Below, piece by piece: positions 1-64,000 of a stretch of DNA of 64,000 nucleotides. The stretch covers positions 1-64,000 of the IMG/VR virus record IMGVR_UViG_3300044960_000029; one strand, written 5' to 3'. Under the pieces are notes generated by a model. That model was not told the DNA's origin. It saw nothing but the letters and a program-made list of their open reading frames with translations, and searched no databases. The translations under genes were made by a program, and so were the position numbers. The DNA comes from a virus. Positions within the stretch are counted from its first letter, which is position 1. The number at the start of each line of letters is the position of its first letter.

Positions 1-1171
1 AATCAAAATAATTTAAAGAATCTTCTACTAACCATCTTTCATATTCTTTTAGTGATTCTTTTGTTTCTCCTGGTAAGCCATATATAAATGAACCTGTCGT
101 TAAAACATCATCACCCCATTTCTCTTTTAATTGAAGCATAACATCTTGCATTTTTTCTTTATGAAGTGTTTTACCTATTTTTTTAAGTGACTCACTATTA
201 ATTGATTCTATACCAAATAAAGCACTTCTAATACCAAGTTCTTTAAGTAAATTTATTTGTTCTCTATGCGCATTTAATAAATCTAATCTTAAATAACAAC
301 CAAAATTAATTTTAAATGGTAATTTAGAAAATACATTATTATATAAAAGCTCTAATTTATATGTACTATCATTAAATGTGTCATCACAAAATATATAATC
401 TGTTGTTCCAAATAATTCATAATTTCTAATAAATTCTTCTTTTAATATTTCTGGATCTTTAATATAATCAAATTTTTTCTTTCCATTTAATCTAAAATTA
501 CAAAACGTACATTTAAATATACACCCTCTAGCTATTTCTATTGGTAATACTTCATTTTGGAAAATATGATCTGATTCATGCCATAATATTTGAGATGAAT
601 TGAAATCAAAATCTGTTTTATTTGTAATATTATATTCATTTGGTAAATCATTATTATTGTTTTTTACTTTATTTAAATAATCTATAATATCTAAATCATT
701 ATTATCATTAGTAAAAAAACAATCTATCCCATATGAATGTTTATATCTTGCTTCAGTACCACCATACACAAATTTAATGTTTGGATTTTTACTTCTACAT
801 AAATTCATTAAATCACGTATAATTTCATTTGAAAATGGATATTTTACAGTATAGATTTGCTCAAATGTAAAATTATCATGCATATTTTGTCTTATGTTCA
901 AATATTCATCTAAATTTTTATTATTTAAATAACAATCATCAGATGATACTGTAAAAAATGTACTACCAAAACCAACTACCAACGTTTCTTTTCCAACATA
1001 TTTATCTATTATTTTTTGTATATCATCATGTGTCATGAAACCAAAAAAATCTACTACCTGACATGTATAACCAGCTTTACGTATTTCTGTAGCAATACGA
1101 TATGTTCCTGCACCACGTATGAAATAATAATTAAAAAAATTATCAGTAAATAATAGTACGTTAACTTTCAT
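1..1171 (-). CDS. Radical SAM protein with N-terminal cobalamin-binding-like domain (partial, C-terminus beyond window)
   Basis: The minus-strand frame opens at the ATG at 1171 (MKVNVLLFTDNFF) and is still open at base 1, so about 390 residues are seen and the C-terminus lies outside. It is a close paralogue of the gene at 2290-3849. Both share an N-terminal alpha/beta region of the kind that precedes radical SAM cores in B12-dependent enzymes (RIATEIRKAGYTCQVVDFFGFMT), a radical SAM cluster motif (ARGCIFKCTFCNFR, C-x3-C-x2-C) and a later GLPGETKESL segment. The family binds a 4Fe-4S cluster and cleaves S-adenosylmethionine; many members are methyltransferases. The substrate here is unknown. 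A TATAAATA octamer at 1175-1182 lies too close to the ATG to be its promoter. The radical SAM call is firm; cobalamin dependence is inferred. Confidence 0.82.
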   Translation of the reverse strand, partial: MKVNVLLFTDNFFNYYFIRGAGTYRIATEIRKAGYTCQVVDFFGFMTHDDIQKIIDKYVGKETLVVGFGSTFFTVSSDDCYLNNKNLDEYLNIRQNMHDNFTFEQIYTVKYPFSNEIIRDLMNLCRSKNPNIKFVYGGTEARYKHSYGIDCFFTNDNNDLDIIDYLNKVKNNNNDLPNEYNITNKTDFDFNSSQILWHESDHIFQNEVLPIEIARGCIFKCTFCNFRLNGKKKFDYIKDPEILKEEFIRNYELFGTTDYIFCDDTFNDSTYKLELLYNNVFSKLPFKINFGCYLRLDLLNAHREQINLLKELGIRSALFGIESINSESLKKIGKTLHKEKMQDVMLQLKEKWGDDVLTTGSFIYGLPGETKESLKEYERWLVEDSLNYFD

Positions 1172-1196
1172 AATTATTTATATTCTTGTATTTTAT

Positions 1197-1453
1197 CTAA
1201 ATTAAATATATTTTTTCTATTTGATTTAATAGTGATTTATTTAAACTTTTGTTATGTAAATATTCTTCTGATATACCAAATGTTGAGTCAATCAAACTTA
1301 AGTTACCTTTAATCTAAAAAAATCATTAATTTTACATGTATAACCTACATTTCTAATTTCTGTTGCTATCCTATATGAATCAGCCCCCCAATATATAAGG
1401 TGATTTCTACCATGAGGAGAATCTGTGGAAATTAATATATTTACGCCTGACAT
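1197..1453 (-). pseudogene. Internally deleted relic of a third radical SAM paralogue
   Basis: From the ATG at 1453 a 51-residue frame runs to a stop at 1298. Its start (MSGVNILISTD, then DSYRIATEIRNVGYTC and NDFF) aligns with the N-termini of the flanking radical SAM genes. Immediately after that stop another frame (SLIDSTFGISEEYLHNKS, ending in QIEKIYLI, stop near 1197) resembles the C-terminus of the 2290-3849 protein (NIPSLHISEKILAEK). The whole cluster-binding core is missing. This reads as a gene that has lost its middle, leaving both ends. Expression as a short peptide cannot be excluded. Confidence 0.65.
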
Positions 1454-1459
1454 TTATTT

Positions 1460-2203
1460 TTAACCTTCAACTACAGAAGTTGAATATACAGTTTCAAATG
1501 GTTGGAGTTCTCCATTTTCATCAAACTCATTAATATTAAATCCATCTAAATCACCAATACGAATAATAATTTTTCTAACAACTTCATCCTTAATATCCAT
1601 TGGTGGACTAATCCAAATAGGTAACATAAAATTAAGAGTCCAAACGATTATTCTTCTTTCAGTTGCTACTGGATAATTTTCTTCATTATTAATTCCAGTT
1701 AATTCAACTGTTGTTATTTTTGTCCAATCAAACGGTTTATCTGTTGTTTGAATTTGTAATGTTGGGTCAAATAACATTAAAATTTGTTCTAAAATTTGAT
1801 GTAATTGTAATGTGTTAGATGAATATATTGCTAATTCTATTCCCAAATTATATGGGATTGGCATAACTCTAGATGCAATCCTAAGATCATCAGGAAATAC
1901 ACCTCCAGCTTGCATAAACACTCTATTATCTACAACGTTAATTCCTTTTCTTCGTTCTGGTGCTAATTCAATTGACTGAATATTTGCACTTAAAATAGGA
2001 AGTGAAAACATTTTATTATGTGTATTTCCAGCAATTATTGCAGCTACAACACGATCTTTATTTCCTATATGAATAGGAACCGATATAAACTCTTCTTGAC
2101 CTGTTTGACCTTTTCCAGTTTTAATTTTTAAACCTGAAAAAATAGCACAAAATTGTAATAAATACGTTCGTATTTGTTCATCATAATAAAAAGAATCTAT
2201 CAT
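1460..2203 (-). CDS. gp15: Tail sheath stabiliser / tail completion protein, T4 gp15 family
   Basis: The 247-residue product has the gp15 family pattern: an N-terminal MIDSFYYDEQIRTYLLQF segment, FSGLKIKTGKG, VPIHIGNKDRVVAAI, LPILSANIQSIELAPERR, GGVFPDDLRIASRVMP, then IELAIYSSNTLQ followed by HQILEQILMLF. In T4, gp15 forms the hexameric ring that caps the tail tube and sheath and contacts the neck, so the protein acts in virion assembly. Its length is close to that of T4 gp15. It sits downstream of the gp13 and gp14-like neck genes on the same strand, the T4 order 13-14-15, although other genes now separate them. Family recognition is strong; no enzymatic role is expected. Confidence 0.88.
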   Translation of the reverse strand: MIDSFYYDEQIRTYLLQFCAIFSGLKIKTGKGQTGQEEFISVPIHIGNKDRVVAAIIAGNTHNKMFSLPILSANIQSIELAPERRKGINVVDNRVFMQAGGVFPDDLRIASRVMPIPYNLGIELAIYSSNTLQLHQILEQILMLFDPTLQIQTTDKPFDWTKITTVELTGINNEENYPVATERRIIVWTLNFMLPIWISPPMDIKDEVVRKIIIRIGDLDGFNINEFDENGELQPFETVYSTSVVEG

Positions 2204-2289
2204 TTATGCTATCCAATTAAAAATTAATACTTAATTATTTATTATGTTTTTATTTAATTTTTATTAATACTACTATATAAAATATTTTT

Positions 2290-3849
2290 TTAATTTAAAA
2301 GTTTATTTTTATATGTTTCTATTTTTTCTGCTAATATTTTTTCACTTATATGTAATGAAGGTATATTTTTATCTTCAATATTGATTCCTAAATTTTTATA
2401 TCCTATAATACCTAAACCACCAGGAGAAAAACGCGTGTCTCTACAAACAATTTGCATTAAGTCTCTTGATAATTTAACGACGTCACTAAAATTTAAATCT
2501 AATTCTTTTGAATACCAATTAAATGGTATTTTGTTAATGTTATAAATTGTAGGATCATAATCATTTAAATTAATACGTCCAAGTATTTTATATCCATATT
2601 TTTCTGGATTTAATCCAATTTCAGATTTAGAACCTAATATAAAAGGATGAATTCCAATACTTGAAAAATAGTTTAATGCATCATTTATTAAAAATTTTTT
2701 AAATTCTTCTAACGATTTACGTGTTTCTCCAGGAAGACCTAAAATAAATGTTGCTGTAGTAAAAACTTTATTTTTCCATTTATCTTTTAATATTTGTACA
2801 ATAGTTTCTAACTTGTCTAATGTTAATGTTTTACCTATATTTTTTAATACAACAGAATTGATAGCTTCAATACCATAAAGTGCACTATGTAACCCCATAT
2901 CTTTTAATAAATCAATTTGCTCTCTATGTGCATTTAATAAATCTAATCTTAAATAACATCCAAAATTGATTTTAAATGGTAATTTACTAAATACATTATT
3001 ATATAATAATTCTAATTTATATGTACTATCATTAAATGTACTATCACAAAATACATAATTCGTTATTCCAAACAATTCATAATTTCTAATAAATTCTTCT
3101 TTTAATACGATAGGATTTTTAATAAAATCAAAATTCTTTTTACCAATATTTGGTTCTGAGCAAAATTTACATTTAAATATACATCCTCTAGCTATTTCTA
3201 TCGGTAATACTTCATTTTGAAAAATATGATCTGATTCATGCCATAATATATGACCATCATTTACAAAATTAAATTGTCTAATTGGATAAAATTCATTAGT
3301 CAATAATGGTATGTTATTTTTTATATTATTTAAATAATCAACTATATCATGATCATTATTTTTCCTATCAAAAAAACAATCTATAAAAGTTGTATTTCTA
3401 TTATGCATTTCTGATTTAGCACCACCGTAAACAAATTTTATTTTCGGATTTTTCTCTTTACACAAATTAAATATATATTTCATATTTTCTTTGTTAAATG
3501 AATATAGACCATTAATATTATTAGCTACATTATTATTTTGTGATAATAATTTTGATCTATTTTTTACAAATGTTAATGTATTAGAATTATTAACAAAATC
3601 ATCATCTAATGATTTTGTTATAAATGTGCTACCAATTCCTACTATTAGTGTTTCAACTCCTACGTACTTATCTATTATTTTTTCAATATCATTTTTAGTC
3701 ATAAATCCAAAAAAATCAATTACTTGACATGTAAATCCAGCTTTACGTATTTCAGTTGCTATACGATATGAACCAGAACCACGTAAAAAGAACCCAGGAT
3801 TATCAATTATATAATTATCTGTGAATATTAATACATTTACTTTTGACAT
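2290..3849 (-). CDS. Radical SAM protein with N-terminal cobalamin-binding-like domain (intact paralogue)
   Basis: The 519-residue protein has an N-terminal alpha/beta domain (about 1-180), then the radical SAM core with cysteines 223, 227 and 230 in ARGCIFKCKFC, an internal YGIEAINSVVLKNIGKTL segment, and FILGLPGETRKSLEEF typical of B12-type radical SAM enzymes. The C-terminal part (about 400-519) has no recognised motif. A TATAAATA octamer at 3914-3921 on the minus strand lies at a suitable distance upstream, so expression is probably late, together with virion genes. The substrate is unknown; methylation or another radical modification of a protein, glycan or nucleotide are all possible. 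It is the complete copy of the gene cut at the window start. Confidence 0.85.
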   Translation of the reverse strand: MSKVNVLIFTDNYIIDNPGFFLRGSGSYRIATEIRKAGFTCQVIDFFGFMTKNDIEKIIDKYVGVETLIVGIGSTFITKSLDDDFVNNSNTLTFVKNRSKLLSQNNNVANNINGLYSFNKENMKYIFNLCKEKNPKIKFVYGGAKSEMHNRNTTFIDCFFDRKNNDHDIVDYLNNIKNNIPLLTNEFYPIRQFNFVNDGHILWHESDHIFQNEVLPIEIARGCIFKCKFCSEPNIGKKNFDFIKNPIVLKEEFIRNYELFGITNYVFCDSTFNDSTYKLELLYNNVFSKLPFKINFGCYLRLDLLNAHREQIDLLKDMGLHSALYGIEAINSVVLKNIGKTLTLDKLETIVQILKDKWKNKVFTTATFILGLPGETRKSLEEFKKFLINDALNYFSSIGIHPFILGSKSEIGLNPEKYGYKILGRINLNDYDPTIYNINKIPFNWYSKELDLNFSDVVKLSRDLMQIVCRDTRFSPGGLGIIGYKNLGINIEDKNIPSLHISEKILAEKIETYKNKLLN

Positions 3850-3882
3850 AATTAAATAATATAAAACGTATATTAAATTTTT

Positions 3883-3890
3883 TATAAATA
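3883..3890 (+). promoter_or_regulatory. T4-type late promoter for the SPASM radical SAM gene
   Basis: An exact TATAAATA octamer, the -10 element read by gp55-type late sigma factors. It is followed by a leader of about 35 bases to the ATG at 3938. It is paired with an oppositely oriented octamer at 3914-3921. Confidence 0.6.
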
Positions 3891-3913
3891 AATTATAACT
3901 TATATTTCACGTA

Positions 3914-3921
3914 TATTTATA
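3914..3921 (-). promoter_or_regulatory. T4-type late promoter for the 2290-3849 gene
   Basis: Reads TATAAATA on the minus strand. The predicted start lies about 12 bases downstream, giving a leader of roughly 50 bases to the ATG at 3849. It forms a divergent pair with 3883-3890. Confidence 0.6.
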
Positions 3922-3937
3922 AAAATAAATATATCTT

Positions 3938-4927
3938 ATGAATGAAGACATCACAATAATTAAACCCAAAAAAATTCGTTTAGATATGACATCTTTTTGT
4001 CAATTAAAATGTCCATCATGTCCAATGACATATCTACCAACAAAAGAAAAAACTGGTTATGTTCATATAGAACAATTTAAAGACTTAATTGATAAAAACC
4101 CATGGATAAAAAGTATTGAATTAGCTAATCATGGAGAAGTTTTTCTAAACCCAGATTTATTAGAAATTTTCAAATATTCATTCGAAAAAAATGTTGAATT
4201 GACTATCGATGTTGGTGTTAATCTAAATAATGTTAAATTAAATGTCTTAGAGGGTTTAGTAAAATATAGAATTAAAAGTATGAAAATTTCTATAGATGGT
4301 GCTAGCCAAAAAACCTATGAGCAATATAGAATAGGTGGAAATTTTCAAACTGTAATGAATAATATTGATAAAATTAACGAATTTAAAAAGATTTATGATT
4401 CATCATATCCATATTTAAAATGGACATTTATAGTATTTGGTCACAATGAACATGAAATACCATTAGCACGAAAAATAGCAAAAGATAAAAATATGCAATT
4501 TGAAACAAAATTAAATTGGGATGATAATTTTTCTCCAATCAAAAATATAGATTTTGTAAAAAAAGAAACTAATTTTAAATATACAAATGTAAAAGATCAT
4601 TTAAAAAATAATGAAAATATAAGTTATCTTTCTACAATGTGTAATAACATGTGGATATCACCACAAATTAATACAGATGGAGAAGTATTTGGATGTTGTA
4701 GATTTTTAAGAATTCCATTTGGTGGAAATGCATTTACAGATGGATTAATGAATGTCATTAATAGTGAAAAAATACAAAAGGCAAGATTAATGTTAACAGG
4801 TCAAATTGAAGATACCAATGATAATATGTGCTCACATTGTTTTATATATCAAGATATGAAAAAAACTGGAAAATATATTCCAATTGAAACAATTAAAGAA
4901 CTAATTAAAAAATATAATTACAATTGA
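3938..4927 (+). CDS. Radical SAM / SPASM-domain protein
   Basis: The 329-residue protein starts with a radical SAM core: LDMTSFCQLKCPSCPM holds C21, C25 and C28, followed by ELANHGEVFLNP and MKISIDGASQKTYEQYR, both usual in this family. The C-terminal third has an auxiliary-cluster (SPASM-like) cysteine pattern: CNNMW, then GEVFGCCRF, then NMCSHC. SPASM enzymes often modify peptides or proteins, or act in sugar and cofactor pathways; no substrate can be read here. It lies convergent to the pseudogene at 4918-5174 and divergent from the other radical SAM genes, with its own TATAAATA promoter. Class call firm, function unknown. Confidence 0.85.
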   Translation: MNEDITIIKPKKIRLDMTSFCQLKCPSCPMTYLPTKEKTGYVHIEQFKDLIDKNPWIKSIELANHGEVFLNPDLLEIFKYSFEKNVELTIDVGVNLNNVKLNVLEGLVKYRIKSMKISIDGASQKTYEQYRIGGNFQTVMNNIDKINEFKKIYDSSYPYLKWTFIVFGHNEHEIPLARKIAKDKNMQFETKLNWDDNFSPIKNIDFVKKETNFKYTNVKDHLKNNENISYLSTMCNNMWISPQINTDGEVFGCCRFLRIPFGGNAFTDGLMNVINSEKIQKARLMLTGQIEDTNDNMCSHCFIYQDMKKTGKYIPIETIKELIKKYNYN

Positions 4928-5174
4928 TTATTTTCTTTCTCTATTCTTTTTAAAATAATAAGATTTTTATCTTCTTCTAAATTTATTGCAGTTTTTACAT
5001 TGAATCATTATTTCAATATTTTTCTTTTAATAAAATTTTCTAGTCCTGAATCAAATTCATAATTTAAATCATCTAGATAGATTTATCTAACGCTTTATCT
5101 AGATCATTTTGAATTTCATTAAACGAAATAATAGATTTATTTTCTTCAACTAAAAATTGTTTTAACGTTACCAT
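4918..5174 (-). pseudogene. Frameshifted remnant of a small gene with capsid-targeting-like N-terminus
   Basis: The frame starts at an ATG at 5174 that overlaps the stop of the gene above (ATGGTAA) and encodes MVTLKQFLVEENKSIISF and on to DLDKALDKSI, stopping at 5073. Coding resumes at once in another frame (YLDDLNYEFDSGLENFIKRK), meets two adjacent in-frame stops (TAA TGA near 5010), then reads NVKTAINLEEDKNLIILKR to a final stop at 4918, inside the end of the plus-strand gene. One frameshift and two nonsense codons have broken a gene of about 85 residues. The KQFL-EE start resembles that of the upstream ADP-ribosyltransferase-like protein. Confidence 0.6.
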
Positions 5175-5854
5175 AATTTATTTTCTATTTCTCCTAAAAT
5201 TTTTGGATATACGTCATTCCGTTTTGCATCTAATATAAAATATTCTTTACATGAAATAATAATTTCGTTACGTTCATATTTAGTTAATGCTAACTTTAAT
5301 TTTTTATTGAGGACAAATTTTCCATCTGATAAAATTTCATCTAAATGATAATCTTTAATATTTGAACCATTCATTTTTAAATATGAAAATTCCTCTTTAT
5401 CAGTTGTTTTCAAACTTGAAATACGATTTACAATATTATCTGTTAAATCATCATATATTGGTGACCAACAATATTCAAAATTACCAATTGGGAAAATTAT
5501 ATTTGGGAAACCAAATATTTTTGCAACTGTTGAACTACCAGAAACAAATAAACCTTGAGATCTAAATGGGATTCCCATATTTTTTTTAAACCATTTATCA
5601 ACTTTAATAAATAAAGATTGATCCATATCTCTTGGTCTACGATTTAATCTGACAGTTTTTCTTAATAATAAAATATTTTTTAATTCTTTTGTGCCACGCC
5701 ACATTATATACGTTGTAGGTTCATTATTAATTTCATTCAAAAATGGTTTACAATTTTTAATTATAACATCAGCTATATCAGAAATTGATTCATCAGAATA
5801 TGTTTTAAAAATTATTTCTTCTGATTCTGTTAAAAAGTTTTTAAATGATAACAT
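5168..5854 (-). CDS. Putative ADP-ribosyltransferase-like protein, possibly packaged in the head
   Basis: The 228-residue protein has features that can be laid on the R-S-E layout of mono-ADP-ribosyltransferases: IMWRGTKEL (Arg, about residue 53), LFVSGSSTVAKIFGF (Ser-Thr motif, about 103-117), and a C-terminal NEIIISCKEYFIL (Glu). The loop RLNRRPRDMD is strongly basic. The first residues, MLSFKNFLTESEE, resemble the capsid targeting sequence of T4 internal proteins (MKTYQEFIAE type), which would have it packaged, trimmed by the gp21 protease and injected with the DNA. T4 Alt is a packaged ADP-ribosyltransferase, so the pairing makes sense, but both the enzyme class and the packaging are inferences. 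It follows the gp14-like gene by only 11 bases. Confidence 0.45.
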   Translation of the reverse strand: MLSFKNFLTESEEIIFKTYSDESISDIADVIIKNCKPFLNEINNEPTTYIMWRGTKELKNILLLRKTVRLNRRPRDMDQSLFIKVDKWFKKNMGIPFRSQGLFVSGSSTVAKIFGFPNIIFPIGNFEYCWSPIYDDLTDNIVNRISSLKTTDKEEFSYLKMNGSNIKDYHLDEILSDGKFVLNKKLKLALTKYERNEIIISCKEYFILDAKRNDVYPKILGEIENKLW

Positions 5855-5865
5855 ATTATGTAAAA

Positions 5866-7656
5866 TTATTCCTTCAATGATTTTTTATTAGTTGAACGTA
5901 ACATACTTCTAATAGATGGTTTAAATGATGAATATTCGCCGCGTCTATCTGTTTCAACATATATCCATTTATTTTTTATAGCTGAATATTTATAAAGTCT
6001 TGCTGGTATTTTAGTATAATCTGGATATAATAATCTATAATATTCACCATCTACTGCTGTAACAGGTAATTTATATCCTTCTGTATATGGAATTCCATCT
6101 GGTGGTATTGCATCTTCTATATAAATATCATTTCCATCATATGAACCTTCACGTCTTTCATTTGCATTTAGTATTTTTTGTGCCATACCAGATGCTATTT
6201 CTTGTCCTTGAGCTCCAACCTCAGGAACATTACTATCAGCATCTCTTTGAATATTCTCAGATGATTGAAGAGTAACTGTTTCTATTTGTTGAATTCCTTC
6301 TAAAAATGTAGAATCATCAACTTTTAATGCAGTATCCCTAGTACCAAGAATATCTCTATGTTCTGTGGATGGTATTAATTGTTCAGCTTGAAAACGATAA
6401 ATGAGTGGTTTCCATTGTGGACTAAAACCTTCTGCTGACCAACTTGTATCTGTTACTTCTAAATATTTTTTGATTGGTTTTAAATTATGATCATATTGTG
6501 ATTCTGATGGCAATTCTAAAATATCACCAGTAACTATTGGCCTTCCCAATGATTCGACCATTTTTGCAAATGATACTGTGAAAATATATTGATCAAGAAT
6601 ATTCAAACCAAATTTTCCAAGATCACCAACACTATCAAATGGTGAATATTGACATTTTAAAGGTGAAGAGATTTGTGAATAATCCCTATCTCTATTTTCC
6701 AAAAAGAAAATATCCTGTATATTATCAATATGTGTTGCTTGATAATCTATTAATTCTAATTTATCTATTTCCCATGGCTCATTAACTGAAACTCCATTAA
6801 ACATCAGTGGAACTATTCTCCAATATTGCGCAGGTGAGGATGATTTAAAATGAATTGTTTCTAAATTATTTGTGTCTGGAAGATTAACAACATCAACTCT
6901 ATTCCAAACCAATTGTAAATTTATATAGAAAGTATCTCCAATAGAAAATGGAATAATTCCATTTTCTATTATAAATGAAATATAGATATTGTTAAATGGT
7001 ATACCAACAGTAGCTGTTCCAAGGAATCCATACGTATTAGATGTTACGGAAAATGTTGTTGGCGAAGTAGCTGAAATAACAATTAAATCAACTGTTGCTT
7101 TTGGACCACTTTGAATATGTTTTACAACACCATTACCAACACCAGAAAATGCTGTTGTTAATGGAAAAACTTTTCCATCTGCTTGTTCAATACGAATTTG
7201 AGTTGCTCTGTTTTGTGAAAGTGCTCCTTGTTTTATTTTTAATGTTGTTATATGTTGTCTTATTGGTGCTGGTGGAGCATAACTTTCAGTTGAATAAACT
7301 GTTTTTTTAGTTCCAAAATTATATCCTAAAAAAGCTGGTGTGGTCAACACAGATAAACCTGTTTGAGATGATCTCCATGTTAATGGAGATATGTCAAATG
7401 CATTACTAGAATTATAACCTACCATAGTTCCACCGGATAATGGAAACCCATTTCCCGTTAAATCTATTAAATGTCCTTGTTCATGAACACCTAAAAGTTT
7501 AAAAACATTAACCGTGACACCTGAAATTTCTAATTGTTCGGCAATATATTCTTCTTGAATATGTTTTTCATTTTCAAGACATTTGTCATCACCATTTAGT
7601 CTCCATGTACCAATACATAAATCAGGAACTACATAAGAATTTTGTTGATCTGCCAT
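5866..7656 (-). CDS. Neck protein, gp14-like, enlarged with decoration domains
   Basis: 596 residues. The N-terminal region (about 40-150: GVHEQGHLIDLTGNGFP, NAFDISPLTWRSS) looks like a galactose-binding / discoidin-type fold common in phage structural proteins. Residues about 185-255 form a beta module (ISATSPTTFSVTSNTYGF, GIPFNNIYISF, SIGDTFYINL) that recurs in three other virion proteins of this window. Residues about 315-435 (FFLENRDRDYS, GDLGKFGLNILDQYIFTVS, ILELPSESQYD, KPLIYRFQAEQL) match the core of gp14 head-completion proteins, which join the filled head to the tail. T4 gp14 is about 256 residues, so this copy is more than doubled. Position between gp13 and gp15 supports the call. 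The C-terminal 140 residues are unassigned. Confidence 0.6.
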   Translation of the reverse strand: MADQQNSYVVPDLCIGTWRLNGDDKCLENEKHIQEEYIAEQLEISGVTVNVFKLLGVHEQGHLIDLTGNGFPLSGGTMVGYNSSNAFDISPLTWRSSQTGLSVLTTPAFLGYNFGTKKTVYSTESYAPPAPIRQHITTLKIKQGALSQNRATQIRIEQADGKVFPLTTAFSGVGNGVVKHIQSGPKATVDLIVISATSPTTFSVTSNTYGFLGTATVGIPFNNIYISFIIENGIIPFSIGDTFYINLQLVWNRVDVVNLPDTNNLETIHFKSSSPAQYWRIVPLMFNGVSVNEPWEIDKLELIDYQATHIDNIQDIFFLENRDRDYSQISSPLKCQYSPFDSVGDLGKFGLNILDQYIFTVSFAKMVESLGRPIVTGDILELPSESQYDHNLKPIKKYLEVTDTSWSAEGFSPQWKPLIYRFQAEQLIPSTEHRDILGTRDTALKVDDSTFLEGIQQIETVTLQSSENIQRDADSNVPEVGAQGQEIASGMAQKILNANERREGSYDGNDIYIEDAIPPDGIPYTEGYKLPVTAVDGEYYRLLYPDYTKIPARLYKYSAIKNKWIYVETDRRGEYSSFKPSIRSMLRSTNKKSLKE

Positions 7657-7693
7657 AATTTTTATTCACGCGCTATTTTTTAATAATCTCTCA

Positions 7694-9331
7694 TTAATAT
7701 ATTTTCGCAAATATTAAATTTCCAGCATCTTCACATTTAATATATCCAGCATTTGTCATATTTTCAAACTCTGATTTGTTAGTATCAAAATTTTCACATA
7801 ATATATTTATTAAATTTTTAGCTTGAGTATCATATCTTTTTAATATTTCACCATTTTTAAACCAAAAATAATTTGGTTTTGATTTTCCTATTTCTATAAA
7901 ACCATTATCTTTATATATTTTTCCATTTCCAAATCTTCTATCAACATATGTTAAAACAGATTTTGGTTTATACTCATTTTCAAAATATTTCAATAATCTT
8001 GAAAATCCACCAATAACATTAAATCCAAGTTTATTTGAAAATCTTATTAATTCCCATTCATATTTTTTATTAAATCTTGGTTTACTAAATGTCATTATTG
8101 AAACCAATTCTGAATTATAAAATAATCCTATTTTAATTTTTGATGGTATATATCCTTGTCTATGATTTTCATTTAAAAAATGTTTCACATCATCATTTTC
8201 TATATTTTTCACAACACAATCTCTGGCAAATATTTTTTTATTGTTTCCTAATAAACTATTTAAAAATTGTTTTATTTTATCTTGATCATTATACCATTCA
8301 ACATCCCAAATATGAATCAATCTATATCCATTATTCTCCATTTGTTCTGTTTTAAATAATAAACTTGGTTCTGAACCCGCTTGATGCCAATATACACCAT
8401 TCATTTCTATGCCTAATTTTAATTCTGGTAAAAGAATATCTATCTCATATGGCTTAATTATTGTACGATCATTTGATATAATTTTTCCATTATAATTTTC
8501 TTTAATATAATCTAATAATTCTTTTTCTGGTTTTGAAACAAATTTACAACATGGACACGTTTCAAGTTTTTGAGGATCTGCTATAAATTCATTTAAACAT
8601 TCACGATGAATAAATTTTTTTTCTTTTTTTAAAAATTCTTTTGAAAAATCCGAAATATCTTCATTTAATATAAATCCTTTATTTTTTAAATAATTTATTC
8701 TTGGTTGAAAATATTTTGAATAATATAACTCATCATGAACCTTTTTTATAACTTCTTTGACTTCATCTCTTAAAATATTATATTTGACACCATATCTTTT
8801 TAGATTTGTTTCAATTGTTTTTTGTTTTATTTTTTCCCAATTTTCACTTATTTTTTTACGTCTTAATATTTTAGCATCATATGAATGAAGATTTGAAATA
8901 TGACCATATTTTAATAAGTTTGTATATTGTCTTTTTAAGATTATATCTTTACATTTACTAGGATGATCAACATTATATTTTTTTAAAAATGTTTGCTTAC
9001 TTTTTTTAATCATTGTTGTCGAGTTTATACAACATTTTCTTGAACAATATTTACCAAATCCGCGTTGTGTATTTCTAAATTTTAAATCTTTTCCACATGT
9101 TAAACATTTTAATGAATCTTTTTCATTATTAAATAAAAATAATTTATATAATTTTTCTTGTGGTGAATCACCAGGAAATGTCATTAAAAATGAATATAAA
9201 TTTGGAAAATTTGTTCTAACTGATCTTGTAAATGTTGTTAAATTATTTTTGTATTCACGTTTTAGTAAATCTAGATCTACATTTGGAACAGATTTTTCTA
9301 ATAATGATAATAATTCTTTATTGATCGCCAT
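7694..9331 (-). CDS. EDxHD (Vsr-like) homing endonuclease, Hef-type
   Basis: 545 residues, one of five paralogues in the window. Order: N-terminal DNA-binding part with a zinc-finger-like C-x2-C / C-x3-C segment (CLTCGKDL, YCSRKCC, about 85-115), a second Cys cluster (CLNE, CPCC, about 240-255), the Vsr-like nuclease core (PYEIDILLPELKLGIEMNG then VYWHQ, and LIHIWDVEW), and a C-terminal region (GLFYNSELVSIMTFSKPRF, LIRFSNKLG, VLTYVDRRFGNG) that looks GNAT/Mom-like. The family makes site-specific breaks that copy the gene into related genomes. It splits the gp13-gp14 neck pair. A CATAAATA octamer just upstream, near 9360, may provide late expression. Confidence 0.8.
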   Translation of the reverse strand: MAINKELLSLLEKSVPNVDLDLLKREYKNNLTTFTRSVRTNFPNLYSFLMTFPGDSPQEKLYKLFLFNNEKDSLKCLTCGKDLKFRNTQRGFGKYCSRKCCINSTTMIKKSKQTFLKKYNVDHPSKCKDIILKRQYTNLLKYGHISNLHSYDAKILRRKKISENWEKIKQKTIETNLKRYGVKYNILRDEVKEVIKKVHDELYYSKYFQPRINYLKNKGFILNEDISDFSKEFLKKEKKFIHRECLNEFIADPQKLETCPCCKFVSKPEKELLDYIKENYNGKIISNDRTIIKPYEIDILLPELKLGIEMNGVYWHQAGSEPSLLFKTEQMENNGYRLIHIWDVEWYNDQDKIKQFLNSLLGNNKKIFARDCVVKNIENDDVKHFLNENHRQGYIPSKIKIGLFYNSELVSIMTFSKPRFNKKYEWELIRFSNKLGFNVIGGFSRLLKYFENEYKPKSVLTYVDRRFGNGKIYKDNGFIEIGKSKPNYFWFKNGEILKRYDTQAKNLINILCENFDTNKSEFENMTNAGYIKCEDAGNLIFAKIY

Positions 9332-9380
9332 AAAAACAATTTTATTATTGTAATTTTTGTATTTATGGAACCAATGATTT

Positions 9381-10901
9381 TTATCCTATAACAAAACTAC
9401 AATTTCCAAATTCAAATCCGCCATTACCAACTTCATAATCAGAAAGTTGTCTTAATAGTTCTGATTGCATTTCTGTTGCTTGTGCTAATAATTCTGAACC
9501 ATTAAGAGTAATACCACCATTAGGACCTGGTAAACCGCTAGAATATTTGCTACGTATTTGACCCAACATAACCATAAGTTCTGATTCTGCCCATGCCTGT
9601 AACCATTGTTTTGCCCATCTATCAACTAATAATTCTTGTTCTGTTCTTTCCATGATGCACTCTAAAACAACTTTTTCATCTCTGTATATTTTTCTTAAAA
9701 TTGTCAATTGTCTAGATGCTTCATCCCAATCATACATTAAATTACCAGCAAAAATACGTTCATATTCTTCAGCTAATGATTGCATTAAATGTATAGAAAG
9801 AATATCAATAATACCAGATTGATAAAATTGATTAAAAAAGATTTGAGCATATACTGACGCATCTCCACCAAGTCCACTTAAACCTAATGTATTAACACGA
9901 TGAATTTTAATAATATCAACTATTCTATCGGTTTTATAAACAGGGTCATTTAGATAATATATAGCTTGATCTTTTTTAAGTTCAAATATTATATGTCTTC
10001 TTTGATATGCATTATCAGCACGTCTACGAAATTCTTCAATAGCATTATCAATAGCAATATTAAAATGGTCTTCGTTTAATTCAACACAAACTGCTGGCCA
10101 ACCAAGTTGATGTTTAAGAACATTTGCTAATCGTAAACGTTCATCATATGAACCATCTGTTCCAACACCTATTCTATCATATATAGGTGTTCCCTCTTGA
10201 CTTGTATCAGCTTGTACCCATGATGTACCATTCCAAATTTCTAATTGTTTAGAATTTATATTATAGAAAAATTCACCTTGTGATGGAGATGTTGGTCTAT
10301 CATTTTGTGTACCAGTTTTAACTGTTCCTGTGCTAGCTGGAATCCATATTGATCCTGTCCACATTGAAACGATATTAGTTGATGGATCATAATATACTTG
10401 TCCAAGACTTGGATTTAATGGAGGTCCTTCTGATACTGGTAATGCACCAGCAAATGAGTCTGATCTTTTATCTAATCTTGCAGATTCTAATGGATAAGAT
10501 TGAATTCCTTGTGTATAATATTGTAAAATATTTGAACATGCATAAATACCTGCATAATAAATTTTGTTTGGATCTGTATTAATAACAGTTATAGATCCTG
10601 TATTTGCTACAGTATCACCAAAAATTTCATATTTTGCTTCTACAACAACAGCATTACTTATAACATCAGCTGGTGAAGAAAAATCTAATGATGGTGTATA
10701 TCTTTCACCATCTGTTGGTGAATTAGAAATATTCAATATTTTTTCTGCTAAAATTATTACAAATCCATTAATTATAGTTCTATTAGCTGGTAATGTCCAT
10801 TCTAAAAGAGTTGTTGTTGGTGTTGGATGTGACAATTTAAGTGTACATTGTCTAGCTTCTGTCCATAATTCTGCAGTTGTATTAGAGTTAAAATCTGTCA
10901 T
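9381..10901 (-). CDS. gp13: Neck protein gp13, with N-terminal Fn3-like and W-G modules
   Basis: The start is placed at the ATG at 10901 (MTDFNSNTTAELW), preceded by AAAAGGAT; an upstream in-frame ATG at 10970 would add 23 hydrophobic residues without a ribosome site. The 506-residue protein has a fibronectin-III-like N-terminus (about 20-150), two short GQVYYD...MWTGSIWI / GEFFYN...IWNGTSWV modules (about 155-235), then the gp13 core (LANVLKHQLGWPAVCVELNEDHFN, EEFRRRADNAYQRR, KDQAIYYLNDPVYKTDRI, and a long helical C-terminus). T4 gp13 is 309 residues and forms the head-completion ring under the portal. The extra N-terminal part is a decoration not found in T4. Confidence 0.78.
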   Translation of the reverse strand: MTDFNSNTTAELWTEARQCTLKLSHPTPTTTLLEWTLPANRTIINGFVIILAEKILNISNSPTDGERYTPSLDFSSPADVISNAVVVEAKYEIFGDTVANTGSITVINTDPNKIYYAGIYACSNILQYYTQGIQSYPLESARLDKRSDSFAGALPVSEGPPLNPSLGQVYYDPSTNIVSMWTGSIWIPASTGTVKTGTQNDRPTSPSQGEFFYNINSKQLEIWNGTSWVQADTSQEGTPIYDRIGVGTDGSYDERLRLANVLKHQLGWPAVCVELNEDHFNIAIDNAIEEFRRRADNAYQRRHIIFELKKDQAIYYLNDPVYKTDRIVDIIKIHRVNTLGLSGLGGDASVYAQIFFNQFYQSGIIDILSIHLMQSLAEEYERIFAGNLMYDWDEASRQLTILRKIYRDEKVVLECIMERTEQELLVDRWAKQWLQAWAESELMVMLGQIRSKYSSGLPGPNGGITLNGSELLAQATEMQSELLRQLSDYEVGNGGFEFGNCSFVIG

Positions 10902-10993
10902 TTTAATCCTTTTTATATTGAGAAAAATTACTATTATATATTTATTTAAAATGATAAATAAATTTAACAATAAAATAGAAATTTCTACTAAAA

Positions 10994-11188
10994 ATGAATT
11001 TAGAATTTAAAAAATGTTTAATGATGTCAGGATACACTATAGAAGGTGTTATCCGACGTGAGAATTCACATGATATGGATAAAAATGTAGTTAAACTTCT
11101 AGTCGAAGAATATAATAAAGCTAATAATTATAAAATACCAAAAGTTGGTGATATTGTTTTAATCCCTGTCATAAAAAAAGGCCAATAA
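10994..11188 (+). CDS. Small protein of unknown function (64 aa)
   Basis: The product starts MNLEFKKCLMMSGYTIEG and ends IPKVGDIVLIPVIKKGQ. The end, a pKVGDivLIPv segment after a helix rich in Asn and Lys, looks like the closing part of LysM- or SH3-like phage tail modules, but this is too short to assign. It is the only plus-strand gene in this minus-strand block and is followed at once by a perfect terminator. An alternative start lies seven codons in. A GATAAATA octamer at 10953-10960 could be a weak late promoter. Confidence 0.5.
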   Translation: MNLEFKKCLMMSGYTIEGVIRRENSHDMDKNVVKLLVEEYNKANNYKIPKVGDIVLIPVIKKGQ

Positions 11189-11208
11189 TTTAAAATTATT
11201 AGCCTTAA
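11177..11208. terminator. Bidirectional intrinsic terminator
   Basis: An AAGGC-CAATAATTT / AAATTATTA-GCCTT stem, with A-runs on one side and a T-rich stretch on the other, ends the 10994-11188 gene. It lies between convergent genes, so it may also stop the minus transcript of 11252-11509. Confidence 0.6.
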
Positions 11209-11210
11209 AG

Positions 11211-11231
11211 CTCTTCGTTTAAATAGAAGAG
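11211..11231. terminator. Second hairpin between convergent genes
   Basis: CTCTTC and GAAGAG arms enclose a nine-base loop, just downstream of the 11252-11509 stop on the minus strand. Only a modest U-tract follows. Confidence 0.35.
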
Positions 11232-11251
11232 GAGATAAATTATAACTCTAC

Positions 11252-11509
11252 TTACTCATTCAGATAATTCTTAATAGCTTCCATTTGAATATCTAATTTT
11301 GCTTTTTCTATTGATAATTGTTTAAAAACTTCCTCTAAAATAGGGTAACCGTATAGATTAATATAATATCCACGTCTACGATTAAGTTCTCCAATAGATT
11401 GAGAGACTACTTCAAATCTATCATTTAATTTTTCTAAAAGTTCTTGTGATATTTTTTCAGAAGACATTTGAAATTTTCCTAATTTTGTAATAAAAGATAA
11501 CGTACCCAT
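11252..11509 (-). CDS. Hypothetical helical protein (85 aa)
   Basis: The protein reads MGTLSFITKLGKFQMSSEK, then a mostly helical stretch (QELLEKLNDRFEVVSQS, RRRGYYINLYGYP, LEEVFKQLSIEKAKLD) with heptad-like Leu, Val and Ile spacing, suggesting a small coiled coil. No family is recognised. Its neighbours are a 49-residue basic protein upstream and convergent hairpins downstream. Its codon composition matches the surrounding phage genes, so it is probably real. Confidence 0.55.
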   Translation of the reverse strand: MGTLSFITKLGKFQMSSEKISQELLEKLNDRFEVVSQSIGELNRRRGYYINLYGYPILEEVFKQLSIEKAKLDIQMEAIKNYLNE

Positions 11510-11561
11510 GTCTTATTTATGTGTCCATTTAATGGGACATTAAGAGACAATCTAATATTTT

Positions 11562-11711
11562 TTATTTAAATTTATTATCTTCAAAAAATGCACGCTTATG
11601 AGATACATTTTTCTTTTTATTTTTCTTATGATGATGCTTTTTAAAGAATGGATCATGATCATCAAAACGGCATTTTTTGTTCATACGTTCAACATATGAA
11701 GAAGATTGCAT
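11562..11711 (-). CDS. Small His/Lys-rich basic protein (49 aa)
   Basis: An ATG at 11711 is preceded by AAGGAGTGTATTAA, one of the best ribosome sites in the window. The product starts MQSSSYVERMNKKCRFDDHD and continues PFFKKHHHKKNKKKN, VSHKRAFFED. The centre is almost all His and Lys, suggesting nucleic-acid binding or metal binding. A sigma70-type promoter with an extended -10 lies at 11753-11781. No homologue is recognised. Strong expression signals on such a small gene make it a candidate early host-takeover protein, which is inference only. Confidence 0.6.
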   Translation of the reverse strand: MQSSSYVERMNKKCRFDDHDPFFKKHHHKKNKKKNVSHKRAFFEDNKFK

Positions 11712-11752
11712 TTAATACACTCCTTATATTATATATGATTTGAAACAATTAA

Positions 11753-11781
11753 ATTATATCACAATTCTTGAAAAATGTACA
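11753..11781 (-). promoter_or_regulatory. Sigma70-type promoter for the 49-aa protein gene
   Basis: On the minus strand, TGTACA, a 17-base spacer ending in TGA, then TATAAT (an extended -10, TG-n-TATAAT). The predicted start is near 11746, about 35 bases before the ATG. Confidence 0.55.
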
Positions 11782-11824
11782 TTCTTTAAGTGATTGTTTA
11801 TAACTTATTGATTTTATTAAGATT

Positions 11825-12598
11825 TTATCCATAACTTGCTGCTGCTAAACCAAATCTTGCTGTTCCAACACCAGTCACATCAGCAGATACAACACCAGTA
11901 TTACTGACAAGATTTGTTATTGAAACACTTCCTGAACCACCACTTCCATATCCAAATATTGCTTTATCTCCACCATAACCAGCTGCTGCTAAATTATATC
12001 TTACTGTTCCAACACCAGTCACATCAGCAGATACAACACCAGTATTACTGACAAGATTTGTTATTGAAACACTTCCTGAACTACTACTTCCATATCCAAA
12101 TATTGCTTTATCTCCACCATAACCAGCTGCTGCTAAACGATATCTTGCTGTTCCAACACCAGTCACATCAGCAGATACGACACCAGTATTACTGACTAGG
12201 TTTGTCATTGAAAGGTTTGAACTACCACTTCCATATCCAAATATTGCTTTATCTCCGCCATAACCTGCAGCTGCTAAATAATATCTTGCTGTTCCAACTC
12301 CAGTCACGTCAGAAGATACAACACCAGTATTACTGACTAAGTTTGTCATTGAAAGGTTTGAACTACCACTTCCATATCCAAATATTGCTTTATCTCCGCC
12401 ATAACCTGCAGCTGCTAAACCAAGTCTTGCTGTTCCAACACCAGTCACGTCAGAAGATACAATACCAGTATTACTGACTAGGTTTGTCATTGAAACATGT
12501 CCTGAACTATATCCATATCCAAATATTGCGTATGGATTTCCACCGCTTTGGTTACCACTACTATATGATGAAGCTATTATCTGTAAAATTGGGTTCAT
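11825..12598 (-). CDS. Stand-alone Kelch-like tail-fibre tip cassette (5 repeats)
   Basis: 257 residues. A short leader (MNPILQIIASSYSSGNQ) is followed by five tandem repeats of about 47 residues. Each reads IFGYG, a variable loop, VS(M/I)TNLVSNTGVVS(S/A)D, VTGVGTAR, two variable residues, LAAA(G/S)YGGDKA. This length and layout resemble Kelch repeats, which fold as beta-propeller blades, and such domains occur at phage adhesin tips. The leader and NQ-GG-NPYAIFGYG junction copy the end of the full-length fibre upstream (14504-16369), so this looks like a duplicated tip with its own start and AGGAG ribosome site. The last of four tandem copies. Confidence 0.65.
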   Translation of the reverse strand: MNPILQIIASSYSSGNQSGGNPYAIFGYGYSSGHVSMTNLVSNTGIVSSDVTGVGTARLGLAAAGYGGDKAIFGYGSGSSNLSMTNLVSNTGVVSSDVTGVGTARYYLAAAGYGGDKAIFGYGSGSSNLSMTNLVSNTGVVSADVTGVGTARYRLAAAGYGGDKAIFGYGSSSSGSVSITNLVSNTGVVSADVTGVGTVRYNLAAAGYGGDKAIFGYGSGGSGSVSITNLVSNTGVVSADVTGVGTARFGLAAASYG

Positions 12599-12616
12599 GT
12601 TATATTATTCTCTCCT

Positions 12617-13546
12617 TTATCCAAAACTTGCTGCTGCTAAATCGCGTCTTACTGTTCCAACACCAGCTACATCAGCAGATACGACACCAGTATTACTGAC
12701 TAAGTTTGTTATTGAAACATTTCCTGAATCAGTACTTCCATATCCAAATATTGCTTTATCTCCACCATAACCAGCTGCTGCTAAACCAAATCTTGCTGTT
12801 CCAACACCAGTCACGTTAGAAGATACAACACCAGTATTACTAACTAGGTTTGTCATTGAAACATATACTCCTGAACCATCCCTTCCATATCCAAATATTG
12901 CTTTATCTCCACCATAACCAGCTGCTGCTAAAGCATATCTTGCTGTTCCAACACCAGTCACGTCAGAAGATACGACACCAGTATTACTGACAAGATTTGT
13001 CATTGAAACACTTCCTGAACTATTACTTCCATATCCAAATATTGCTTTATCTCCACCATAACTTGCAGCTGCTAAAAAATATCTTGCTGTTCCAACACCA
13101 GTCACGTTAGAAGATACAACACCAGTATTACTGACACGATTTGTCATTGAAAGATATCCTGAATTATATCCATATCCAAATATTGCTTTATCTCCACCAT
13201 AACTTGCTGCTGCTAAACTATGTCTTGCTGTTCCAACTCCAGTCACATCAGAAGATACAACACCAGTATTACTGACTAGGTTTGTCATTGAAACAAATCC
13301 TGAACTACTAAGTCCATATCCAAATATTGCTTTATCTCCACCATAACCAGCTGCTGCTAAACCATTTCTTGCTGTTCCAACTCCAGTCACATCAGAAGAT
13401 ACGACACCAGTATTACTGACAAGATTTGTCATTGAAACACGTCCTGAACCAGTAAGTCCATATCCAAATATTGCATATGGATTTCCTCCGCCGCCTTGGT
13501 TACCACTACTATATGATGAAGCTATTATCTGTAAAATTGGGTTCAT
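12617..13546 (-). CDS. Stand-alone Kelch-like tail-fibre tip cassette (6 repeats)
   Basis: 309 residues: leader MNPILQIIASSYSSGNQGG, then six repeats of about 47 residues with the same scaffold as its neighbours. The variable loops after IFGYG read LTGSGRV, LSSSGFV, YNSGYL, SNSSGSV, RDGSGVYV and STDSGNV; the variable pairs after TAR include NG, HS, YF, YA and FG, with RD in the last blade. The gene is separated from the next by fewer than 20 bases that carry the ribosome site. Six blades would suit a closed propeller. A role in receptor binding is inferred from the family and from linkage to the full-length fibre. Confidence 0.65.
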   Translation of the reverse strand: MNPILQIIASSYSSGNQGGGGNPYAIFGYGLTGSGRVSMTNLVSNTGVVSSDVTGVGTARNGLAAAGYGGDKAIFGYGLSSSGFVSMTNLVSNTGVVSSDVTGVGTARHSLAAASYGGDKAIFGYGYNSGYLSMTNRVSNTGVVSSNVTGVGTARYFLAAASYGGDKAIFGYGSNSSGSVSMTNLVSNTGVVSSDVTGVGTARYALAAAGYGGDKAIFGYGRDGSGVYVSMTNLVSNTGVVSSNVTGVGTARFGLAAAGYGGDKAIFGYGSTDSGNVSITNLVSNTGVVSADVAGVGTVRRDLAAASFG

Positions 13547-13561
13547 GTTATATTATCTCAT

Positions 13562-14488
13562 TTATCCAAAACTTGCTGCTGCTAACCAATTTCTTACTGT
13601 TCCAACACCAGTCACATCAGAAGATACAACACCAGTATTACTGACTAGGTTTGTCATTGAAAGATATGAACCATTCCATCCATATCCAAATATTGCTTTA
13701 TCTCCACCATAACTTGCAGCTGCTAAACTACTTCTTGCTGTTCCAAGACAGGCTATATCAATTGATACATTACCGCCCATATCAACTATATTTGTTATTG
13801 AAAGACTTGAAATATAATTAGCTCCATATCCAAATATAGCTTTTTTCTTTCCATCAAAACTTGCTGCGGCTAAATACCGCCTTGGTGTTCCAACTCCAGT
13901 AAAATCACCGACTACATTACCAAGTATACCTATTCTGGTCGTAATCGAAATAAATGGATTACTGTTATTTTCTCCATATCCAAATATTGCCATATTTAAA
14001 CCATAACTTGCAGCTGCTAAACCGGATCTTCCTATTATTCCAACGTTAGTCATATCAGAAGATACAACGCCAGTATTACTTACTAAGTTTGTCATTGAAA
14101 GATATGCACCATTATTTCCAAATCCAAATATTGCTTTATCTTCACCATAACCAGCTGCTGCTAAATTATATCTTGCTGTTCCAACACCAGTCACATCAGA
14201 AGATACAACACCTGTATTACTGACTAGGTTTGTCATTGAAAGGTATGAGCCATTAAATCCATATCCAAATATTGCTTTATCTCCACCATAACCAGCTGCT
14301 GCTAAACCACTTCTTGCTGTTCCAACACCAGTCACATCAGAAGATACAACACCTGTATTACTGACTAGGTTTGTCATTGAAACACGTCCAATACTAGGAG
14401 CGGATCCATATCCAAATATTGCGTATGGATTTCCACCACCTTGATTACCACTATACGATGCCATTAATACCTGTAAAATTGGGTTCAT
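13562..14488 (-). CDS. Stand-alone Kelch-like tail-fibre tip cassette (6 repeats, three divergent)
   Basis: 308 residues with leader MNPILQVLMASYSGNQGG and six repeats. Repeats 3, 4 and 5 have drifted from the common scaffold (for example ISITTRIGILGNVVGDF and ITNIVDMGGNVSIDI), while 1, 2 and 6 are nearly identical to those in the neighbouring genes. That mosaic suggests homogenisation by recombination between cassettes, with a few older blades left. The upstream junction (stop, then GGAGATAATATAAC and ATG) is shared with the other cassettes. Confidence 0.65.
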   Translation of the reverse strand: MNPILQVLMASYSGNQGGGNPYAIFGYGSAPSIGRVSMTNLVSNTGVVSSDVTGVGTARSGLAAAGYGGDKAIFGYGFNGSYLSMTNLVSNTGVVSSDVTGVGTARYNLAAAGYGEDKAIFGFGNNGAYLSMTNLVSNTGVVSSDMTNVGIIGRSGLAAASYGLNMAIFGYGENNSNPFISITTRIGILGNVVGDFTGVGTPRRYLAAASFDGKKKAIFGYGANYISSLSITNIVDMGGNVSIDIACLGTARSSLAAASYGGDKAIFGYGWNGSYLSMTNLVSNTGVVSSDVTGVGTVRNWLAAASFG

Positions 14489-14503
14489 GTTATATTATCT
14501 CCT

Positions 14504-16369
14504 TTATCTAAAACTTGCAGCTGCTAAATCATATCTTGCTGTTCCAACACCAGTCACGTCAGCAGATACAACACCAGTATTACTGACTAGGTTTGTCATT
14601 GAAAGATATACTGAACTACCACTTCCATATCCAAATATTGCTTTATCTCCACCATAACCTGCTGCTGCTAAACTATGTCTTGCTGTTCCAACACCAGTCA
14701 CATTAGAAGATACAACACCAGTATTACTGACTAGGTTTGTTATTGAAAGATATGAACCATTCCATCCATATCCAAATATTGCTTTATCTCCACCATAACT
14801 TGCAGCTGCTAAACTTTGTCTTGCTGTTCCAACACCAGTCACGTCAGCAGATACAACACCAGTATTACTGACTAGGTTTGTTATTGAAACATATCCTAAA
14901 ATACTTAATCCATATCCAAATATTGCTTTATCTCCACCATAACTTGCTGCTGCTAAATATGTTCTTGCTGTTCCAACACCAGTCACATCAGAAGATACAA
15001 CACCAGTATTACTGACTAGATTTGTTATTGAAACACGTCCTGAACTATTACTTCCATATCCAAATATTGCTTTATCTCCACCATAACCTGCAGCTGCTAA
15101 ACCACTTCTTGCTGTTCCAACACCAGTCACATCAGAAGATACAACACCAGTATTACTGACTAGGTTTGTCATTGAAAGATATGAACCATTCCATCCATAT
15201 CCAAATATTGCTTTATCTCCACCATAACCTGCAGCTGCTAAACCACTTCTTGCTGTTCCAACACCAGTCACATCAGCAGATACAACACCAGTATTACTGA
15301 CTAGGTTTGTTATTGAAACATATCCTGAACTACTATATCCATATCCAAATATTGCATATGGATTTCCGCCGCTACCACTACCGCTACCACTACCACTATC
15401 ACCACTACCACTACTACTACCACTACCACTACCACTATCACCACTACCACTACCACTACCACTACCACTACCACTACTACCACTACCACTACCACTATCA
15501 CCACTACCACTACCACTACCACTACCACTACCACTACCACTATCACCGCTACCACTACCACTACCACTATCACCACTACCACTACCACTACCGCTGCCAC
15601 CACCACCGCCTTGGTTATCACTATAATTTCCTACTAAAACAATTTTACCAGCATATGGTGTAGAAAATATTACATTTATATTATTGTTATCAACAAAAGT
15701 TATATTATTTGGAACAATTGGAACTAAATTAAATCCTATATACACATATATAGAATATACTAAATCTGTTGTATTTAAGCCATGATTAACATTCCATGTT
15801 GTTGATGGAGTTGTTTGAAGGTGTGTATATTTTGTTGCTGAAGAAGTTGATGATTCTAAAGTTAACCATATTGAGCCATCATATACTTTTAATTTGTTTA
15901 TTGTTTTATCAAACCATAATTGTCCTCTAACTTTATTTGGTGGTTCTGTAGTATTAGCAAAATTATCTAAAAGATACAATAAATTTTGTTGTATATCTTC
16001 ACCCCAATTAGAATTATTTCTTCCTGTTATTTTAAGTGGTGTATTTACATAATAATTTGTTTGTGTTGGATGAAGAATGAATACGTTTGATAAATCAGTT
16101 CCATGAAAAACATACGATGTTGTGTTTGTTACAACACCATCAGCTATTGGTGATGGTAACGTTCCAACAATGTTAATTGTTGTTTTCCCACCCGAAAACG
16201 TGGCAGAAGACACCTTATATCTTCCATTATTACCAGTTGAATTTTTAATATCAAATTCAACATCAGGATAACCTAATGGAGCATTGAAAACACCTGTTAA
16301 ATTTCCATATGTTGAACTTAACGTAATTGAATTTGCTGTAACTGAATCAATATTATAGCTTTTTGACAT
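14504..16369 (-). CDS. Full-length tail fibre with Gly-Ser-Asp linker and Kelch-like tip
   Basis: 621 residues. N-terminal attachment region (about 1-160: SYNIDSVTANSITLSST, HGTDLSNVFILHPTQTN, DIQQNLLYLLDNFA) followed by a GQLWFD...VYDGSIWLTL module and a WNVNHGLNTTDLVYSIYVYI beta segment. Residues about 252-335 are a pure Gly/Ser/Asp linker, and the last 285 residues are six Kelch-like repeats with the same scaffold as the three downstream cassettes. It is probably the adhesin that contacts the host surface. A TATAAATA late promoter lies at 16402-16409. Fibre role firm; receptor unknown. Confidence 0.75.
   Translation of the reverse strand: MSKSYNIDSVTANSITLSSTYGNLTGVFNAPLGYPDVEFDIKNSTGNNGRYKVSSATFSGGKTTINIVGTLPSPIADGVVTNTTSYVFHGTDLSNVFILHPTQTNYYVNTPLKITGRNNSNWGEDIQQNLLYLLDNFANTTEPPNKVRGQLWFDKTINKLKVYDGSIWLTLESSTSSATKYTHLQTTPSTTWNVNHGLNTTDLVYSIYVYIGFNLVPIVPNNITFVDNNNINVIFSTPYAGKIVLVGNYSDNQGGGGGSGSGSGSGDSGSGSGSGDSGSGSGSGSGSGSGDSGSGSGSSGSGSGSGSGSGDSGSGSGSSSGSGDSGSGSGSGSGGNPYAIFGYGYSSSGYVSITNLVSNTGVVSADVTGVGTARSGLAAAGYGGDKAIFGYGWNGSYLSMTNLVSNTGVVSSDVTGVGTARSGLAAAGYGGDKAIFGYGSNSSGRVSITNLVSNTGVVSSDVTGVGTARTYLAAASYGGDKAIFGYGLSILGYVSITNLVSNTGVVSADVTGVGTARQSLAAASYGGDKAIFGYGWNGSYLSITNLVSNTGVVSSNVTGVGTARHSLAAAGYGGDKAIFGYGSGSSVYLSMTNLVSNTGVVSADVTGVGTARYDLAAASFR
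15367..15612 (-). repeat. Low-complexity Gly-Ser-Asp codon repeat (fibre linker)
   Basis: Iterated hexamers of the ACCACT/ACCGCT type on the plus strand encode a run of GSGSGD and GSGSS units of about 80 residues. The tract joins the fibre shaft to the Kelch tip and is prone to slippage, so length variants are likely. Confidence 0.9.
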
Positions 16370-16401
16370 TTTTATTTTTTAATATTTGTTTATTATCTAT
16401 A

Positions 16402-16409
16402 TATTTATA
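16402..16409 (-). promoter_or_regulatory. T4-type late promoter for the tail-fibre operon
   Basis: TATAAATA on the minus strand. The predicted start, near 16391, lies about 20 bases before the fibre ATG at 16369. Confidence 0.65.
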
Positions 16410-16436
16410 AAATTTAAATAAAAATCAAAATTATAT

Positions 16437-16465
16437 TTGACATAATACATAAAAATTATTATGCA
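16437..16465 (+). promoter_or_regulatory. Sigma70-type promoter, distal, for the RNA ligase gene
   Basis: A perfect TTGACA (16437-16442), 17-base spacer, TATGCA. It faces the RNA ligase gene. Confidence 0.45.
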
Positions 16466-16510
16466 AATTCACACATTTAACTTATTAATTTATTTTAAAA
16501 AAATTTTAAT

Positions 16511-16538
16511 TTACATTTTGTCCTATTTTTGATATAAT
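16511..16538 (+). promoter_or_regulatory. Sigma70-type promoter, proximal, for the RNA ligase gene
   Basis: TTACAT (16511-16516), 16-base spacer, perfect TATAAT (16533-16538). The start is predicted near 16545, about 27 bases before the ATG at 16572. Confidence 0.6.
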
Positions 16539-16571
16539 TTCTATATTTAAAATGTGCTGATATAGAAAAAA

Positions 16572-17207
16572 ATGAAACAATATATAAAATATCCAAGGAC
16601 ATTTCATCTACCTTGGTCAGAAGGTATTACTGACGACGACAAGGTGCTAAAGAACATTTCCCATTTTATAGACAAGGAAATTGTTGTCTCAGAAAAAATG
16701 GATGGTGAAAATACAACCATGTATAAAGATTTTATTCATGCAAGAAGTATAGATAGTAAATACCATCCATCAAGAAGCTGGGTAAATAATTTTTGGGCTA
16801 GTATTGCTCATTTGATTCCAGATGGATGGCGTATATGTGGTGAAAATTTATACGCTGTTCACTCAATTCATTATAATAATCTAAAAAGCTATTTTTATGG
16901 CTTTTCTGTATGGAATAATTATAATGAGTGTTTATCGTGGGATGAAACAATTACATTTTTCAACAATATTGGAATCATTCACGTCCCAGTTTTATATCGT
17001 GGAATGTTCGATGAAAAAATTATTAAAAGTCTATGGAGTGGTGATCTAAAAGAAAATGGTGAAGGATATGTAGTAAGATGTGTTGATAGTTTCAAATACG
17101 ATGAATTTAATAAAAATGTAGCTAAATTTGTACGATCAAATCACGTACAAACAGATACTCATTGGATGCATACAAAAATTAAACGTAACTCATTATGTAG
17201 TATATGA
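16572..17207 (+). CDS. RNA ligase family protein (nucleotidyltransferase superfamily)
   Basis: 211 residues with the ligase motifs in order: motif I SEKMDGENT (K42 is the expected AMP-accepting lysine), motif III-like FYGFSVWN, motif IV EGYVVR (164-169) and motif V AKFVR (K185). The family seals nicked or broken RNA through an adenylated enzyme. In T4, such ligases repair tRNA cut by host defence nucleases. This protein is shorter than T4 Rnl1 or Rnl2 and lacks their C-terminal domains, like many compact phage RNA ligases. It has its own sigma70-type promoters and terminator, so it is an early gene placed within late genes on the opposite strand. Confidence 0.82.
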   Translation: MKQYIKYPRTFHLPWSEGITDDDKVLKNISHFIDKEIVVSEKMDGENTTMYKDFIHARSIDSKYHPSRSWVNNFWASIAHLIPDGWRICGENLYAVHSIHYNNLKSYFYGFSVWNNYNECLSWDETITFFNNIGIIHVPVLYRGMFDEKIIKSLWSGDLKENGEGYVVRCVDSFKYDEFNKNVAKFVRSNHVQTDTHWMHTKIKRNSLCSI

Positions 17208-17228
17208 ACTACTATATTATTTTATAAA

Positions 17229-17252
17229 ATGGAGCCTTCGAGCTCCATTTTT
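17229..17252 (+). terminator. Intrinsic terminator of the RNA ligase gene
   Basis: ATGGAGC and GCTCCAT arms around a CTTCGA loop, followed by a T-rich run. A compact, strong structure. Confidence 0.8.
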
Positions 17253-17317
17253 AATTTTTAGAAATAAACATACAATCCTCAATTAACTTTAATAAATAAA
17301 TTAAACATGGAGTAATT

Positions 17318-18844
17318 ATGATTAAATGTCCAATATGTGAAACAGAATTATCTAAAATAGATAAACAACATCTTAAAAAACATTCATTAACTTTTGATGA
17401 ATATATCTTAAGATATGGTAAAGATGCCCCATTTGGATATTCTGAAGAACTAAAACTAAAAAAATCGGGTGATAATCACCCATTTAAAGGACATAAACGT
17501 TCAGAAGAACAACGAAAAAATATAAGTGCTGGGATTAAAAAACTATGGGATGAAGGTAAAGTTTCTGCTAAACAAATAAATGCAATAGGAATTCGCTCAA
17601 GATTAGCTAAAGAGAATGGTAACCATTTTAATTTAGGTAGAAAATATGAACGAACTGATGAATATAAAGAAAAATTATCTAAAGCTTTATTAGAATATTA
17701 TAAAAAATTTCCTAAATCTAAATATATTGGCGATAATGATAGATATAATAAACAATTATTGCATATACAGAAATTAGCTGAAAGTACTAAATTAAAAACA
17801 AAAAATAATTTATTAAATAAACTTGAAAATAATTTTTCAAATGTTAATCTATTGATTAATAATAGAATTTTATGTAATTGCAAAAAATGTAATACTTTAC
17901 TTAATTATTCATTAGATACATTTGAAAAATATTCTTTTAATAATACTATCTGTCATAAATGTAATCCGAGACAAAAAGGATATTCAAAAGGAGAATTAGA
18001 TTTATTTAATTTTATTTTATCATTATGTCCTGATGCTATTCATGGTAATAAAAACATCATTAAAAATGGATTAGAACTTGACATTTTTGTTCCATCAAAG
18101 AATATTGCTTTCGAATATAATGGATTATATTGGCATTCTGATCTTTATAAAGATAAACAATATCATTTAAACAAAACAGAAGAATGTGAAAAATTAGGAA
18201 TTCAATTAATTCATATTTTTGAAGATGAATGGGAATATAAAAATGAATTAATAAAAGAAAAGATTAAACATGTTTTAAATTTAAATAATAATAAAAAATA
18301 TTATGCTAGGGAATGCGAAGTAAAAGAATTACCATTTAAAGATGTTAAAAACTTTTTAAATGATTATCACATACAGGGTAATGGAGTAAAAACCAAAATT
18401 AATTTAGGATTATTTTATGATGATTTATTAGTAGGTGTTATGACTTTTGGTAATTTACGAAAAAATTTAAATAGTAAAAGTAAAGATGGTCATTATGAAT
18501 TAATTAGATTTTGCACTAAAGATAATGTTATAGGTGCTGGTGGTAAATTATTTTCATATATGGTTAAAAAATTTAATCCGAAATATATAGTATCATATGC
18601 AGACAGAAGATGGTCATCATTATTAAATGTTGAAAATAGTTTATATTATAAATTAGGTTTTAAATTAGACCATATTTCTAAGCCAGGTTATTTTTATACT
18701 GATTTTGTTAAACGATATAATAGATTTGGTTTTAGAAAACCAAAAACTGATTTATTAATTAACGAGGCTCAATTTTGGGAAAAATATGGCTTCAGACGTA
18801 TATGGGATTGTGGAAATTTAGTATTTGTTAAATATTTTGAATAA
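17318..18844 (+). CDS. EDxHD (Vsr-like) homing endonuclease with NUMOD3-like motifs
   Basis: 508 residues, preceded by GGAG eight bases before the ATG. Order: an N-terminal zinc finger (CPICETE with a later HLKKH), two NUMOD3-like DNA-binding motifs (GDNHPFKGHKRSEEQR at 51-66 and NGNHFNLGRKY near 100), a Cys cluster (CNCKKC, CHKC, 187-215), the nuclease core with D255 in LELDIFVP, H273 in YWHSD and the FEDEW segment at 301-305, and a C-terminal GNAT/Mom-like domain (about 345-450: GVMTFGNLR, IRFCTKDNVIG, VSYADRRWS, YYKLGF). The NUMOD3 pair sets it apart from its four paralogues. It follows the RNA ligase terminator. Confidence 0.82.
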   Translation: MIKCPICETELSKIDKQHLKKHSLTFDEYILRYGKDAPFGYSEELKLKKSGDNHPFKGHKRSEEQRKNISAGIKKLWDEGKVSAKQINAIGIRSRLAKENGNHFNLGRKYERTDEYKEKLSKALLEYYKKFPKSKYIGDNDRYNKQLLHIQKLAESTKLKTKNNLLNKLENNFSNVNLLINNRILCNCKKCNTLLNYSLDTFEKYSFNNTICHKCNPRQKGYSKGELDLFNFILSLCPDAIHGNKNIIKNGLELDIFVPSKNIAFEYNGLYWHSDLYKDKQYHLNKTEECEKLGIQLIHIFEDEWEYKNELIKEKIKHVLNLNNNKKYYARECEVKELPFKDVKNFLNDYHIQGNGVKTKINLGLFYDDLLVGVMTFGNLRKNLNSKSKDGHYELIRFCTKDNVIGAGGKLFSYMVKKFNPKYIVSYADRRWSSLLNVENSLYYKLGFKLDHISKPGYFYTDFVKRYNRFGFRKPKTDLLINEAQFWEKYGFRRIWDCGNLVFVKYFE

Positions 18845-18953
18845 ATGGATGGGTTTTTATTTAATTTAGAGAATAAAATAAATCTGTCAAAAATATATAT
18901 TTTCACAAAATAGATATTAATGCTTATAAAAATAAAATCATATTTTTATTCTT

Positions 18954-20378
18954 TTATTTAAAATATTTTTTAACAAATACGAAGTTACCACAATCCCATA
19001 TACGTCTATATCCATTATTAAACATATTTTCTGCTTCACTTAATGATTCATCAAAAACTTGTAATTTATCTCTAAGTTTATGTTTCTGAAACTTAATTCT
19101 AGATTCAAGTTTATTATTATTTTTAAAATAAAAATAATTAGGACTACTATCTGATAATTTATTAAATCCTAATTTGAAATATAAATTTCCATTACTCCAT
19201 CGTTTATCTGCATATGCTACTATATTTTTAGGTTTATTATTTTTTTCAAAATAATTTAATAATTTACTAGCACCACCTACAACATTATATTTAGAACAAT
19301 ATCTAATTAACTCCCATTCATATTTTTTATTAAATCTTGGCTTACCAAAAGTCATTAATGAAACTAATTCATTATTTAAATATAAACCATAACGAATTTT
19401 TGATATACACTTTCCTTGAATGTGATATTTTTCCAAAAAATCATTAGCTTCTAAATTTGATATTTCTTTAATTATACAATTTCTTGCATATATTCGTTTA
19501 TTAATTTTAAGCTTTGAAAATATTGTTAATAAAACTATTTCTTTTTTGTTTATCCATTCATTTTCAAATATATGAATAAGTTGAATTCCTTTATTAGCAC
19601 ATATATTTGTTTTATTTAAATGTTTATCTCTTTCTTCTTTGGTTTCTAATCTATTAAAAGAATGCCAGTATAACCCATTAAATTCTATAGCTATTTTCTC
19701 ATCCGGAAAATATAAATCTAATTCATATGGATAAATTTCTTTCCTATCATTAACTAAAATTTTGCCATTATAAATTTTTCTAATTTCAGTTAATATTTCT
19801 CTATGGTGATTTGAAGAAGTCTTATGATGAAAACAGGATGGGCATTCAGGTTCAATAACTCCATTATTAGCAAATGTTTCAAATTCGAGCTCGCATCTTA
19901 AACATTTCCATTTAAGTTTAGAATTTCTAACATTTTTAAATTCATCCTTTGTTGTTAATAATTCATAATTTTTAAATTGTTTAAATCTATTTGACTCCCA
20001 TAAATTAGTTAAATATGTATTTCGTAACTTATTTTTAATATCTATATTTTGCCATGGAAATTCTGTACCAAATTTTTTAATTGATGTTTGTTTTCTTTTA
20101 TTTTTTACAATTTCATTGTTATTTGAACATTTAAGAGAACAATAATCCTTAGTATATCCTTGATTAAATGAAGTGAATTTTTTAATAGGATTTCCACATG
20201 TTAAACATTTTTTAGGATAATCTTTAAGATTATTCATTCTCCAATATATTGCTTCAACTAATGATAGGTTATCATATCCATCTAATATCTTATTTTTTTC
20301 AAAATCAGATAATGCTTGTAACTTATTAGGTCTAAATACACCTGTTTCTGTAAAAATTTTTTTAAAAATTTCGTCCAT
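18954..20378 (-). CDS. EDxHD (Vsr-like) homing endonuclease
   Basis: 474 residues, convergent with the previous gene. It has an N-terminal zinc finger (CLTCGNPIKKF, YCSLKC, about 58-85), a second one (CLRCELEF, CPSC, about 158-182), the nuclease core (YPYELDLYFPDEKIAIEFNG, YWHSF, LIHIFENEW) and the C-terminal GNAT-like part (GLYLNNELVSLMTFGKPRF, IRYCSKYNVVGGASK, VAYADKRWSNGN), closing with the family end RRIWDCGNFVFVKK. GAGAG lies in front of its ATG. It occupies the gap between the fibre region and the major capsid gene. Confidence 0.8.
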   Translation of the reverse strand: MDEIFKKIFTETGVFRPNKLQALSDFEKNKILDGYDNLSLVEAIYWRMNNLKDYPKKCLTCGNPIKKFTSFNQGYTKDYCSLKCSNNNEIVKNKRKQTSIKKFGTEFPWQNIDIKNKLRNTYLTNLWESNRFKQFKNYELLTTKDEFKNVRNSKLKWKCLRCELEFETFANNGVIEPECPSCFHHKTSSNHHREILTEIRKIYNGKILVNDRKEIYPYELDLYFPDEKIAIEFNGLYWHSFNRLETKEERDKHLNKTNICANKGIQLIHIFENEWINKKEIVLLTIFSKLKINKRIYARNCIIKEISNLEANDFLEKYHIQGKCISKIRYGLYLNNELVSLMTFGKPRFNKKYEWELIRYCSKYNVVGGASKLLNYFEKNNKPKNIVAYADKRWSNGNLYFKLGFNKLSDSSPNYFYFKNNNKLESRIKFQKHKLRDKLQVFDESLSEAENMFNNGYRRIWDCGNFVFVKKYFK

Positions 20379-20512
20379 TTTATTTTCTCTCTATTTTACT
20401 TATATATTTGTAAAGTAGAATTAATCAGTATTTAAATTCTTAAAAATTTTAATGGAAATATAACGTCAAAATCACATATTTGATTTATGATAATTAAGTG
20501 TGTTTTTATATA

Positions 20513-21496
20513 TTACACATTTAATTCAGAAAATAGAATAAGTTTATCAAACATATTTTCTTCATAAACATCTGTAGTTTTTTGGTCTTGCAATATTTTA
20601 ATTCCTAGTTTTCCATTATTACATGATATTATTTTTGTTGACATTTGTATTTCATCTATTAAAATATTTTTCTTTATTTCTTTTACATATTCATTAATAA
20701 TAAGTAGTTCGCTAAGTTTATCTTTTGGTGATTTAAATGATTTTTTATAATTCAATTTGGCTGGTATAATTTGTAAGTTACTAGCAGCAGAAATTATTTC
20801 GCAATTAATATTATTTTTCCATCCATCAAAAATAGTTACAACGTGATCAATATGATAATCGGTTTTTGAAATTTTTAAATTTTGTGGATTAATAATATGT
20901 TTATATTTTTTATAAACTTTTAATGTGAGTAATCTTACGATTCTTGAATATTCTTCAAATGAAAGTGACTGTTTTTTCATTATAAGTTTTCTTTGTTGTT
21001 TTTTACGTTCTATATTTACAGATGTCATTTTTGACTGTCTAATTTTAGGACCGCATATTGAACAATAATTATATGGATTTGTGAAAAGTGATAAGTTATC
21101 AACTTTAAAAATATGTCCACATATTTTATTTTTTACTGTAAAAATTTTTCTACCAAACTTACCTTCTTTAGATAAATTAGATAATAATTCAAAATTTTGT
21201 AAACTTTTTATTTTTTCTATGAGTTCAATATTTGATTGTTTAATTTTGTTATCATAAACACAACGTGATGAACAATATTGACGATATCCTTTAAAAAAAT
21301 TTTCAAAAAGTGTAGGCTTTCCACAATTTTTACAAAAATGTTCAACATTACCGTTGATAGCTATATAAGCTTTTTCTGATATAGTTTTTCCGTCTTTAAT
21401 CGAATTGACATACTCAAATAAATCTGGATATTTATAAAGATAACGACCCCATGTATTTGGATTATTTAAAATATAAGTTTGTAACTGAATTTTCAT
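20513..21496 (-). CDS. HNH homing endonuclease with zinc fingers
   Basis: 327 residues. Two Cys clusters (CKNCGK with YCSSRC at 55-79, CSICG at 145-149) precede an HNH core with H215, D217 and H218 in DYHIDHVV, followed by SNLQIIPAKLN with its expected Asn. The DGW-N spacing matches phage HNH proteins. The family cuts intronless or endonuclease-less alleles. It begins at an ATG with no clear ribosome site, about 30 bases past the major capsid terminator, so translation may rely on rare read-through or on another promoter. Unrelated to the five EDxHD enzymes. Confidence 0.75.
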   Translation of the reverse strand: MKIQLQTYILNNPNTWGRYLYKYPDLFEYVNSIKDGKTISEKAYIAINGNVEHFCKNCGKPTLFENFFKGYRQYCSSRCVYDNKIKQSNIELIEKIKSLQNFELLSNLSKEGKFGRKIFTVKNKICGHIFKVDNLSLFTNPYNYCSICGPKIRQSKMTSVNIERKKQQRKLIMKKQSLSFEEYSRIVRLLTLKVYKKYKHIINPQNLKISKTDYHIDHVVTIFDGWKNNINCEIISAASNLQIIPAKLNYKKSFKSPKDKLSELLIINEYVKEIKKNILIDEIQMSTKIISCNNGKLGIKILQDQKTTDVYEENMFDKLILFSELNV

Positions 21497-21522
21497 ATGA
21501 AATTATTTTTATGAAAAAAACT

Positions 21523-21554
21523 AAAATGGGTGCCTTTTTAAAGCACCCATTTTT
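21523..21554 (-). terminator. Intrinsic terminator of the major capsid operon
   Basis: An ATGGGTGC and GCACCCAT stem with a short loop, followed on the minus strand by TTTTAGTTTTTTT. This is a strong stop after gp23. Confidence 0.85.
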
Positions 21555-21569
21555 AGAAAATTATCCTAA

Positions 21570-21596
21570 ATAATATTTTTTAGGAATATTATTTTA
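21570..21596 (-). other. Hairpin at the gp23 3' end
   Basis: AATAATATT and AATATTATT arms around TTTTAGG, touching the gp23 stop codon. It may stabilise the abundant capsid mRNA or precede the terminator fold. Confidence 0.4.
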
Positions 21597-22793
21597 TGCA
21601 AACACCAAGTTAGCAACGTTAACCCTACCATAGTAATCTGCTGAGTTGCCTAATGATGTAGCAGTTGAGGTAAATGTTGCTTTACCATAACGTGTCATTA
21701 AGCTAACTTGTGGGTTGTAAGTTGCTGGATCGATAACAACGTTGCTGCTCATTAATGGGATATATGGACAGTAGAAATAACCTGTGTCCATTTCTCCTGT
21801 ACCACCTTTATATCCAACTAGAACTGGTTCTGTACCTTGATCGTGGAAGATATAGGTATAAACCTTAATTGATCCATTTAATGTACCAATTAATTTTGTT
21901 CCATTTGGAGCTTCAAAGCTACCTGAAACTGCTGGAGCAAATACTGCTTTGCTTGCGGATTGTAGAACTGATGCAACTAGTGGAGAAACAACAATCCAGT
22001 TACCTGCTCCTCTACGTGTCTTACGTGCAATTTCATTAGCAACTTTGTTGATAAGGACACCAAGAACTGCATGACGATCACCAACATAGTTAGGAACGCC
22101 AGTGAAAGCACCAGCCATATCAAATGTTTCAACTGTACCTGCTAAAGCTATGAGATCATTAATAATTTCATCATTGATTTCATTAACGATTTCGTTAGAT
22201 AGAGCAGCAGTAATTTCTGCTTCAAGATCTAAGCCATGTTGTGCTGAAAGATCTTGAGCTGCTTCAATTGTCCACTTAGCTTGTAGCTTTCTTGTACCAG
22301 CTGTAACAGTTTGCTTAAGAACTTCTAACTTAAGTCTCTTACCACCATAAGCTTCAAAATCTGCTGTTGGTGCTGCTTCACCAGTTGCTGTACCACCAAC
22401 AACATTACCAGAATACCAACGCTTGGTTTTGCTGTTGTTACCAAATACTTCGTCACCTGCAGCGATATCTTCTGGACCTGCACCTGGTGGTGGAACATCA
22501 GTAGCATCAGCAAATAAGAAGCGGATAGAGTATGCTAAACCTACTGGACCGCTCATTGGCTGAACACCGACAAGTTCTGAAGCAATCGTATTAGGAATAA
22601 TACGACGAATCATTGGTATTACAATTTTTTGGAAATTTCCAATTGCACCTGCAGATGATGTAAATGCATCAGCAGTTTCAATTAAATATTTCTTCTGGTT
22701 TTCTAGAAGTGGAGCCATAATAGATTTTTTACGCTCACTTAATCCTTCTAGAAGAACTTCCTTAGTTTCTGACCAATTTTCAAATAAATCCAT
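21594..22793 (-). CDS. gp23: Major capsid protein, T4 gp23 family
   Basis: 399 residues, shorter than T4 gp23 (521). The family segment IRRIIPNTIASELVGVQPMSGPVGLAYSIRF is clear in two adjoining pieces (about 63-92), as is a C-terminal half with YCPYIPLMSSNVVIDP and LMTRYGK. A likely gp21 processing site is YLIE-T at residues 39/40; T4-type sites have Ile or Leu three before the cut and Glu just before it. The protein forms the hexamers of the head shell. Start ATG has GGAG in front, and a strong terminator follows. Codon use is the most biased towards C-ending and GCA-rich codons in the window, as expected of a very highly expressed gene. Confidence 0.93.
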   Translation of the reverse strand: MDLFENWSETKEVLLEGLSERKKSIMAPLLENQKKYLIETADAFTSSAGAIGNFQKIVIPMIRRIIPNTIASELVGVQPMSGPVGLAYSIRFLFADATDVPPPGAGPEDIAAGDEVFGNNSKTKRWYSGNVVGGTATGEAAPTADFEAYGGKRLKLEVLKQTVTAGTRKLQAKWTIEAAQDLSAQHGLDLEAEITAALSNEIVNEINDEIINDLIALAGTVETFDMAGAFTGVPNYVGDRHAVLGVLINKVANEIARKTRRGAGNWIVVSPLVASVLQSASKAVFAPAVSGSFEAPNGTKLIGTLNGSIKVYTYIFHDQGTEPVLVGYKGGTGEMDTGYFYCPYIPLMSSNVVIDPATYNPQVSLMTRYGKATFTSTATSLGNSADYYGRVNVANLVFA

Positions 22794-22823
22794 AATTATC
22801 TCCTCTCAAATTTAAAACAAAGG

Positions 22824-23729
22824 TTACTTAACAAGTGCAAGTTTGCGTAATCTAGCAAACACTGCATCTTTTTCTTTATCTTTGCTGTTTTCCTCTGTAA
22901 TAACTTGGGTTTCCCCAGTATCACCAGTAACCACAGCAGTTGACTCATTTGTCTTATTTTTTTCTTCTTTAATCACTTCATTGGTTTCTGTTTTAACATC
23001 TTCTTTCAACACTCTACCAATGAAATAATTATATGCTTCTTGAAGCTTTGATGTTTCAACATTCTTCAAAATGAATTCCATCTGCTCACGTTTTTTACCT
23101 GTCAATGAAGATAGAATTTCATTAAGTTTAGCTTCACGAATCATTTGAGCTTTGCTTCTTTCTGATTCTGCTAATCTCTTTTCAACATCTTCAAGTTTTT
23201 GTTTTGTTGCATTTAATTCAGAAGCAATTGAATCTTCATCAATGAAATTCTTGTTATATTCTGAAACAAATGCCTCAAACATACGACGACCAAAATCATT
23301 TTGTTTAACGACTTCTAAATCTTCTTTTAATTCTTCCATCTCTTCTGCTAATCTCATTTCGAAGAATGCATCAATTTTATCAACTAATTCATCAAGTTCT
23401 GATGCTAATTGAGTAGCTAAGTTATGCTTTTCTTCTACTAATTTTTCAGCATATTCAGCTTCCAAATCGCGAAAACGATTTATGTCATCTTTTAATTCAT
23501 CTATTTCTTTTTCTAAAGCTTCAGAAACAAATGTATCAATTTTTTCAATAAGAGCATTACGCTCATTTGACCATTGCTCAGCGAGTTCGGACCTTACTTC
23601 TAGAGAGACTTCTTCACGGATTTGATTCTTATATGCTTCAATAGATTCATTCCATTTTGTTGTCAACTCTTGCTTGGTCTCCTCACTTAGCAATTCTGAA
23701 TTAATAAGTTTTTGTAAAATTTCATCCAT
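22824..23729 (-). CDS. gp22: Prohead core scaffold protein, T4 gp22-like
   Basis: 301 residues, almost wholly charged coiled coil from about 20 to 210 (repeated LEKEIDELKDDINRFR-type heptads), then KLNEILSSLTGKKREQME and an acidic, Thr-rich tail. This is the build of the internal scaffold around which the prohead shell assembles and which gp21 later digests. It sits directly upstream of gp23, in the T4 order. AAGGAG precedes the ATG, and a TATAAATA promoter lies at 23851-23858. Sequence conservation of gp22 is low in general, so the call rests on build and place. Confidence 0.75.
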   Translation of the reverse strand: MDEILQKLINSELLSEETKQELTTKWNESIEAYKNQIREEVSLEVRSELAEQWSNERNALIEKIDTFVSEALEKEIDELKDDINRFRDLEAEYAEKLVEEKHNLATQLASELDELVDKIDAFFEMRLAEEMEELKEDLEVVKQNDFGRRMFEAFVSEYNKNFIDEDSIASELNATKQKLEDVEKRLAESERSKAQMIREAKLNEILSSLTGKKREQMEFILKNVETSKLQEAYNYFIGRVLKEDVKTETNEVIKEEKNKTNESTAVVTGDTGETQVITEENSKDKEKDAVFARLRKLALVK

Positions 23730-23850
23730 ATTTTTCTCCTTTTCATTTCTTAATTATATAAAGGGCTTAAATTTTAAATCATCAGTTGAACATCGTTTAA
23801 GATGTTTGTTATCAAGTATAAAAATTTATTATTAATATAATATGTAAATA

Positions 23851-23858
23851 TATTTATA
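23851..23858 (-). promoter_or_regulatory. T4-type late promoter for gp22-gp23
   Basis: TATAAATA on the minus strand, giving a start near 23840 and a leader of about 110 bases to gp22. It should raise scaffold and capsid output above that of the upstream head genes. Confidence 0.65.
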
Positions 23859-23893
23859 GAAATCGCGAAAAAACACAAAAAAATCAAACGCTT

Positions 23894-24106
23894 TTAATCA
23901 ATATCTATTGTTTTATCTTCATCATTTTCGGTTTCAACATTTACAGTTTCATCATTTGTAGTTTCGTCATTCATAGTCACATGATTAAAACCAACAACTT
24001 CTTGGGTTTTAGTTGTTAAATAGGAATGCAATGCAAGTGTTGCAGATTCTTGATTATCATTAATCAAATCATTTAAAACCTTCTTTAAAAGTTCTTTATC
24101 TGCCAT
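23894..24106 (-). CDS. Small prohead core protein (gp67/gp68-like position)
   Basis: 70 residues. The N-terminal half (MADKELLKKVLNDLINDN, LHSYLTTKTQEVVG) is helical and resembles small core proteins next to T4-like head genes; the C-terminal half is very acidic and repetitive (NDETTNDETVNVETENDED). T4 encodes acidic gp67 and helical gp68 near this position. A GGAGG-like site precedes the ATG. The role as a scaffold component removed or cut during maturation is inferred from place and composition. Confidence 0.5.
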   Translation of the reverse strand: MADKELLKKVLNDLINDNQESATLALHSYLTTKTQEVVGFNHVTMNDETTNDETVNVETENDEDKTIDID

Positions 24107-24171
24107 AATTTACTACCTCCTTATTTTTATATAAAAATATATGTTATAAATATTTGTTATTAAATAATTTT

Positions 24172-24495
24172 TTATTCTTCTTCATCTTCATTATATTCTG
24201 GAATACAAGATTTAAGATTTTCTTTCCACTCATGTAAATTAGTATCACTAATCCATTCTATAATTGCATTAATTGCTCCTGGATTATCTTCAAGGAAATA
24301 TTCTAAATCTCTATATTCAGGATTTAAATCTGAAATAAATGTTTTAAAATTTCTTACACCACGTGGACCGTCAAAATGATAAAATCTGTTAAATTCCATA
24401 TATTTATCAATCACGTCACGTAAAGTATCATCTTGAGATGACTTAATCTCAAGAATTTTTTCTTTATTATTTGTTAGTTCTTTAATTAATTTCAT
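24172..24495 (-). CDS. Head-operon protein of unknown function (107 aa)
   Basis: 107 residues with segments KLIKELTNNKEKILEI, YMEFNRFYHFDGPRGVR, LEYFLEDNPGAINAIIEW and an acidic end NEDEEE. No family is recognised. It lies between the protease and the small core protein, in the head operon, with a short spacer on each side and AAGGAG before the ATG. A role in head assembly is suggested only by context. Confidence 0.6.
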   Translation of the reverse strand: MKLIKELTNNKEKILEIKSSQDDTLRDVIDKYMEFNRFYHFDGPRGVRNFKTFISDLNPEYRDLEYFLEDNPGAINAIIEWISDTNLHEWKENLKSCIPEYNEDEEE

Positions 24496-24522
24496 TTAAC
24501 TTACTCCTTTTTGCTATGAAAA

Positions 24523-25140
24523 TCATCTTCTTAATAACGAATCAATAAATTTTTGCATTTCTTGTTTAAAATATTTTTGAGCTTTTTCATCATGTACAAC
24601 TGCTTCTGCTAATGTTAAAATTTTATTATTTTCTAATGCTTCTCTAACTAAATTTGGATATGCATCTGGTGCTGAAGGTGTTGCGACAATATCAACAGTA
24701 ACAAAAGAAAAATCTTCAACTAAACCTTCATTTGTTACATTACCGGTTCCGCGTGTTGAAACACCTAATCTTACCCCACCTTCTAATAAAGAACGAGCAA
24801 TTTGACCAGATGGAGTATTAAGAAGTTTACACTTTCCAACACCATTGTTTCCATCTAATTTCATTTCAGTAATAATATGGGAAACATTCTTAAGATCTAT
24901 AGAAAGATTATCTGGGTGATTAAGTTCACCCATAATATAGTTACCTTCTTTAATTTTTTGATTCACATATTCTACTGCTTTTTTAATTTCTGATAATGGA
25001 TAAATTCTTCCATTTCCATTTCTAATTTCTGCTTGACACATTATTCCAGATAAAAAATAATTTTTTGATTCATCTATTGATTCAACTAGATTTGCTTCTG
25101 CTGGGGATAAATTTTCTATTAAAATCATTTTCGTTGTCAT
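24523..25140 (-). CDS. gp21: Prohead core protease, T4 gp21 family
   Basis: 205 residues with the family's catalytic layout: H75 in GELNHP, S128 in GVSTRG and D150 in VTVDIVATPS, all within the herpesvirus-assemblin-like fold. N-terminal NGNGRIYPLSEI is also typical. The protease cleaves scaffold and core proteins and trims gp23 after the shell forms. It lies between portal and scaffold as in T4 and has its own late promoter at 25178-25185. Confidence 0.92.
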   Translation of the reverse strand: MTTKMILIENLSPAEANLVESIDESKNYFLSGIMCQAEIRNGNGRIYPLSEIKKAVEYVNQKIKEGNYIMGELNHPDNLSIDLKNVSHIITEMKLDGNNGVGKCKLLNTPSGQIARSLLEGGVRLGVSTRGTGNVTNEGLVEDFSFVTVDIVATPSAPDAYPNLVREALENNKILTLAEAVVHDEKAQKYFKQEMQKFIDSLLRR

Positions 25141-25177
25141 TTTTATCTCCTCAAATTTATACGCAATATATTTAATT

Positions 25178-25185
25178 TATTTATA
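25178..25185 (-). promoter_or_regulatory. T4-type late promoter for gp21
   Basis: TATAAATA on the minus strand, about 27 bases from the predicted start to the ATG at 25140. Lies in the spacer after the portal gene. Confidence 0.6.
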
Positions 25186-25225
25186 AAAATTCTAAATTTT
25201 TCATTATATTTTAATTACTGTCAAA

Positions 25226-28123
25226 TTATGTTTCTTCACCAGTTGGTAAATTTTCTAGTTCTGATTGTTCTTCTTCAGATGGTGGTGTTTCTTCACCAGT
25301 CGGTAAATTTTCTAGTTCTGATTGTTCTTCTTCAGATGGCGGTGTTTCTTCACCAGTTGGTAAATTTTCTAGTTCTCCAGATAATGACTTATCTAATTCT
25401 GAATCTGAAGGATTTCCTTCAGATTGAGATTGTTTTATATTATCCTCAACAGATTTGTTTATTTCTTCTATTTTATCAGGTGATTCATAATAATATGGAT
25501 TATAAATTTGTTGTAAATCATCAACACCTTTATTATCTGATATTCCACGTTCTTGTTTTAACATAGCTTCGTTCATTTGAATATCATCTTCGGTAAATCC
25601 TAAATAACGTTTCAATATAAATCTACGTGATAGATATTTTATTTGTTCTGCAGAGTTATAAGTATTAATCAATTCAGCATCTAAAGCTGCTTGTCTATAT
25701 AATGCAAAGTTTTGTGGATCTGGTAATTTTAATAAAAATAACTCATTATCAACTTTAATATCTGATGATTTAAGAAATAATTTAAACTCTTGATCTAGAA
25801 CTCGTTCTATTTTATTTTGTAATCTTTTTATATAATTTGCAAAACGTAGTTCTTCTATATATGCAATACCAACTTTTCCATCAGCTATTTGTGCACCTTG
25901 TGCATCAGAACCCCTCATATATGAAGTTGGAATTCGTAAACCCCTAAATATCTTTTCTTGAAAATATTTAACATCTGCAGATTCACCTAAATTTTCACCA
26001 CCTGGTAAAGTTTCAACTCTTGAACCTCTACCAGAAGATGTTACAGGAAAATAGTAATCTTCCTGAATAGAGTTCTTTGTAAATACACCACATTCTGTCG
26101 CAAATGTATGATAATTATGAATACTTTCACCAATGGTGATACAACCAACATCCATCTTTTCTTTAAGATATTCTATTTTTACAATTTTGTGATTATGATT
26201 AATTAAATTATATTTTAATTGAGAAAATGTTTTAACATTTAAATAATCTTTAATAACTTCTAAATACGTCCAACTTGGTATTGATCTTCTTCCTGTTTTT
26301 GATGGTTTATTTATATTCTTAAATTCATATAAAAAATTATCATTTGTTTTCATCCAATTCAATAAATCGGTTCTTCTAATAGAATAATCATTTTTAATCT
26401 TATCTATTAATAATGAAATAATTTTTTGAGAAACTAATAAACGTTGAGATAAATCATTTTGTCTTTTTGAATTTCTTCTATTTAATTTTAATTTTCCTTT
26501 TTTTCTATTTGTTTCTTTAATAGAATTTATACGTTTAATATCACTTTCAAATCTTGAATTAAAATTAAAAATAATATCGTTATAATAAGTTTGAAGTCCA
26601 CTTATAAGTTTTTCTATTTGATATAATTTTTTATCATTATTCCAAGAATTAAAACGTTCTTTATTAAAATCTGCATGATATTTAAAATGATCTTTTACAC
26701 CCATTAATATTAAATTATTTGGTGTATTATCATGTTTATTAAAATTTTTATGATGGACAACAACTTTATCTTCATTAACATATTTTTTATCATATGAAAA
26801 TTCTTCTAATTTAATATTATTTGAAACCATCTTATGTGTTTTAATCCATTCCTTTTTAGAAATATCAAAAATTTCTTCATAACCAGAAGAAAATGGTAAT
26901 GATTGAATATTATTAACATCAACCCATCTTCTATTAAAAGGAATTAAACTATTTTCTTTAATTAATTCATCAGCTCTTACAAAACCTAAACCTTGTACTG
27001 GAAATTTATGATCTGGTGTACAAATAATAGATTTACCATTATCAAATGTTATTTTTAAAACATCTGCATTTTTTCTAGTAACACCTGCCCAAATAATTTC
27101 ACCTGGTTTAATTTCACCTGTCAATGGATCACATGAATATACATAATTAATTTTACCTGATTCATATTCTTTAGCCAATTCATGAATTGTTAATATTCTT
27201 CCATCTAATAATGGAATTCTTGTATTCATGTCAAGACATGCAGGATTATAAGTACCATCTACAACATCACCTTGTGGATTTGGCATTCTTTTTTGTCTTA
27301 CATCATTTTTAACTTGTTCAAGATATTGTTTAACACGCTGAGCTGGCATATTACCAACATCTATATAAAATACTCTTCTTTCTGGTGCTCTTACAATACG
27401 ATAGATGACCATCGCATCTTCTAACATTGAAAGTTGTTTATATGTCTTGAGAACTGGTAATAAAATACTATCACCAAATGGGGCAGCCGGTCCCATCATA
27501 TCTGTCAATGAAAAATGAATTATATGTTCTGCAGGTATTATTTCAATATTTTGATTTTTTTGACCATGTGTTAATGATGGTGTGTTTGACATCCTTGAAA
27601 TATGATATGCTATTTTTTGCCCTTTACTGTTTACTTCTATACCTATAACTGATGACGGATCAATATATTCCCATGTTTTAAATGCATTTACCCGTTTAAA
27701 AAAACAATCACCATATTTAACAGTCGTACGAGCTATACTAAAAATTCTTGATTTAAGATCTTGTAAATTACTCCAAAAACGAACTGCAGCTCTTATAGTT
27801 GTTACAATATTTTCATTAATTTCTTGATTATCTTCATTTTGATAATCAATAACAAATGGTAAATGTGTTTTATTATCTTCTGTTCCTATTTCTTCTGCTA
27901 TGGTATCTAATGCTCTTGAAATATCAATATCAGTATCCATTAAATCAAATTGTCTATATTTTTGCATTCGTGATCCAACACCACGCATAACTTGATTATA
28001 CCAAGAAACAGCTGATACTTCAGCCCCAACACCAAAATAATCACTATCCGTTTTAAGAACACTAGGAATATTAACTTTCTTTTCTGGTTTAATTATTCTC
28101 CAATAATTTATCCATGATCCCAT
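25226..28123 (-). CDS. gp20: Portal protein, T4 gp20 family, interrupted by an intein
   Basis: 965 residues as translated. Residues 1-295 and 685-965 form the portal (576 residues when joined; T4 gp20 is 524): MVIYRIVRAPERRVFYIDVGN, VVDGTYNPA and the resumed EDYYFPVTSSGRGSRVETLP are highly characteristic. The portal is the dodecameric DNA gate at one head vertex. The intein sits between NPA and S685, within the highly conserved NP-A-S-I-QEDYYFP stretch, the usual kind of insertion site. The C-terminus carries three acidic 19-residue repeats. AAAGGAA precedes the ATG, and the gene follows the tape-measure-like gene by 17 bases. Confidence 0.93.
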   Translation of the reverse strand: MGSWINYWRIIKPEKKVNIPSVLKTDSDYFGVGAEVSAVSWYNQVMRGVGSRMQKYRQFDLMDTDIDISRALDTIAEEIGTEDNKTHLPFVIDYQNEDNQEINENIVTTIRAAVRFWSNLQDLKSRIFSIARTTVKYGDCFFKRVNAFKTWEYIDPSSVIGIEVNSKGQKIAYHISRMSNTPSLTHGQKNQNIEIIPAEHIIHFSLTDMMGPAAPFGDSILLPVLKTYKQLSMLEDAMVIYRIVRAPERRVFYIDVGNMPAQRVKQYLEQVKNDVRQKRMPNPQGDVVDGTYNPACLDMNTRIPLLDGRILTIHELAKEYESGKINYVYSCDPLTGEIKPGEIIWAGVTRKNADVLKITFDNGKSIICTPDHKFPVQGLGFVRADELIKENSLIPFNRRWVDVNNIQSLPFSSGYEEIFDISKKEWIKTHKMVSNNIKLEEFSYDKKYVNEDKVVVHHKNFNKHDNTPNNLILMGVKDHFKYHADFNKERFNSWNNDKKLYQIEKLISGLQTYYNDIIFNFNSRFESDIKRINSIKETNRKKGKLKLNRRNSKRQNDLSQRLLVSQKIISLLIDKIKNDYSIRRTDLLNWMKTNDNFLYEFKNINKPSKTGRRSIPSWTYLEVIKDYLNVKTFSQLKYNLINHNHKIVKIEYLKEKMDVGCITIGESIHNYHTFATECGVFTKNSIQEDYYFPVTSSGRGSRVETLPGGENLGESADVKYFQEKIFRGLRIPTSYMRGSDAQGAQIADGKVGIAYIEELRFANYIKRLQNKIERVLDQEFKLFLKSSDIKVDNELFLLKLPDPQNFALYRQAALDAELINTYNSAEQIKYLSRRFILKRYLGFTEDDIQMNEAMLKQERGISDNKGVDDLQQIYNPYYYESPDKIEEINKSVEDNIKQSQSEGNPSDSELDKSLSGELENLPTGEETPPSEEEQSELENLPTGEETPPSEEEQSELENLPTGEET
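25229..25390 (-). repeat. Three tandem 57-base repeats at the portal C-terminus
   Basis: Each unit encodes LENLPTGEETPPSEEEQSE; the third is cut short by the stop codon. Units differ by only a few silent changes, so the expansion is recent. Confidence 0.88.
26072..27238 (-). mobile_element. Intein with HNH homing endonuclease in the portal gene
   Basis: 389 residues, portal positions 296-684. Block A CLDMNTRIPLLDG has Cys at position 1, block B IICTPDHKF has the T-x2-H motif, block F is DVGCITIGESIHNYHTFA, and block G ends GVFTKN before the +1 Ser. The centre has an HNH core (VVVHHKNFNKHDNTPNNLIL). The residue before the terminal Asn is Lys rather than the usual His. The element should splice itself out of the protein and can home into empty portal genes. 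Confidence 0.92.
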
Positions 28124-28140
28124 ATATTATAGTTCCTTTA

Positions 28141-30792
28141 TTATGCAATATTCATTGATGAAAATCCTATCATTGCTTGTTCTTGTTTAGTAAATCTATT
28201 TAAACTACGTTGTCTAATAGCAGCTTTCGATGATTCAGATAATAAATCAGCTGAAATATCTTTATGCTCAGTCATAATATCAAGTTGCTGTTTATCTACA
28301 TCCAACATACTATTTAACTGTGAATAAATATCATCTAATTTTTTATATAAATCATCAATATTTCTCTGTTGAATAGTTTTAGTTGTATTTATAGTATTGT
28401 TATTATTAATATTATTTAATTTTTCTAAATTTTTATTAATATTATCAGTTTCTTTCTTAAAGAATTTATCATATGCATCAAATCCAGCACCAATAACACC
28501 ACCTATTCCAGCACCAATAGCTGTACCTATACCTGGTGCAATAAAAGAACCTATTGTCGCACCAAGTCCTGCACTTGTAGCTGTAGATGATCCTAATATT
28601 TTTCCAAGTGCTGAATCTTCAGGAACTAAAAAACTAGCAGCTGTTAAACCCATTCCAGCAATACCACCAGCACCGATTTTAGTTAATTTTCCAATTTTTC
28701 CTAAATTACCAATTTTTCCTGCTGCTGTTCCTGCTGCTCCTGCTGCTGTTCCTGCTGCTGTTCCTGCTGCTGTTCCTGCTGCTGTTCCTGCTGTTCCTGC
28801 TCCTAATATTCCACCCAAACTACCTGCTATTCCGCTTAAACTACCGACTGCATTTCCTAAACCACGCACAATATTGCTACCTATTCCTTTTGATAATGCA
28901 AAAGTTGCAATTGCAACAGAAATTCCAGAAAGTGCTGTAAGAATAGAAGGAATAGATAAAATTGCTGAACTCCATCCAACTATTTTATTTAATAATTTTG
29001 AAATTCCATCTAACTCATTGACTTGAGTTTGTTGCAACGTTAATAATTTATTTGCTTCTTTTGCCATTCCTAAATTAGCAGCACTTTGAAGTATATCTTG
29101 TACTGGTTCAGCGACAGCAGTCATTGCTTCTTGACTACCAATACCAAATCTCATAAATTGTTCTGCGCCAGTATTAAGTGTTGCAAGTAATTCTTGAAGT
29201 CTAGATTTTTCTTCATCTGTTGCTGCCATACCTTTTTGTAAAATACGCATTGCCTCTTGACCTATTTCAGCTTGTCCTGTCAAAAAGCCTATTTGAGCTA
29301 ATCTAGCTGCTTTTGTAAATCTCGTACCTACTCTTTCTCTACTTAATTGTGTTGACTTTTTAATTAAGTCTTGTGCCTCTCTTAAACCAATTCCAAGTTG
29401 TGTTAGAGCAGTATAACTTGCTTGTAAAGAATCTGCTTTAGCCTTTCTATCTTTCTTATTAACAGACAATAATTCAGCTTGAATTTCAGCCGAGTTCATA
29501 AACTCATTATTAGCTTTAGCTATTTCTTCAATACTTAATCCAGTTACATTTGATAATTTACCAAACAAAACTGTTTGCTCTTTTATATATGAATTAAGTT
29601 TATCACCATCTTTTACTGATTGACCTATAGATTGAAATCCTGCAATTAATTCAGGATATACCTTCATCGCATCTTCTGTGCTTATTCCAAAATCCATTAA
29701 TGCATTTTTTGCTGTTGATAATGATTTTTCAAAACCAGATTTACCCATTAATAAAAATTCTCTTCGAGTAGAGATAAATGCTTCTGATAAAGCATCGAAA
29801 TTTATACCAAGTGTTGCTGACATTTTAGCTAAATTAAAAAATGATCCAGCTGCAACTCTAGTACCTAATTTGTTTATTGCTTTAACATAATCTATAGTTG
29901 CTTTTCCTAAAAGACTAAATGCTGCAATTAAACTTATTTCAGTAACACCAGTTAATCGTTTAAATGTAGTAGTAAGTAAACTACCAATTTTATTGGTATT
30001 ATTAAGTTGTTTTTGTTGTTCTAACATACTTGTTATCAACGACGGTGTTTTTTCGCGCAATGTATCAGCTAAATATTTAAATTCTTGATTAAGAGATTTA
30101 GTAAGATATTTTTTATATTTTTCATCTTTAATGTCATTTATAAGTTTAATTTTTTCATTCAATCTTTCGGTGTCTAATCCTAATTCTTCAAACGATTTTT
30201 TAATTTTTTCATAAACTTTAGGATCTGATATATCATATTGATTTTCTTTCATCGCTTTATCATATGCATCTATTGCTGACAACATATGTTCTTGATAATC
30301 TATTATTCCTCTAGTTGAATTAAGGAATTGTTGATCTACTTTATCAACATTTATGTTTAAACTTTTTAAACTAGAATTAAAAGCTTCAACAATTTTCTTT
30401 TGTGTAGTTGAGCTTTTTAATGCATCAGATTCTGATTCTAATAGAACTTTAGAATGCATCAATGCAAATTTTGCAGCCTTATTAAAATCTTCATTATTTC
30501 CATTTAATGAAGATTTTAAATTATTAAGTTGTTTGATAGCCTTATTTGCACTAATAGAAAGTTTAACAAAATTTGAATTTTGAAGTTTTGTATATTCAGA
30601 AAGGTCATCTAATTCATCTATCAAATTTTGAATTGTTTTTTTAGATTTATTATCAATATTGAAATCTGATGATTTAGATGATGCACCACCCGAACTTCTA
30701 TTTGTTGATTTGTTAGACAAACTCAATGTTTTATTAAGTGCATTTAATGCATTTGTTAAATTTTTAATATCTGTTTGTGAAAGTTCACTCAT
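28141..30792 (-). CDS. Tape-measure-like tail protein
   Basis: 883 residues. Long helical N-terminus (about 1-280) with many Lys, Asn and Leu; a middle part (about 290-600) that reads like a tape-measure core (FKRLTGVTEISLIAAFSLLG, GTRFTKAARLAQIGFLTGQ); a Gly/Ala-rich hydrophobic zone (about 610-790) with repeated GTAA units and GIGTAIGAGIGGVIGAGF, as expected of a protein that enters the host membrane; and a helical end. T4 gp29 is about 590 residues. Placement beside the portal is unusual for a tape measure. A virion membrane-interacting protein is the alternative. Confidence 0.55.
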   Translation of the reverse strand: MSELSQTDIKNLTNALNALNKTLSLSNKSTNRSSGGASSKSSDFNIDNKSKKTIQNLIDELDDLSEYTKLQNSNFVKLSISANKAIKQLNNLKSSLNGNNEDFNKAAKFALMHSKVLLESESDALKSSTTQKKIVEAFNSSLKSLNINVDKVDQQFLNSTRGIIDYQEHMLSAIDAYDKAMKENQYDISDPKVYEKIKKSFEELGLDTERLNEKIKLINDIKDEKYKKYLTKSLNQEFKYLADTLREKTPSLITSMLEQQKQLNNTNKIGSLLTTTFKRLTGVTEISLIAAFSLLGKATIDYVKAINKLGTRVAAGSFFNLAKMSATLGINFDALSEAFISTRREFLLMGKSGFEKSLSTAKNALMDFGISTEDAMKVYPELIAGFQSIGQSVKDGDKLNSYIKEQTVLFGKLSNVTGLSIEEIAKANNEFMNSAEIQAELLSVNKKDRKAKADSLQASYTALTQLGIGLREAQDLIKKSTQLSRERVGTRFTKAARLAQIGFLTGQAEIGQEAMRILQKGMAATDEEKSRLQELLATLNTGAEQFMRFGIGSQEAMTAVAEPVQDILQSAANLGMAKEANKLLTLQQTQVNELDGISKLLNKIVGWSSAILSIPSILTALSGISVAIATFALSKGIGSNIVRGLGNAVGSLSGIAGSLGGILGAGTAGTAAGTAAGTAAGTAAGAAGTAAGKIGNLGKIGKLTKIGAGGIAGMGLTAASFLVPEDSALGKILGSSTATSAGLGATIGSFIAPGIGTAIGAGIGGVIGAGFDAYDKFFKKETDNINKNLEKLNNINNNNTINTTKTIQQRNIDDLYKKLDDIYSQLNSMLDVDKQQLDIMTEHKDISADLLSESSKAAIRQRSLNRFTKQEQAMIGFSSMNIA
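28725..28805 (-). repeat. Iterated GTAA codon repeat
   Basis: Twelve-base units of the GTTCCTGCTGCT type on the plus strand encode GTAAGTAAGTAAG in the hydrophobic zone of the tape-measure-like protein. Slippage-prone. Confidence 0.8.
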
Positions 30793-30812
30793 TTTTAATA
30801 ACTAATTTATAT

Positions 30813-30820
30813 TATAAATA
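30813..30820 (+). promoter_or_regulatory. T4-type late promoter for gp26
   Basis: TATAAATA on plus, giving a start near 30832 and a leader of about 47 bases. Divergent with 30841-30848. Confidence 0.6.
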
Positions 30821-30840
30821 GACAATATATCAATAATATA

Positions 30841-30848
30841 TATTTATA
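30841..30848 (-). promoter_or_regulatory. T4-type late promoter for the head operon
   Basis: TATAAATA on minus, with a start near 30830 and about 38 bases to the ATG at 30792. It crosses the leader of the opposite promoter, so the two may interfere. Confidence 0.6.
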
Positions 30849-30878
30849 ATCTATACAATATTTAGGAGAATGACAAAT

Positions 30879-31661
30879 ATGAATAATCCACTTTTAGAAA
30901 AACTTAAGTTACCAGGAAGAATATTTCAATTACCATCTAGGGGATATCTATATATAAATAATGAATTAAGTTCATCTGTTCAAAATGCAGAAATCCACGT
31001 TCACCCAATGTCTGCATTAGATGAAATTTCAATGAAAAACCCAGATTTATTATTTAGTGGTAAAGCAACAGATGAAGTATTTAAATCATGTATCCCGGAT
31101 ATTATTAAACCATTAGAATTATATGGAAGAGATGTTGATGCAATTACATTATTTTTAAGAATAGTATCTTATGGTCCAATTTATACAGATGAGTTCATTC
31201 ATACATGTAAAGATGCAAAAAAACATACATATAATATTAATGTTGAGGATTTCGTAAGTAAAATAAAATATTTAGATCCAACTATGATAAATGATCTTTA
31301 TACATTAACATTAGATAATGGTCAAATTGTGAAATTACAACCATTAAGATATAAACATGTAATAGAAATTTTACAAAAAAATCAAAATAAAAAGGAATTA
31401 ACGGCTGATGATATTAAATCAAATCTAATGATTAATCTTTTAAATTTAATTGTTTCTATTGATGGTATATCTGATAAACAATTAATAACAGAATGGATAA
31501 AGAAAGCACCTACATCATATATTAATAAAATTGCAGTCAAAGTGGAATCTTCATCTGATGCATGGGGATGTGATTTCGTTACTGAATTGACGTGTAAAGA
31601 TTGCAATGAAAAATTTAAAGTAGAAATTCCTATTAACCCAGTAAATTTTTTCACAGAATGA
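30879..31661 (+). CDS. gp26: Baseplate hub assembly protein, gp26-like
   Basis: The start is set at the ATG at 30879 because TTTAGGAG sits ten bases ahead; the earlier ATG at 30870 is directly against that site. The 260-residue product has LPGRIFQLPSRGYLYINNEL, IHVHPMSALDEISMKNPDLL, IPDIIKPLELYGRDVDAITL and a C-terminal zinc-finger-like CKDCNEKF, all of which fit the T4-like hub protein gp26. Such proteins serve assembly of the central baseplate hub around gp27 and gp5. It overlaps the next gene by four bases. Confidence 0.75.
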   Translation: MNNPLLEKLKLPGRIFQLPSRGYLYINNELSSSVQNAEIHVHPMSALDEISMKNPDLLFSGKATDEVFKSCIPDIIKPLELYGRDVDAITLFLRIVSYGPIYTDEFIHTCKDAKKHTYNINVEDFVSKIKYLDPTMINDLYTLTLDNGQIVKLQPLRYKHVIEILQKNQNKKELTADDIKSNLMINLLNLIVSIDGISDKQLITEWIKKAPTSYINKIAVKVESSSDAWGCDFVTELTCKDCNEKFKVEIPINPVNFFTE

Positions 31662-31882
31662 TCCATATTGGAAATTTGGATGAAATAAGCAAATTAATAG
31701 AAATATTAGGAAATCAAATAAGAATGATAATAAGAAATGCAATAGAATTATCATATTATTCTAGAGGTGCATGGACATATTATGATGTATTAAATATGTC
31801 AGCTGCAGAAAGAGAAATAGCTACAGAGTTTATAACAAAAAGATTAGAACAAGCATCAAAGATGACATTTCCAGTATTTTAA
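31658..31882 (+). CDS. Small hub-associated protein, conserved in T4-like phages (74 aa)
   Basis: 74 residues: IGNQIRMIIRNAIELSYYSRGAW in two adjoining parts, then AEREIATEFITKRLEQA and a closing MTFPVF. The Y/M-R-G-(A/S/G)-x-(T/S/W) core and the final T-x-(P)-(V/F)-(F/Y) are shared with short proteins coded next to hub genes in many T4-like phages. It overlaps gp26 (ATGA junction), so the two are translationally coupled. Function is unknown; an assembly-chaperone role is plausible by context. Confidence 0.6.
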   Translation: MIHIGNLDEISKLIEILGNQIRMIIRNAIELSYYSRGAWTYYDVLNMSAAEREIATEFITKRLEQASKMTFPVF

Positions 31883-31934
31883 TAAAGGATCTGATCCCGG
31901 AATTCTAACCATCTTACAAGGGATTATATAAAAT

Positions 31935-32690
31935 AAGTGGGATTAATTATTATATAATTAATCCCATTTTTATTTTTTTTTTTTTCAATAAAGAAGAGTT
32001 ATTTTTTGTCAATATCCGTATTCCGGACATTTCTTTCACCAGAAAGACAACTACATATTAGTAAACGTTACGTATTACGTAACGTTTACATCCGAATTTG
32101 GTTGAAACCAAATTCGGATTAACTTGTAAGTAGTTATTTTGTTAATTGGAATATATGTCAAATGTTATGAGAGCGTTCTATTTTCCGGACACATTTGCGC
32201 CTTGTCGGCGCGTCGAAAATGTTCAATTGAACACTCTAACTTCATACTCAGACCTGCCCAGGTTACGCTTTACCAGGTAGACTTTCGGCCTATATTATAT
32301 GTATAATCGTCACCTACTCGTCTTCGTATGTTCCGCATTCGTAGACGCTTTCCCGTATATAAAATAAGTTAGAATTTTATATACGCTATTGGCCATTGCA
32401 GACCAATATCTGGGAATTCATTTTAGTAATTTCATGAATGGCGATTAAGCATATCATGAAATGGTTTATACTATTAAGTCAGTTCTGGAGGAGGTTTTTA
32501 TACTGACTGGTTCCATCGGCCTTCCTGAGGACATTTCGAAGACGCTATTAATTGATGACCACTGTGCCCGATCACAAATAGGAACCACCTCTCTATGCAG
32601 CGCTCTCCTCAAGTAAGATGCATAGATGCAACTATAAAATATAAACCACTTTTATAGTCGCTAAGCCGTTTGCTATACGACTTTTCCCTA
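31935..32690 (-). ncRNA. Large structured non-coding RNA of unknown family (about 750 nt)
   Basis: No open frame of note, G+C visibly above the flanks, and dense nested hairpins. Main helices (plus coordinates): 32012-32018/32024-32030; 32032-32037/32042-32047; a three-way junction closed by 32049-32054/32130-32135 with perfect 12-bp (32061-32072/32078-32089) and 13-bp (32090-32102/32107-32119) arms; 32171-32178/32229-32236; 32180-32185/32215-32220; 32197-32201/32207-32211; 32354-32364/32375-32385; 32387-32394/32401-32408; 32429-32437/32454-32462; 32477-32483/32502-32508; 32508-32519/32568-32572 with 32581-32587; 32592-32599/32619-32626; 32656-32660/32678-32682. Three of these helices need G-U pairs available only on the minus strand, where the plus strand would have A-C mismatches. 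A TATAAT at 32690-32695 sits just before the first hairpin. Confidence 0.75.
31939..31980 (+). terminator. Strong terminator after the gp26 unit (possibly bidirectional)
   Basis: A 12-base-pair perfect stem: arms 31939-31950 and 31954-31965, loop of three bases, then a long T-run on plus. On the minus strand the same hairpin is followed by ACTTATTTT and may close the large RNA. Confidence 0.9.
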
Positions 32691-32695
32691 TTATA
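32690..32695 (-). promoter_or_regulatory. -10-like element before the structured RNA
   Basis: TATAAT on minus, followed by AGGGAAAAG and then the first hairpin. No good -35 is visible, so another factor or a weak promoter is possible. Confidence 0.35.
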
Positions 32696-32699
32696 TATA

Positions 32700-32958
32700 A
32701 AAATATACATGAGGATGATTATTAAAAATAAAATTATATATAAAATTTAATTAAAAAATAACTAAATGATTTATTTAAACAAAAGAAAAATGAACGTTAT
32801 AAAAACAGATTAATAAAAACACAATAAACAATATCTAAATAAATTTTATAAAAGAGACACTATATATTATTAAAAATAAATTAAAACAACAAATTCAATA
32901 ATATTTATTATAATACATTTTATAGTTATAAACAAATTCTAAAAATAAACTTATCAAT
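32700..32958. other. Gene-free AT-rich stretch
   Basis: A run of about 260 bases, almost all A and T, between the structured RNA and the 32959 gene. No open frame, repeat family or clear hairpin is seen. Promoters for the RNA could lie here; nothing definite can be assigned. Confidence 0.5.
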
Positions 32959-33291
32959 TTAATTTATTATTTTTTTTAATTTTTCCTTTAATTTTTGATA
33001 AATGTTTCTTTCACTTGTTGGTAAAAGTTTAATTGTTCCTAAAGAAATATCATGATATTCGTAAAATTCTTTTTCTTTTTGTTGATCTATAGGTAAACCC
33101 ATAGCAATATTATATTCATAATCACTGACAGCTTTTTTATCAACATTATTTTTAATTCTTTTTATTTTTTTTCTATTTTTCGTATTTTCTATGTATTCAA
33201 CTTTTTTATGTTCTATGTTTTGGTCTTTACATAAACGTTGTGTAAAAGTATATGCTAATTTTCTCATTTCTTTTGCTTTTTTTCCATTCAT
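32959..33291 (-). CDS. Hypothetical basic protein (about 110 aa)
   Basis: The start is placed at the ATG at 33291 (MNGKKAKEMRKLAYTF), with AAAGGAAATAGAG in front; an earlier ATG at 33324 overlaps the upstream stop but has no ribosome site. The protein is rich in Lys and Asn, with NTKNRKKIKRIKNNVDKKA and a closing ERNIYQKLKEKLKKII. The KKAKEMRKLA start recurs in small T4-like phage proteins of unknown role. It lies at the end of a minus-strand run with nuclease and recombination genes. Confidence 0.55.
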   Translation of the reverse strand: MNGKKAKEMRKLAYTFTQRLCKDQNIEHKKVEYIENTKNRKKIKRIKNNVDKKAVSDYEYNIAMGLPIDQQKEKEFYEYHDISLGTIKLLPTSERNIYQKLKEKLKKIIN

Positions 33292-33307
33292 ATTCTCTAT
33301 TTCCTTT

Positions 33308-33949
33308 CTATATAATTCCAACATATCTAGGATTTAAATCAGCATCTAACCAATCTATAATATAATTCATATTATTTTTAAATAATAAAACTTCAAATTT
33401 GTTTATACTTGGTACACCAGTTTTTGATAATTTTTGTTTTAAAATTAAATACTTATATTGTTTTGGTTTAAAATTTTCAACATACACAGGTTTTAAACCA
33501 TATAGATTTATTTTATAAACATTACTTATCTCAAACTTACTTTGTTTTAATTTTTGCCATTCTTTTTTATCAAATTCTTCAATTTCAAATTGTTCTTTTT
33601 GAAATTGAATCGAATGATGTGTAGAATGATGTGGTATTGGCAACTGTTTTTTTCCTTTATATCGTTCACAAAAACGAATAGCAGAATTGATCATCGCATT
33701 TACATTTAATTCATTAATATCTTTTGGTATATTTTTAATACCTATTGTATCTATTATTTGTTGTCTAGTTGGTGGAATATATGGTAAATTAATACTTATA
33801 CGTTTTGCATTATATGGTGAAATAGTTTTTTCTATTTTTGAATAGAAATTTAAATATTTGTGAATAGTTATCAAAATGTCATCATATGATTCACCATCGA
33901 ATCTTAACGCATCAAATCGAACGTCTGGAATAGGTAAATGATCATACAT
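33308..33949 (-). CDS. Hypothetical protein (213 aa)
   Basis: Begins MYDHLPIPDVRFDALRFDG and contains LPYIPPTRQQIIDTIGIKN, IPHHSTHHSIQFQ and VLLFKNNMNYIIDWLDADL. No family is recognised. The composition matches its neighbours, and it lies between the basic protein and the PD-(D/E)XK gene on the same strand, so it probably belongs to the replication/recombination transcript. The His-rich loop could bind metal, which is a guess. Confidence 0.55.
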   Translation of the reverse strand: MYDHLPIPDVRFDALRFDGESYDDILITIHKYLNFYSKIEKTISPYNAKRISINLPYIPPTRQQIIDTIGIKNIPKDINELNVNAMINSAIRFCERYKGKKQLPIPHHSTHHSIQFQKEQFEIEEFDKKEWQKLKQSKFEISNVYKINLYGLKPVYVENFKPKQYKYLILKQKLSKTGVPSINKFEVLLFKNNMNYIIDWLDADLNPRYVGII

Positions 33950-34017
33950 AATTTTTTTTATCTTAATAATTTATTAAAAAAAAATAAAGGTGTGATTTTA
34001 TATAAAATGATAGATTT

Positions 34018-34542
34018 TTATATATTTATCCAAAAATTTTTATATTTTAATAGATCATCTAAAAATGTTATTTTTGTATTATCTATTAATGTTATATATT
34101 TTGTTGGAATATCGATATGATTTTCAACGCATACCATTCTTGGTGTATTGTTCCATTTAAAAATTAACATTGGTTCTAAATCTAATTTTTTAGCATTTAT
34201 TCTAGCTTCATCCATCCATTTATATATTGATGATTCTTTATTTAATAAATGATGCACTTTATCTGCATCTTTATATGCTTTAGCTTCAATAACAAATCTA
34301 AATTTTAAATTACATTCTGATTCATTAAGTGGTACGATATCACCAATGAATAATCTTAATGCTTCTTTAGAAAATTTTTGGGCAAGTATTTCAAAATTTT
34401 TACCACCAACAATAGCACCTGAATTTTCTGATTTTCTAAATTTTAGTGGATCTAAATATTCAGATAATAAGTTTGCAATATCTCTTTCGTTACCCAATCC
34501 TTTTCTTTTACTATTAATACTTTTTCTCTTTTTTTCAGTCAT
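34018..34542 (-). CDS. PD-(D/E)XK nuclease, resolvase-like
   Basis: 174 residues. The layout is that of archaeal-type Holliday junction resolvases and related nucleases: SKRKGLGNERDIANLL with an N-terminal Glu, FRKSENSGAIVGG, then GDIV (Asp) and FVIEAKAY (E-x-K). These supply the E, D and E-x-K metal ligands of the fold. It could resolve branched phage DNA before packaging, the job done by gp49 in T4, which is a different fold. It is adjacent to gp46/gp47, which favours a recombination role. Exact substrate unknown. Confidence 0.6.
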   Translation of the reverse strand: MTEKKRKSINSKRKGLGNERDIANLLSEYLDPLKFRKSENSGAIVGGKNFEILAQKFSKEALRLFIGDIVPLNESECNLKFRFVIEAKAYKDADKVHHLLNKESSIYKWMDEARINAKKLDLEPMLIFKWNNTPRMVCVENHIDIPTKYITLIDNTKITFLDDLLKYKNFWINI

Positions 34543-34584
34543 TATATCAAATTATTTTTATATAAAAATATACTAAATTATTTA

Positions 34585-36324
34585 TTAATCTTCATTATAG
34601 ACTATAAAAGAGAATCCATTGTGTTTTTTAATTAATAATTCTCTGTCAAATCTTTCAGACATTTCTGGTCTATGAGAAATAACCCAAATTCCTAATTCTT
34701 CATCTCTAGATTTACGTTTTATTAATTTTATAATAGAATCCACACCTTGACTGTCTAATGATCCACCATCAACTTCATCCATAAATAGTGAATTTATTTT
34801 AAAATGAAGATGATGAAATACATCTCTAAAAGCTAAAGATAATGCTAAGTTTACACGTTTCTTTTCACCACTAGATAAGTTACCAAAATCTAATTCCCTT
34901 CCATATTCTGAGACAGTACAGCTCATATCAGTGTCAAACTTAACAATATGTGGAAATCCTAAAACATTAGTGTATTCATTTATTCTATTATTTAAAAATG
35001 GAATTGTAATACTAATAATTTTTCGTCTAATAAATGAATTTTTATCTGTTAATAATTTAAGTAAAAATTGTTGATGTTCTAATAATTTTTTTAAATTATC
35101 TAATTTTTCATAATCTATTTTGTCAATAGTTTCATTTAATATGGCATTATATGCTTCTATATGTGGGTTTATACCATCTTCTAATTCTTTAATTTTTGTT
35201 TTAAGAATAGCAGCCGATGTTTTAGCATTTGTCATATCTTGTAATGATTTATATGTCAAATTAGATTTGGCTTCTATTAATTCATTTTCTAATAATTTTA
35301 GATTTTCTTCAATTTTTGTTAATTCGTTGGTTTGATCAGAAATTTTAGTCGTTAATGTTTCATACTCTATTGCTAAATTTTCAATTTTTGATTCACTATT
35401 TTCAAATTTTTGTAAACAATATGGGCATCTTGCTTCAGATAAATGAATAATTTCATTTTCTACATCATTAATGCGTTTTTGTTTTGCGTTTAACTCATTA
35501 ATTAATGTTATTTTATTATTTTTTAATTTTGATATGTTCTGATTAAGATTAATTATAGTCAAATGGAGATTTTCCTCTTTTACAAAATCAATATTGTCTA
35601 ATTTTATTATTTCATTTTTGAAATTGTTTAAATTTTCTATTCTTTCTTTATCCCATTTTTCCATTCTATTTTTAGCATCAATTAACCTTTTTTCGTGTGA
35701 TTCTTTATTTTTTTCTTGTATTTTAATTAATGTGTCAGCTGTTTGGATGTCTATTTCAGTTTGCTTAATTAATTCTCTTAATTTAATCGCTTTTTCAGAT
35801 AAAATCGTTATATTAAATAATTCTTCAATTATAGTACGTTGTGCAGATAACGGCATATCAAGAAATGGTAAATCATTTCCAGAAAATATGACAACTCTAC
35901 AAAACAAGTCGTATGATATTCCAATTATATCTAATATTTTTTTATCTACAGCAGAAACACTGTCAGGTGTTATATCTTCACCATCTGCTAAAAGATTTAT
36001 AATATAATTTTCTCCTCTACTTCTATAAATTTCATATTCAATATCGCCTTTAGAAAATAAAAGACGAACTTCCATTTGAGTATTTTTAGTATTGTTTGTT
36101 TTATTAATTAAACGCTCTTTAGAAATATTTGATATTGGTTTATTGAACAATGCATATGATATAGCATTTATAATAGCGGTTTTACCAACGCCATTGGCCC
36201 CACCTGTATCTAAATTATCACCAAGAATTAATGTTGTTCCATCAAATTCTAAATCTAATTCTTGGGTGTTATTTCCAAAAGATAAAAAATTTCTAATTTC
36301 TATTTTTTTAAAAATTAATTTCAT
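34585..36324 (-). CDS. gp46: Recombination nuclease subunit gp46 (Rad50/SbcC-like ATPase)
   Basis: 579 residues: Walker A GANGVGKT (42-49), long coiled coils around a zinc hook CPYC (300-303), the ABC signature LSSGEKKR (about 483-490) and Walker B SLFMDEVD (about 512-519), with a late H-R-P segment. With gp47 it forms the Mre11-Rad50-like complex that resects DNA ends for recombination-dependent replication. The start overlaps the gp47 stop by four bases (ATGA), so the pair is coupled. Length is close to that of T4 gp46 (560). Confidence 0.93.
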   Translation of the reverse strand: MKLIFKKIEIRNFLSFGNNTQELDLEFDGTTLILGDNLDTGGANGVGKTAIINAISYALFNKPISNISKERLINKTNNTKNTQMEVRLLFSKGDIEYEIYRSRGENYIINLLADGEDITPDSVSAVDKKILDIIGISYDLFCRVVIFSGNDLPFLDMPLSAQRTIIEELFNITILSEKAIKLRELIKQTEIDIQTADTLIKIQEKNKESHEKRLIDAKNRMEKWDKERIENLNNFKNEIIKLDNIDFVKEENLHLTIINLNQNISKLKNNKITLINELNAKQKRINDVENEIIHLSEARCPYCLQKFENSESKIENLAIEYETLTTKISDQTNELTKIEENLKLLENELIEAKSNLTYKSLQDMTNAKTSAAILKTKIKELEDGINPHIEAYNAILNETIDKIDYEKLDNLKKLLEHQQFLLKLLTDKNSFIRRKIISITIPFLNNRINEYTNVLGFPHIVKFDTDMSCTVSEYGRELDFGNLSSGEKKRVNLALSLAFRDVFHHLHFKINSLFMDEVDGGSLDSQGVDSIIKLIKRKSRDEELGIWVISHRPEMSERFDRELLIKKHNGFSFIVYNED

Positions 36325-37349
36325 AATTTTTTATATATTTCAATTAACGTGTTTGATGATATTGTTGTCGTATCAGTAACTTTTGTCAATAATGTTTCTA
36401 CCATTTCATCTATATTAGAAATATTAATATCAATATTATTATCACCTTCTAATGCTTCTTTTTTCTCTTCTATATTTTCTTCTATTATAAATTCTCTTAG
36501 GTTATACGTTTTTAAAAATTCTTCTTTTAATATTTGTGCTTCATTATATGTAATATCTAAATCTAATGTACAACGAATACGAGAATTTTTACGAGGAACC
36601 CATTCACCATTAATAATCTTTTTTAAACTAGTTTTAAAATATCCTGGACAATTTTCCCAATTTATAAAATTTATATTTGTTTTTTCTACATCTAATATAG
36701 CCATCCCACGGTCTAAATCACCAGCGTCTCCAAAATCCATAGGAAATGTATTGCCTATATAGATAACGTTATCTCGTATTTGACGTTTATGAAAATGACC
36801 AGATATAATCAAATTTTGGTCTTTAAATAAAGTATGATCAGGACCATGTTCCATTTTATTAAAACTTCCAGTAACAATAAATCCTTTAAATTCAAAATGT
36901 CCTAACCATATAGGAATATTTTTATATTCTACTAAAGTTGGGTATTCATGTTTAAACAAGTATGGGCAAAATAAAATATTATCTATTACTGTTGGTTCGG
37001 ATATAATTATAAAATTTTCTAAATTTTTAAAAACTTCAGCTGAATGAATTTTTCTTGATGTTCTATGATATAGGTCATGGTTGCCAATAATATGAATAAT
37101 AGGAAGTCCCAATGAATCTAATTTTGTTAAACCAATATGAGCATAGTTCAAAGTTAACACATTAATGGCAGATCTACTTTCAAATAGGTCACCAAGAAAT
37201 GCTATATGTGTTATATCTTTATCTTTTTTAACTTCAGAACAAAAAAATTCAATAAAGTCTAAACAATCTTTATTGTGTTGTTCTAAATTATTCTTTTTAC
37301 CAAAATGTATGTCACTCCAAAGTGCAATTTTTTTAATTTTTGATTGCAA
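36321..37349 (-). CDS. gp47: Recombination nuclease subunit gp47 (Mre11/SbcD-like)
   Basis: 342 residues with the metallophosphoesterase motifs: SDIHFGK (12-18), GDLFESR, GNHD and GHFHKR. It is the nuclease partner of gp46. The start is a TTG at 37349 preceded by AGAGGGTAGAAA; no ATG is near, and the N-terminus QSKIKKIALWSDIH fits the family, so a TTG start is likely. Length matches T4 gp47 (339). Confidence 0.92.
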   Translation of the reverse strand: MQSKIKKIALWSDIHFGKKNNLEQHNKDCLDFIEFFCSEVKKDKDITHIAFLGDLFESRSAINVLTLNYAHIGLTKLDSLGLPIIHIIGNHDLYHRTSRKIHSAEVFKNLENFIIISEPTVIDNILFCPYLFKHEYPTLVEYKNIPIWLGHFEFKGFIVTGSFNKMEHGPDHTLFKDQNLIISGHFHKRQIRDNVIYIGNTFPMDFGDAGDLDRGMAILDVEKTNINFINWENCPGYFKTSLKKIINGEWVPRKNSRIRCTLDLDITYNEAQILKEEFLKTYNLREFIIEENIEEKKEALEGDNNIDINISNIDEMVETLLTKVTDTTTISSNTLIEIYKKL

Positions 37350-37386
37350 ATTTCTACCCTCTTTAAAAAATATTATTTTTTAAAAA

Positions 37387-38094
37387 TTATTTTTTATTAT
37401 TTTTATTTTTATTGATCTTTTTCTTTTGTTTTTGGACTTTTTCTTTTTTAACAGATGTTATCTGTTTAGATGATGATTTCTTTTTTCTTGTATTAATATC
37501 TGATTTAATTTTTTCTAAATTATGTATATTTTCATTATCATTATATTCTGAACAGTTATATACCGATGTGTCTGATATTTTATTTATTTCTGTATATTGT
37601 ATTGATTTAAGATATTCATCTTCAATGTTATGTTCTTTAATATATTCATCATGAGCATTTTCAATATATGTATTGGATGGAGTTGAACCTAATTCTAATA
37701 TTAATTCATCTCTAATAGTACGATGTTTTTTTTCTTCGGCCATATATTGTAAAAAGCTATTATGTATCATAGTAGTGTAAAAAGCAAATGGGTTAGATGA
37801 TTTTTTAGGGTCAAATTTTAAACCGTTCGCACATAAGTTCATTAATGCAGCTGATATCATATCATCTCTAAAACTATATCCTATAAAACTTGATTTTTTT
37901 GAATATTTTTCTGTAATCATTAAAAACATCTTAGCTAAAGTATCTGTAATTTTACCTAATTTTTTAGCTTCTAATACTGCTGGAAGTAATGTAGCATTGG
38001 TAATATAGTGACCTTTTTCTGATGTGGCTTTTGGTCTTCTATTTTTTTTAATAGAAGTTTTTGCTTTTGTGTCTGTTTTTTTCTTTTGTGTCAT
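37387..38094 (-). CDS. gp55: Late-transcription sigma factor gp55
   Basis: 235 residues. A Lys-rich N-terminus leads to the sigma-2-like core of gp55: KGHYITNATLLPAVLEAKK, SFRDDMISAALMNLCANGLK, FDPKKSSNPFAFYTTMIHNSF and EEKKHRTIRDELI. In T4, gp55 replaces sigma70 and recognises TATAAATA, with the sliding clamp as activator. T4 gp55 is 185 residues; the extra length here is in the charged ends. The many TATAAATA octamers in this window are its likely targets. AAAGG precedes the ATG. Confidence 0.9.
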   Translation of the reverse strand: MTQKKKTDTKAKTSIKKNRRPKATSEKGHYITNATLLPAVLEAKKLGKITDTLAKMFLMITEKYSKKSSFIGYSFRDDMISAALMNLCANGLKFDPKKSSNPFAFYTTMIHNSFLQYMAEEKKHRTIRDELILELGSTPSNTYIENAHDEYIKEHNIEDEYLKSIQYTEINKISDTSVYNCSEYNDNENIHNLEKIKSDINTRKKKSSSKQITSVKKEKVQKQKKKINKNKNNKK

Positions 38095-38128
38095 TTTATG
38101 ATACCTTTAAAATTATAATTATTTTATG

Positions 38129-38157
38129 ATTATAAATAAGAATATTGATAAAGTAAA
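38129..38157 (-). promoter_or_regulatory. Sigma70-type promoter for gp55
   Basis: TTTACT, 17-base spacer, perfect TATAAT on minus. The start is predicted near 38122, about 28 bases before the gp55 ATG. It overlaps a plus-strand TATAAATA at 38131-38138. Confidence 0.6.
38131..38138 (+). promoter_or_regulatory. T4-type late promoter for the baseplate operon
   Basis: TATAAATA on plus, about 140 bases before the ATG at 38289. It overlaps the gp55 promoter, so late transcription could shut off gp55. Confidence 0.4.
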
Positions 38158-38288
38158 AAAAGTGAAGGATTTTGAATTTTAATATATACAATATTTTTAT
38201 TTATTAAATATAAAAATGTACGTTTTGGTATATTCTATTTTTTAAATAAATAGAGATTATATAGAGAAATTAATAGGATAATAAAAAT

Positions 38289-38975
38289 ATGGAAGAATCA
38301 TTAATTTTTGAAGAACAAGATATACCACCAATGCAAAAAAAGACTGCAACAGTTATTATTGGTCGATTTCAACCGCCACATGCTGGTCATTACAAAGTAA
38401 TACAACATGCATGGAAATTTACTAAAGAAAAAGATTTAGATGCATTAATTTTAGTTATTGTAGATGGTGTTAATACATCTAAAGATAAAAAAACAAATCC
38501 ATTAACATCAGATGAAAGAATTAGATATATTAAAAATTCTGGAAAAGCAAATTGGGTTAAAGATATATTAGTTGCATCAAATGCTTTTGATGCTTTAGTT
38601 AAAGTTAGAGAAGCAGGATATGAACCTATAGCAATTGCTGCCGGTGATGATAGATCAGACAAATATTTGGTAATGCTTGATAAATATTTTTTAGATAATG
38701 ATGGTAAACCAATTAAACATTTTAAAGTTCCAGGATTAGAAAGAAACAAAAGTTCTACACAAAATGATCTTAAAAAATCATCAATACAGAAAGCAATAGA
38801 AAAAATACAGTCAAATGGTGAATTAGATGTTGAAGAAGCATCAGGATCATTAGCAAGAGCTGCAGTAGAACATGGTTTTTTTGATGAGTTCGTTAAAATT
38901 GTAGGTTTAGAAAAAAATTTACCTGCAGCAAAACAAATGTTTAATAAAATTAAAAAGTCATTAAATAATGGATAA
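38289..38975 (+). CDS. Nucleotidyltransferase, HxGH family (NMN adenylyltransferase-like)
   Basis: 228 residues. TATVIIGRFQPPHAGHYKVI holds the phosphate-binding GRFQPPH and HAGH (31-34) motifs of the NMNAT / cytidylyltransferase fold, and PLTSDERIRYI is a second family segment. The usual C-terminal ISST-R motif may be represented by NKSSTQNDLKKSS. The last 60 residues are helical and resemble assembly-type tails. Phages encode NMNAT-like enzymes in NAD salvage, yet this one heads the baseplate operon, so it may work on or in the virion. Substrate unassigned. Confidence 0.72.
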   Translation: MEESLIFEEQDIPPMQKKTATVIIGRFQPPHAGHYKVIQHAWKFTKEKDLDALILVIVDGVNTSKDKKTNPLTSDERIRYIKNSGKANWVKDILVASNAFDALVKVREAGYEPIAIAAGDDRSDKYLVMLDKYFLDNDGKPIKHFKVPGLERNKSSTQNDLKKSSIQKAIEKIQSNGELDVEEASGSLARAAVEHGFFDEFVKIVGLEKNLPAAKQMFNKIKKSLNNG

Positions 38976-38980
38976 AAATT

Positions 38981-40099
38981 ATGAGTTTATGGCCTAATAT
39001 ACCATTAGTAGATTTTTCTTTAGCAACAGATGCATTAAAGATTAAAGAATCTTTTGATAAAATTGTTTCTACGGGTAAAACTCCATTATTTAATGGAATG
39101 ATAAGTGGTCCACCAACTCTACAACCAAATCAAGCATTAAAACAAATTTTAGGAGTTCAGAATGTTGAATTTGTAAATAATATGTTTAGATTAGGACCAG
39201 GGTTTCAAATATCTGGAAATCAATCATCATCTATTCCAATTGATAATGAAGGATTAACGAGAAGTATACGTGTTAAATTAGTCCCCGTTAATAGTCAGGG
39301 ATCAGACGCAGATGGTGTCACATTTTTTGCATCACCAACAATAGGTGAATCAAGACAAGCATCATGGGATTCTGTTCCTGTTACTCATCATCCAGGAGAA
39401 ATATTAGCATATAAAACAACATCATCAAGAAGTTGGGAAATTTCGTCTGCAAAATTAATTTCTAGAACACCTAAAGAAGCAACAAGTAATTTAGTTATAT
39501 TAAACAAAATTAGATCATGGGTTATGCCATATTATGGGTATGGAACAGAAAAATCACAAAAAAATAAATTAGGTGCTCCTCCACCAATTTTAATATTTTC
39601 TGGGTATGGTGATGCAAATATAGGTCCAGTACCAGTTGTGTTATTATCATATAACTTTAATTATAGTAGTGACATGGAAATGATTCAATGTGAACAATTA
39701 TTAAATGATAATGGTGAAATATTAATAAAAGCCGGAACACCATTTCCAATTATATCAGAAATATCATTGACACTTAAAGAAAGTTATTCACCACGAGAAT
39801 TTTCTTCATTTGATATTGTTGCATATAAAATGGGAGATATGAAAAATGCTTATAATGTTTCGACTAATGGACCAAATATTAGCACCCCAAAAACAACATC
39901 AATAGGAACTAATGTATCTAGATCTGAATCACGTAATGATAATCAGGCAACTTCACCATATTATAATCCATTACCTGGTGAAATTCAAGCAAATATTTTA
40001 GATTTAAATACATATTCTAATGCTACAGCATATATGGGATTTGGAGGTCAAGATAATCCTGATCCTACAAAAAATATGGGATTTGGAGGTCAATATTAA
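38981..40099 (+). CDS. gp48: Baseplate tail-tube cap protein, gp48/gp54-like
   Basis: 372 residues. The central part (IRVKLVPVNSQ, FFASPTIGESRQASWDSVP, PGEILAYKTTSSRSWEISS then AKLISRTPKEATSN, IRSWVMPYYGYG) matches the gp48/gp54 family, which joins the baseplate hub to the first ring of tail tube. Length is near T4 gp48 (364) and above gp54 (320), so gp48 is the better label. The C-terminus has two copies of NMGFGGQ/YMGFGGQ. It overlaps gp53 by one base. Confidence 0.72.
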   Translation: MSLWPNIPLVDFSLATDALKIKESFDKIVSTGKTPLFNGMISGPPTLQPNQALKQILGVQNVEFVNNMFRLGPGFQISGNQSSSIPIDNEGLTRSIRVKLVPVNSQGSDADGVTFFASPTIGESRQASWDSVPVTHHPGEILAYKTTSSRSWEISSAKLISRTPKEATSNLVILNKIRSWVMPYYGYGTEKSQKNKLGAPPPILIFSGYGDANIGPVPVVLLSYNFNYSSDMEMIQCEQLLNDNGEILIKAGTPFPIISEISLTLKESYSPREFSSFDIVAYKMGDMKNAYNVSTNGPNISTPKTTSIGTNVSRSESRNDNQATSPYYNPLPGEIQANILDLNTYSNATAYMGFGGQDNPDPTKNMGFGGQY

Positions 40100-40476
40100 T
40101 GGCAATTATTAGTAGTGTAAATTTAAAAACATCTAGATATGTCCATGGTGGTAATACTGAGGTTAGAAATGACAAATTAGAATGGTGGGAACGAAGAATT
40201 TTTAATTCATCACCAACAGATTTAGAATATGTTGTGGAAAATAAATATGAAGGACGTTTAGATTTAATAGCATATGCTTTTTATGGAGATCCTAAATTAT
40301 GGTGGATTATAGGACAATATAATAATATCTTGGATCCAATAACAGAAATAGTACCAGGAAGAATATTAACAATACCTATTAAAGATAGAGTTATGTCTGA
40401 ATTTTTAGACAGAAAACTTGGTGGGTATGAATCTCAGAGAGAGCTTGAAAAGATTATCTCACCGGTTATTGTATAA
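40099..40476 (+). CDS. gp53: Baseplate wedge protein gp53
   Basis: 125 residues; the family core YEGRLDLIAYAFYGDPKLWW then IIGQYNNILDPITEIVPG is unmistakable and LysM-like. In T4, gp53 completes the wedge and lets six wedges join around the hub. The T4 protein is 196 residues, so this is a short form. The TAATG junction with the previous gene implies coupled translation. Confidence 0.85.
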   Translation: MAIISSVNLKTSRYVHGGNTEVRNDKLEWWERRIFNSSPTDLEYVVENKYEGRLDLIAYAFYGDPKLWWIIGQYNNILDPITEIVPGRILTIPIKDRVMSEFLDRKLGGYESQRELEKIISPVIV

Positions 40477-40522
40477 AAACACACATGTTTTTACATATAT
40501 ATTTTTATATATATTATAAATT

Positions 40523-42748
40523 ATGAGTTTTCCACAAAATCCATTAGATAAATATAGATCATATTCAACACATCATATATTAGTTGTTGCAGCTACAACA
40601 GAAACAATTAGAGTGTTGACTACAAAATTATCAGATAATCAAGATACGCAATTTTTAAACATAATATCTAATGCAAAACTTGGTGAACCAATATCATCTG
40701 GATTAGGTAATAAAATGGATGCATATCTAATTTTAGATAGCAGAAAATTATCAAACTATACTATTAAAGATATTGAATATCACACAACATTTAGTTCAGG
40801 TAATTTAGTCAATACACAAATTATTACGACATTTGTTAATATGACTATATTTGATACATATGGAATTTCATTCATAAATTATTTAAAGCATTTATGTGAT
40901 GAAGTTTTTAAAACTGATTATAATGGTTTAACTTTTTTATTAAAAACAATTTTTGTTGGACATACTGATAGTGGTACTATAGAAACAATTACATCATCAG
41001 AAATTCCGATGTTTATGGTAAATTTAGAAATGAATATTGATCACATCGGAGGAACATATTATATACAATTTGCTCCATTAAATGGTGGAACTAAATTCTC
41101 ATTTCCTGATATTTATACTGCATATGATTTATCAACTATAAGTGGTAAAACATTAGGTGAAATGTTTGATTCATTACAGAATAAATTAAATCGTAAAATA
41201 CGAGAATTTTATAAAAAATTAAATTTGGAAAATGATACAAAAACGCAATCACCAGAATCTGTGCAAAAAAATAAAAAAATAGGTAGACCTGTTCAATACA
41301 TGTTTACTTTGCCTGGTGATGTTATTGAAACAGATAAAACATCATCTGATAGTAAATCTAAATGGCGTGATTTTTTAATGACAGGAGTATTAGAAGCTTT
41401 AGAAGAACAAGATAATAGAATTAAACAAGAAAAAAAGAAAGAAGAAGAAGATGAAGAGCGTTTTAGGCAAGAAAAGTTAGATATGCAAGAAAAATTAAGA
41501 AAAAATGGTGTACCAGAACCAGAAATTCGTACAAAATTAGATGAAATGAATAAAGCTAGAATTGAACAAAAAAAGAAAAATGCACAAAATCAACACAATA
41601 TAATATCTGTTGATAAATATGGTACAGTATATTTAGCTTTAAGTCCTAAAGCCACGATACCAGAAATTATATCAAATATTATGAGTATGTGTTTAGAAGT
41701 TAATCATAAAATGTCATATGGTGCTCTTAAAGGAAAAAAAGTAAGTAGATATAAAACATTGACATATGTTACATCAGATAATGAATCAATAACGGTTCAT
41801 TTTGATATAGTTGAGCAAGTAATAGTAGATGTTGATGAATTGTCAACATCTAAGAAAAAAGCATCTTCATCAAATAATAAACAGTCTTCATTGTCAGCAT
41901 TTTTTAATGAAGATGGAACCCCAAAAAATTCTATTGAATTTGATTATATTTTTACCGGAAAAAATACTGACATTTTAAATTTAGATATAAAGGTAAATAA
42001 TGCAGTATTATATTTGAAAAATGTAGATAAACTATCTGAAGATTCTAGACAACAAAAAGATATAGGAAATACAGATCAAAAATCAAAAATTAATGAAAAT
42101 ATTAAGATAGATGAAAAGCAATTAAATTATAAAATATTAGAAAATACACCTATAACAACAGCAACAAAAACGCAATTAGAATTGACTGCACATGCGGCTA
42201 TACAACAGGGAAATTCTGAAAAATTGGGAGTTGAAAATACAGTTTTATCTAGAGCTAGACAAGAGGCATTAAATTTAATGAGTGATTTACATGGTGTATC
42301 TTCACAGGATATCAAAATGACGATTCGTGGAAATCCTGATTTATTAAACAAATCATTATCATATAGTCAAGTATTACCGCATGTTAAAGTTAATGATATA
42401 AATGTTATTGAAATAAATGAAAAAAATACATTTAACGTTGGTGATGAAACACTTTATAAACAAGCATTAAAGAAAGAACTTGAAATAACAAAAACATCAC
42501 CATCATTACCAGAAATGAATGTAGCATTGTGTCCATTATTTTGTAAAATTAATATTAATACCCCAAATGTTGATATGTATGGTCGACCAATTGATGATAA
42601 TTTTGCAAAAAGATACTGGTATGATGGTTGGTATTATGTTAGTGATATATATCATACATTTAAAGATGGTGTTTTTACCCAAGAATTAACAATGAATGCA
42701 ATAGATATATTTTCTAGATACAGAAGTTTTAGAAATAGTGGTGAATAA
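40523..42748 (+). CDS. Baseplate hub protein (gp27-like candidate)
   Basis: 741 residues. N-terminal region (about 1-210) folds like a hub subunit (HHILVVAATTETIRVL, YLILDSRKLSNYTIKDIEY, FIYNY-type aromatic segments). A highly charged coiled coil follows (about 250-330: EQDNRIKQEKKKEEEDEERF), then a second globular part, with a closing RYWYDGWYYVSDIYHTF, GVFTQELTMNAID that is typical of gp27 or late-control-D hubs. Position right before gp5 supports a gp27-like role. T4 gp27 is 391 residues, so this protein is about twice as long. Homology is not certain from sequence alone. Confidence 0.6.
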   Translation: MSFPQNPLDKYRSYSTHHILVVAATTETIRVLTTKLSDNQDTQFLNIISNAKLGEPISSGLGNKMDAYLILDSRKLSNYTIKDIEYHTTFSSGNLVNTQIITTFVNMTIFDTYGISFINYLKHLCDEVFKTDYNGLTFLLKTIFVGHTDSGTIETITSSEIPMFMVNLEMNIDHIGGTYYIQFAPLNGGTKFSFPDIYTAYDLSTISGKTLGEMFDSLQNKLNRKIREFYKKLNLENDTKTQSPESVQKNKKIGRPVQYMFTLPGDVIETDKTSSDSKSKWRDFLMTGVLEALEEQDNRIKQEKKKEEEDEERFRQEKLDMQEKLRKNGVPEPEIRTKLDEMNKARIEQKKKNAQNQHNIISVDKYGTVYLALSPKATIPEIISNIMSMCLEVNHKMSYGALKGKKVSRYKTLTYVTSDNESITVHFDIVEQVIVDVDELSTSKKKASSSNNKQSSLSAFFNEDGTPKNSIEFDYIFTGKNTDILNLDIKVNNAVLYLKNVDKLSEDSRQQKDIGNTDQKSKINENIKIDEKQLNYKILENTPITTATKTQLELTAHAAIQQGNSEKLGVENTVLSRARQEALNLMSDLHGVSSQDIKMTIRGNPDLLNKSLSYSQVLPHVKVNDINVIEINEKNTFNVGDETLYKQALKKELEITKTSPSLPEMNVALCPLFCKININTPNVDMYGRPIDDNFAKRYWYDGWYYVSDIYHTFKDGVFTQELTMNAIDIFSRYRSFRNSGE

Positions 42749-42750
42749 AA

Positions 42751-43863
42751 ATGATTAATTTAACAATTTATGACGGGATAGTTAAAGATACAAATGATCC
42801 TCAACAGATGGGTCGTTGTAAAATATGGGTCCCTGCATTAGATGGCGAATTTTATGATGTAAAAAGTCTTCCATGGGCTGATTATGTAAGTCCATTTTTT
42901 GGATCAACATTAAATTTTAAAGTTGGTAGAGAAAAATCAGAAATTAAAGGATACAGTTCTTACGGTTTTTGGGCTATTCCAAAGATTGGATCTCGCGTAG
43001 TTGTATTCTTACTTAATGGTGATATAAATCGTAGAGTATATTTTGGTTGTATGCTTAATTTACATCAAAATAGAGGTTTACCAAATGGGAGAAATAAAGA
43101 TGATTTAGGAACATATGGACCATGGAATGAATCTTATGAAAAATATAACCCAGCATATGAAAATTTAAGAGAACAATTTCAAAATGATTTACTTAAAGAT
43201 GAAGCTCAAACAAGAGGTGCATATGAACGTCAGATAGCCCAAGCTGCTACATTTAAAGATGGAACAGAAGGATATGCAAAAAATATAGTTGATGAAAGCG
43301 TTTTAGACCCACAATCATATTGTATTGTGACACCAGGTCATCATGCTATTATATTAAATGATGATGAAAAAAATTGTAGAATACGATTTAAAACGACAGC
43401 AGGTCATCAAATCATATTTGATGATACAAATGAACGTATTTATATTTCAACGGCAAAAGGTAAAACATGGATTGAATTAGACGAAAATGGTCATATGCAT
43501 ATATTTGCAGCAGATGATATATCTATAAGATCAAGTGAAAGTATAAATATTAGAGCAGATAAAGATATTAATATTGAGGCACAAAAAAATATTAATATTA
43601 AAGCAGTAGATGGAAACATAAAATATACTGCTGGTAAAGATTATCATTTATATTCTGGTGGTAGTATTTATGAAACATGTTGTAAAGATCATAACACAAA
43701 TGTAATAGGAATATTATATGAAACAGCAAAACAAATTCATATGAATGGTCCAGAAGCTCAATGCGCTGTTAAAGCAGATCCACCATCTATTATACCAGGG
43801 CATGAACCATGGTCGAGACCAACAAAATCAAAATATAAACGTAATCCTAATTGGAGGAAATAA
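42751..43863 (+). CDS. gp5: Baseplate hub spike, gp5-like without lysozyme domain
   Basis: 370 residues. N-terminal OB-fold (YDGIVKDTNDPQQMGRCKIW, FWAIPKIGSRVVVFLLNGD) and a C-terminal triple beta-helix (RFKTTAGHQIIFDDTNERIYI, then INIRADKDINIEAQKNINIK). This is the VgrG/gp5 spike that pierces the outer membrane. T4 gp5 has a lysozyme domain between these parts; here only a helical link (about 120-190) is present, so cell-wall cutting must be done by something else. The closing PGHEPWSRP is conserved. The stop overlaps the gp25 start. Confidence 0.85.
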   Translation: MINLTIYDGIVKDTNDPQQMGRCKIWVPALDGEFYDVKSLPWADYVSPFFGSTLNFKVGREKSEIKGYSSYGFWAIPKIGSRVVVFLLNGDINRRVYFGCMLNLHQNRGLPNGRNKDDLGTYGPWNESYEKYNPAYENLREQFQNDLLKDEAQTRGAYERQIAQAATFKDGTEGYAKNIVDESVLDPQSYCIVTPGHHAIILNDDEKNCRIRFKTTAGHQIIFDDTNERIYISTAKGKTWIELDENGHMHIFAADDISIRSSESINIRADKDINIEAQKNINIKAVDGNIKYTAGKDYHLYSGGSIYETCCKDHNTNVIGILYETAKQIHMNGPEAQCAVKADPPSIIPGHEPWSRPTKSKYKRNPNWRK

Positions 43864-44234
43864 TGGGAAAGGTTTTTTATAAAGGATTTTCATCACACGC
43901 TTTCGAAGAAAAAGGTTCATTTTCTACCATTAATATAGAAACAGTTAAAAGAGATTTATATAATCATATTTTTACAGAAAAAGGTGAAAGATTAATGATG
44001 CCAAATTTTGGTACTAGAATACCATCGTTAGTTTTTGAACCAAATGATGAAAGAACTAGAGAAATAGTTAGAACAGATTTATTAGAAGTTTTTAATTATG
44101 ATCCTAGAGTTAAACTTATAGATTTACATGTGTCATCTTTACCAGATAATAATGCAATAGTTGCATTCGCAGATCTTTTATATATTGAATTTGATGTTAG
44201 GGAAACATTAAGAATAGAAGTACCGACAGCTTAA
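43863..44234 (+). CDS. gp25: Baseplate wedge protein gp25
   Basis: The start is the ATG at 43863 with GGAGGAAATA ahead, overlapping the gp5 stop (TAATG); an in-frame TTG at 43851 lies inside that ribosome site. The 123-residue product starts MGKVFYKGFSSHAF and contains RDLYNHIFTEKGERLMMPNFG and VFEPNDERTREIVRTDLLEV, the gp25/GpW-like signature. gp25 anchors the first sheath ring to the wedge. The gene is followed directly by an inverted homing endonuclease. Confidence 0.92.
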   Translation: MGKVFYKGFSSHAFEEKGSFSTINIETVKRDLYNHIFTEKGERLMMPNFGTRIPSLVFEPNDERTREIVRTDLLEVFNYDPRVKLIDLHVSSLPDNNAIVAFADLLYIEFDVRETLRIEVPTA

Positions 44235-45809
44235 TTAAGTATTTAAAATAAATACGTCATTTCCACAATCCCAAATTCTATCATAACCATTGTTTTTCAT
44301 ATTTTCCCATTCTGTTAAATTTTCATTAAATGTTGTTAATAAATTTTTTAATTTATGTTTTTGAAAATTTTGACGATTAAGTCTTATTAAATAATTAGAT
44401 TTGTGCATATACCAATAGTTTGGTTGTGATGTATGTGATTTTTTAAAGCCATTTTTAATATAAACATCCCCAATACTATAACGCTTATCAGAATACGAAA
44501 TAATGTTTTTAGGTTTATGTAATTTAATAAAATGTTTTAATAATTTACTAAATCCTCCTATACATTTTGTATTTAATTTCGATGAAAATCTGGCTATTTC
44601 CCATTCATAATTTTTATTATAACGTGGTTTAACAAACGTAATAACACATACTATTTCATCATTGTAATTTAGTCCATAACTTATATCGTATTTACATGTT
44701 CCTTGTATGTGTGTATTTTCTAAAAATATATCTGTTTCATTTTTTCCTAATTCAACAATTTTAGTATTTCTTGCATAAATTGTTTTATATAAATTCAATT
44801 TTGATTTAATCATTGATAAAACAATATCGTGTTTATATAATACTTCATCTTCAAAAAAATTTAATAATGTAATACAATTTTCTAATGCAAAGTCTAGTTT
44901 ATTTTTATGATAAAACTTATCTATTCCATTGAGTTCAGAATGCCAATAATTTCCATTTATTTCTATTCCTAATTTTTTATCTCTAACAAAAATATCTATT
45001 TCATATCTATTATCTAAAGGTTTTCGTACATCGAGTTCTATAGACAAATTTATTTTTTTTAATTCATCTGCTATTTTATTTTGTAATTGTGATCTACATT
45101 TAGGATAACATCTTGGACAAAAAATATGTTCATATGGTTGAATATAAAATTCATATTTACATGTTAAGCATTTCCATAATAATTCTTTTTTATAATTATC
45201 ATTTTTTATATAATCTGAAATTGAAAATAATGGTTCAATAATATTTGAATTTTTTAAGATAATATTTTCTATATATGTTTTTTTCTGTGTTTCAATTCTT
45301 TTTTTATTGAATTTTTTAACTTGTGATGGAATATTTGTTTTGACACCATATTTTTTGAAAAATGTATTTTTAACTTTTTCTTTTATTTGATTATTATGAA
45401 CAGGACAAACAACACCATATCTTTCTATATTTGTTTTATCTCTTTTCCATTTTATAAAATCTACCTGCCAAATACTGTTAACACCATATCTATTTTTTAT
45501 TGTTTGTTTTTTCTTTTTTATTGTTTCTGGGTGTTTTTGCATACAACTTAAACAACAAAATGATTTAAGATATCCATCTTTAAATGATGAGAATATTTTT
45601 ATAGGAGAATTACATGTTAAACATTTTTTGGGATAATCATCAAGATCATTAATTAACCAATATAATTTCTCAACTATATTATTTGATGGGCATTTTGATA
45701 ATTGTTTAATAATGTCAATTGTTTCTTTATCTAAAGAACGCAACTTTGATGCACTTACATTATTATTTTTATCTAAAACCTTTGATAATATTTTTTCTTT
45801 AATATTCAT
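44235..45809 (-). CDS. EDxHD (Vsr-like) homing endonuclease
   Basis: 524 residues, antisense in the baseplate operon and ending at the base next to the gp25 stop. The N-terminus has a zinc finger (CLTCNSPIKIF, FCCLSC, about 60-85) and a second one (CLTCKYEFY, CPRCYPKC, about 213-240). The nuclease core has RYEIDIFVRDKKLGIEING, YWHSE and LNFFEDEV; the C-terminal GNAT-like part has VCVITFVKPRYN, ISYSDKRYSIGDVY and the family end YDRIWDCGNDVF. Insertion between gp25 and gp6 parallels its paralogues, which all sit beside essential late genes. Confidence 0.8.
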   Translation of the reverse strand: MNIKEKILSKVLDKNNNVSASKLRSLDKETIDIIKQLSKCPSNNIVEKLYWLINDLDDYPKKCLTCNSPIKIFSSFKDGYLKSFCCLSCMQKHPETIKKKKQTIKNRYGVNSIWQVDFIKWKRDKTNIERYGVVCPVHNNQIKEKVKNTFFKKYGVKTNIPSQVKKFNKKRIETQKKTYIENIILKNSNIIEPLFSISDYIKNDNYKKELLWKCLTCKYEFYIQPYEHIFCPRCYPKCRSQLQNKIADELKKINLSIELDVRKPLDNRYEIDIFVRDKKLGIEINGNYWHSELNGIDKFYHKNKLDFALENCITLLNFFEDEVLYKHDIVLSMIKSKLNLYKTIYARNTKIVELGKNETDIFLENTHIQGTCKYDISYGLNYNDEIVCVITFVKPRYNKNYEWEIARFSSKLNTKCIGGFSKLLKHFIKLHKPKNIISYSDKRYSIGDVYIKNGFKKSHTSQPNYWYMHKSNYLIRLNRQNFQKHKLKNLLTTFNENLTEWENMKNNGYDRIWDCGNDVFILNT

Positions 45810-45894
45810 TTTTAAATAGGAAAATTTTAATGATTACATATGTATATATACATTACTACATAAAATATGCTAAATAACTTTCTAAAGATAAATC

Positions 45895-45902
45895 TATAAA
45901 TA
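45895..45902 (+). promoter_or_regulatory. T4-type late promoter for gp6
   Basis: TATAAATA on plus, with a leader of about 22 bases to the ATG at 45936. It restores transcription after the antisense homing gene. Confidence 0.65.
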
Positions 45903-45935
45903 ATAAAGTAATTATTTTTTTAAAAAATAAAAATT

Positions 45936-48900
45936 ATGGCATTAAGAAACGTTTATTCAGCAGAAACATGGGAAAAAATTTATAATTCTTTTGAAAAAGT
46001 CAATTTTGCTTCCTATGATTACGATACAATAAAAGAGTCTCTTTTACAATATATTAAATTATATTATCCGGAACAATTTAATGACTATATAGAGAGTTCA
46101 GAATTCATAGCAATTCTAGAAATGTTCTCTTATATTGCTGAACAATTGGCTTATCGTATAGATTTAATGAGTCATGAAAATTTTATTACAACTGCACAAA
46201 GAAAACAAAATATTTTACGTCTAGCTAGATTAATATCTTATAAAGCGACACGTAATGTCCCAGCTAGAGGACTAATGAAAATTACTAGTATTACTACATC
46301 AGAACAAATTATAGATTCACAAGGAAATAATTTAAGTAATTTTACTGTAACCTGGAATGATCCAAATAATCCATTATGGAAAGAACAATTCTTTTTAATA
46401 ATGAATAGGGTTTTAACCGGTAAATTTGGACAGCCACAAAAATCTTTTCAAATTGGTGACGTTTTGATGCAATTATATACATTTAATAACAATCTAACAT
46501 CATTTAAAAATGGTGTATCTCCATTTATTGCGAATACTGGTATAGAAACATTTAATATGGAAATAGTACCATCTGATTTGGATGAAAATGGACCATTTGA
46601 AAGGATGCCTGATATTAATTCACAGATGTCTATAATTTATTCTGATGATGGTATTGGTGATGGTTCAGATTATACAGGATTTTTAATGTTCGTTAAACAA
46701 GGAACTTTAAGTAGAATAGAATATGATATTAAAGATCCTATACCTAATAGAACATTAGAATTAACACCTATTAATATCAACAGAACAGACGTATGGATTA
46801 ATAGAGTTGATAATGATGGTAATATATTAGAACGTTGGGAAGAAGTTGAAACTGTTAATGAACAAAATTTATTTTTTAATACAAATAAAAATAGGAAAAA
46901 ATATGAAATTGAATCATTAGAAAATGACAGAATAAAAATTATTTTTGGGGATGGTGATTTCTCAGATATACCAATTGGAAAATTTTATATTTGGATAAGA
47001 CAATCTGCTAATAGAAGTATAGTCATTCAAAAGAATAAAGTTACAAACGTTCCTGTTACATTTTCATATACATCTTCATTAGGAACGACAGAAATTTGCA
47101 CTCTAACTACAGCATTAACATCAACAATACAGAATTCTTCACCAACAGAAACAATTGATCATATTCGTCAAGTTGCACCAACAACATACTATGCCCAAAA
47201 TAGAATGGTCAATGCACAAGATTATAATACATATATGTTGAAGGATTCTAGTATTCTTAAACTTAATACTATCAATAGAACATTTGCAGGTCAACCAAAA
47301 TATATTGACTGGAATGATGCATCTGGGCAATATGAAAATATTAAATTATTTGGTGATGATCTTCAATTATATTATACATCAACAATAAACACAATAAGTT
47401 CAACGATTTCATCTAGAAGTTTAATAGATAAAGTTATTGAACCATTATTATCACAGTCTGGAATAATAAATTTATTAATTCACATTTCATCTGCTACACC
47501 AATTACAGAAAATGTTATTAGTTTACCAAGACGTAAATTTATAGAAGACAATAGCATTTCTATGGCTCCTAGTGACATATATAGAATGGGTGAAATAGAA
47601 ACACATCTTGAAAAATCATTAATACAAGGAATGTTAGATAGACATTGGTATGGTGAACCATTAGAATATGTTGATATAGGTGGTATAATACATGCAAAAG
47701 TAACACCTTTTAGTATTGGTGGTAACCTTCCTGATGATGGTCGTATTTACCCTGATACAATGCCTAGAACTTATGATGGAATTAATTCTTTAGGTGATTC
47801 TGGATCTGGTCTTCAAACTATTTCAGCACAAGACAAATTTGGTTTAAAATATTCAAAAACAAAAACAACTTTAGGAAACGGATCAATAACACCACCAGTT
47901 TTAATAACAAATCCACAATTACAACCAGGTACACCAAATGGAATTGTTGAAACATGGACATTAGAATTTTCATCAGATGCTACAACAATATTTGTAACAT
48001 CAAGTCTACGCGGATCATTTCCAAATGCTGTTGTTGGAGTTCCATATTTAACAACAAATAATGAAGCACCAATAGATTTTACAATAACTAATGGAAGTAC
48101 ACCATTTATAGCTGGTGATGCATTCGTATTAGATGTTAATTATACTGCTCCTAATACTTTTAGTATTTCTACAAGAGCTGGTTATCCTTTAAATCTTTAT
48201 GGTAAATGGGATATTATTAATGGTGTTACATTAACAAATTCAAATACTGTAAATCCAAATACATTAGAATATGACCCAAGCGATTCTGCTGCGTCATGGA
48301 TTATTTGGATAGAAGCAATTAAAGATGGATTTGGTGATATTATAGGATTTAATGTTCACCATAGGGATATGAAATTAATATGCTATAGCCAAAACACAAA
48401 ATTTTGGTATAATACAGTTGAACAAATAATTGATTCTCAAACTAAAAATCCAGTTTATGATAAAATAAAAATATTACGTTCGAATTTGACAACGTTAGGC
48501 GTTCCTCTCGGTCATAATGAAAATTATGATGTTATTGGACCAGTTAAAGATCAAAATGGTGAAACAGATGTTCATTCATTAGAAATTATACCAGCAGATA
48601 TTCTTAATAAAACTGTATTAAGCGGTGATGGAATTCCAGATAATATTCTTCAGTTTGAAATGTTTGCTAAAAATTCTTATGAATACTTCAAATTAGATGA
48701 TCCAGACACTATTTATACTATTCAAAATTCATATTATAATGAAACTCCAGATAGGGTAATTTTAATAGATGGATCGTCAACAATTTGGGTTAGATTTAAC
48801 GAAGGTAGTTTTGTTTCTACGCAAATATCATTTAATAATGGTGTTACATGGATTAATAAAAATGATCCAAATTATGTGGCTTTTGGAAGACGATTAATTT

Positions 48901-49535
48901 ATAAAGGTGTTGATAATGAGGGATTAGATTTTATGTGGCAACATTTTGCACCACATACAAATATGATTGATCCTTCAGTTACAAATATTCATGATGCATT
49001 TATAATTACGAGAGGATATTATGATAATATGATGGATTATGTCAAAGGTTTAACAAATATTGCTCCTACACCTCCAACACCATTAGAGTTAAGAAATACA
49101 TATGGATATTTACTTAAAAATAAAATGATTTCAGACACGGTTGTTATGCATTCTGGTAAAATTAAACTATTATTTGGTAGTTTAGCAGAGCCTCAATTAA
49201 GAGCTAAATTTAGAGTTGTTAAGGCACCAACAGCCACATTTACTGATGAAAGAATTAAAAATGAAATTTTAGAAGTTATTAATAATTATTTTGCTATTGA
49301 TAATTGGGATTTTGGAGTAGAATTTTTTGCAACAGAGCTATTGGGATTGATACATCAAAGATTACCGACAGAAATATCTTCTGTAGTATTAGTTCCTGTT
49401 TATTCTATTAATTCATTTGGTTCATTGTTTAATGTAAAAGCAGGATTAGATGAAATATTGCAATCAGCTGCTAAATTAGAAGATATAGAAATAATTCCGG
49501 CATTAACACCGACTGCTATTAGACAAAAAATTTAA
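45936..49535 (+). CDS. gp6: Baseplate wedge protein gp6, enlarged
   Basis: 1,199 residues against 660 in T4. The N-terminus (YDTIKESLLQYIKLYYPEQF, SEFIAILEMFSYIAEQLAYR, IDLMSHENFITTAQRKQNI) and the C-terminal part (GKIKLLFGSLAEPQLRAKFR, LLGLIHQRLPTEISSV) are clearly gp6, the ring protein that controls opening of the baseplate. An insertion at about 650-740 is the beta module also found in three other proteins here (ETWTLEFSSDATTIFV, NGSTPFIAGDAFVLD), followed by a second inserted region. The added domains probably decorate the wedge rim. Confidence 0.87.
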   Translation: MALRNVYSAETWEKIYNSFEKVNFASYDYDTIKESLLQYIKLYYPEQFNDYIESSEFIAILEMFSYIAEQLAYRIDLMSHENFITTAQRKQNILRLARLISYKATRNVPARGLMKITSITTSEQIIDSQGNNLSNFTVTWNDPNNPLWKEQFFLIMNRVLTGKFGQPQKSFQIGDVLMQLYTFNNNLTSFKNGVSPFIANTGIETFNMEIVPSDLDENGPFERMPDINSQMSIIYSDDGIGDGSDYTGFLMFVKQGTLSRIEYDIKDPIPNRTLELTPININRTDVWINRVDNDGNILERWEEVETVNEQNLFFNTNKNRKKYEIESLENDRIKIIFGDGDFSDIPIGKFYIWIRQSANRSIVIQKNKVTNVPVTFSYTSSLGTTEICTLTTALTSTIQNSSPTETIDHIRQVAPTTYYAQNRMVNAQDYNTYMLKDSSILKLNTINRTFAGQPKYIDWNDASGQYENIKLFGDDLQLYYTSTINTISSTISSRSLIDKVIEPLLSQSGIINLLIHISSATPITENVISLPRRKFIEDNSISMAPSDIYRMGEIETHLEKSLIQGMLDRHWYGEPLEYVDIGGIIHAKVTPFSIGGNLPDDGRIYPDTMPRTYDGINSLGDSGSGLQTISAQDKFGLKYSKTKTTLGNGSITPPVLITNPQLQPGTPNGIVETWTLEFSSDATTIFVTSSLRGSFPNAVVGVPYLTTNNEAPIDFTITNGSTPFIAGDAFVLDVNYTAPNTFSISTRAGYPLNLYGKWDIINGVTLTNSNTVNPNTLEYDPSDSAASWIIWIEAIKDGFGDIIGFNVHHRDMKLICYSQNTKFWYNTVEQIIDSQTKNPVYDKIKILRSNLTTLGVPLGHNENYDVIGPVKDQNGETDVHSLEIIPADILNKTVLSGDGIPDNILQFEMFAKNSYEYFKLDDPDTIYTIQNSYYNETPDRVILIDGSSTIWVRFNEGSFVSTQISFNNGVTWINKNDPNYVAFGRRLIYKGVDNEGLDFMWQHFAPHTNMIDPSVTNIHDAFIITRGYYDNMMDYVKGLTNIAPTPPTPLELRNTYGYLLKNKMISDTVVMHSGKIKLLFGSLAEPQLRAKFRVVKAPTATFTDERIKNEILEVINNYFAIDNWDFGVEFFATELLGLIHQRLPTEISSVVLVPVYSINSFGSLFNVKAGLDEILQSAAKLEDIEIIPALTPTAIRQKI

Positions 49536-49560
49536 TCATTTTTTCAAAAATTTGTTATTT

Positions 49561-49568
49561 TATAAATA
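49561..49568 (+). promoter_or_regulatory. T4-type late promoter for the gp7-position gene
   Basis: TATAAATA on plus, with the start predicted near 49580, about 22 bases before the ATG at 49602. Confidence 0.6.
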
Positions 49569-49601
49569 TTTAAATATAGAATAACTATTTTTTGTGTGAA
49601 A

Positions 49602-52600
49602 ATGACAAAGGACTACGTTAAAAAATATTTAGATTTATCAACTTTAATCCCAGAAAGATTAAAAAATAAAACAAATACCTCAATAATGAGGAATTTGTTT
49701 AATAGATTTTTAACAAAAGAAGAAACATTACCACTTTTTGGATTTTCTGGAAAGAAAATAGTAAATCCAGATGATATACGACCATATATAGTATATTCAT
49801 CTGTTGATAAAAAAATAAATTCTTTAATACCTACAATATATGCAAAAGTTGGTGCAGAAGAATTTGCATTCACATTTAGAGATATTTTAAATAAAGCTAA
49901 AATTTTAGGAATTAATACTGATAAATTTGATAGATGGGGTAGTGCACAAACATTTAATTTTTGTCCTCCAATCAATTTAGATAAATTTGCAAATTTTTAT
50001 GAATATTATTGGGTCGCAAAAGCTTTACCAACTCCACCATCTATTCCATGGAATCCAAACAATGATCCAGAATATTATGTAATACAGCCTGGTGCTGCAA
50101 ATGATTGGTCTATTCATAATTATTGGGTTCATAAAGATGATCTTCCATCTTATCCAGGAGGTTTAGATTTATCTAAAGTAATTAGAGCAAATATTCCTAT
50201 CATAGAATATGATAATGATTTAGAATTAAATAATGCATATGATGTTAATGGTGATCCAACATATCCTGGAAATGGAATTTCATATACTCAGTCAAAAACA
50301 CAATTTAATCAACTTCCACTTTTTAATTTATACAGATTAGATGGAACGTTTAGCGGATTCGTTAGCTCTATATTTTACTATAAAGAAGATACATCTGCAG
50401 AAATTAATCAATTTCTTCAAAGAAGAATTGTTAGAGATATTAATGCAGATTTTATTTTTTGTCAAGGTTTATTAGAAAATGGGTCCGATAGTAGAATTTT
50501 ATTTTATAAAAAATCTGGAAATTTAAAAAGTATTTGGGTTCCAGGTCCATCTAGTGCTGTATCTACTACACCAATATATACGTGCTTTGGTAATGGAACA
50601 ATAGTAGGTTTAACATCTGTTTCAAATGCTCCATCTGAATTTTGGACATTAGTTGCAAAATCACCTACGGTATTTTCAATATCTGGTACAAAATCTGGTG
50701 TTCAACCTGATGTTTATGTTAATGTTCCATATTCAAATGGTATAATATCTTTTACACTTAGCTCTGGTTCAACACCATTTATAGTCGGTGATAAAATAAC
50801 ATTCAGGGTTATTAATAGAGAAATTCCGAGATATGTTTATGAGGATAATGATGGAAATGTTATAAATTTTCCAGGTGGTGCTGCTGCTGATGTCAATAAA
50901 GTCGGTACTTGGATTAATCCAAATCAATTAAAATTTAATCCATTAAATGAAAATAGATTAGAAATTGGTCAAGGAGATTTAACAAATCATTTTAGGAGTA
51001 TAATTGGTGCTCAGTTGAATTTCAATGGATCAAATTCTGGTCCTAATAATTATAGAAATATTCCACACAATCATGGATTAGGTGGAAATATAAAATATTT
51101 TAATAATGTATTTAATTTGTTTATTTCATTAATGCTACAAAACGGGCTTAGCCCATTATCTATATTGAGTTTCGCTGAAAGTTCATATTTACAAGCAATA
51201 AATTCACTATATGAATATATAAATCAAAATTTATTTAAGTACATAACAGAAAAAGGAAATCCTACACCACCATTATTAGATCCTAATAGTGCCCCAATAT
51301 TGTCATTATTTCAAGACTATGTAGATAGTATAAAAAATAGATCAGATTTAAAATCAGTATTTTTTGATAGTACATCACCAATAACTAATTGGTGTCCAAC
51401 TCTTCCACAATTAGGATTATTAAATGGCGTAGTACCAAAAATAACATTTGATAATGAATTAGGAATATATGTATTAATTCATCATGATGGACATAGATCA
51501 CCAATTTATCAACGAGATATAGAATTTGATAGAAAATTAACAAGATTGTCTGTAAAAAGATCAGATGGAAATGAAGTGCCTGGTGTATTTTCACCAACTG
51601 TTCCATCATTCCCATCATATAAAAATCAATTATGGTTTAATTCAACTAATGGAGAATTAAGATTATTTGCTGTTAAATCCGATACGACTGCTGCACCCCC
51701 AGGTATACCATCAATTGGTGATTTCTGGTTTGATACTGTAAATTTAAGACGATGGAATGGATCAGCATGGATTATTCATACAAACGTAATTGATGCTTGG
51801 AAAATTGTTGATACTCAGCTTATAGTTAATAATTTATTACTAACAGTAGAAACTATTTTATATAATGGAATTCCTAAAGATATTCCATTAAAAATTGATG
51901 TTGATAATACTATTATTACAAGTGCACCAGAATATATACCAAACCAGGAATATGAATTAGCAGTATATGCTGCAAAGTACAAGTATGACATGTATGCACC
52001 GGATTATATATCAACAAATCCATTTACATGGAATTATAAATTTACTAATCCATCAGTTATATCTCCAACAAAATCATTATTAAATAGTGATCCTTCTATT
52101 AATGCGCGATGGTTTGATATTTATAAAAGACATTTTTCTTTGATTCCTGGTTCTTTAGAAACATGTAGACCAAATTTAGAACCATGGAAATTAGTAGGTC
52201 AAAATACCAAACCTATAGATTGGGATACTGGTGCAATTTCTATTGGTGGTCCAGGAACGCAATTTGCTTCAACTGTTTCATTACCAAATATTTCACCGCT
52301 TCAACCTGTTAATTATGTTTCCACATCAAATGTTAATTTATTAGCATTACCTAACGTTATTGATAATAATTTATTATCTATTAACGATAGAGTATTACTT
52401 GTTGGTCAAGTAAATCCAAAAGAAAATGGCATTTATACTGTTGTTTATCCGGGAACTGGATCTAACGGTATATGGACAAGATCAACTGACATGCAAACTG
52501 GAACAATTCCACCAATAGAAACAAATGTTGCTGTTTCTTCTGGTTATGAATGGAAAAATACTGTATGGGTATTAACAACAACTGGATTAGTTGGAACTGA

Positions 52601-55600
52601 CGTATTAATCTTTGAACAATATAGATTATGGTCAGAAAATATGTGGACGTGGATTAAATCACAAATTGGAACGTATGCACTTTGTGTCAATGTTCATACA
52701 GATGAATTATTACCTCCATATGTATCTCCAACAGAATTTACATCTAATGAAAGTATTTTAACAACTTTACCTCCATCAACAGATGCACCATATTCTTTTG
52801 GTGATAATGGTCCTGTTGAAATAGTATGGAAAAAATCTTTAGAATATGCTTATGGAAAACATAGAACTAATTTTAAAATATCTCCAATTACATATTTAAA
52901 TTTAACATGGAGAAACCCACATATTGTAATTAATAATTTAGCATTAAATAGACAAATAGGTAAAAGAATATCTCATAAAAATTTCACATTACATGGTGAA
53001 GAAATAAAATCTCCATCAGAAAGAAATATTTTAACAAACGTTAGTGGATTAATAACATCAATAGCTAATAACATTGTTGAATTAAAATGTGTGTCATTAT
53101 TAAGTACTGGTTCAATTTTTGAGATTTTTATTAATAATCAATCAACAAATGAATTTATTGAGTGTAATGGACCAGCATATTCAAATGTAATTGGAAATAT
53201 AACTTTTAATAATTTTTCTATTAAAGATTTAGGTATAGGTTTTGAAATAGATGATATTATAAAAATAGAATTAACACCATTAACAGCAAATTATTCATTT
53301 AAACCAGCATCAATTTATAAAATTTATGGCTTAGCACAATATTATACACAATTATTAAGATATAATTCAACAGATGTCAATAATACATATAATGCTGTTA
53401 TGTTTAGAGGTTGGGATGTTAAACTTGGAAATAGAATGGATGGATTAATACGAACGGATAACATAATAATAAAGTCTGATAAATATACATTTCCAGAAAC
53501 GTCATTTAATGTCTTATTAAAAATCAACAAAAATACACGTGATACGTGGTTGAATGCAATTCGTATACAATTAGTTCAAATTGGATATAATAAAATGGAA
53601 AGTGATGGTACAATTGTACCAGTTGATGAAGAAATTACAGATACATCCCACCCAAATTATAATAAAGATCATGGAAAAGATTGGGTATTTAGAATTGAAC
53701 ATTATAATTCAAAACATCCAATTATAAAATATTATAATTTGGATACAAATGGTCCATATCAAACATTTAATGCACTTGATAAAGAACATACAAAAGCCGA
53801 ATGGAAAATATACCAAAATAGTTTAGACGTAGTTGAACAAACTGTACCATTTACAATAACAGGCATTCAAAATGTTGTGAATTTTTTATATGGATATGTA
53901 AAATTATTAGAAGAAGATGGTTGGAGATTTAATAATTCTGATAAACCAGAAATAGATGAAGTAACAGGAAGAACAATTAATTGGCAATTAGAAATAGAAA
54001 AATTCATTGATGCGGTTTATTCAGGAATGTTAGTAGGTCAAGGTCATATTCTTAATCCATTTATTAATAAAGTGTGGTTTGAAACACCAACAGGAATAGT
54101 TTCATCATTACGTCAAAATAAATTTTCAGATATTTTGGTTGATCCACTTATATTTGATATATTAGGTAATATTATTTCTATAAATGATATATCAATAACT
54201 CGTGAAGATGATATTACAGAAATAATATCAAAAATACCAATATTTAGTCTACATATAACAGTAGATGAATATGAACATATAATTTTATTTGATAATTACA
54301 TAGACAAAGCATATAGAAAAGGATTAATATTTGATCCATTTATTGGAGCACATATTAGTAGAATTTTATTATCAGGACAAAAACAAATAATTAGAAGCAT
54401 GCGTCCATCATTCGGTGGATACGTATTAAATGGTAATAAAACAATTAAGAATTTAGAAACACATGTTTCAGAATTTGGTCAGTATTATGATGCTGAAAAA
54501 GTAACAAATAATGATATTAGTGCAAAATTTGCATTATCATTATTAGGATATAATAAAAAGAAATATTTTGATTTATTAGATGTTTCAGATAAGTCACAAT
54601 TTAATTTTTGGAGAGGATTAATTCAGGCTAAAGGAACAAACACTGCTCTTGACGCATTTCTTAATTCTAAAAAATTTGAACAAGCATTTATAGATGAATA
54701 TTGGGCATATAAAATAGCAGAATATGGTGATGCTAGAACTGTAACATATCCAGAATTAAAAATTCACCCATCTGATACTCAATTAAATGTTACAGGATTT
54801 CAATTTGAATCTCAAGACCCACAATATAATATTGATTCTGAATTAATACCAGGATTTAAATTTATTGCAAAAAATGATGAAAATCGTTGGATGACACTAG
54901 ATGATTTAGATAAACATCAATATTTTATAGCTGAGAAAACAGAAGAATTCAATATTAATATAATTTCAGCTGATACTATTTTTGAATTACCATTCTTTAG
55001 TGAAATGCAATTTGAAATACCAGCAATAAATTATTCTGGATTTGGAAATGGTGAAATTGAACTTAGACCTGTTCAAATAAGAAAAAGTATCGATTACAAT
55101 AATGAATTACCAGAAATATGGACAATAACAGCAACGTCTGCTACTACATTTAACATTACTGCACAAATTGGAATTTCACCACCAATAATTGTTGGAAATT
55201 TTAATATTGATGAATATTATTCTCCTACTAATTATGAACATATCATTATAAAAATATCAAAAGGTACAGTACCATTTAATTCAGGAGATCAATTTACATT
55301 TAGCATTGGTTTATATAAAATCTTTAATAAAATAATTAAAGCTAAGATTGTTGGGAATTATAAAATTATTGGTATGAATCCAGCTAAACCAAAATTTAAT
55401 CCAATTAAATTAATTGATTATAAAGAAAAAACGGTAATAACAGATATAGGAATATGGCATCCATTAATGGATGCGCATGAAACTTCAGCATTAGAATGTA
55501 TTAATATAAAGGGAAATGTGGACCCAGCAAAATATAATTATTCCACAAAAATTGTTGGTAATCCAAATTATAATCCATATCATTCATGGGGAAATAGAGA

Positions 55601-57920
55601 AGTAGGTAAAATTTGGTGGGATACATCAAATTTAGATTATATCCCATATTCTGATTTTTCAAATGTAGATCAAAAACATGCACGTTGGGGTAATTTAGCA
55701 AATTATGCATCGATTGATGTTTATGAATGGATTAAATCAGATATTCCACCAAATGAATATGATGCATTAGCTAAAATACAAGAATTAGATGCAAATATTG
55801 ATCCTTTAGTAAAAGCATCTGGAAAAGCAGCTAAAAAAGAATATTATTATCGTGACAGAATTTGGAAGGCTAGACCAATAGCATGGTCATATTCTGAGAA
55901 TCCATCTGCTCCTCCACCAGTATTTGTATCTTCATTTTTTAGTAAACTTTATATAACATCTGGTGTAATTGGAAATACAACATTGGTTTTAGAAACTGGT
56001 CAATTTTCTGACTACGGTGTTGAACCAGGAATGTTATTGTCTGCATGGGAATTAACAGATAAAATACCAGACGGTGAAATAATAGTAGGATCAGATATTG
56101 ATTATATGTTAGGTTCTGACACATCTATTAGTTCACCTATTATTGTACCACATACAGCATTTGATTTTATATCAATAAACAAGTCGCCAACAAGTGAAAT
56201 TAAATCAGATTGTTTAGGTAAAATAGTTCTTTCTAATGAAGTTGACGGTGGAATATATTATGTTAGAATGACTGCTATTGCAAGTGGTTTAACTCAACGA
56301 ATACAAGTTAATAATATAACAAGTCCTATTGGAACTGTAATATTTTTAGATTTTGATTTATTTGGTTTACAATTAAGTGCAGAAACCGCTATAGCACCAG
56401 TAATTAATGCTTCTGTTGTCGCTTCTGCTCTTGGAAATACAGCACATAATATATACGTGCGTCAAACAATAACAGGTGAAGTTACTATAGATATGCCAAC
56501 AGGAATTACAGAATTTAGCAATGATCCGAATGATTTATTACAGTATGGATGGGTTTCATGGAGAGATCCATCATCTGATGAATTAAGTGCAGATTTATTA
56601 GCACCTAATAATAGCTGGAATCCAATCTTTGGTAATTATAAAACTATAACACAAATTACATCAACATTTATAGATCGTGTTAAATCATATCAATCTAATA
56701 AATTTATATTAAATAATGGCACAGAAATAGAAAAATATAATTATGAATGGTCTAATTGGGTATCATTAGAAAATGAAAAAGTAAAAATTATAACTGGAGG
56801 AACAGTTCCAACACTAACATTTTCAGAACCAATTGATATTAATAGATTGTCAATTTATATAAATGGAATTTTACAGCCAAGATCTGTTTATAATATATCA
56901 GGTAATACTGTAACAGTATTAAATTTACCAGGAGAAGGTCATACTGTTATAGGTATACATAAACATTATATTCCATCAGACTCGGAATTATCATTTAATC
57001 CAGATATTATAGATAATCCATCTATACAAAGACAGTATAAAGTTGATTATCAATATGTTGTTATTCCCGAACGTGACTTGAATGGAAATATTATTGGTAA
57101 TAAATATTATTATTGGGTAACAGATAAAACAACAAATGCTCAAGGTAAAAAATTGTCTGTTCAACAAATTATTAAATTATTAAAATATGGTCCATCTGAA
57201 TTTATAACATTTCAAAAGATGTTACCAGAAAAATTATTAGGTTCTGATTTATTACCAACAAGATATAATGCTATATCTATCGTAAATATTGGAAGATTTA
57301 TTAAAAAGGAAAATAGTTATAAATTAAGATTTACAAAGGATTTCGCATTACGTGATGATCCAAATGATCTTGACCTTAAAAATAAACATGTAGAATGGAT
57401 GTTAATTCGTCCAGGTCAGAAGTATAAAATACCAAGAATTTTATGGGATAAAATAGTTGATTCTGCATGTGGTGAGGATAAATCTGGTAATACATTACCA
57501 AGTTTATTTAGAAAAGAATATGATGAAAGACATTCAACATTTACTAGATATGGTTTTGGCAAAGATCAAATTTTTGCAGAAAAATCATTAGTCATAAAAT
57601 CATTAATGAATACAATTTTAAATACTAAATTATTAAAAGATAATGGGTTAGGAGAAAAAATACCTGATACATTAGAGGATGTTATTGATTTTAATGACAA
57701 AGATAATTGGTTCTCATCACCATCAAACACAAGAATTACTATGGAAAAAATTTGGCAAAAAGGTAAACCAGAACAAATTAATGAATTATTTTTTGCTGTT
57801 CTAGAAGATGCATTAGCAAATAATTATGAAATGACAGATATATTTAAAACATCAAGATTATCAGCGTATTCTATTAGAGTTATGAAACAAATATTACCGA
57901 GTGAATATGATGAATACTAA
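49602..57920 (+). CDS. Giant baseplate wedge-position protein (gp7-like candidate)
   Basis: About 2,772 residues; the start is an ATG at 49602 (a GTG two codons earlier is possible). The N-terminus (MTKDYVKKYLDLSTLIPERL) has no clear T4 match. Visible parts include two copies of the recurrent beta module (near residues 325-405 and 1810-1905), two W-G modules (about 670-730), long wedge-like stretches with many Trp and Tyr, and a C-terminal helical region (RYGFGKDQIFAEKSLVIKSL). It occupies the position of gp7, the 1,032-residue T4 wedge protein, so a wedge or rim role is inferred by place. No enzyme motif was seen. Confidence 0.5.
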   Translation: MTKDYVKKYLDLSTLIPERLKNKTNTSIMRNLFNRFLTKEETLPLFGFSGKKIVNPDDIRPYIVYSSVDKKINSLIPTIYAKVGAEEFAFTFRDILNKAKILGINTDKFDRWGSAQTFNFCPPINLDKFANFYEYYWVAKALPTPPSIPWNPNNDPEYYVIQPGAANDWSIHNYWVHKDDLPSYPGGLDLSKVIRANIPIIEYDNDLELNNAYDVNGDPTYPGNGISYTQSKTQFNQLPLFNLYRLDGTFSGFVSSIFYYKEDTSAEINQFLQRRIVRDINADFIFCQGLLENGSDSRILFYKKSGNLKSIWVPGPSSAVSTTPIYTCFGNGTIVGLTSVSNAPSEFWTLVAKSPTVFSISGTKSGVQPDVYVNVPYSNGIISFTLSSGSTPFIVGDKITFRVINREIPRYVYEDNDGNVINFPGGAAADVNKVGTWINPNQLKFNPLNENRLEIGQGDLTNHFRSIIGAQLNFNGSNSGPNNYRNIPHNHGLGGNIKYFNNVFNLFISLMLQNGLSPLSILSFAESSYLQAINSLYEYINQNLFKYITEKGNPTPPLLDPNSAPILSLFQDYVDSIKNRSDLKSVFFDSTSPITNWCPTLPQLGLLNGVVPKITFDNELGIYVLIHHDGHRSPIYQRDIEFDRKLTRLSVKRSDGNEVPGVFSPTVPSFPSYKNQLWFNSTNGELRLFAVKSDTTAAPPGIPSIGDFWFDTVNLRRWNGSAWIIHTNVIDAWKIVDTQLIVNNLLLTVETILYNGIPKDIPLKIDVDNTIITSAPEYIPNQEYELAVYAAKYKYDMYAPDYISTNPFTWNYKFTNPSVISPTKSLLNSDPSINARWFDIYKRHFSLIPGSLETCRPNLEPWKLVGQNTKPIDWDTGAISIGGPGTQFASTVSLPNISPLQPVNYVSTSNVNLLALPNVIDNNLLSINDRVLLVGQVNPKENGIYTVVYPGTGSNGIWTRSTDMQTGTIPPIETNVAVSSGYEWKNTVWVLTTTGLVGTDVLIFEQYRLWSENMWTWIKSQIGTYALCVNVHTDELLPPYVSPTEFTSNESILTTLPPSTDAPYSFGDNGPVEIVWKKSLEYAYGKHRTNFKISPITYLNLTWRNPHIVINNLALNRQIGKRISHKNFTLHGEEIKSPSERNILTNVSGLITSIANNIVELKCVSLLSTGSIFEIFINNQSTNEFIECNGPAYSNVIGNITFNNFSIKDLGIGFEIDDIIKIELTPLTANYSFKPASIYKIYGLAQYYTQLLRYNSTDVNNTYNAVMFRGWDVKLGNRMDGLIRTDNIIIKSDKYTFPETSFNVLLKINKNTRDTWLNAIRIQLVQIGYNKMESDGTIVPVDEEITDTSHPNYNKDHGKDWVFRIEHYNSKHPIIKYYNLDTNGPYQTFNALDKEHTKAEWKIYQNSLDVVEQTVPFTITGIQNVVNFLYGYVKLLEEDGWRFNNSDKPEIDEVTGRTINWQLEIEKFIDAVYSGMLVGQGHILNPFINKVWFETPTGIVSSLRQNKFSDILVDPLIFDILGNIISINDISITREDDITEIISKIPIFSLHITVDEYEHIILFDNYIDKAYRKGLIFDPFIGAHISRILLSGQKQIIRSMRPSFGGYVLNGNKTIKNLETHVSEFGQYYDAEKVTNNDISAKFALSLLGYNKKKYFDLLDVSDKSQFNFWRGLIQAKGTNTALDAFLNSKKFEQAFIDEYWAYKIAEYGDARTVTYPELKIHPSDTQLNVTGFQFESQDPQYNIDSELIPGFKFIAKNDENRWMTLDDLDKHQYFIAEKTEEFNINIISADTIFELPFFSEMQFEIPAINYSGFGNGEIELRPVQIRKSIDYNNELPEIWTITATSATTFNITAQIGISPPIIVGNFNIDEYYSPTNYEHIIIKISKGTVPFNSGDQFTFSIGLYKIFNKIIKAKIVGNYKIIGMNPAKPKFNPIKLIDYKEKTVITDIGIWHPLMDAHETSALECINIKGNVDPAKYNYSTKIVGNPNYNPYHSWGNREVGKIWWDTSNLDYIPYSDFSNVDQKHARWGNLANYASIDVYEWIKSDIPPNEYDALAKIQELDANIDPLVKASGKAAKKEYYYRDRIWKARPIAWSYSENPSAPPPVFVSSFFSKLYITSGVIGNTTLVLETGQFSDYGVEPGMLLSAWELTDKIPDGEIIVGSDIDYMLGSDTSISSPIIVPHTAFDFISINKSPTSEIKSDCLGKIVLSNEVDGGIYYVRMTAIASGLTQRIQVNNITSPIGTVIFLDFDLFGLQLSAETAIAPVINASVVASALGNTAHNIYVRQTITGEVTIDMPTGITEFSNDPNDLLQYGWVSWRDPSSDELSADLLAPNNSWNPIFGNYKTITQITSTFIDRVKSYQSNKFILNNGTEIEKYNYEWSNWVSLENEKVKIITGGTVPTLTFSEPIDINRLSIYINGILQPRSVYNISGNTVTVLNLPGEGHTVIGIHKHYIPSDSELSFNPDIIDNPSIQRQYKVDYQYVVIPERDLNGNIIGNKYYYWVTDKTTNAQGKKLSVQQIIKLLKYGPSEFITFQKMLPEKLLGSDLLPTRYNAISIVNIGRFIKKENSYKLRFTKDFALRDDPNDLDLKNKHVEWMLIRPGQKYKIPRILWDKIVDSACGEDKSGNTLPSLFRKEYDERHSTFTRYGFGKDQIFAEKSLVIKSLMNTILNTKLLKDNGLGEKIPDTLEDVIDFNDKDNWFSSPSNTRITMEKIWQKGKPEQINELFFAVLEDALANNYEMTDIFKTSRLSAYSIRVMKQILPSEYDEY

Positions 57921-60831
57921 AAGATTAAAAAATTCAGATTATATTGAAGGTCTAATTGGTTATATATTAGATATAAAACCATACCATTCAAAATTAACTG
58001 AAGTAATTGAAGAATATCATTTCGATGATGATCTAAATGTTGAAATATTAGATCAACATAGAATACAAATAAAATTATCAAGTATTTGGTGCACAGAATA
58101 TTATTCAGATGGTAATAGAGTTTTATATAGATTGCCAGCTCCTGTAGTTCGTCCTAGATATGATTCTGATGATAGTCATAATTTATATGATGGTGTTATT
58201 GATCATGATTCAGAAGTAATCAATTTATCTAATACTCATAGTACTTATCATGTTCCTGATAATGATGGTGAAAAGTGGGTAAAAGTTAATAATTCTCCAA
58301 AAATAGAGGGATTAGATTATTATGTAAGTCGAGGAATATTCTCATTAGAAATGAGAACAGAATTAGGTGAGCGTCAATGGATGGAAAAAATCCATTATGA
58401 TTCAGGTTTTAGTTGGTGGAAAGCATTTACACCATGGAATAATACACCTAATTGGGCTCCAGGACCACACGGAGGTATAGCTGTTAATCCATCAGCACCA
58501 AATGAAATATGGTCATTTATTAAAATAAATCCTATATCATATACAAGACCAATTTTTGTTACTGGACAATTAGGTATAGATGATCACTATTATTGGGGTT
58601 ATGATCTAGCGAATTATGATAGTGGTGGTGATGATATAGATTGTGTAACAGATGGTCCAGATAATGATAATTATTATGTGTCAGGTGGTTATAATGCTGG
58701 TGAACTTTATGATGATAGACGTCATTGTTTTGATCTTGTTAATTTGAATTTTACGTTGGTTGATAATGACGCCCCATCTGAAATATGGACCGTCATGGCA
58801 ATATCACCAACGACTTTTTCTGTTGTTGGTTCTGTTTCAGGTCCAACAGCAAATGCAACATTAAATGTTCCATATAATAATGGAATTATAAGTTTTACTA
58901 TATCTACAACAAATCCATTGTTTCAAGCAATTCCTGGATTAGATATTTTTTATTTTACAGTTGTTAATCCAGCACCATTTATTACATTACATCCAATAGT
59001 ATTTTGGAATTGTCCTGCACAATCTTGGACAATAACAGCTATATCTGCAACCGAATTTAGCGTAGTTGGATCAGTTTCTGGTATACAACCAAATGCATAT
59101 GTTAATCAAACATATAACAATGGTTTAATTAGTTTTACTATATATTCTGGTGATTACGTATTTGAACCTGGAGAATTTTATACTTTTTACACTATTGATC
59201 CTAGACCAAGTTATTTGATACACGGATCAATTTCAGGAATGCAAAAACCAGCATCTATTGGTGTTCCTTATAATAATGGTTTAATAGCATTTACTCTTAA
59301 AGAACCAGAATATTTCTTGAATGGTAGTATAGTTACAACATATAATGTTCCATTATTATTAAATGGATTAGCTAATATTTCATTTTTAAAGAAACCAAGA
59401 TTTGATGCAATTAGTGAAATTATTAAATTAAGAGTATTAACACCAACAACAATTAGTGTTGAAAGTTCTGTTCGTGGAATGTTAAAAGGTGCAACTCTTA
59501 ATGTTCCATATTATGATGATTATATATCATTTGAAATATCTGGAACATTAATTCCAGGTCAAACACACTCATTTGAAATATTAACACACAAATATGATCT
59601 TTATTATGGTAAGCATAAAGTAATATTTGGAAATACTGTTTTTTCTGGTTCTGATGTCATAAGTATTGATAGTGTTGTTCATAATTTAAATGATAAAGTT
59701 GAAATTAATACAACAAAATATGATAAAATCTTTATAAGTTTTTCTGATCCATCAGATTATCCGGTAGAATTTGGTAACCAATGGGATCCATTACACTCTA
59801 GTATTCCATTTTATACTGATGGAAATGGTATATTCTTTCCAGATAAAGAATTTCAAACTAATTTAAATTTAGATAATATTCATCCAACATATCCTTCAAT
59901 TACAAAAGTTGGTAAAATTATCAATGATGGATATGTTATAGAATTTGATCAAAACTTTATTAATCAATTTTTACCAATTAATACAGGTTTTAATATTTGT
60001 GTTCATCAGGAAGAAACGCATAATAATAGGGTAGCTACAACAATAACAGATGAAATTAAGTTTGCTGATAGTTATAGAATGTCAGATAATCTAAATGTTC
60101 AAATAAATGATGAAATTTCATTTTATGGAATAGTAGATTTTTCATATTTAGATGATACATTAAATGTTCAAATCGGAGAAAAAGCATATTTACCAGCAGG
60201 ATATGATATTGAGCCATATGATTTAGAATCTTATTATAATATAATAAATCCACCATCAAGTTATGATTATTCAGAACTTATTGAACTTATAACTTCTGCC
60301 CCAGCTGGATTTAGAATTTATGATAATTTTACTCAAAACCCTTATGCACCATATAATAACGATGGTGATTCTTCATTAACAAATATTAGTGAATCATTCG
60401 TTTTATATTCACAACAAGCACCATCAAATTTTGATATAAATTCATTTGATTCTGATAATTTTGATAGTTTAGCAACAAATATTGAAGCAATTGTTATGAT
60501 GCCTCAAATGTCATTGACAACACCAAGTAATCCTTTATATGGTCATCCTTTGATAGATCCTGTTCCAGGAACAACTGTATTAGCATATGCTAAAGTAACA
60601 GGAAGTGATATAGGAACAACATTATCTATAAAAAATGTAACTGTAGATTATAAAGGTTCACCAGGATTAGGAATGGCACCAACAGTTATCATATTAGATG
60701 ATTTAATTAATCAGAATGTTTTAGAAGTCGTGACACCTGTTCCTATAGCAGCTGGCCCAAATATATATTCATCATTTAAATTAACATTGACGGTTAATTT
60801 AACAAATTATGTTATAGTAATAACTGTGTAA
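57907..60831 (+). CDS. Baseplate/tail structural protein (gp8 position)
   Basis: About 974 residues. The ATG at 57907 overlaps the end of the preceding gene, so the two are coupled; a GTG at 57901 or ATG at 57910 are alternatives. The N-terminal YIEGLIGYILDIKPYHSKL is widespread in phage structural proteins. At least three to four copies of the recurrent beta module fill residues about 290-560 (SEIWTVMAISPTTFSVVGSV, SWTITAISATEFSVVG). D-x-LNV-x-I motifs (DDLNVEI, DNLNVQI, DTLNVQI) recur three times. It sits at the place of gp8, but no direct match to gp8 is seen. Confidence 0.5.
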   Translation: MMNTKRLKNSDYIEGLIGYILDIKPYHSKLTEVIEEYHFDDDLNVEILDQHRIQIKLSSIWCTEYYSDGNRVLYRLPAPVVRPRYDSDDSHNLYDGVIDHDSEVINLSNTHSTYHVPDNDGEKWVKVNNSPKIEGLDYYVSRGIFSLEMRTELGERQWMEKIHYDSGFSWWKAFTPWNNTPNWAPGPHGGIAVNPSAPNEIWSFIKINPISYTRPIFVTGQLGIDDHYYWGYDLANYDSGGDDIDCVTDGPDNDNYYVSGGYNAGELYDDRRHCFDLVNLNFTLVDNDAPSEIWTVMAISPTTFSVVGSVSGPTANATLNVPYNNGIISFTISTTNPLFQAIPGLDIFYFTVVNPAPFITLHPIVFWNCPAQSWTITAISATEFSVVGSVSGIQPNAYVNQTYNNGLISFTIYSGDYVFEPGEFYTFYTIDPRPSYLIHGSISGMQKPASIGVPYNNGLIAFTLKEPEYFLNGSIVTTYNVPLLLNGLANISFLKKPRFDAISEIIKLRVLTPTTISVESSVRGMLKGATLNVPYYDDYISFEISGTLIPGQTHSFEILTHKYDLYYGKHKVIFGNTVFSGSDVISIDSVVHNLNDKVEINTTKYDKIFISFSDPSDYPVEFGNQWDPLHSSIPFYTDGNGIFFPDKEFQTNLNLDNIHPTYPSITKVGKIINDGYVIEFDQNFINQFLPINTGFNICVHQEETHNNRVATTITDEIKFADSYRMSDNLNVQINDEISFYGIVDFSYLDDTLNVQIGEKAYLPAGYDIEPYDLESYYNIINPPSSYDYSELIELITSAPAGFRIYDNFTQNPYAPYNNDGDSSLTNISESFVLYSQQAPSNFDINSFDSDNFDSLATNIEAIVMMPQMSLTTPSNPLYGHPLIDPVPGTTVLAYAKVTGSDIGTTLSIKNVTVDYKGSPGLGMAPTVIILDDLINQNVLEVVTPVPIAAGPNIYSSFKLTLTVNLTNYVIVITV

Positions 60832-60886
60832 TTTTTAATAAATAAAACATAATATAATATTAAAAAGGTTTAGGAGAATATTAAAA

Positions 60887-61465
60887 ATGGCAAAAGATAT
60901 ATTTACAACACATGTTAAAGGTCATGTTAAAATCATTGATAAAAATACTGGAGAAATTCTTTTAGATAAAGATAACGCTATTCATGCTTATAATATGGGT
61001 AAAGCAATAGCTAGAGGATTGGCTAATGAACCAAATTATCAAATTTATAAAGTTTCATTAGGAAATGGTGGTACTACCATTGATTCTAATGGTGACGTAA
61101 TTTACAATCCACCAAGAGTTAATCCAACAGATACAGACATTTATAATGAAACATATAGTGAAATAGTTGATGAAGCTGGACCAGCACCAGTAGGAAATAG
61201 TGTTGTTGCAACATATGGAACATTACCAGTAACAACATCACTTGTTACAACAACTATTACATTGACGGCAAATGAACCATCCGGACAAGATTATAGTGAT
61301 GGTGGTGATGGTAATGACAATATGGAAGATCCATTTGTATTTGATGAATTAGGTTTAAAAACTGGTGATGATTTACTTTTATCACATATTATATTTTCAC
61401 CAATAGAAAAAACAGCAAATAGAGAATTAATTATTACTTATACTTTAACTGTTAGTGTTGTTTAA
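60887..61465 (+). CDS. Virion structural protein of unknown role (192 aa)
   Basis: 192 residues with a ribosome site TTTAGGAGAA. The N-terminus (VKGHVKIIDKNTGEILLDKDN, AIHAYNMGKAIARGLAN, IYKVSLGNGGT) is shared with small structural proteins in the tail operons of large T4-like phages. The C-terminal half is beta-rich with LTANEPSGQDYSDGG. It is followed by a strong terminator, so it closes this transcript. Function is unknown; a small baseplate or fibre-attachment part is likely by place. Confidence 0.55.
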   Translation: MAKDIFTTHVKGHVKIIDKNTGEILLDKDNAIHAYNMGKAIARGLANEPNYQIYKVSLGNGGTTIDSNGDVIYNPPRVNPTDTDIYNETYSEIVDEAGPAPVGNSVVATYGTLPVTTSLVTTTITLTANEPSGQDYSDGGDGNDNMEDPFVFDELGLKTGDDLLLSHIIFSPIEKTANRELIITYTLTVSVV

Positions 61466-61488
61466 TTAAAAAATTTCATAATATTTTT

Positions 61489-61547
61489 TCTCCAATTGAA
61501 TAAAACATAAATATATGTAAAGTTCAATTGGAGATTTTTTATTTTTT
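61489..61547 (+). terminator. Strong terminator touching the next gene start
   Basis: Perfect 12-base-pair arms (61489-61500 and 61523-61534) followed by TTTTTTATTTTTT. The 22-base loop contains CATAAATA, a late-promoter-like octamer. The homing endonuclease ATG is at 61548, at the end of the T-run. Confidence 0.88.
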
Positions 61548-63278
61548 ATGTTAAAAAATGATTTAATAGCACATAATATAGTTTATATTAAAAATAATAA
61601 AGAAAAAATAAATCCTAATTATTCAAAAATACTTCAATCTAATATTCCATTACTAGAAAAAATAAAAGAAAAAACATCTTTTTTAGATCAATTTAATCCA
61701 TCGATTATTGAAAGAATTTTTGTTATAAAAAATAATATTCAAAATCCACCATTATGTCCTATATGTTCAGCAAAAATAAAATTTAAACATTCTTATTCTT
61801 TAACATGTTCACTTAAATGTTATAAACAATATGAACGTCAGCAGATTGATCCTAAAACAGGAAATACATTATCTCAATCTAGAATTGATAAAGTTAGAAA
61901 TGCTAATAATAAAATAGGTGAAGATGGATTAACTGGATATCAACGTGCAGCTAAGAAAATTTTTTCAAAAATGACTAAAAAAGAACATGAAGATAGAGTG
62001 AAAAAAATAATCAATACAAAAAAGTCAACTTTTTTAGAAGACGGAACTTCTATATGGGATGCAGCATATGAAAAACAAAGAAAGACTTTTACAGCTATTA
62101 AAGAAAATGGGTTATCGTCTGCAAAAATTGCCGCAATAAAACGTGAAAACAAACTAAAATCTATAGATCCTATTACTGGTAAAACATTTAAAGAATTAGC
62201 AATTCTTAAATCTATAGAAAATAGAAAACGCAATTTTTTTAAATCATTAAAAATTTTTTCAACACAATATGAACTTATATCAACAGAAGATGAATATATA
62301 AACACTTCATTAACTAAATGGAAATGTTCTTTTTGTGGAAATGAATTTGAACATTCTTTTTATAATGGTACATCTCCTAGATGTATAATATGTCATCCTA
62401 AAAATGAAAATTTACTTCAAAAATCTTTAGTTGAATTTATTAAATCCGTTTATTCTGGTGAAATTTTAGAAAATAATAGAACAACTATTTCGCCATATGA
62501 AGTTGATATTTATTTACCGGATTTAAACATTGGAATAGAGTTAAATGGTAATTATTGGCATTCAGAAAAATTTAGGGAACCAACATATCATTTGGATAAA
62601 AGTACGTATGCGTATGAAAAAGGAATAAACTTAATTCATATTAGTGATGATGAATGGTTGTATAAAAGAAATATAATAGAATCGATTATATTAAATAAAC
62701 TAAAACTTATTGATATTAAATTTTATGCTAGAAAATTAAATTTAATTTTTGATTATGATAAAAAAAATAAAATTAAAGAATTTTTAAATCAAAATCATTT
62801 ACAAGGATATATTCCATATATGTTTTGTAGTGTGTTATTAGATGATAATGATGAAATATTATCGGCAATGACATTTAATAAAAGTAGGTTCAATAAAAAA
62901 TATGATTATGAAATATCTAGATTTTGTGTAAAAAATAAAATTACAGTTTCTGGAGCAGCAAGTAGATTATTTAACGAATTTTTAAAAAATATAAATCCTA
63001 AATCTGTTATATCTTATGCTGATAGAAGAATTACATTTAATAATCATTTTTATACTTCTTTAGGTTTTACTTTTTCTCATAACACACCTCCAAACTATAG
63101 ATGGGTAAAAAATAATATTTCTTTATCTAGATATCAAACACAAAGAAAACTGTTAACAAAATATTTTAATGAAAATTTTGATAAAAACTTAACAGAAGAC
63201 GAAATAATGATTTCAAAAGGGTTTATTAAATCATTTGATTGTGGATCATCTGTTTATGTTTTTAGTAATATTAAATAA
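61548..63278 (+). CDS. EDxHD (Vsr-like) homing endonuclease
   Basis: 576 residues, the longest of the five paralogues. A zinc finger (CPICSAKIKF, TCSLKC, about 65-90) is followed by a Lys-rich region with RIDKVRNANNKIGEDGLTGY, a second finger (CSFCGNEFE, CIICHP, about 260-285), the nuclease core (SPYEVDIYLPDLNIGIELNG, YWHSE, LIHISDDEW) and the C-terminal GNAT-like part (EILSAMTFNKSRFN, ISRFCVKNKITVSGAASR, ISYADRRITFNN). It begins directly at the end of a terminator T-run and has no ribosome site, so low expression is likely. Confidence 0.8.
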   Translation: MLKNDLIAHNIVYIKNNKEKINPNYSKILQSNIPLLEKIKEKTSFLDQFNPSIIERIFVIKNNIQNPPLCPICSAKIKFKHSYSLTCSLKCYKQYERQQIDPKTGNTLSQSRIDKVRNANNKIGEDGLTGYQRAAKKIFSKMTKKEHEDRVKKIINTKKSTFLEDGTSIWDAAYEKQRKTFTAIKENGLSSAKIAAIKRENKLKSIDPITGKTFKELAILKSIENRKRNFFKSLKIFSTQYELISTEDEYINTSLTKWKCSFCGNEFEHSFYNGTSPRCIICHPKNENLLQKSLVEFIKSVYSGEILENNRTTISPYEVDIYLPDLNIGIELNGNYWHSEKFREPTYHLDKSTYAYEKGINLIHISDDEWLYKRNIIESIILNKLKLIDIKFYARKLNLIFDYDKKNKIKEFLNQNHLQGYIPYMFCSVLLDDNDEILSAMTFNKSRFNKKYDYEISRFCVKNKITVSGAASRLFNEFLKNINPKSVISYADRRITFNNHFYTSLGFTFSHNTPPNYRWVKNNISLSRYQTQRKLLTKYFNENFDKNLTEDEIMISKGFIKSFDCGSSVYVFSNIK

Positions 63279-63290
63279 ATGTAATTATTT

Positions 63291-63298
63291 TATAAATA
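63291..63298 (+). promoter_or_regulatory. T4-type late promoter for the last gene in the window
   Basis: TATAAATA on plus, leader of about 33 bases to the GTG at 63343. It restarts late transcription after the homing gene. Confidence 0.65.
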
Positions 63299-63342
63299 AT
63301 TAAATATAACTTAATAAAAAATATTATATATAGGAGTATTTA

Positions 63343-64000
63343 GTGAAATTAAATTTTAGACAGGGTCTAGTAAGATACCAAACAGATATTGCTAATAATC
63401 CTGTATTTTTACAAAAACATAGTTTATCAGGTGACTATATAGATTTAATGGTTCAACCAGATCCAACTATAATAAATTTTGCACATGGAGATGTTGATTA
63501 TTTAATAGAAGAAAATAAAACAGTTATTAAAGCATGGGGACCAGTGTCCCCAATTGGTCAGACCCAATATCTATATTGGGATATAAATTTATTAGATGGA
63601 AGTCTTTCACGTAATTTTACATTACTTCCACTTTTAGTTACAGCATCTACGCCAAATTCACCCGCAATTGATCAACACTGGTTTGATTTAAATACTAAAC
63701 AGATGAAAGTTTGGAATGGAACTAAATGGGTAGTAAAACTTAGAGTATTTGCAGCAATATATGATTCTAGTGCAATACTTAATCCATTTTCAGTTGGATC
63801 ACAAGTTGGTTTAAATAATACACCGTGTGATCCTGGATATATAGTCTTTGGTAAAGATAATAAACCACTTAGACATTCTGATGGAACTTTTTTCACAACA
63901 TCTGAACATGCCATAGTTGGCAGAAATTCTTCTTCATCTGTTTCATTTGACGCACAAATTGTTTATGCAATGGCTAATGAATATATACCTAAATATTCAT
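63343..64000 (+). CDS. Tail/baseplate structural protein (partial, continues past window)
   Basis: A GTG start at 63343 with TAGGAG seven bases ahead; the frame is open to the end of the window (219 residues seen). It begins VKLNFRQGLVRYQTDIANNP and carries GDVDYLIEENKTVIKAWGPV and a W-G module (QHWFDLNTKQMKVWNGTKWV) also present in gp13, the fibre and the giant wedge-position protein. No enzyme motif is seen. Place and module suggest a fibre or baseplate component. Confidence 0.7.
   Translation, partial: MKLNFRQGLVRYQTDIANNPVFLQKHSLSGDYIDLMVQPDPTIINFAHGDVDYLIEENKTVIKAWGPVSPIGQTQYLYWDINLLDGSLSRNFTLLPLLVTASTPNSPAIDQHWFDLNTKQMKVWNGTKWVVKLRVFAAIYDSSAILNPFSVGSQVGLNNTPCDPGYIVFGKDNKPLRHSDGTFFTTSEHAIVGRNSSSSVSFDAQIVYAMANEYIPKYS

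What the first reader, a model, noticed from the sequence alone, without database searches (positions are those of the whole stretch)
31935..32690. Large ornate non-coding RNA between the tail-hub and recombination genes
A block of about 750 bases with no gene, higher G+C than its flanks and at least fourteen nested helices. The strand can be told from the sequence: in helices 32012-32018/32024-32030, 32171-32178/32229-32236 and 32387-32394/32401-32408 one pair is G-U on minus but A-C on plus. Minus also gives a GACAA loop at 32202-32206, a TATAAT before the first hairpin and a terminator-like stem at the end. Phages are known to carry giant structured RNAs such as GOLLD and ROOL, which form cages; this may be one, a diverged form, or a new family. 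I could not match it to any known RNA by eye.
Basis: partly seen in the sequence, partly recalled or inferred. Interest (0 to 1): 0.93.

Follow-up and report, generated by a model that had tools for sequence, protein, structure and literature searches.

The report
Large pseudoknotted RNA of jumbo phages
A stretch with no gene in a giant bacterial virus encodes a large folded RNA whose shape, but little of whose sequence, is preserved at the same genome position in distantly related giant viruses; its heart matches a poorly known RNA family (EGFOA), and what it does is still unknown.

Summary
The block is by far the longest gene-free gap in the window, raised in G+C, and folds far better than chance on the minus strand (z -11.3). 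All three G-U strand claims check out.

It is a real large RNA. Seven distinct homologues lie at the same spot, between a T4-type baseplate-hub operon and a RusA-like/gp46 operon, in phages whose hub proteins are down to 36% identical. A covariance model built without the window finds it at 88.9 bits (E 1.8e-25). 21 of 37 core pairs show compensatory changes (0 of 500 shuffles reach this).

The centre has two pseudoknots around a hairpin with the near-invariant loop GGUAAAGC-N3-ACCUGGGC. This is the architecture of Rfam EGFOA (RF02955), but the window scores 30.4 bits against a cut-off of 37.7. I call it a new, larger jumbo-phage variant of the EGFOA kind. GOLLD, ROOL, OLE, HEARO and raiA do not match even at E 10. 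Cage formation is untested.

Neighbouring genes converge on it, so it is probably a stand-alone trans-acting RNA.

Side finding: cultured jumbo coliphages (121Q, Munch, GAP32) carry in the same slot, and in 4-5 copies per genome, an unannotated ~550-nt RNA with 49 of 78 pairs covarying and no credible Rfam match.

The parts
31938..32689 (-). whole large RNA (putative transcript; both ends inferred, not measured)
   Evidence: longest non-coding gap, G+C rise, fold z -11.3 on minus, homologues in the same slot; ends from TATAAT/GGG at 32690-32695 and terminator-like stem 31938-31966
32515..32572 (-). 5' domain: helix P0 (32568-32572/32515-32519) enclosing hairpin H0 (32538-32541/32521-32524) with conserved loop AAAUGUCC (32529-32536)
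   Evidence: 7 of 7 H0 stems differ in sequence yet pair 36/36 (swapped partners 106/194); P0 34/34 against 104/168
32410..32414 (-). pseudoknot PK1, 5' strand CCCAG
   Evidence: pairs with 32257-32261 CUGGG; L161 has CCUAG/CUAGG, a compensatory change
   Evidence: 7 different sequences in 7 homologues, 41/42 pairs kept; 6 of 7 pairs with two-sided changes
32355..32384 (-). hairpin H2 (32374-32384/32355-32365), whose loop carries the 5' strand of PK2
   Evidence: 7 versions, 49/49 paired
32366..32373 (-). pseudoknot PK2, 5' strand UCUAACUU in the H2 loop; 3' strand AAGUUAGA at 32235-32242
   Evidence: 4 unrelated versions, 51/51 paired against 54% for swapped partners; found independently by an automated helix search in L165, L275, L005 and L011
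32243..32330 (-). outer stem (32326-32330/32243-32247) enclosing the core hairpin
   Evidence: 3 versions, 35/35 paired; 3' strand starts at +27 from the core as in most EGFOA RNAs
32252..32278 (-). core hairpin: stem 32275-32278/32252-32255, 19-nt near-invariant loop GGUAAAGC-GUA-ACCUGGGC (32256-32274) with the 3' strand of PK1
   Evidence: Rfam EGFOA match 32240-32419 minus, 30.4 bits; same loop in 7 jumbo-phage RNAs and about 15 other EGFOA-type loci
32197..32211 (-). hairpin H6 (32207-32211/32197-32201) with GACAA loop
   Evidence: 5 versions, 40/41 paired
32056..32148 (-). window-specific 3' domain: closing stem with two perfect 13-bp hairpins
   Evidence: weak TD-2 RF03162 hit 41.7 bits (cut-off 48.7), probably two-hairpin resemblance only; not conserved in relatives
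31938..31966 (.). bidirectional terminator-like stem-loop between the RNA and the convergent baseplate operon
30870..31882 (+). flanking convergent genes: T4-type baseplate hub (263 aa) and a 74-aa protein; synteny anchor
   Evidence: PHROG 150 and PF12322; conserved next to the RNA in all homologues
32959..37349 (-). flanking operon: small ORF 121 aa, 213-aa protein, RusA-like/PDDEXK nuclease, gp46-like, gp47-like; synteny anchor

Best explanation
A stand-alone phage gene for a large trans-acting structured RNA (about 750 nt here, about 500-600 nt in relatives), read from the minus strand and ended at a bidirectional terminator. SHOWN by comparison: its centre is a compact fold with two pseudoknots. 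PK1 joins CCCAG to the terminal loop of the core hairpin. PK2 joins the H2 loop to the strand just past the outer stem. Together they frame the near-invariant loop GGUAAAGC-N3-ACCUGGGC. LIKELY: it is homologous to the core of Rfam EGFOA and is a larger jumbo-phage variant of it. INFERRED: it acts in trans, because no same-strand gene lies downstream and the next gene converges on it. LEAST CERTAIN: the conserved loop and joining strands are an active or docking site held by the pseudoknots, and the fast-changing outer hairpins build up a larger particle, alone or with protein, used during infection, in the manner proposed for GOLLD and ROOL.
For: Model R1, trained without the window, finds it at 88.9 bits, E 1.8e-25, with nothing else in 64 kb above 6.3 bits. 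21/37 core pairs change on both sides, 89.4% of cells paired, 0/500 shuffles reach this, slid partners 33-45%. In four relatives over the whole RNA 29/63 pairs covary, 98% paired. PK2 exists in four unrelated sequence versions and PK1 shows CCCAG/CUGGG to CCUAG/CUAGG. Same slot in seven distinct phages. EGFOA match found before any homologue was collected. Convergent downstream gene. In four relatives a hairpin with a T run separates the upstream gene from the RNA.
Against: No transcript data. Rfam cut-off for EGFOA not reached (30.4 against 37.7). No function is known for EGFOA. No sign of self-association was tested. The 3' third of the window RNA is not conserved. Most hub-protein relatives (about 40 loci) and eight named cultured jumbo phages lack this RNA at the slot or in the record, so it is dispensable in the wider group.
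Confidence: 0.55

Rival explanations
1. It is a true member of GOLLD or ROOL, the phage RNAs that form cages.
For: Size, phage origin, several pseudoknots, conserved centre with variable periphery (PMC12286853).
Against: No GOLLD, ROOL or OLE match at E<=10 in the block. No tRNA gene in the window, whereas GOLLD and ROOL often sit near tRNA islands.
Confidence: 0.03
2. It is a cis-acting leader, riboswitch or attenuator for a neighbouring gene.
For: Rfam permissive scan lists a purine-riboswitch-like fragment at its 5' end.
Against: That match is 20.5 bits, E 4.1, with seven broken pairs. The downstream gene is on the opposite strand in the window and relatives; a terminator-like stem lies between.
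Confidence: 0.05
3. It is a catalytic RNA (ribozyme) or the RNA half of a nuclease or mobile-element complex.
For: Strong conservation of unpaired joining strands and loop; compact two-pseudoknot core; EGFOA relatives lie on mobile elements, including one near an ssrA attachment fragment and one on a plasmid with ParA and a recombinase.
Against: No intron, HEARO or other ribozyme model matches; no nuclease gene is consistently adjacent.
Confidence: 0.2
4. It is an antisense or transcription-interference element that limits the convergent baseplate-hub operon.
For: Convergent arrangement and shared terminator.
Against: Would not need a conserved pseudoknotted fold; EGFOA-type relatives have other neighbours.
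Confidence: 0.05
5. The conserved unit is a DNA element (origin or packaging site), not an RNA.
For: Hairpins and raised G+C also occur at origins (inference).
Against: Variable G-U pairs on one strand only, strand-specific conserved loops and pseudoknots.
Confidence: 0.04

Closest known systems
EGFOA RNA (Rfam RF02955)
   Same: Core hairpin with loop GGUAAAGC-N3-ACCUGGGC, upstream CCCAG partner, enclosing outer stem, same order; carried by phages, prophages and plasmids.
   Different: Scores below the Rfam cut-off. Adds hairpin H1, a long H2 and pseudoknot PK2, a 5' domain with an AAAUGUCC loop and variable 3' domains. Lacks the CCGUC-UAG strand of EGFOA. Total about 500-750 nt against a 108-nt Rfam model.
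GOLLD and ROOL RNAs
   Same: Large, phage-borne, pseudoknotted RNAs without known function, with conserved core and variable periphery.
   Different: No covariance-model match; no tRNA gene in the window; multimer formation unknown here.
Unannotated multi-copy RNA of Rak2-type jumbo phages (121Q, Munch, GAP32; seen here, not in Rfam)
   Same: Occupies the same slot beside the baseplate hub, convergent with it; similar size.
   Different: No detectable sequence similarity; 4-5 copies per genome; different consensus structure.

Membership tests
EGFOA (RF02955) | Rfam gathering score 37.7 bits | tested here: not met
   30.4 bits in window; L165 30.4, L275 27.3; none over the cut-off
EGFOA (RF02955) | core hairpin with GGUAAAGC-N3-ACCUGGGC loop | tested here: met
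   32256-32274 minus
EGFOA (RF02955) | CCCAG upstream, able to pair with CUGGG of the loop | tested here: met
   32410-32414; compensatory change in L161
EGFOA (RF02955) | outer stem enclosing the core, 3' strand at about +27 | tested here: met
   32326-32330/32243-32247
EGFOA (RF02955) | CCGUC-UAG strand and short hairpin before the outer stem | tested here: not met
   replaced by H1 and H2 in the jumbo-phage group
GOLLD / ROOL / OLE / HEARO / raiA | match to the family covariance model | tested here: not met
   no match at gathering nor at E<=10 in the block
GOLLD / ROOL | homo-oligomeric cage | not testable with these tools
   needs mass photometry or cryo-EM
GOLLD / ROOL | often near tRNA genes | tested here: not met
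   no tRNA in the window
TD-2 (RF03162) | gathering score 48.7 bits | tested here: not met
   41.7 bits over two perfect hairpins 32056-32148; this part is not conserved in relatives

The most novel reading that the evidence does not exclude
The slot beside the baseplate hub in T4-like jumbo phages is a standing home for giant RNAs. The EGFOA-type RNA of the window clade and the multi-copy RNA of the 121Q/Munch clade are either remote homologues or functional replacements of one another, and both assemble into large RNA-only or RNA-protein particles needed in infection.
Probability: 0.15. Interest if true: 0.9.

Novelty: new variant of a known kind. Interest (0 to 1): 0.64.

Why it matters
EGFOA is a bare Rfam entry without known biology; an open-access text search found no paper that discusses it. 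This work places its core inside a far larger, two-pseudoknot RNA fixed at one spot in jumbo phages, and in prophage or plasmid-borne forms in cultured bacteria (Metabacillus, Lysinibacillus, Brevibacillus), which makes it experimentally reachable. The companion observation of a multi-copy giant RNA in culturable E. coli jumbo phages opens the long-standing question of what giant phage RNAs do to direct genetics in a laboratory host.

Tried and rejected
1) DNA similarity search of the block in named phages: nothing; the same for L011. 2) Genome-collection pattern scan: mostly chance hits in coding DNA; only L115, L144 and L153 kept as real, by stem and pseudoknot checks. 3) Weak R1 hits in L181/L182 lie inside a coding gene: rejected. 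4) 109 stretches matched GGTATGCGTCACTG; apart from the group already known nearly all were chance. 5) T4-type late promoter TATAAATA: not enriched over the whole window but enriched just upstream of genes (8 against 1.0 expected); not found before the RNA. A conserved CATATTC-like motif before the RNA in four relatives is not a general promoter there. 6) The R1 match to EGFOA loci is partly circular, because those loci were chosen by the core pattern; I rely on the Rfam hit made before any selection. 7) Profile search (nhmmer) between the window-type RNA and the 121Q/Munch-type RNA: no similarity. 8) The original EGFOA paper (I believe Weinberg et al. 2017, from memory) is not held, so the meaning of the name and any stated context were not checked.

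Full report
CHECK OF THE OBSERVATION. The block 31935-32690 lies in the longest gene-free gap of the window (31883-32958, 1076 nt). Its G+C is 0.35-0.40 against 0.12-0.28 on both sides. Folded as RNA, the minus strand reaches -233.7 kcal/mol (z -11.3) and the plus strand -205.4 (z -6.2) (20 shuffles each). The TATAAT at 32690-32695 (minus) exists, but sits in an AT-rich stretch and was not listed by the promoter scan. The end stem 31938-31966 is terminator-like in both directions. No shared open frame exists in homologues.

WHAT RNA IT IS. Rfam at curated thresholds finds nothing in the window. A permissive scan of the block gives EGFOA (RF02955) on minus at 32240-32419 with 30.4 bits (cut-off 37.7), and no GOLLD, ROOL, OLE, HEARO or raiA at E<=10. 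The EGFOA alignment showed a near-invariant hairpin loop, GGUAAAGC-N3-ACCUGGGC(A), and an upstream CCCAG. Used as a DNA pattern on 2.9 million viral contigs, this gave 8 hits: the window's own contig, three related phages and four other EGFOA-type loci; two of the latter are over the Rfam cut-off.

SAME PLACE IN DISTANT PHAGES. The related loci carry the RNA in the same slot: baseplate hub and a small gene running towards it, and, upstream on its own strand, a small ORF, a 213-aa protein, a RusA-like nuclease and gp46. Searching by the hub protein gave 51 loci; searching by RNA motifs added L275. In all, seven distinct RNAs were found: window, L165, L275, L005, L163, L011, L161. Hub identity to the window is 51% for most and 36% for L275. 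The window RNA therefore survives where proteins have diverged by half or more. About 40 other hub relatives, and ten jumbo-phage records (eight of them named cultured phages), lack it at that slot or in the whole record.

STRUCTURE BY COMPARISON. Model R1, built from the six others without the window, finds 32240-32416 minus at 88.9 bits, E 1.8e-25; the next best hit in the window scores 6.3 bits. On the seven-sequence alignment 21 of 37 pairs show changes on both sides, 89.4% of cells pair, none of 500 shuffles reaches this, and sliding the partners drops pairing to 33-45%. On four relatives over the whole RNA 29 of 63 pairs show two-sided changes with 98% paired. Hand-placed helices between conserved anchors pair 337/341 in their own sequence, against 1017/1552 with partners from another sequence; the two 5' helices P0 and H0 add 70/70. 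I chose these by eye, so the shuffle tests and R1 carry the weight.

THE CENTRE. Order 5' to 3': P0 enclosing H0 (loop AAAUGUCC); CCCAG; H1; H2; a conserved joining strand around AUGCGUC...AUGCGGA; outer stem; core hairpin; (H4, absent in the window); 3' strand of PK2; H5; H6. PK1 pairs CCCAG with CUGGG in the core loop; L161 has CCUAG/CUAGG. PK2 pairs the H2 loop with the strand after the outer stem in four unrelated versions: UCUAACUU/AAGUUAGA (window), CGUUCUU/AAGAACG (L165), UACUUCUU/AAGAAGUA (L275), UUUGGUU/AACCAAA (the other four). An automated search for the strongest helix around the core recovers PK2 by itself in four sequences, and in most EGFOA loci an outer stem with its 3' strand at +26 to +29 (combined p 4e-4). 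The 3' third of the window RNA, with two perfect hairpins, has no counterpart in relatives.

RELATION TO EGFOA. Shared: loop, PK1, outer stem, order and spacing. Not shared: the CCGUC-UAG strand; and the score stays below Rfam's cut-off in all jumbo-phage members tested. So I call it a variant of the EGFOA kind, not an EGFOA member by Rfam's rule. Other EGFOA-type loci occur in phage contigs, in Metabacillus fastidiosus and Lysinibacillus alkalisoli (80-82 bits) and probably on a Brevibacillus plasmid (a short blastn match). The family is sporadic: 2 of 80 genomes around Metabacillus. The Lysinibacillus copy lies about 3 kb from a tmRNA 3'-end fragment, a typical integration site, so it probably sits on an integrated element. 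No neighbouring gene is constant.

HOW IT PROBABLY WORKS. The next gene downstream is on the opposite strand, a terminator-like stem separates them, and in four relatives a hairpin with a T run cuts the RNA off from the upstream gene. I infer a stand-alone, trans-acting RNA. Conserved unpaired strands held by two pseudoknots suggest a docking or active site; variable outer hairpins suggest an assembled particle. Whether it forms cages like GOLLD (14-mer) and ROOL (8-mer) (PMC12286853) is open; I put that at roughly one in four.

A SECOND GIANT RNA IN THE SAME SLOT. While checking cultured relatives I found that Salmonella phage Munch has an unannotated gap of about 680 nt in the homologous slot. 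That sequence matches 58 phage records at 254 places, usually 4-5 per genome. Munch has five copies and 121Q four, all in gaps between genes apart from one short annotated ORF. RNAalifold on 11 copies from three phages predicts 78 pairs, of which 49 have two-sided changes; 95.7% of cells pair and 0/500 shuffles reach this. Rfam has no credible match. It shows no sequence similarity to the window RNA. I report it as a separate finding that deserves its own study.

CONFIDENCE. Real conserved structured RNA on minus: about 0.97. Homologous to the EGFOA core: about 0.85. Trans-acting: about 0.8. GOLLD/ROOL-like particle: about 0.25.

Noticed in passing
L393:2553-3235 (-), Salmonella phage Munch; also 121Q (KM507819) 326614-327344, 247457-248063, 192836-193316, 90331-90727; Cronobacter phage GAP32: Unannotated ~500-700-nt structured RNA in Rak2-type jumbo phages, 4-5 copies per genome, 254 places in 58 records, 49 of 78 pairs covarying, no credible Rfam match; one copy sits in the same slot as the window RNA.
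   Followed up: partly
L392:4032-4694 (-), Pseudomonas phage PA5oct: The gap beside the baseplate hub also folds far better than shuffles (z -9.1); could be yet another structured RNA. No model matched.
   Followed up: no
L394:3627-3810 (-), Xanthomonas phage XaC1: Profile of the Munch-type RNA matches here (E 2.4e-25), so that family reaches beyond enterobacterial phages.
   Followed up: no
window 25226-28123 (-): T4-like portal protein interrupted by an intein splicing domain (PF14890), followed by a C-terminal three-fold repeat ENLPTGEETPPSEEEQSEL.
   Followed up: partly
L153:1269-1373 (-) and 4506-4523 (+): EGFOA RNA about 3 kb from a tmRNA 3'-end fragment in Lysinibacillus alkalisoli, near ParA and excisionase-like genes: probably on an element integrated at ssrA.
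   Followed up: partly
upstream of genes in the window and in L400-L406: TATAAATA, the T4 late-promoter core, is enriched just upstream of ORFs (8 against 1.0 expected in the window), but absent before the RNA.
   Followed up: partly
upstream of the RNA in L005, L011, L161 and, degenerate, L163: A conserved CAC-CATATTC-like motif right after the upstream terminator; could be the promoter or the 5' end of the RNA.
   Followed up: partly
3' part of the RNA in L005, L163, L011, L165: Conserved ACAAATCCGATAGAAG near the 3' end, only loosely echoed in the window (TTACAAGTTAATCCGAA); role unknown.
   Followed up: no
window 38289-38975 (+): Cytidylyltransferase-like protein (PF01467) between the gp55-like sigma gene and structural genes.
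   Followed up: no
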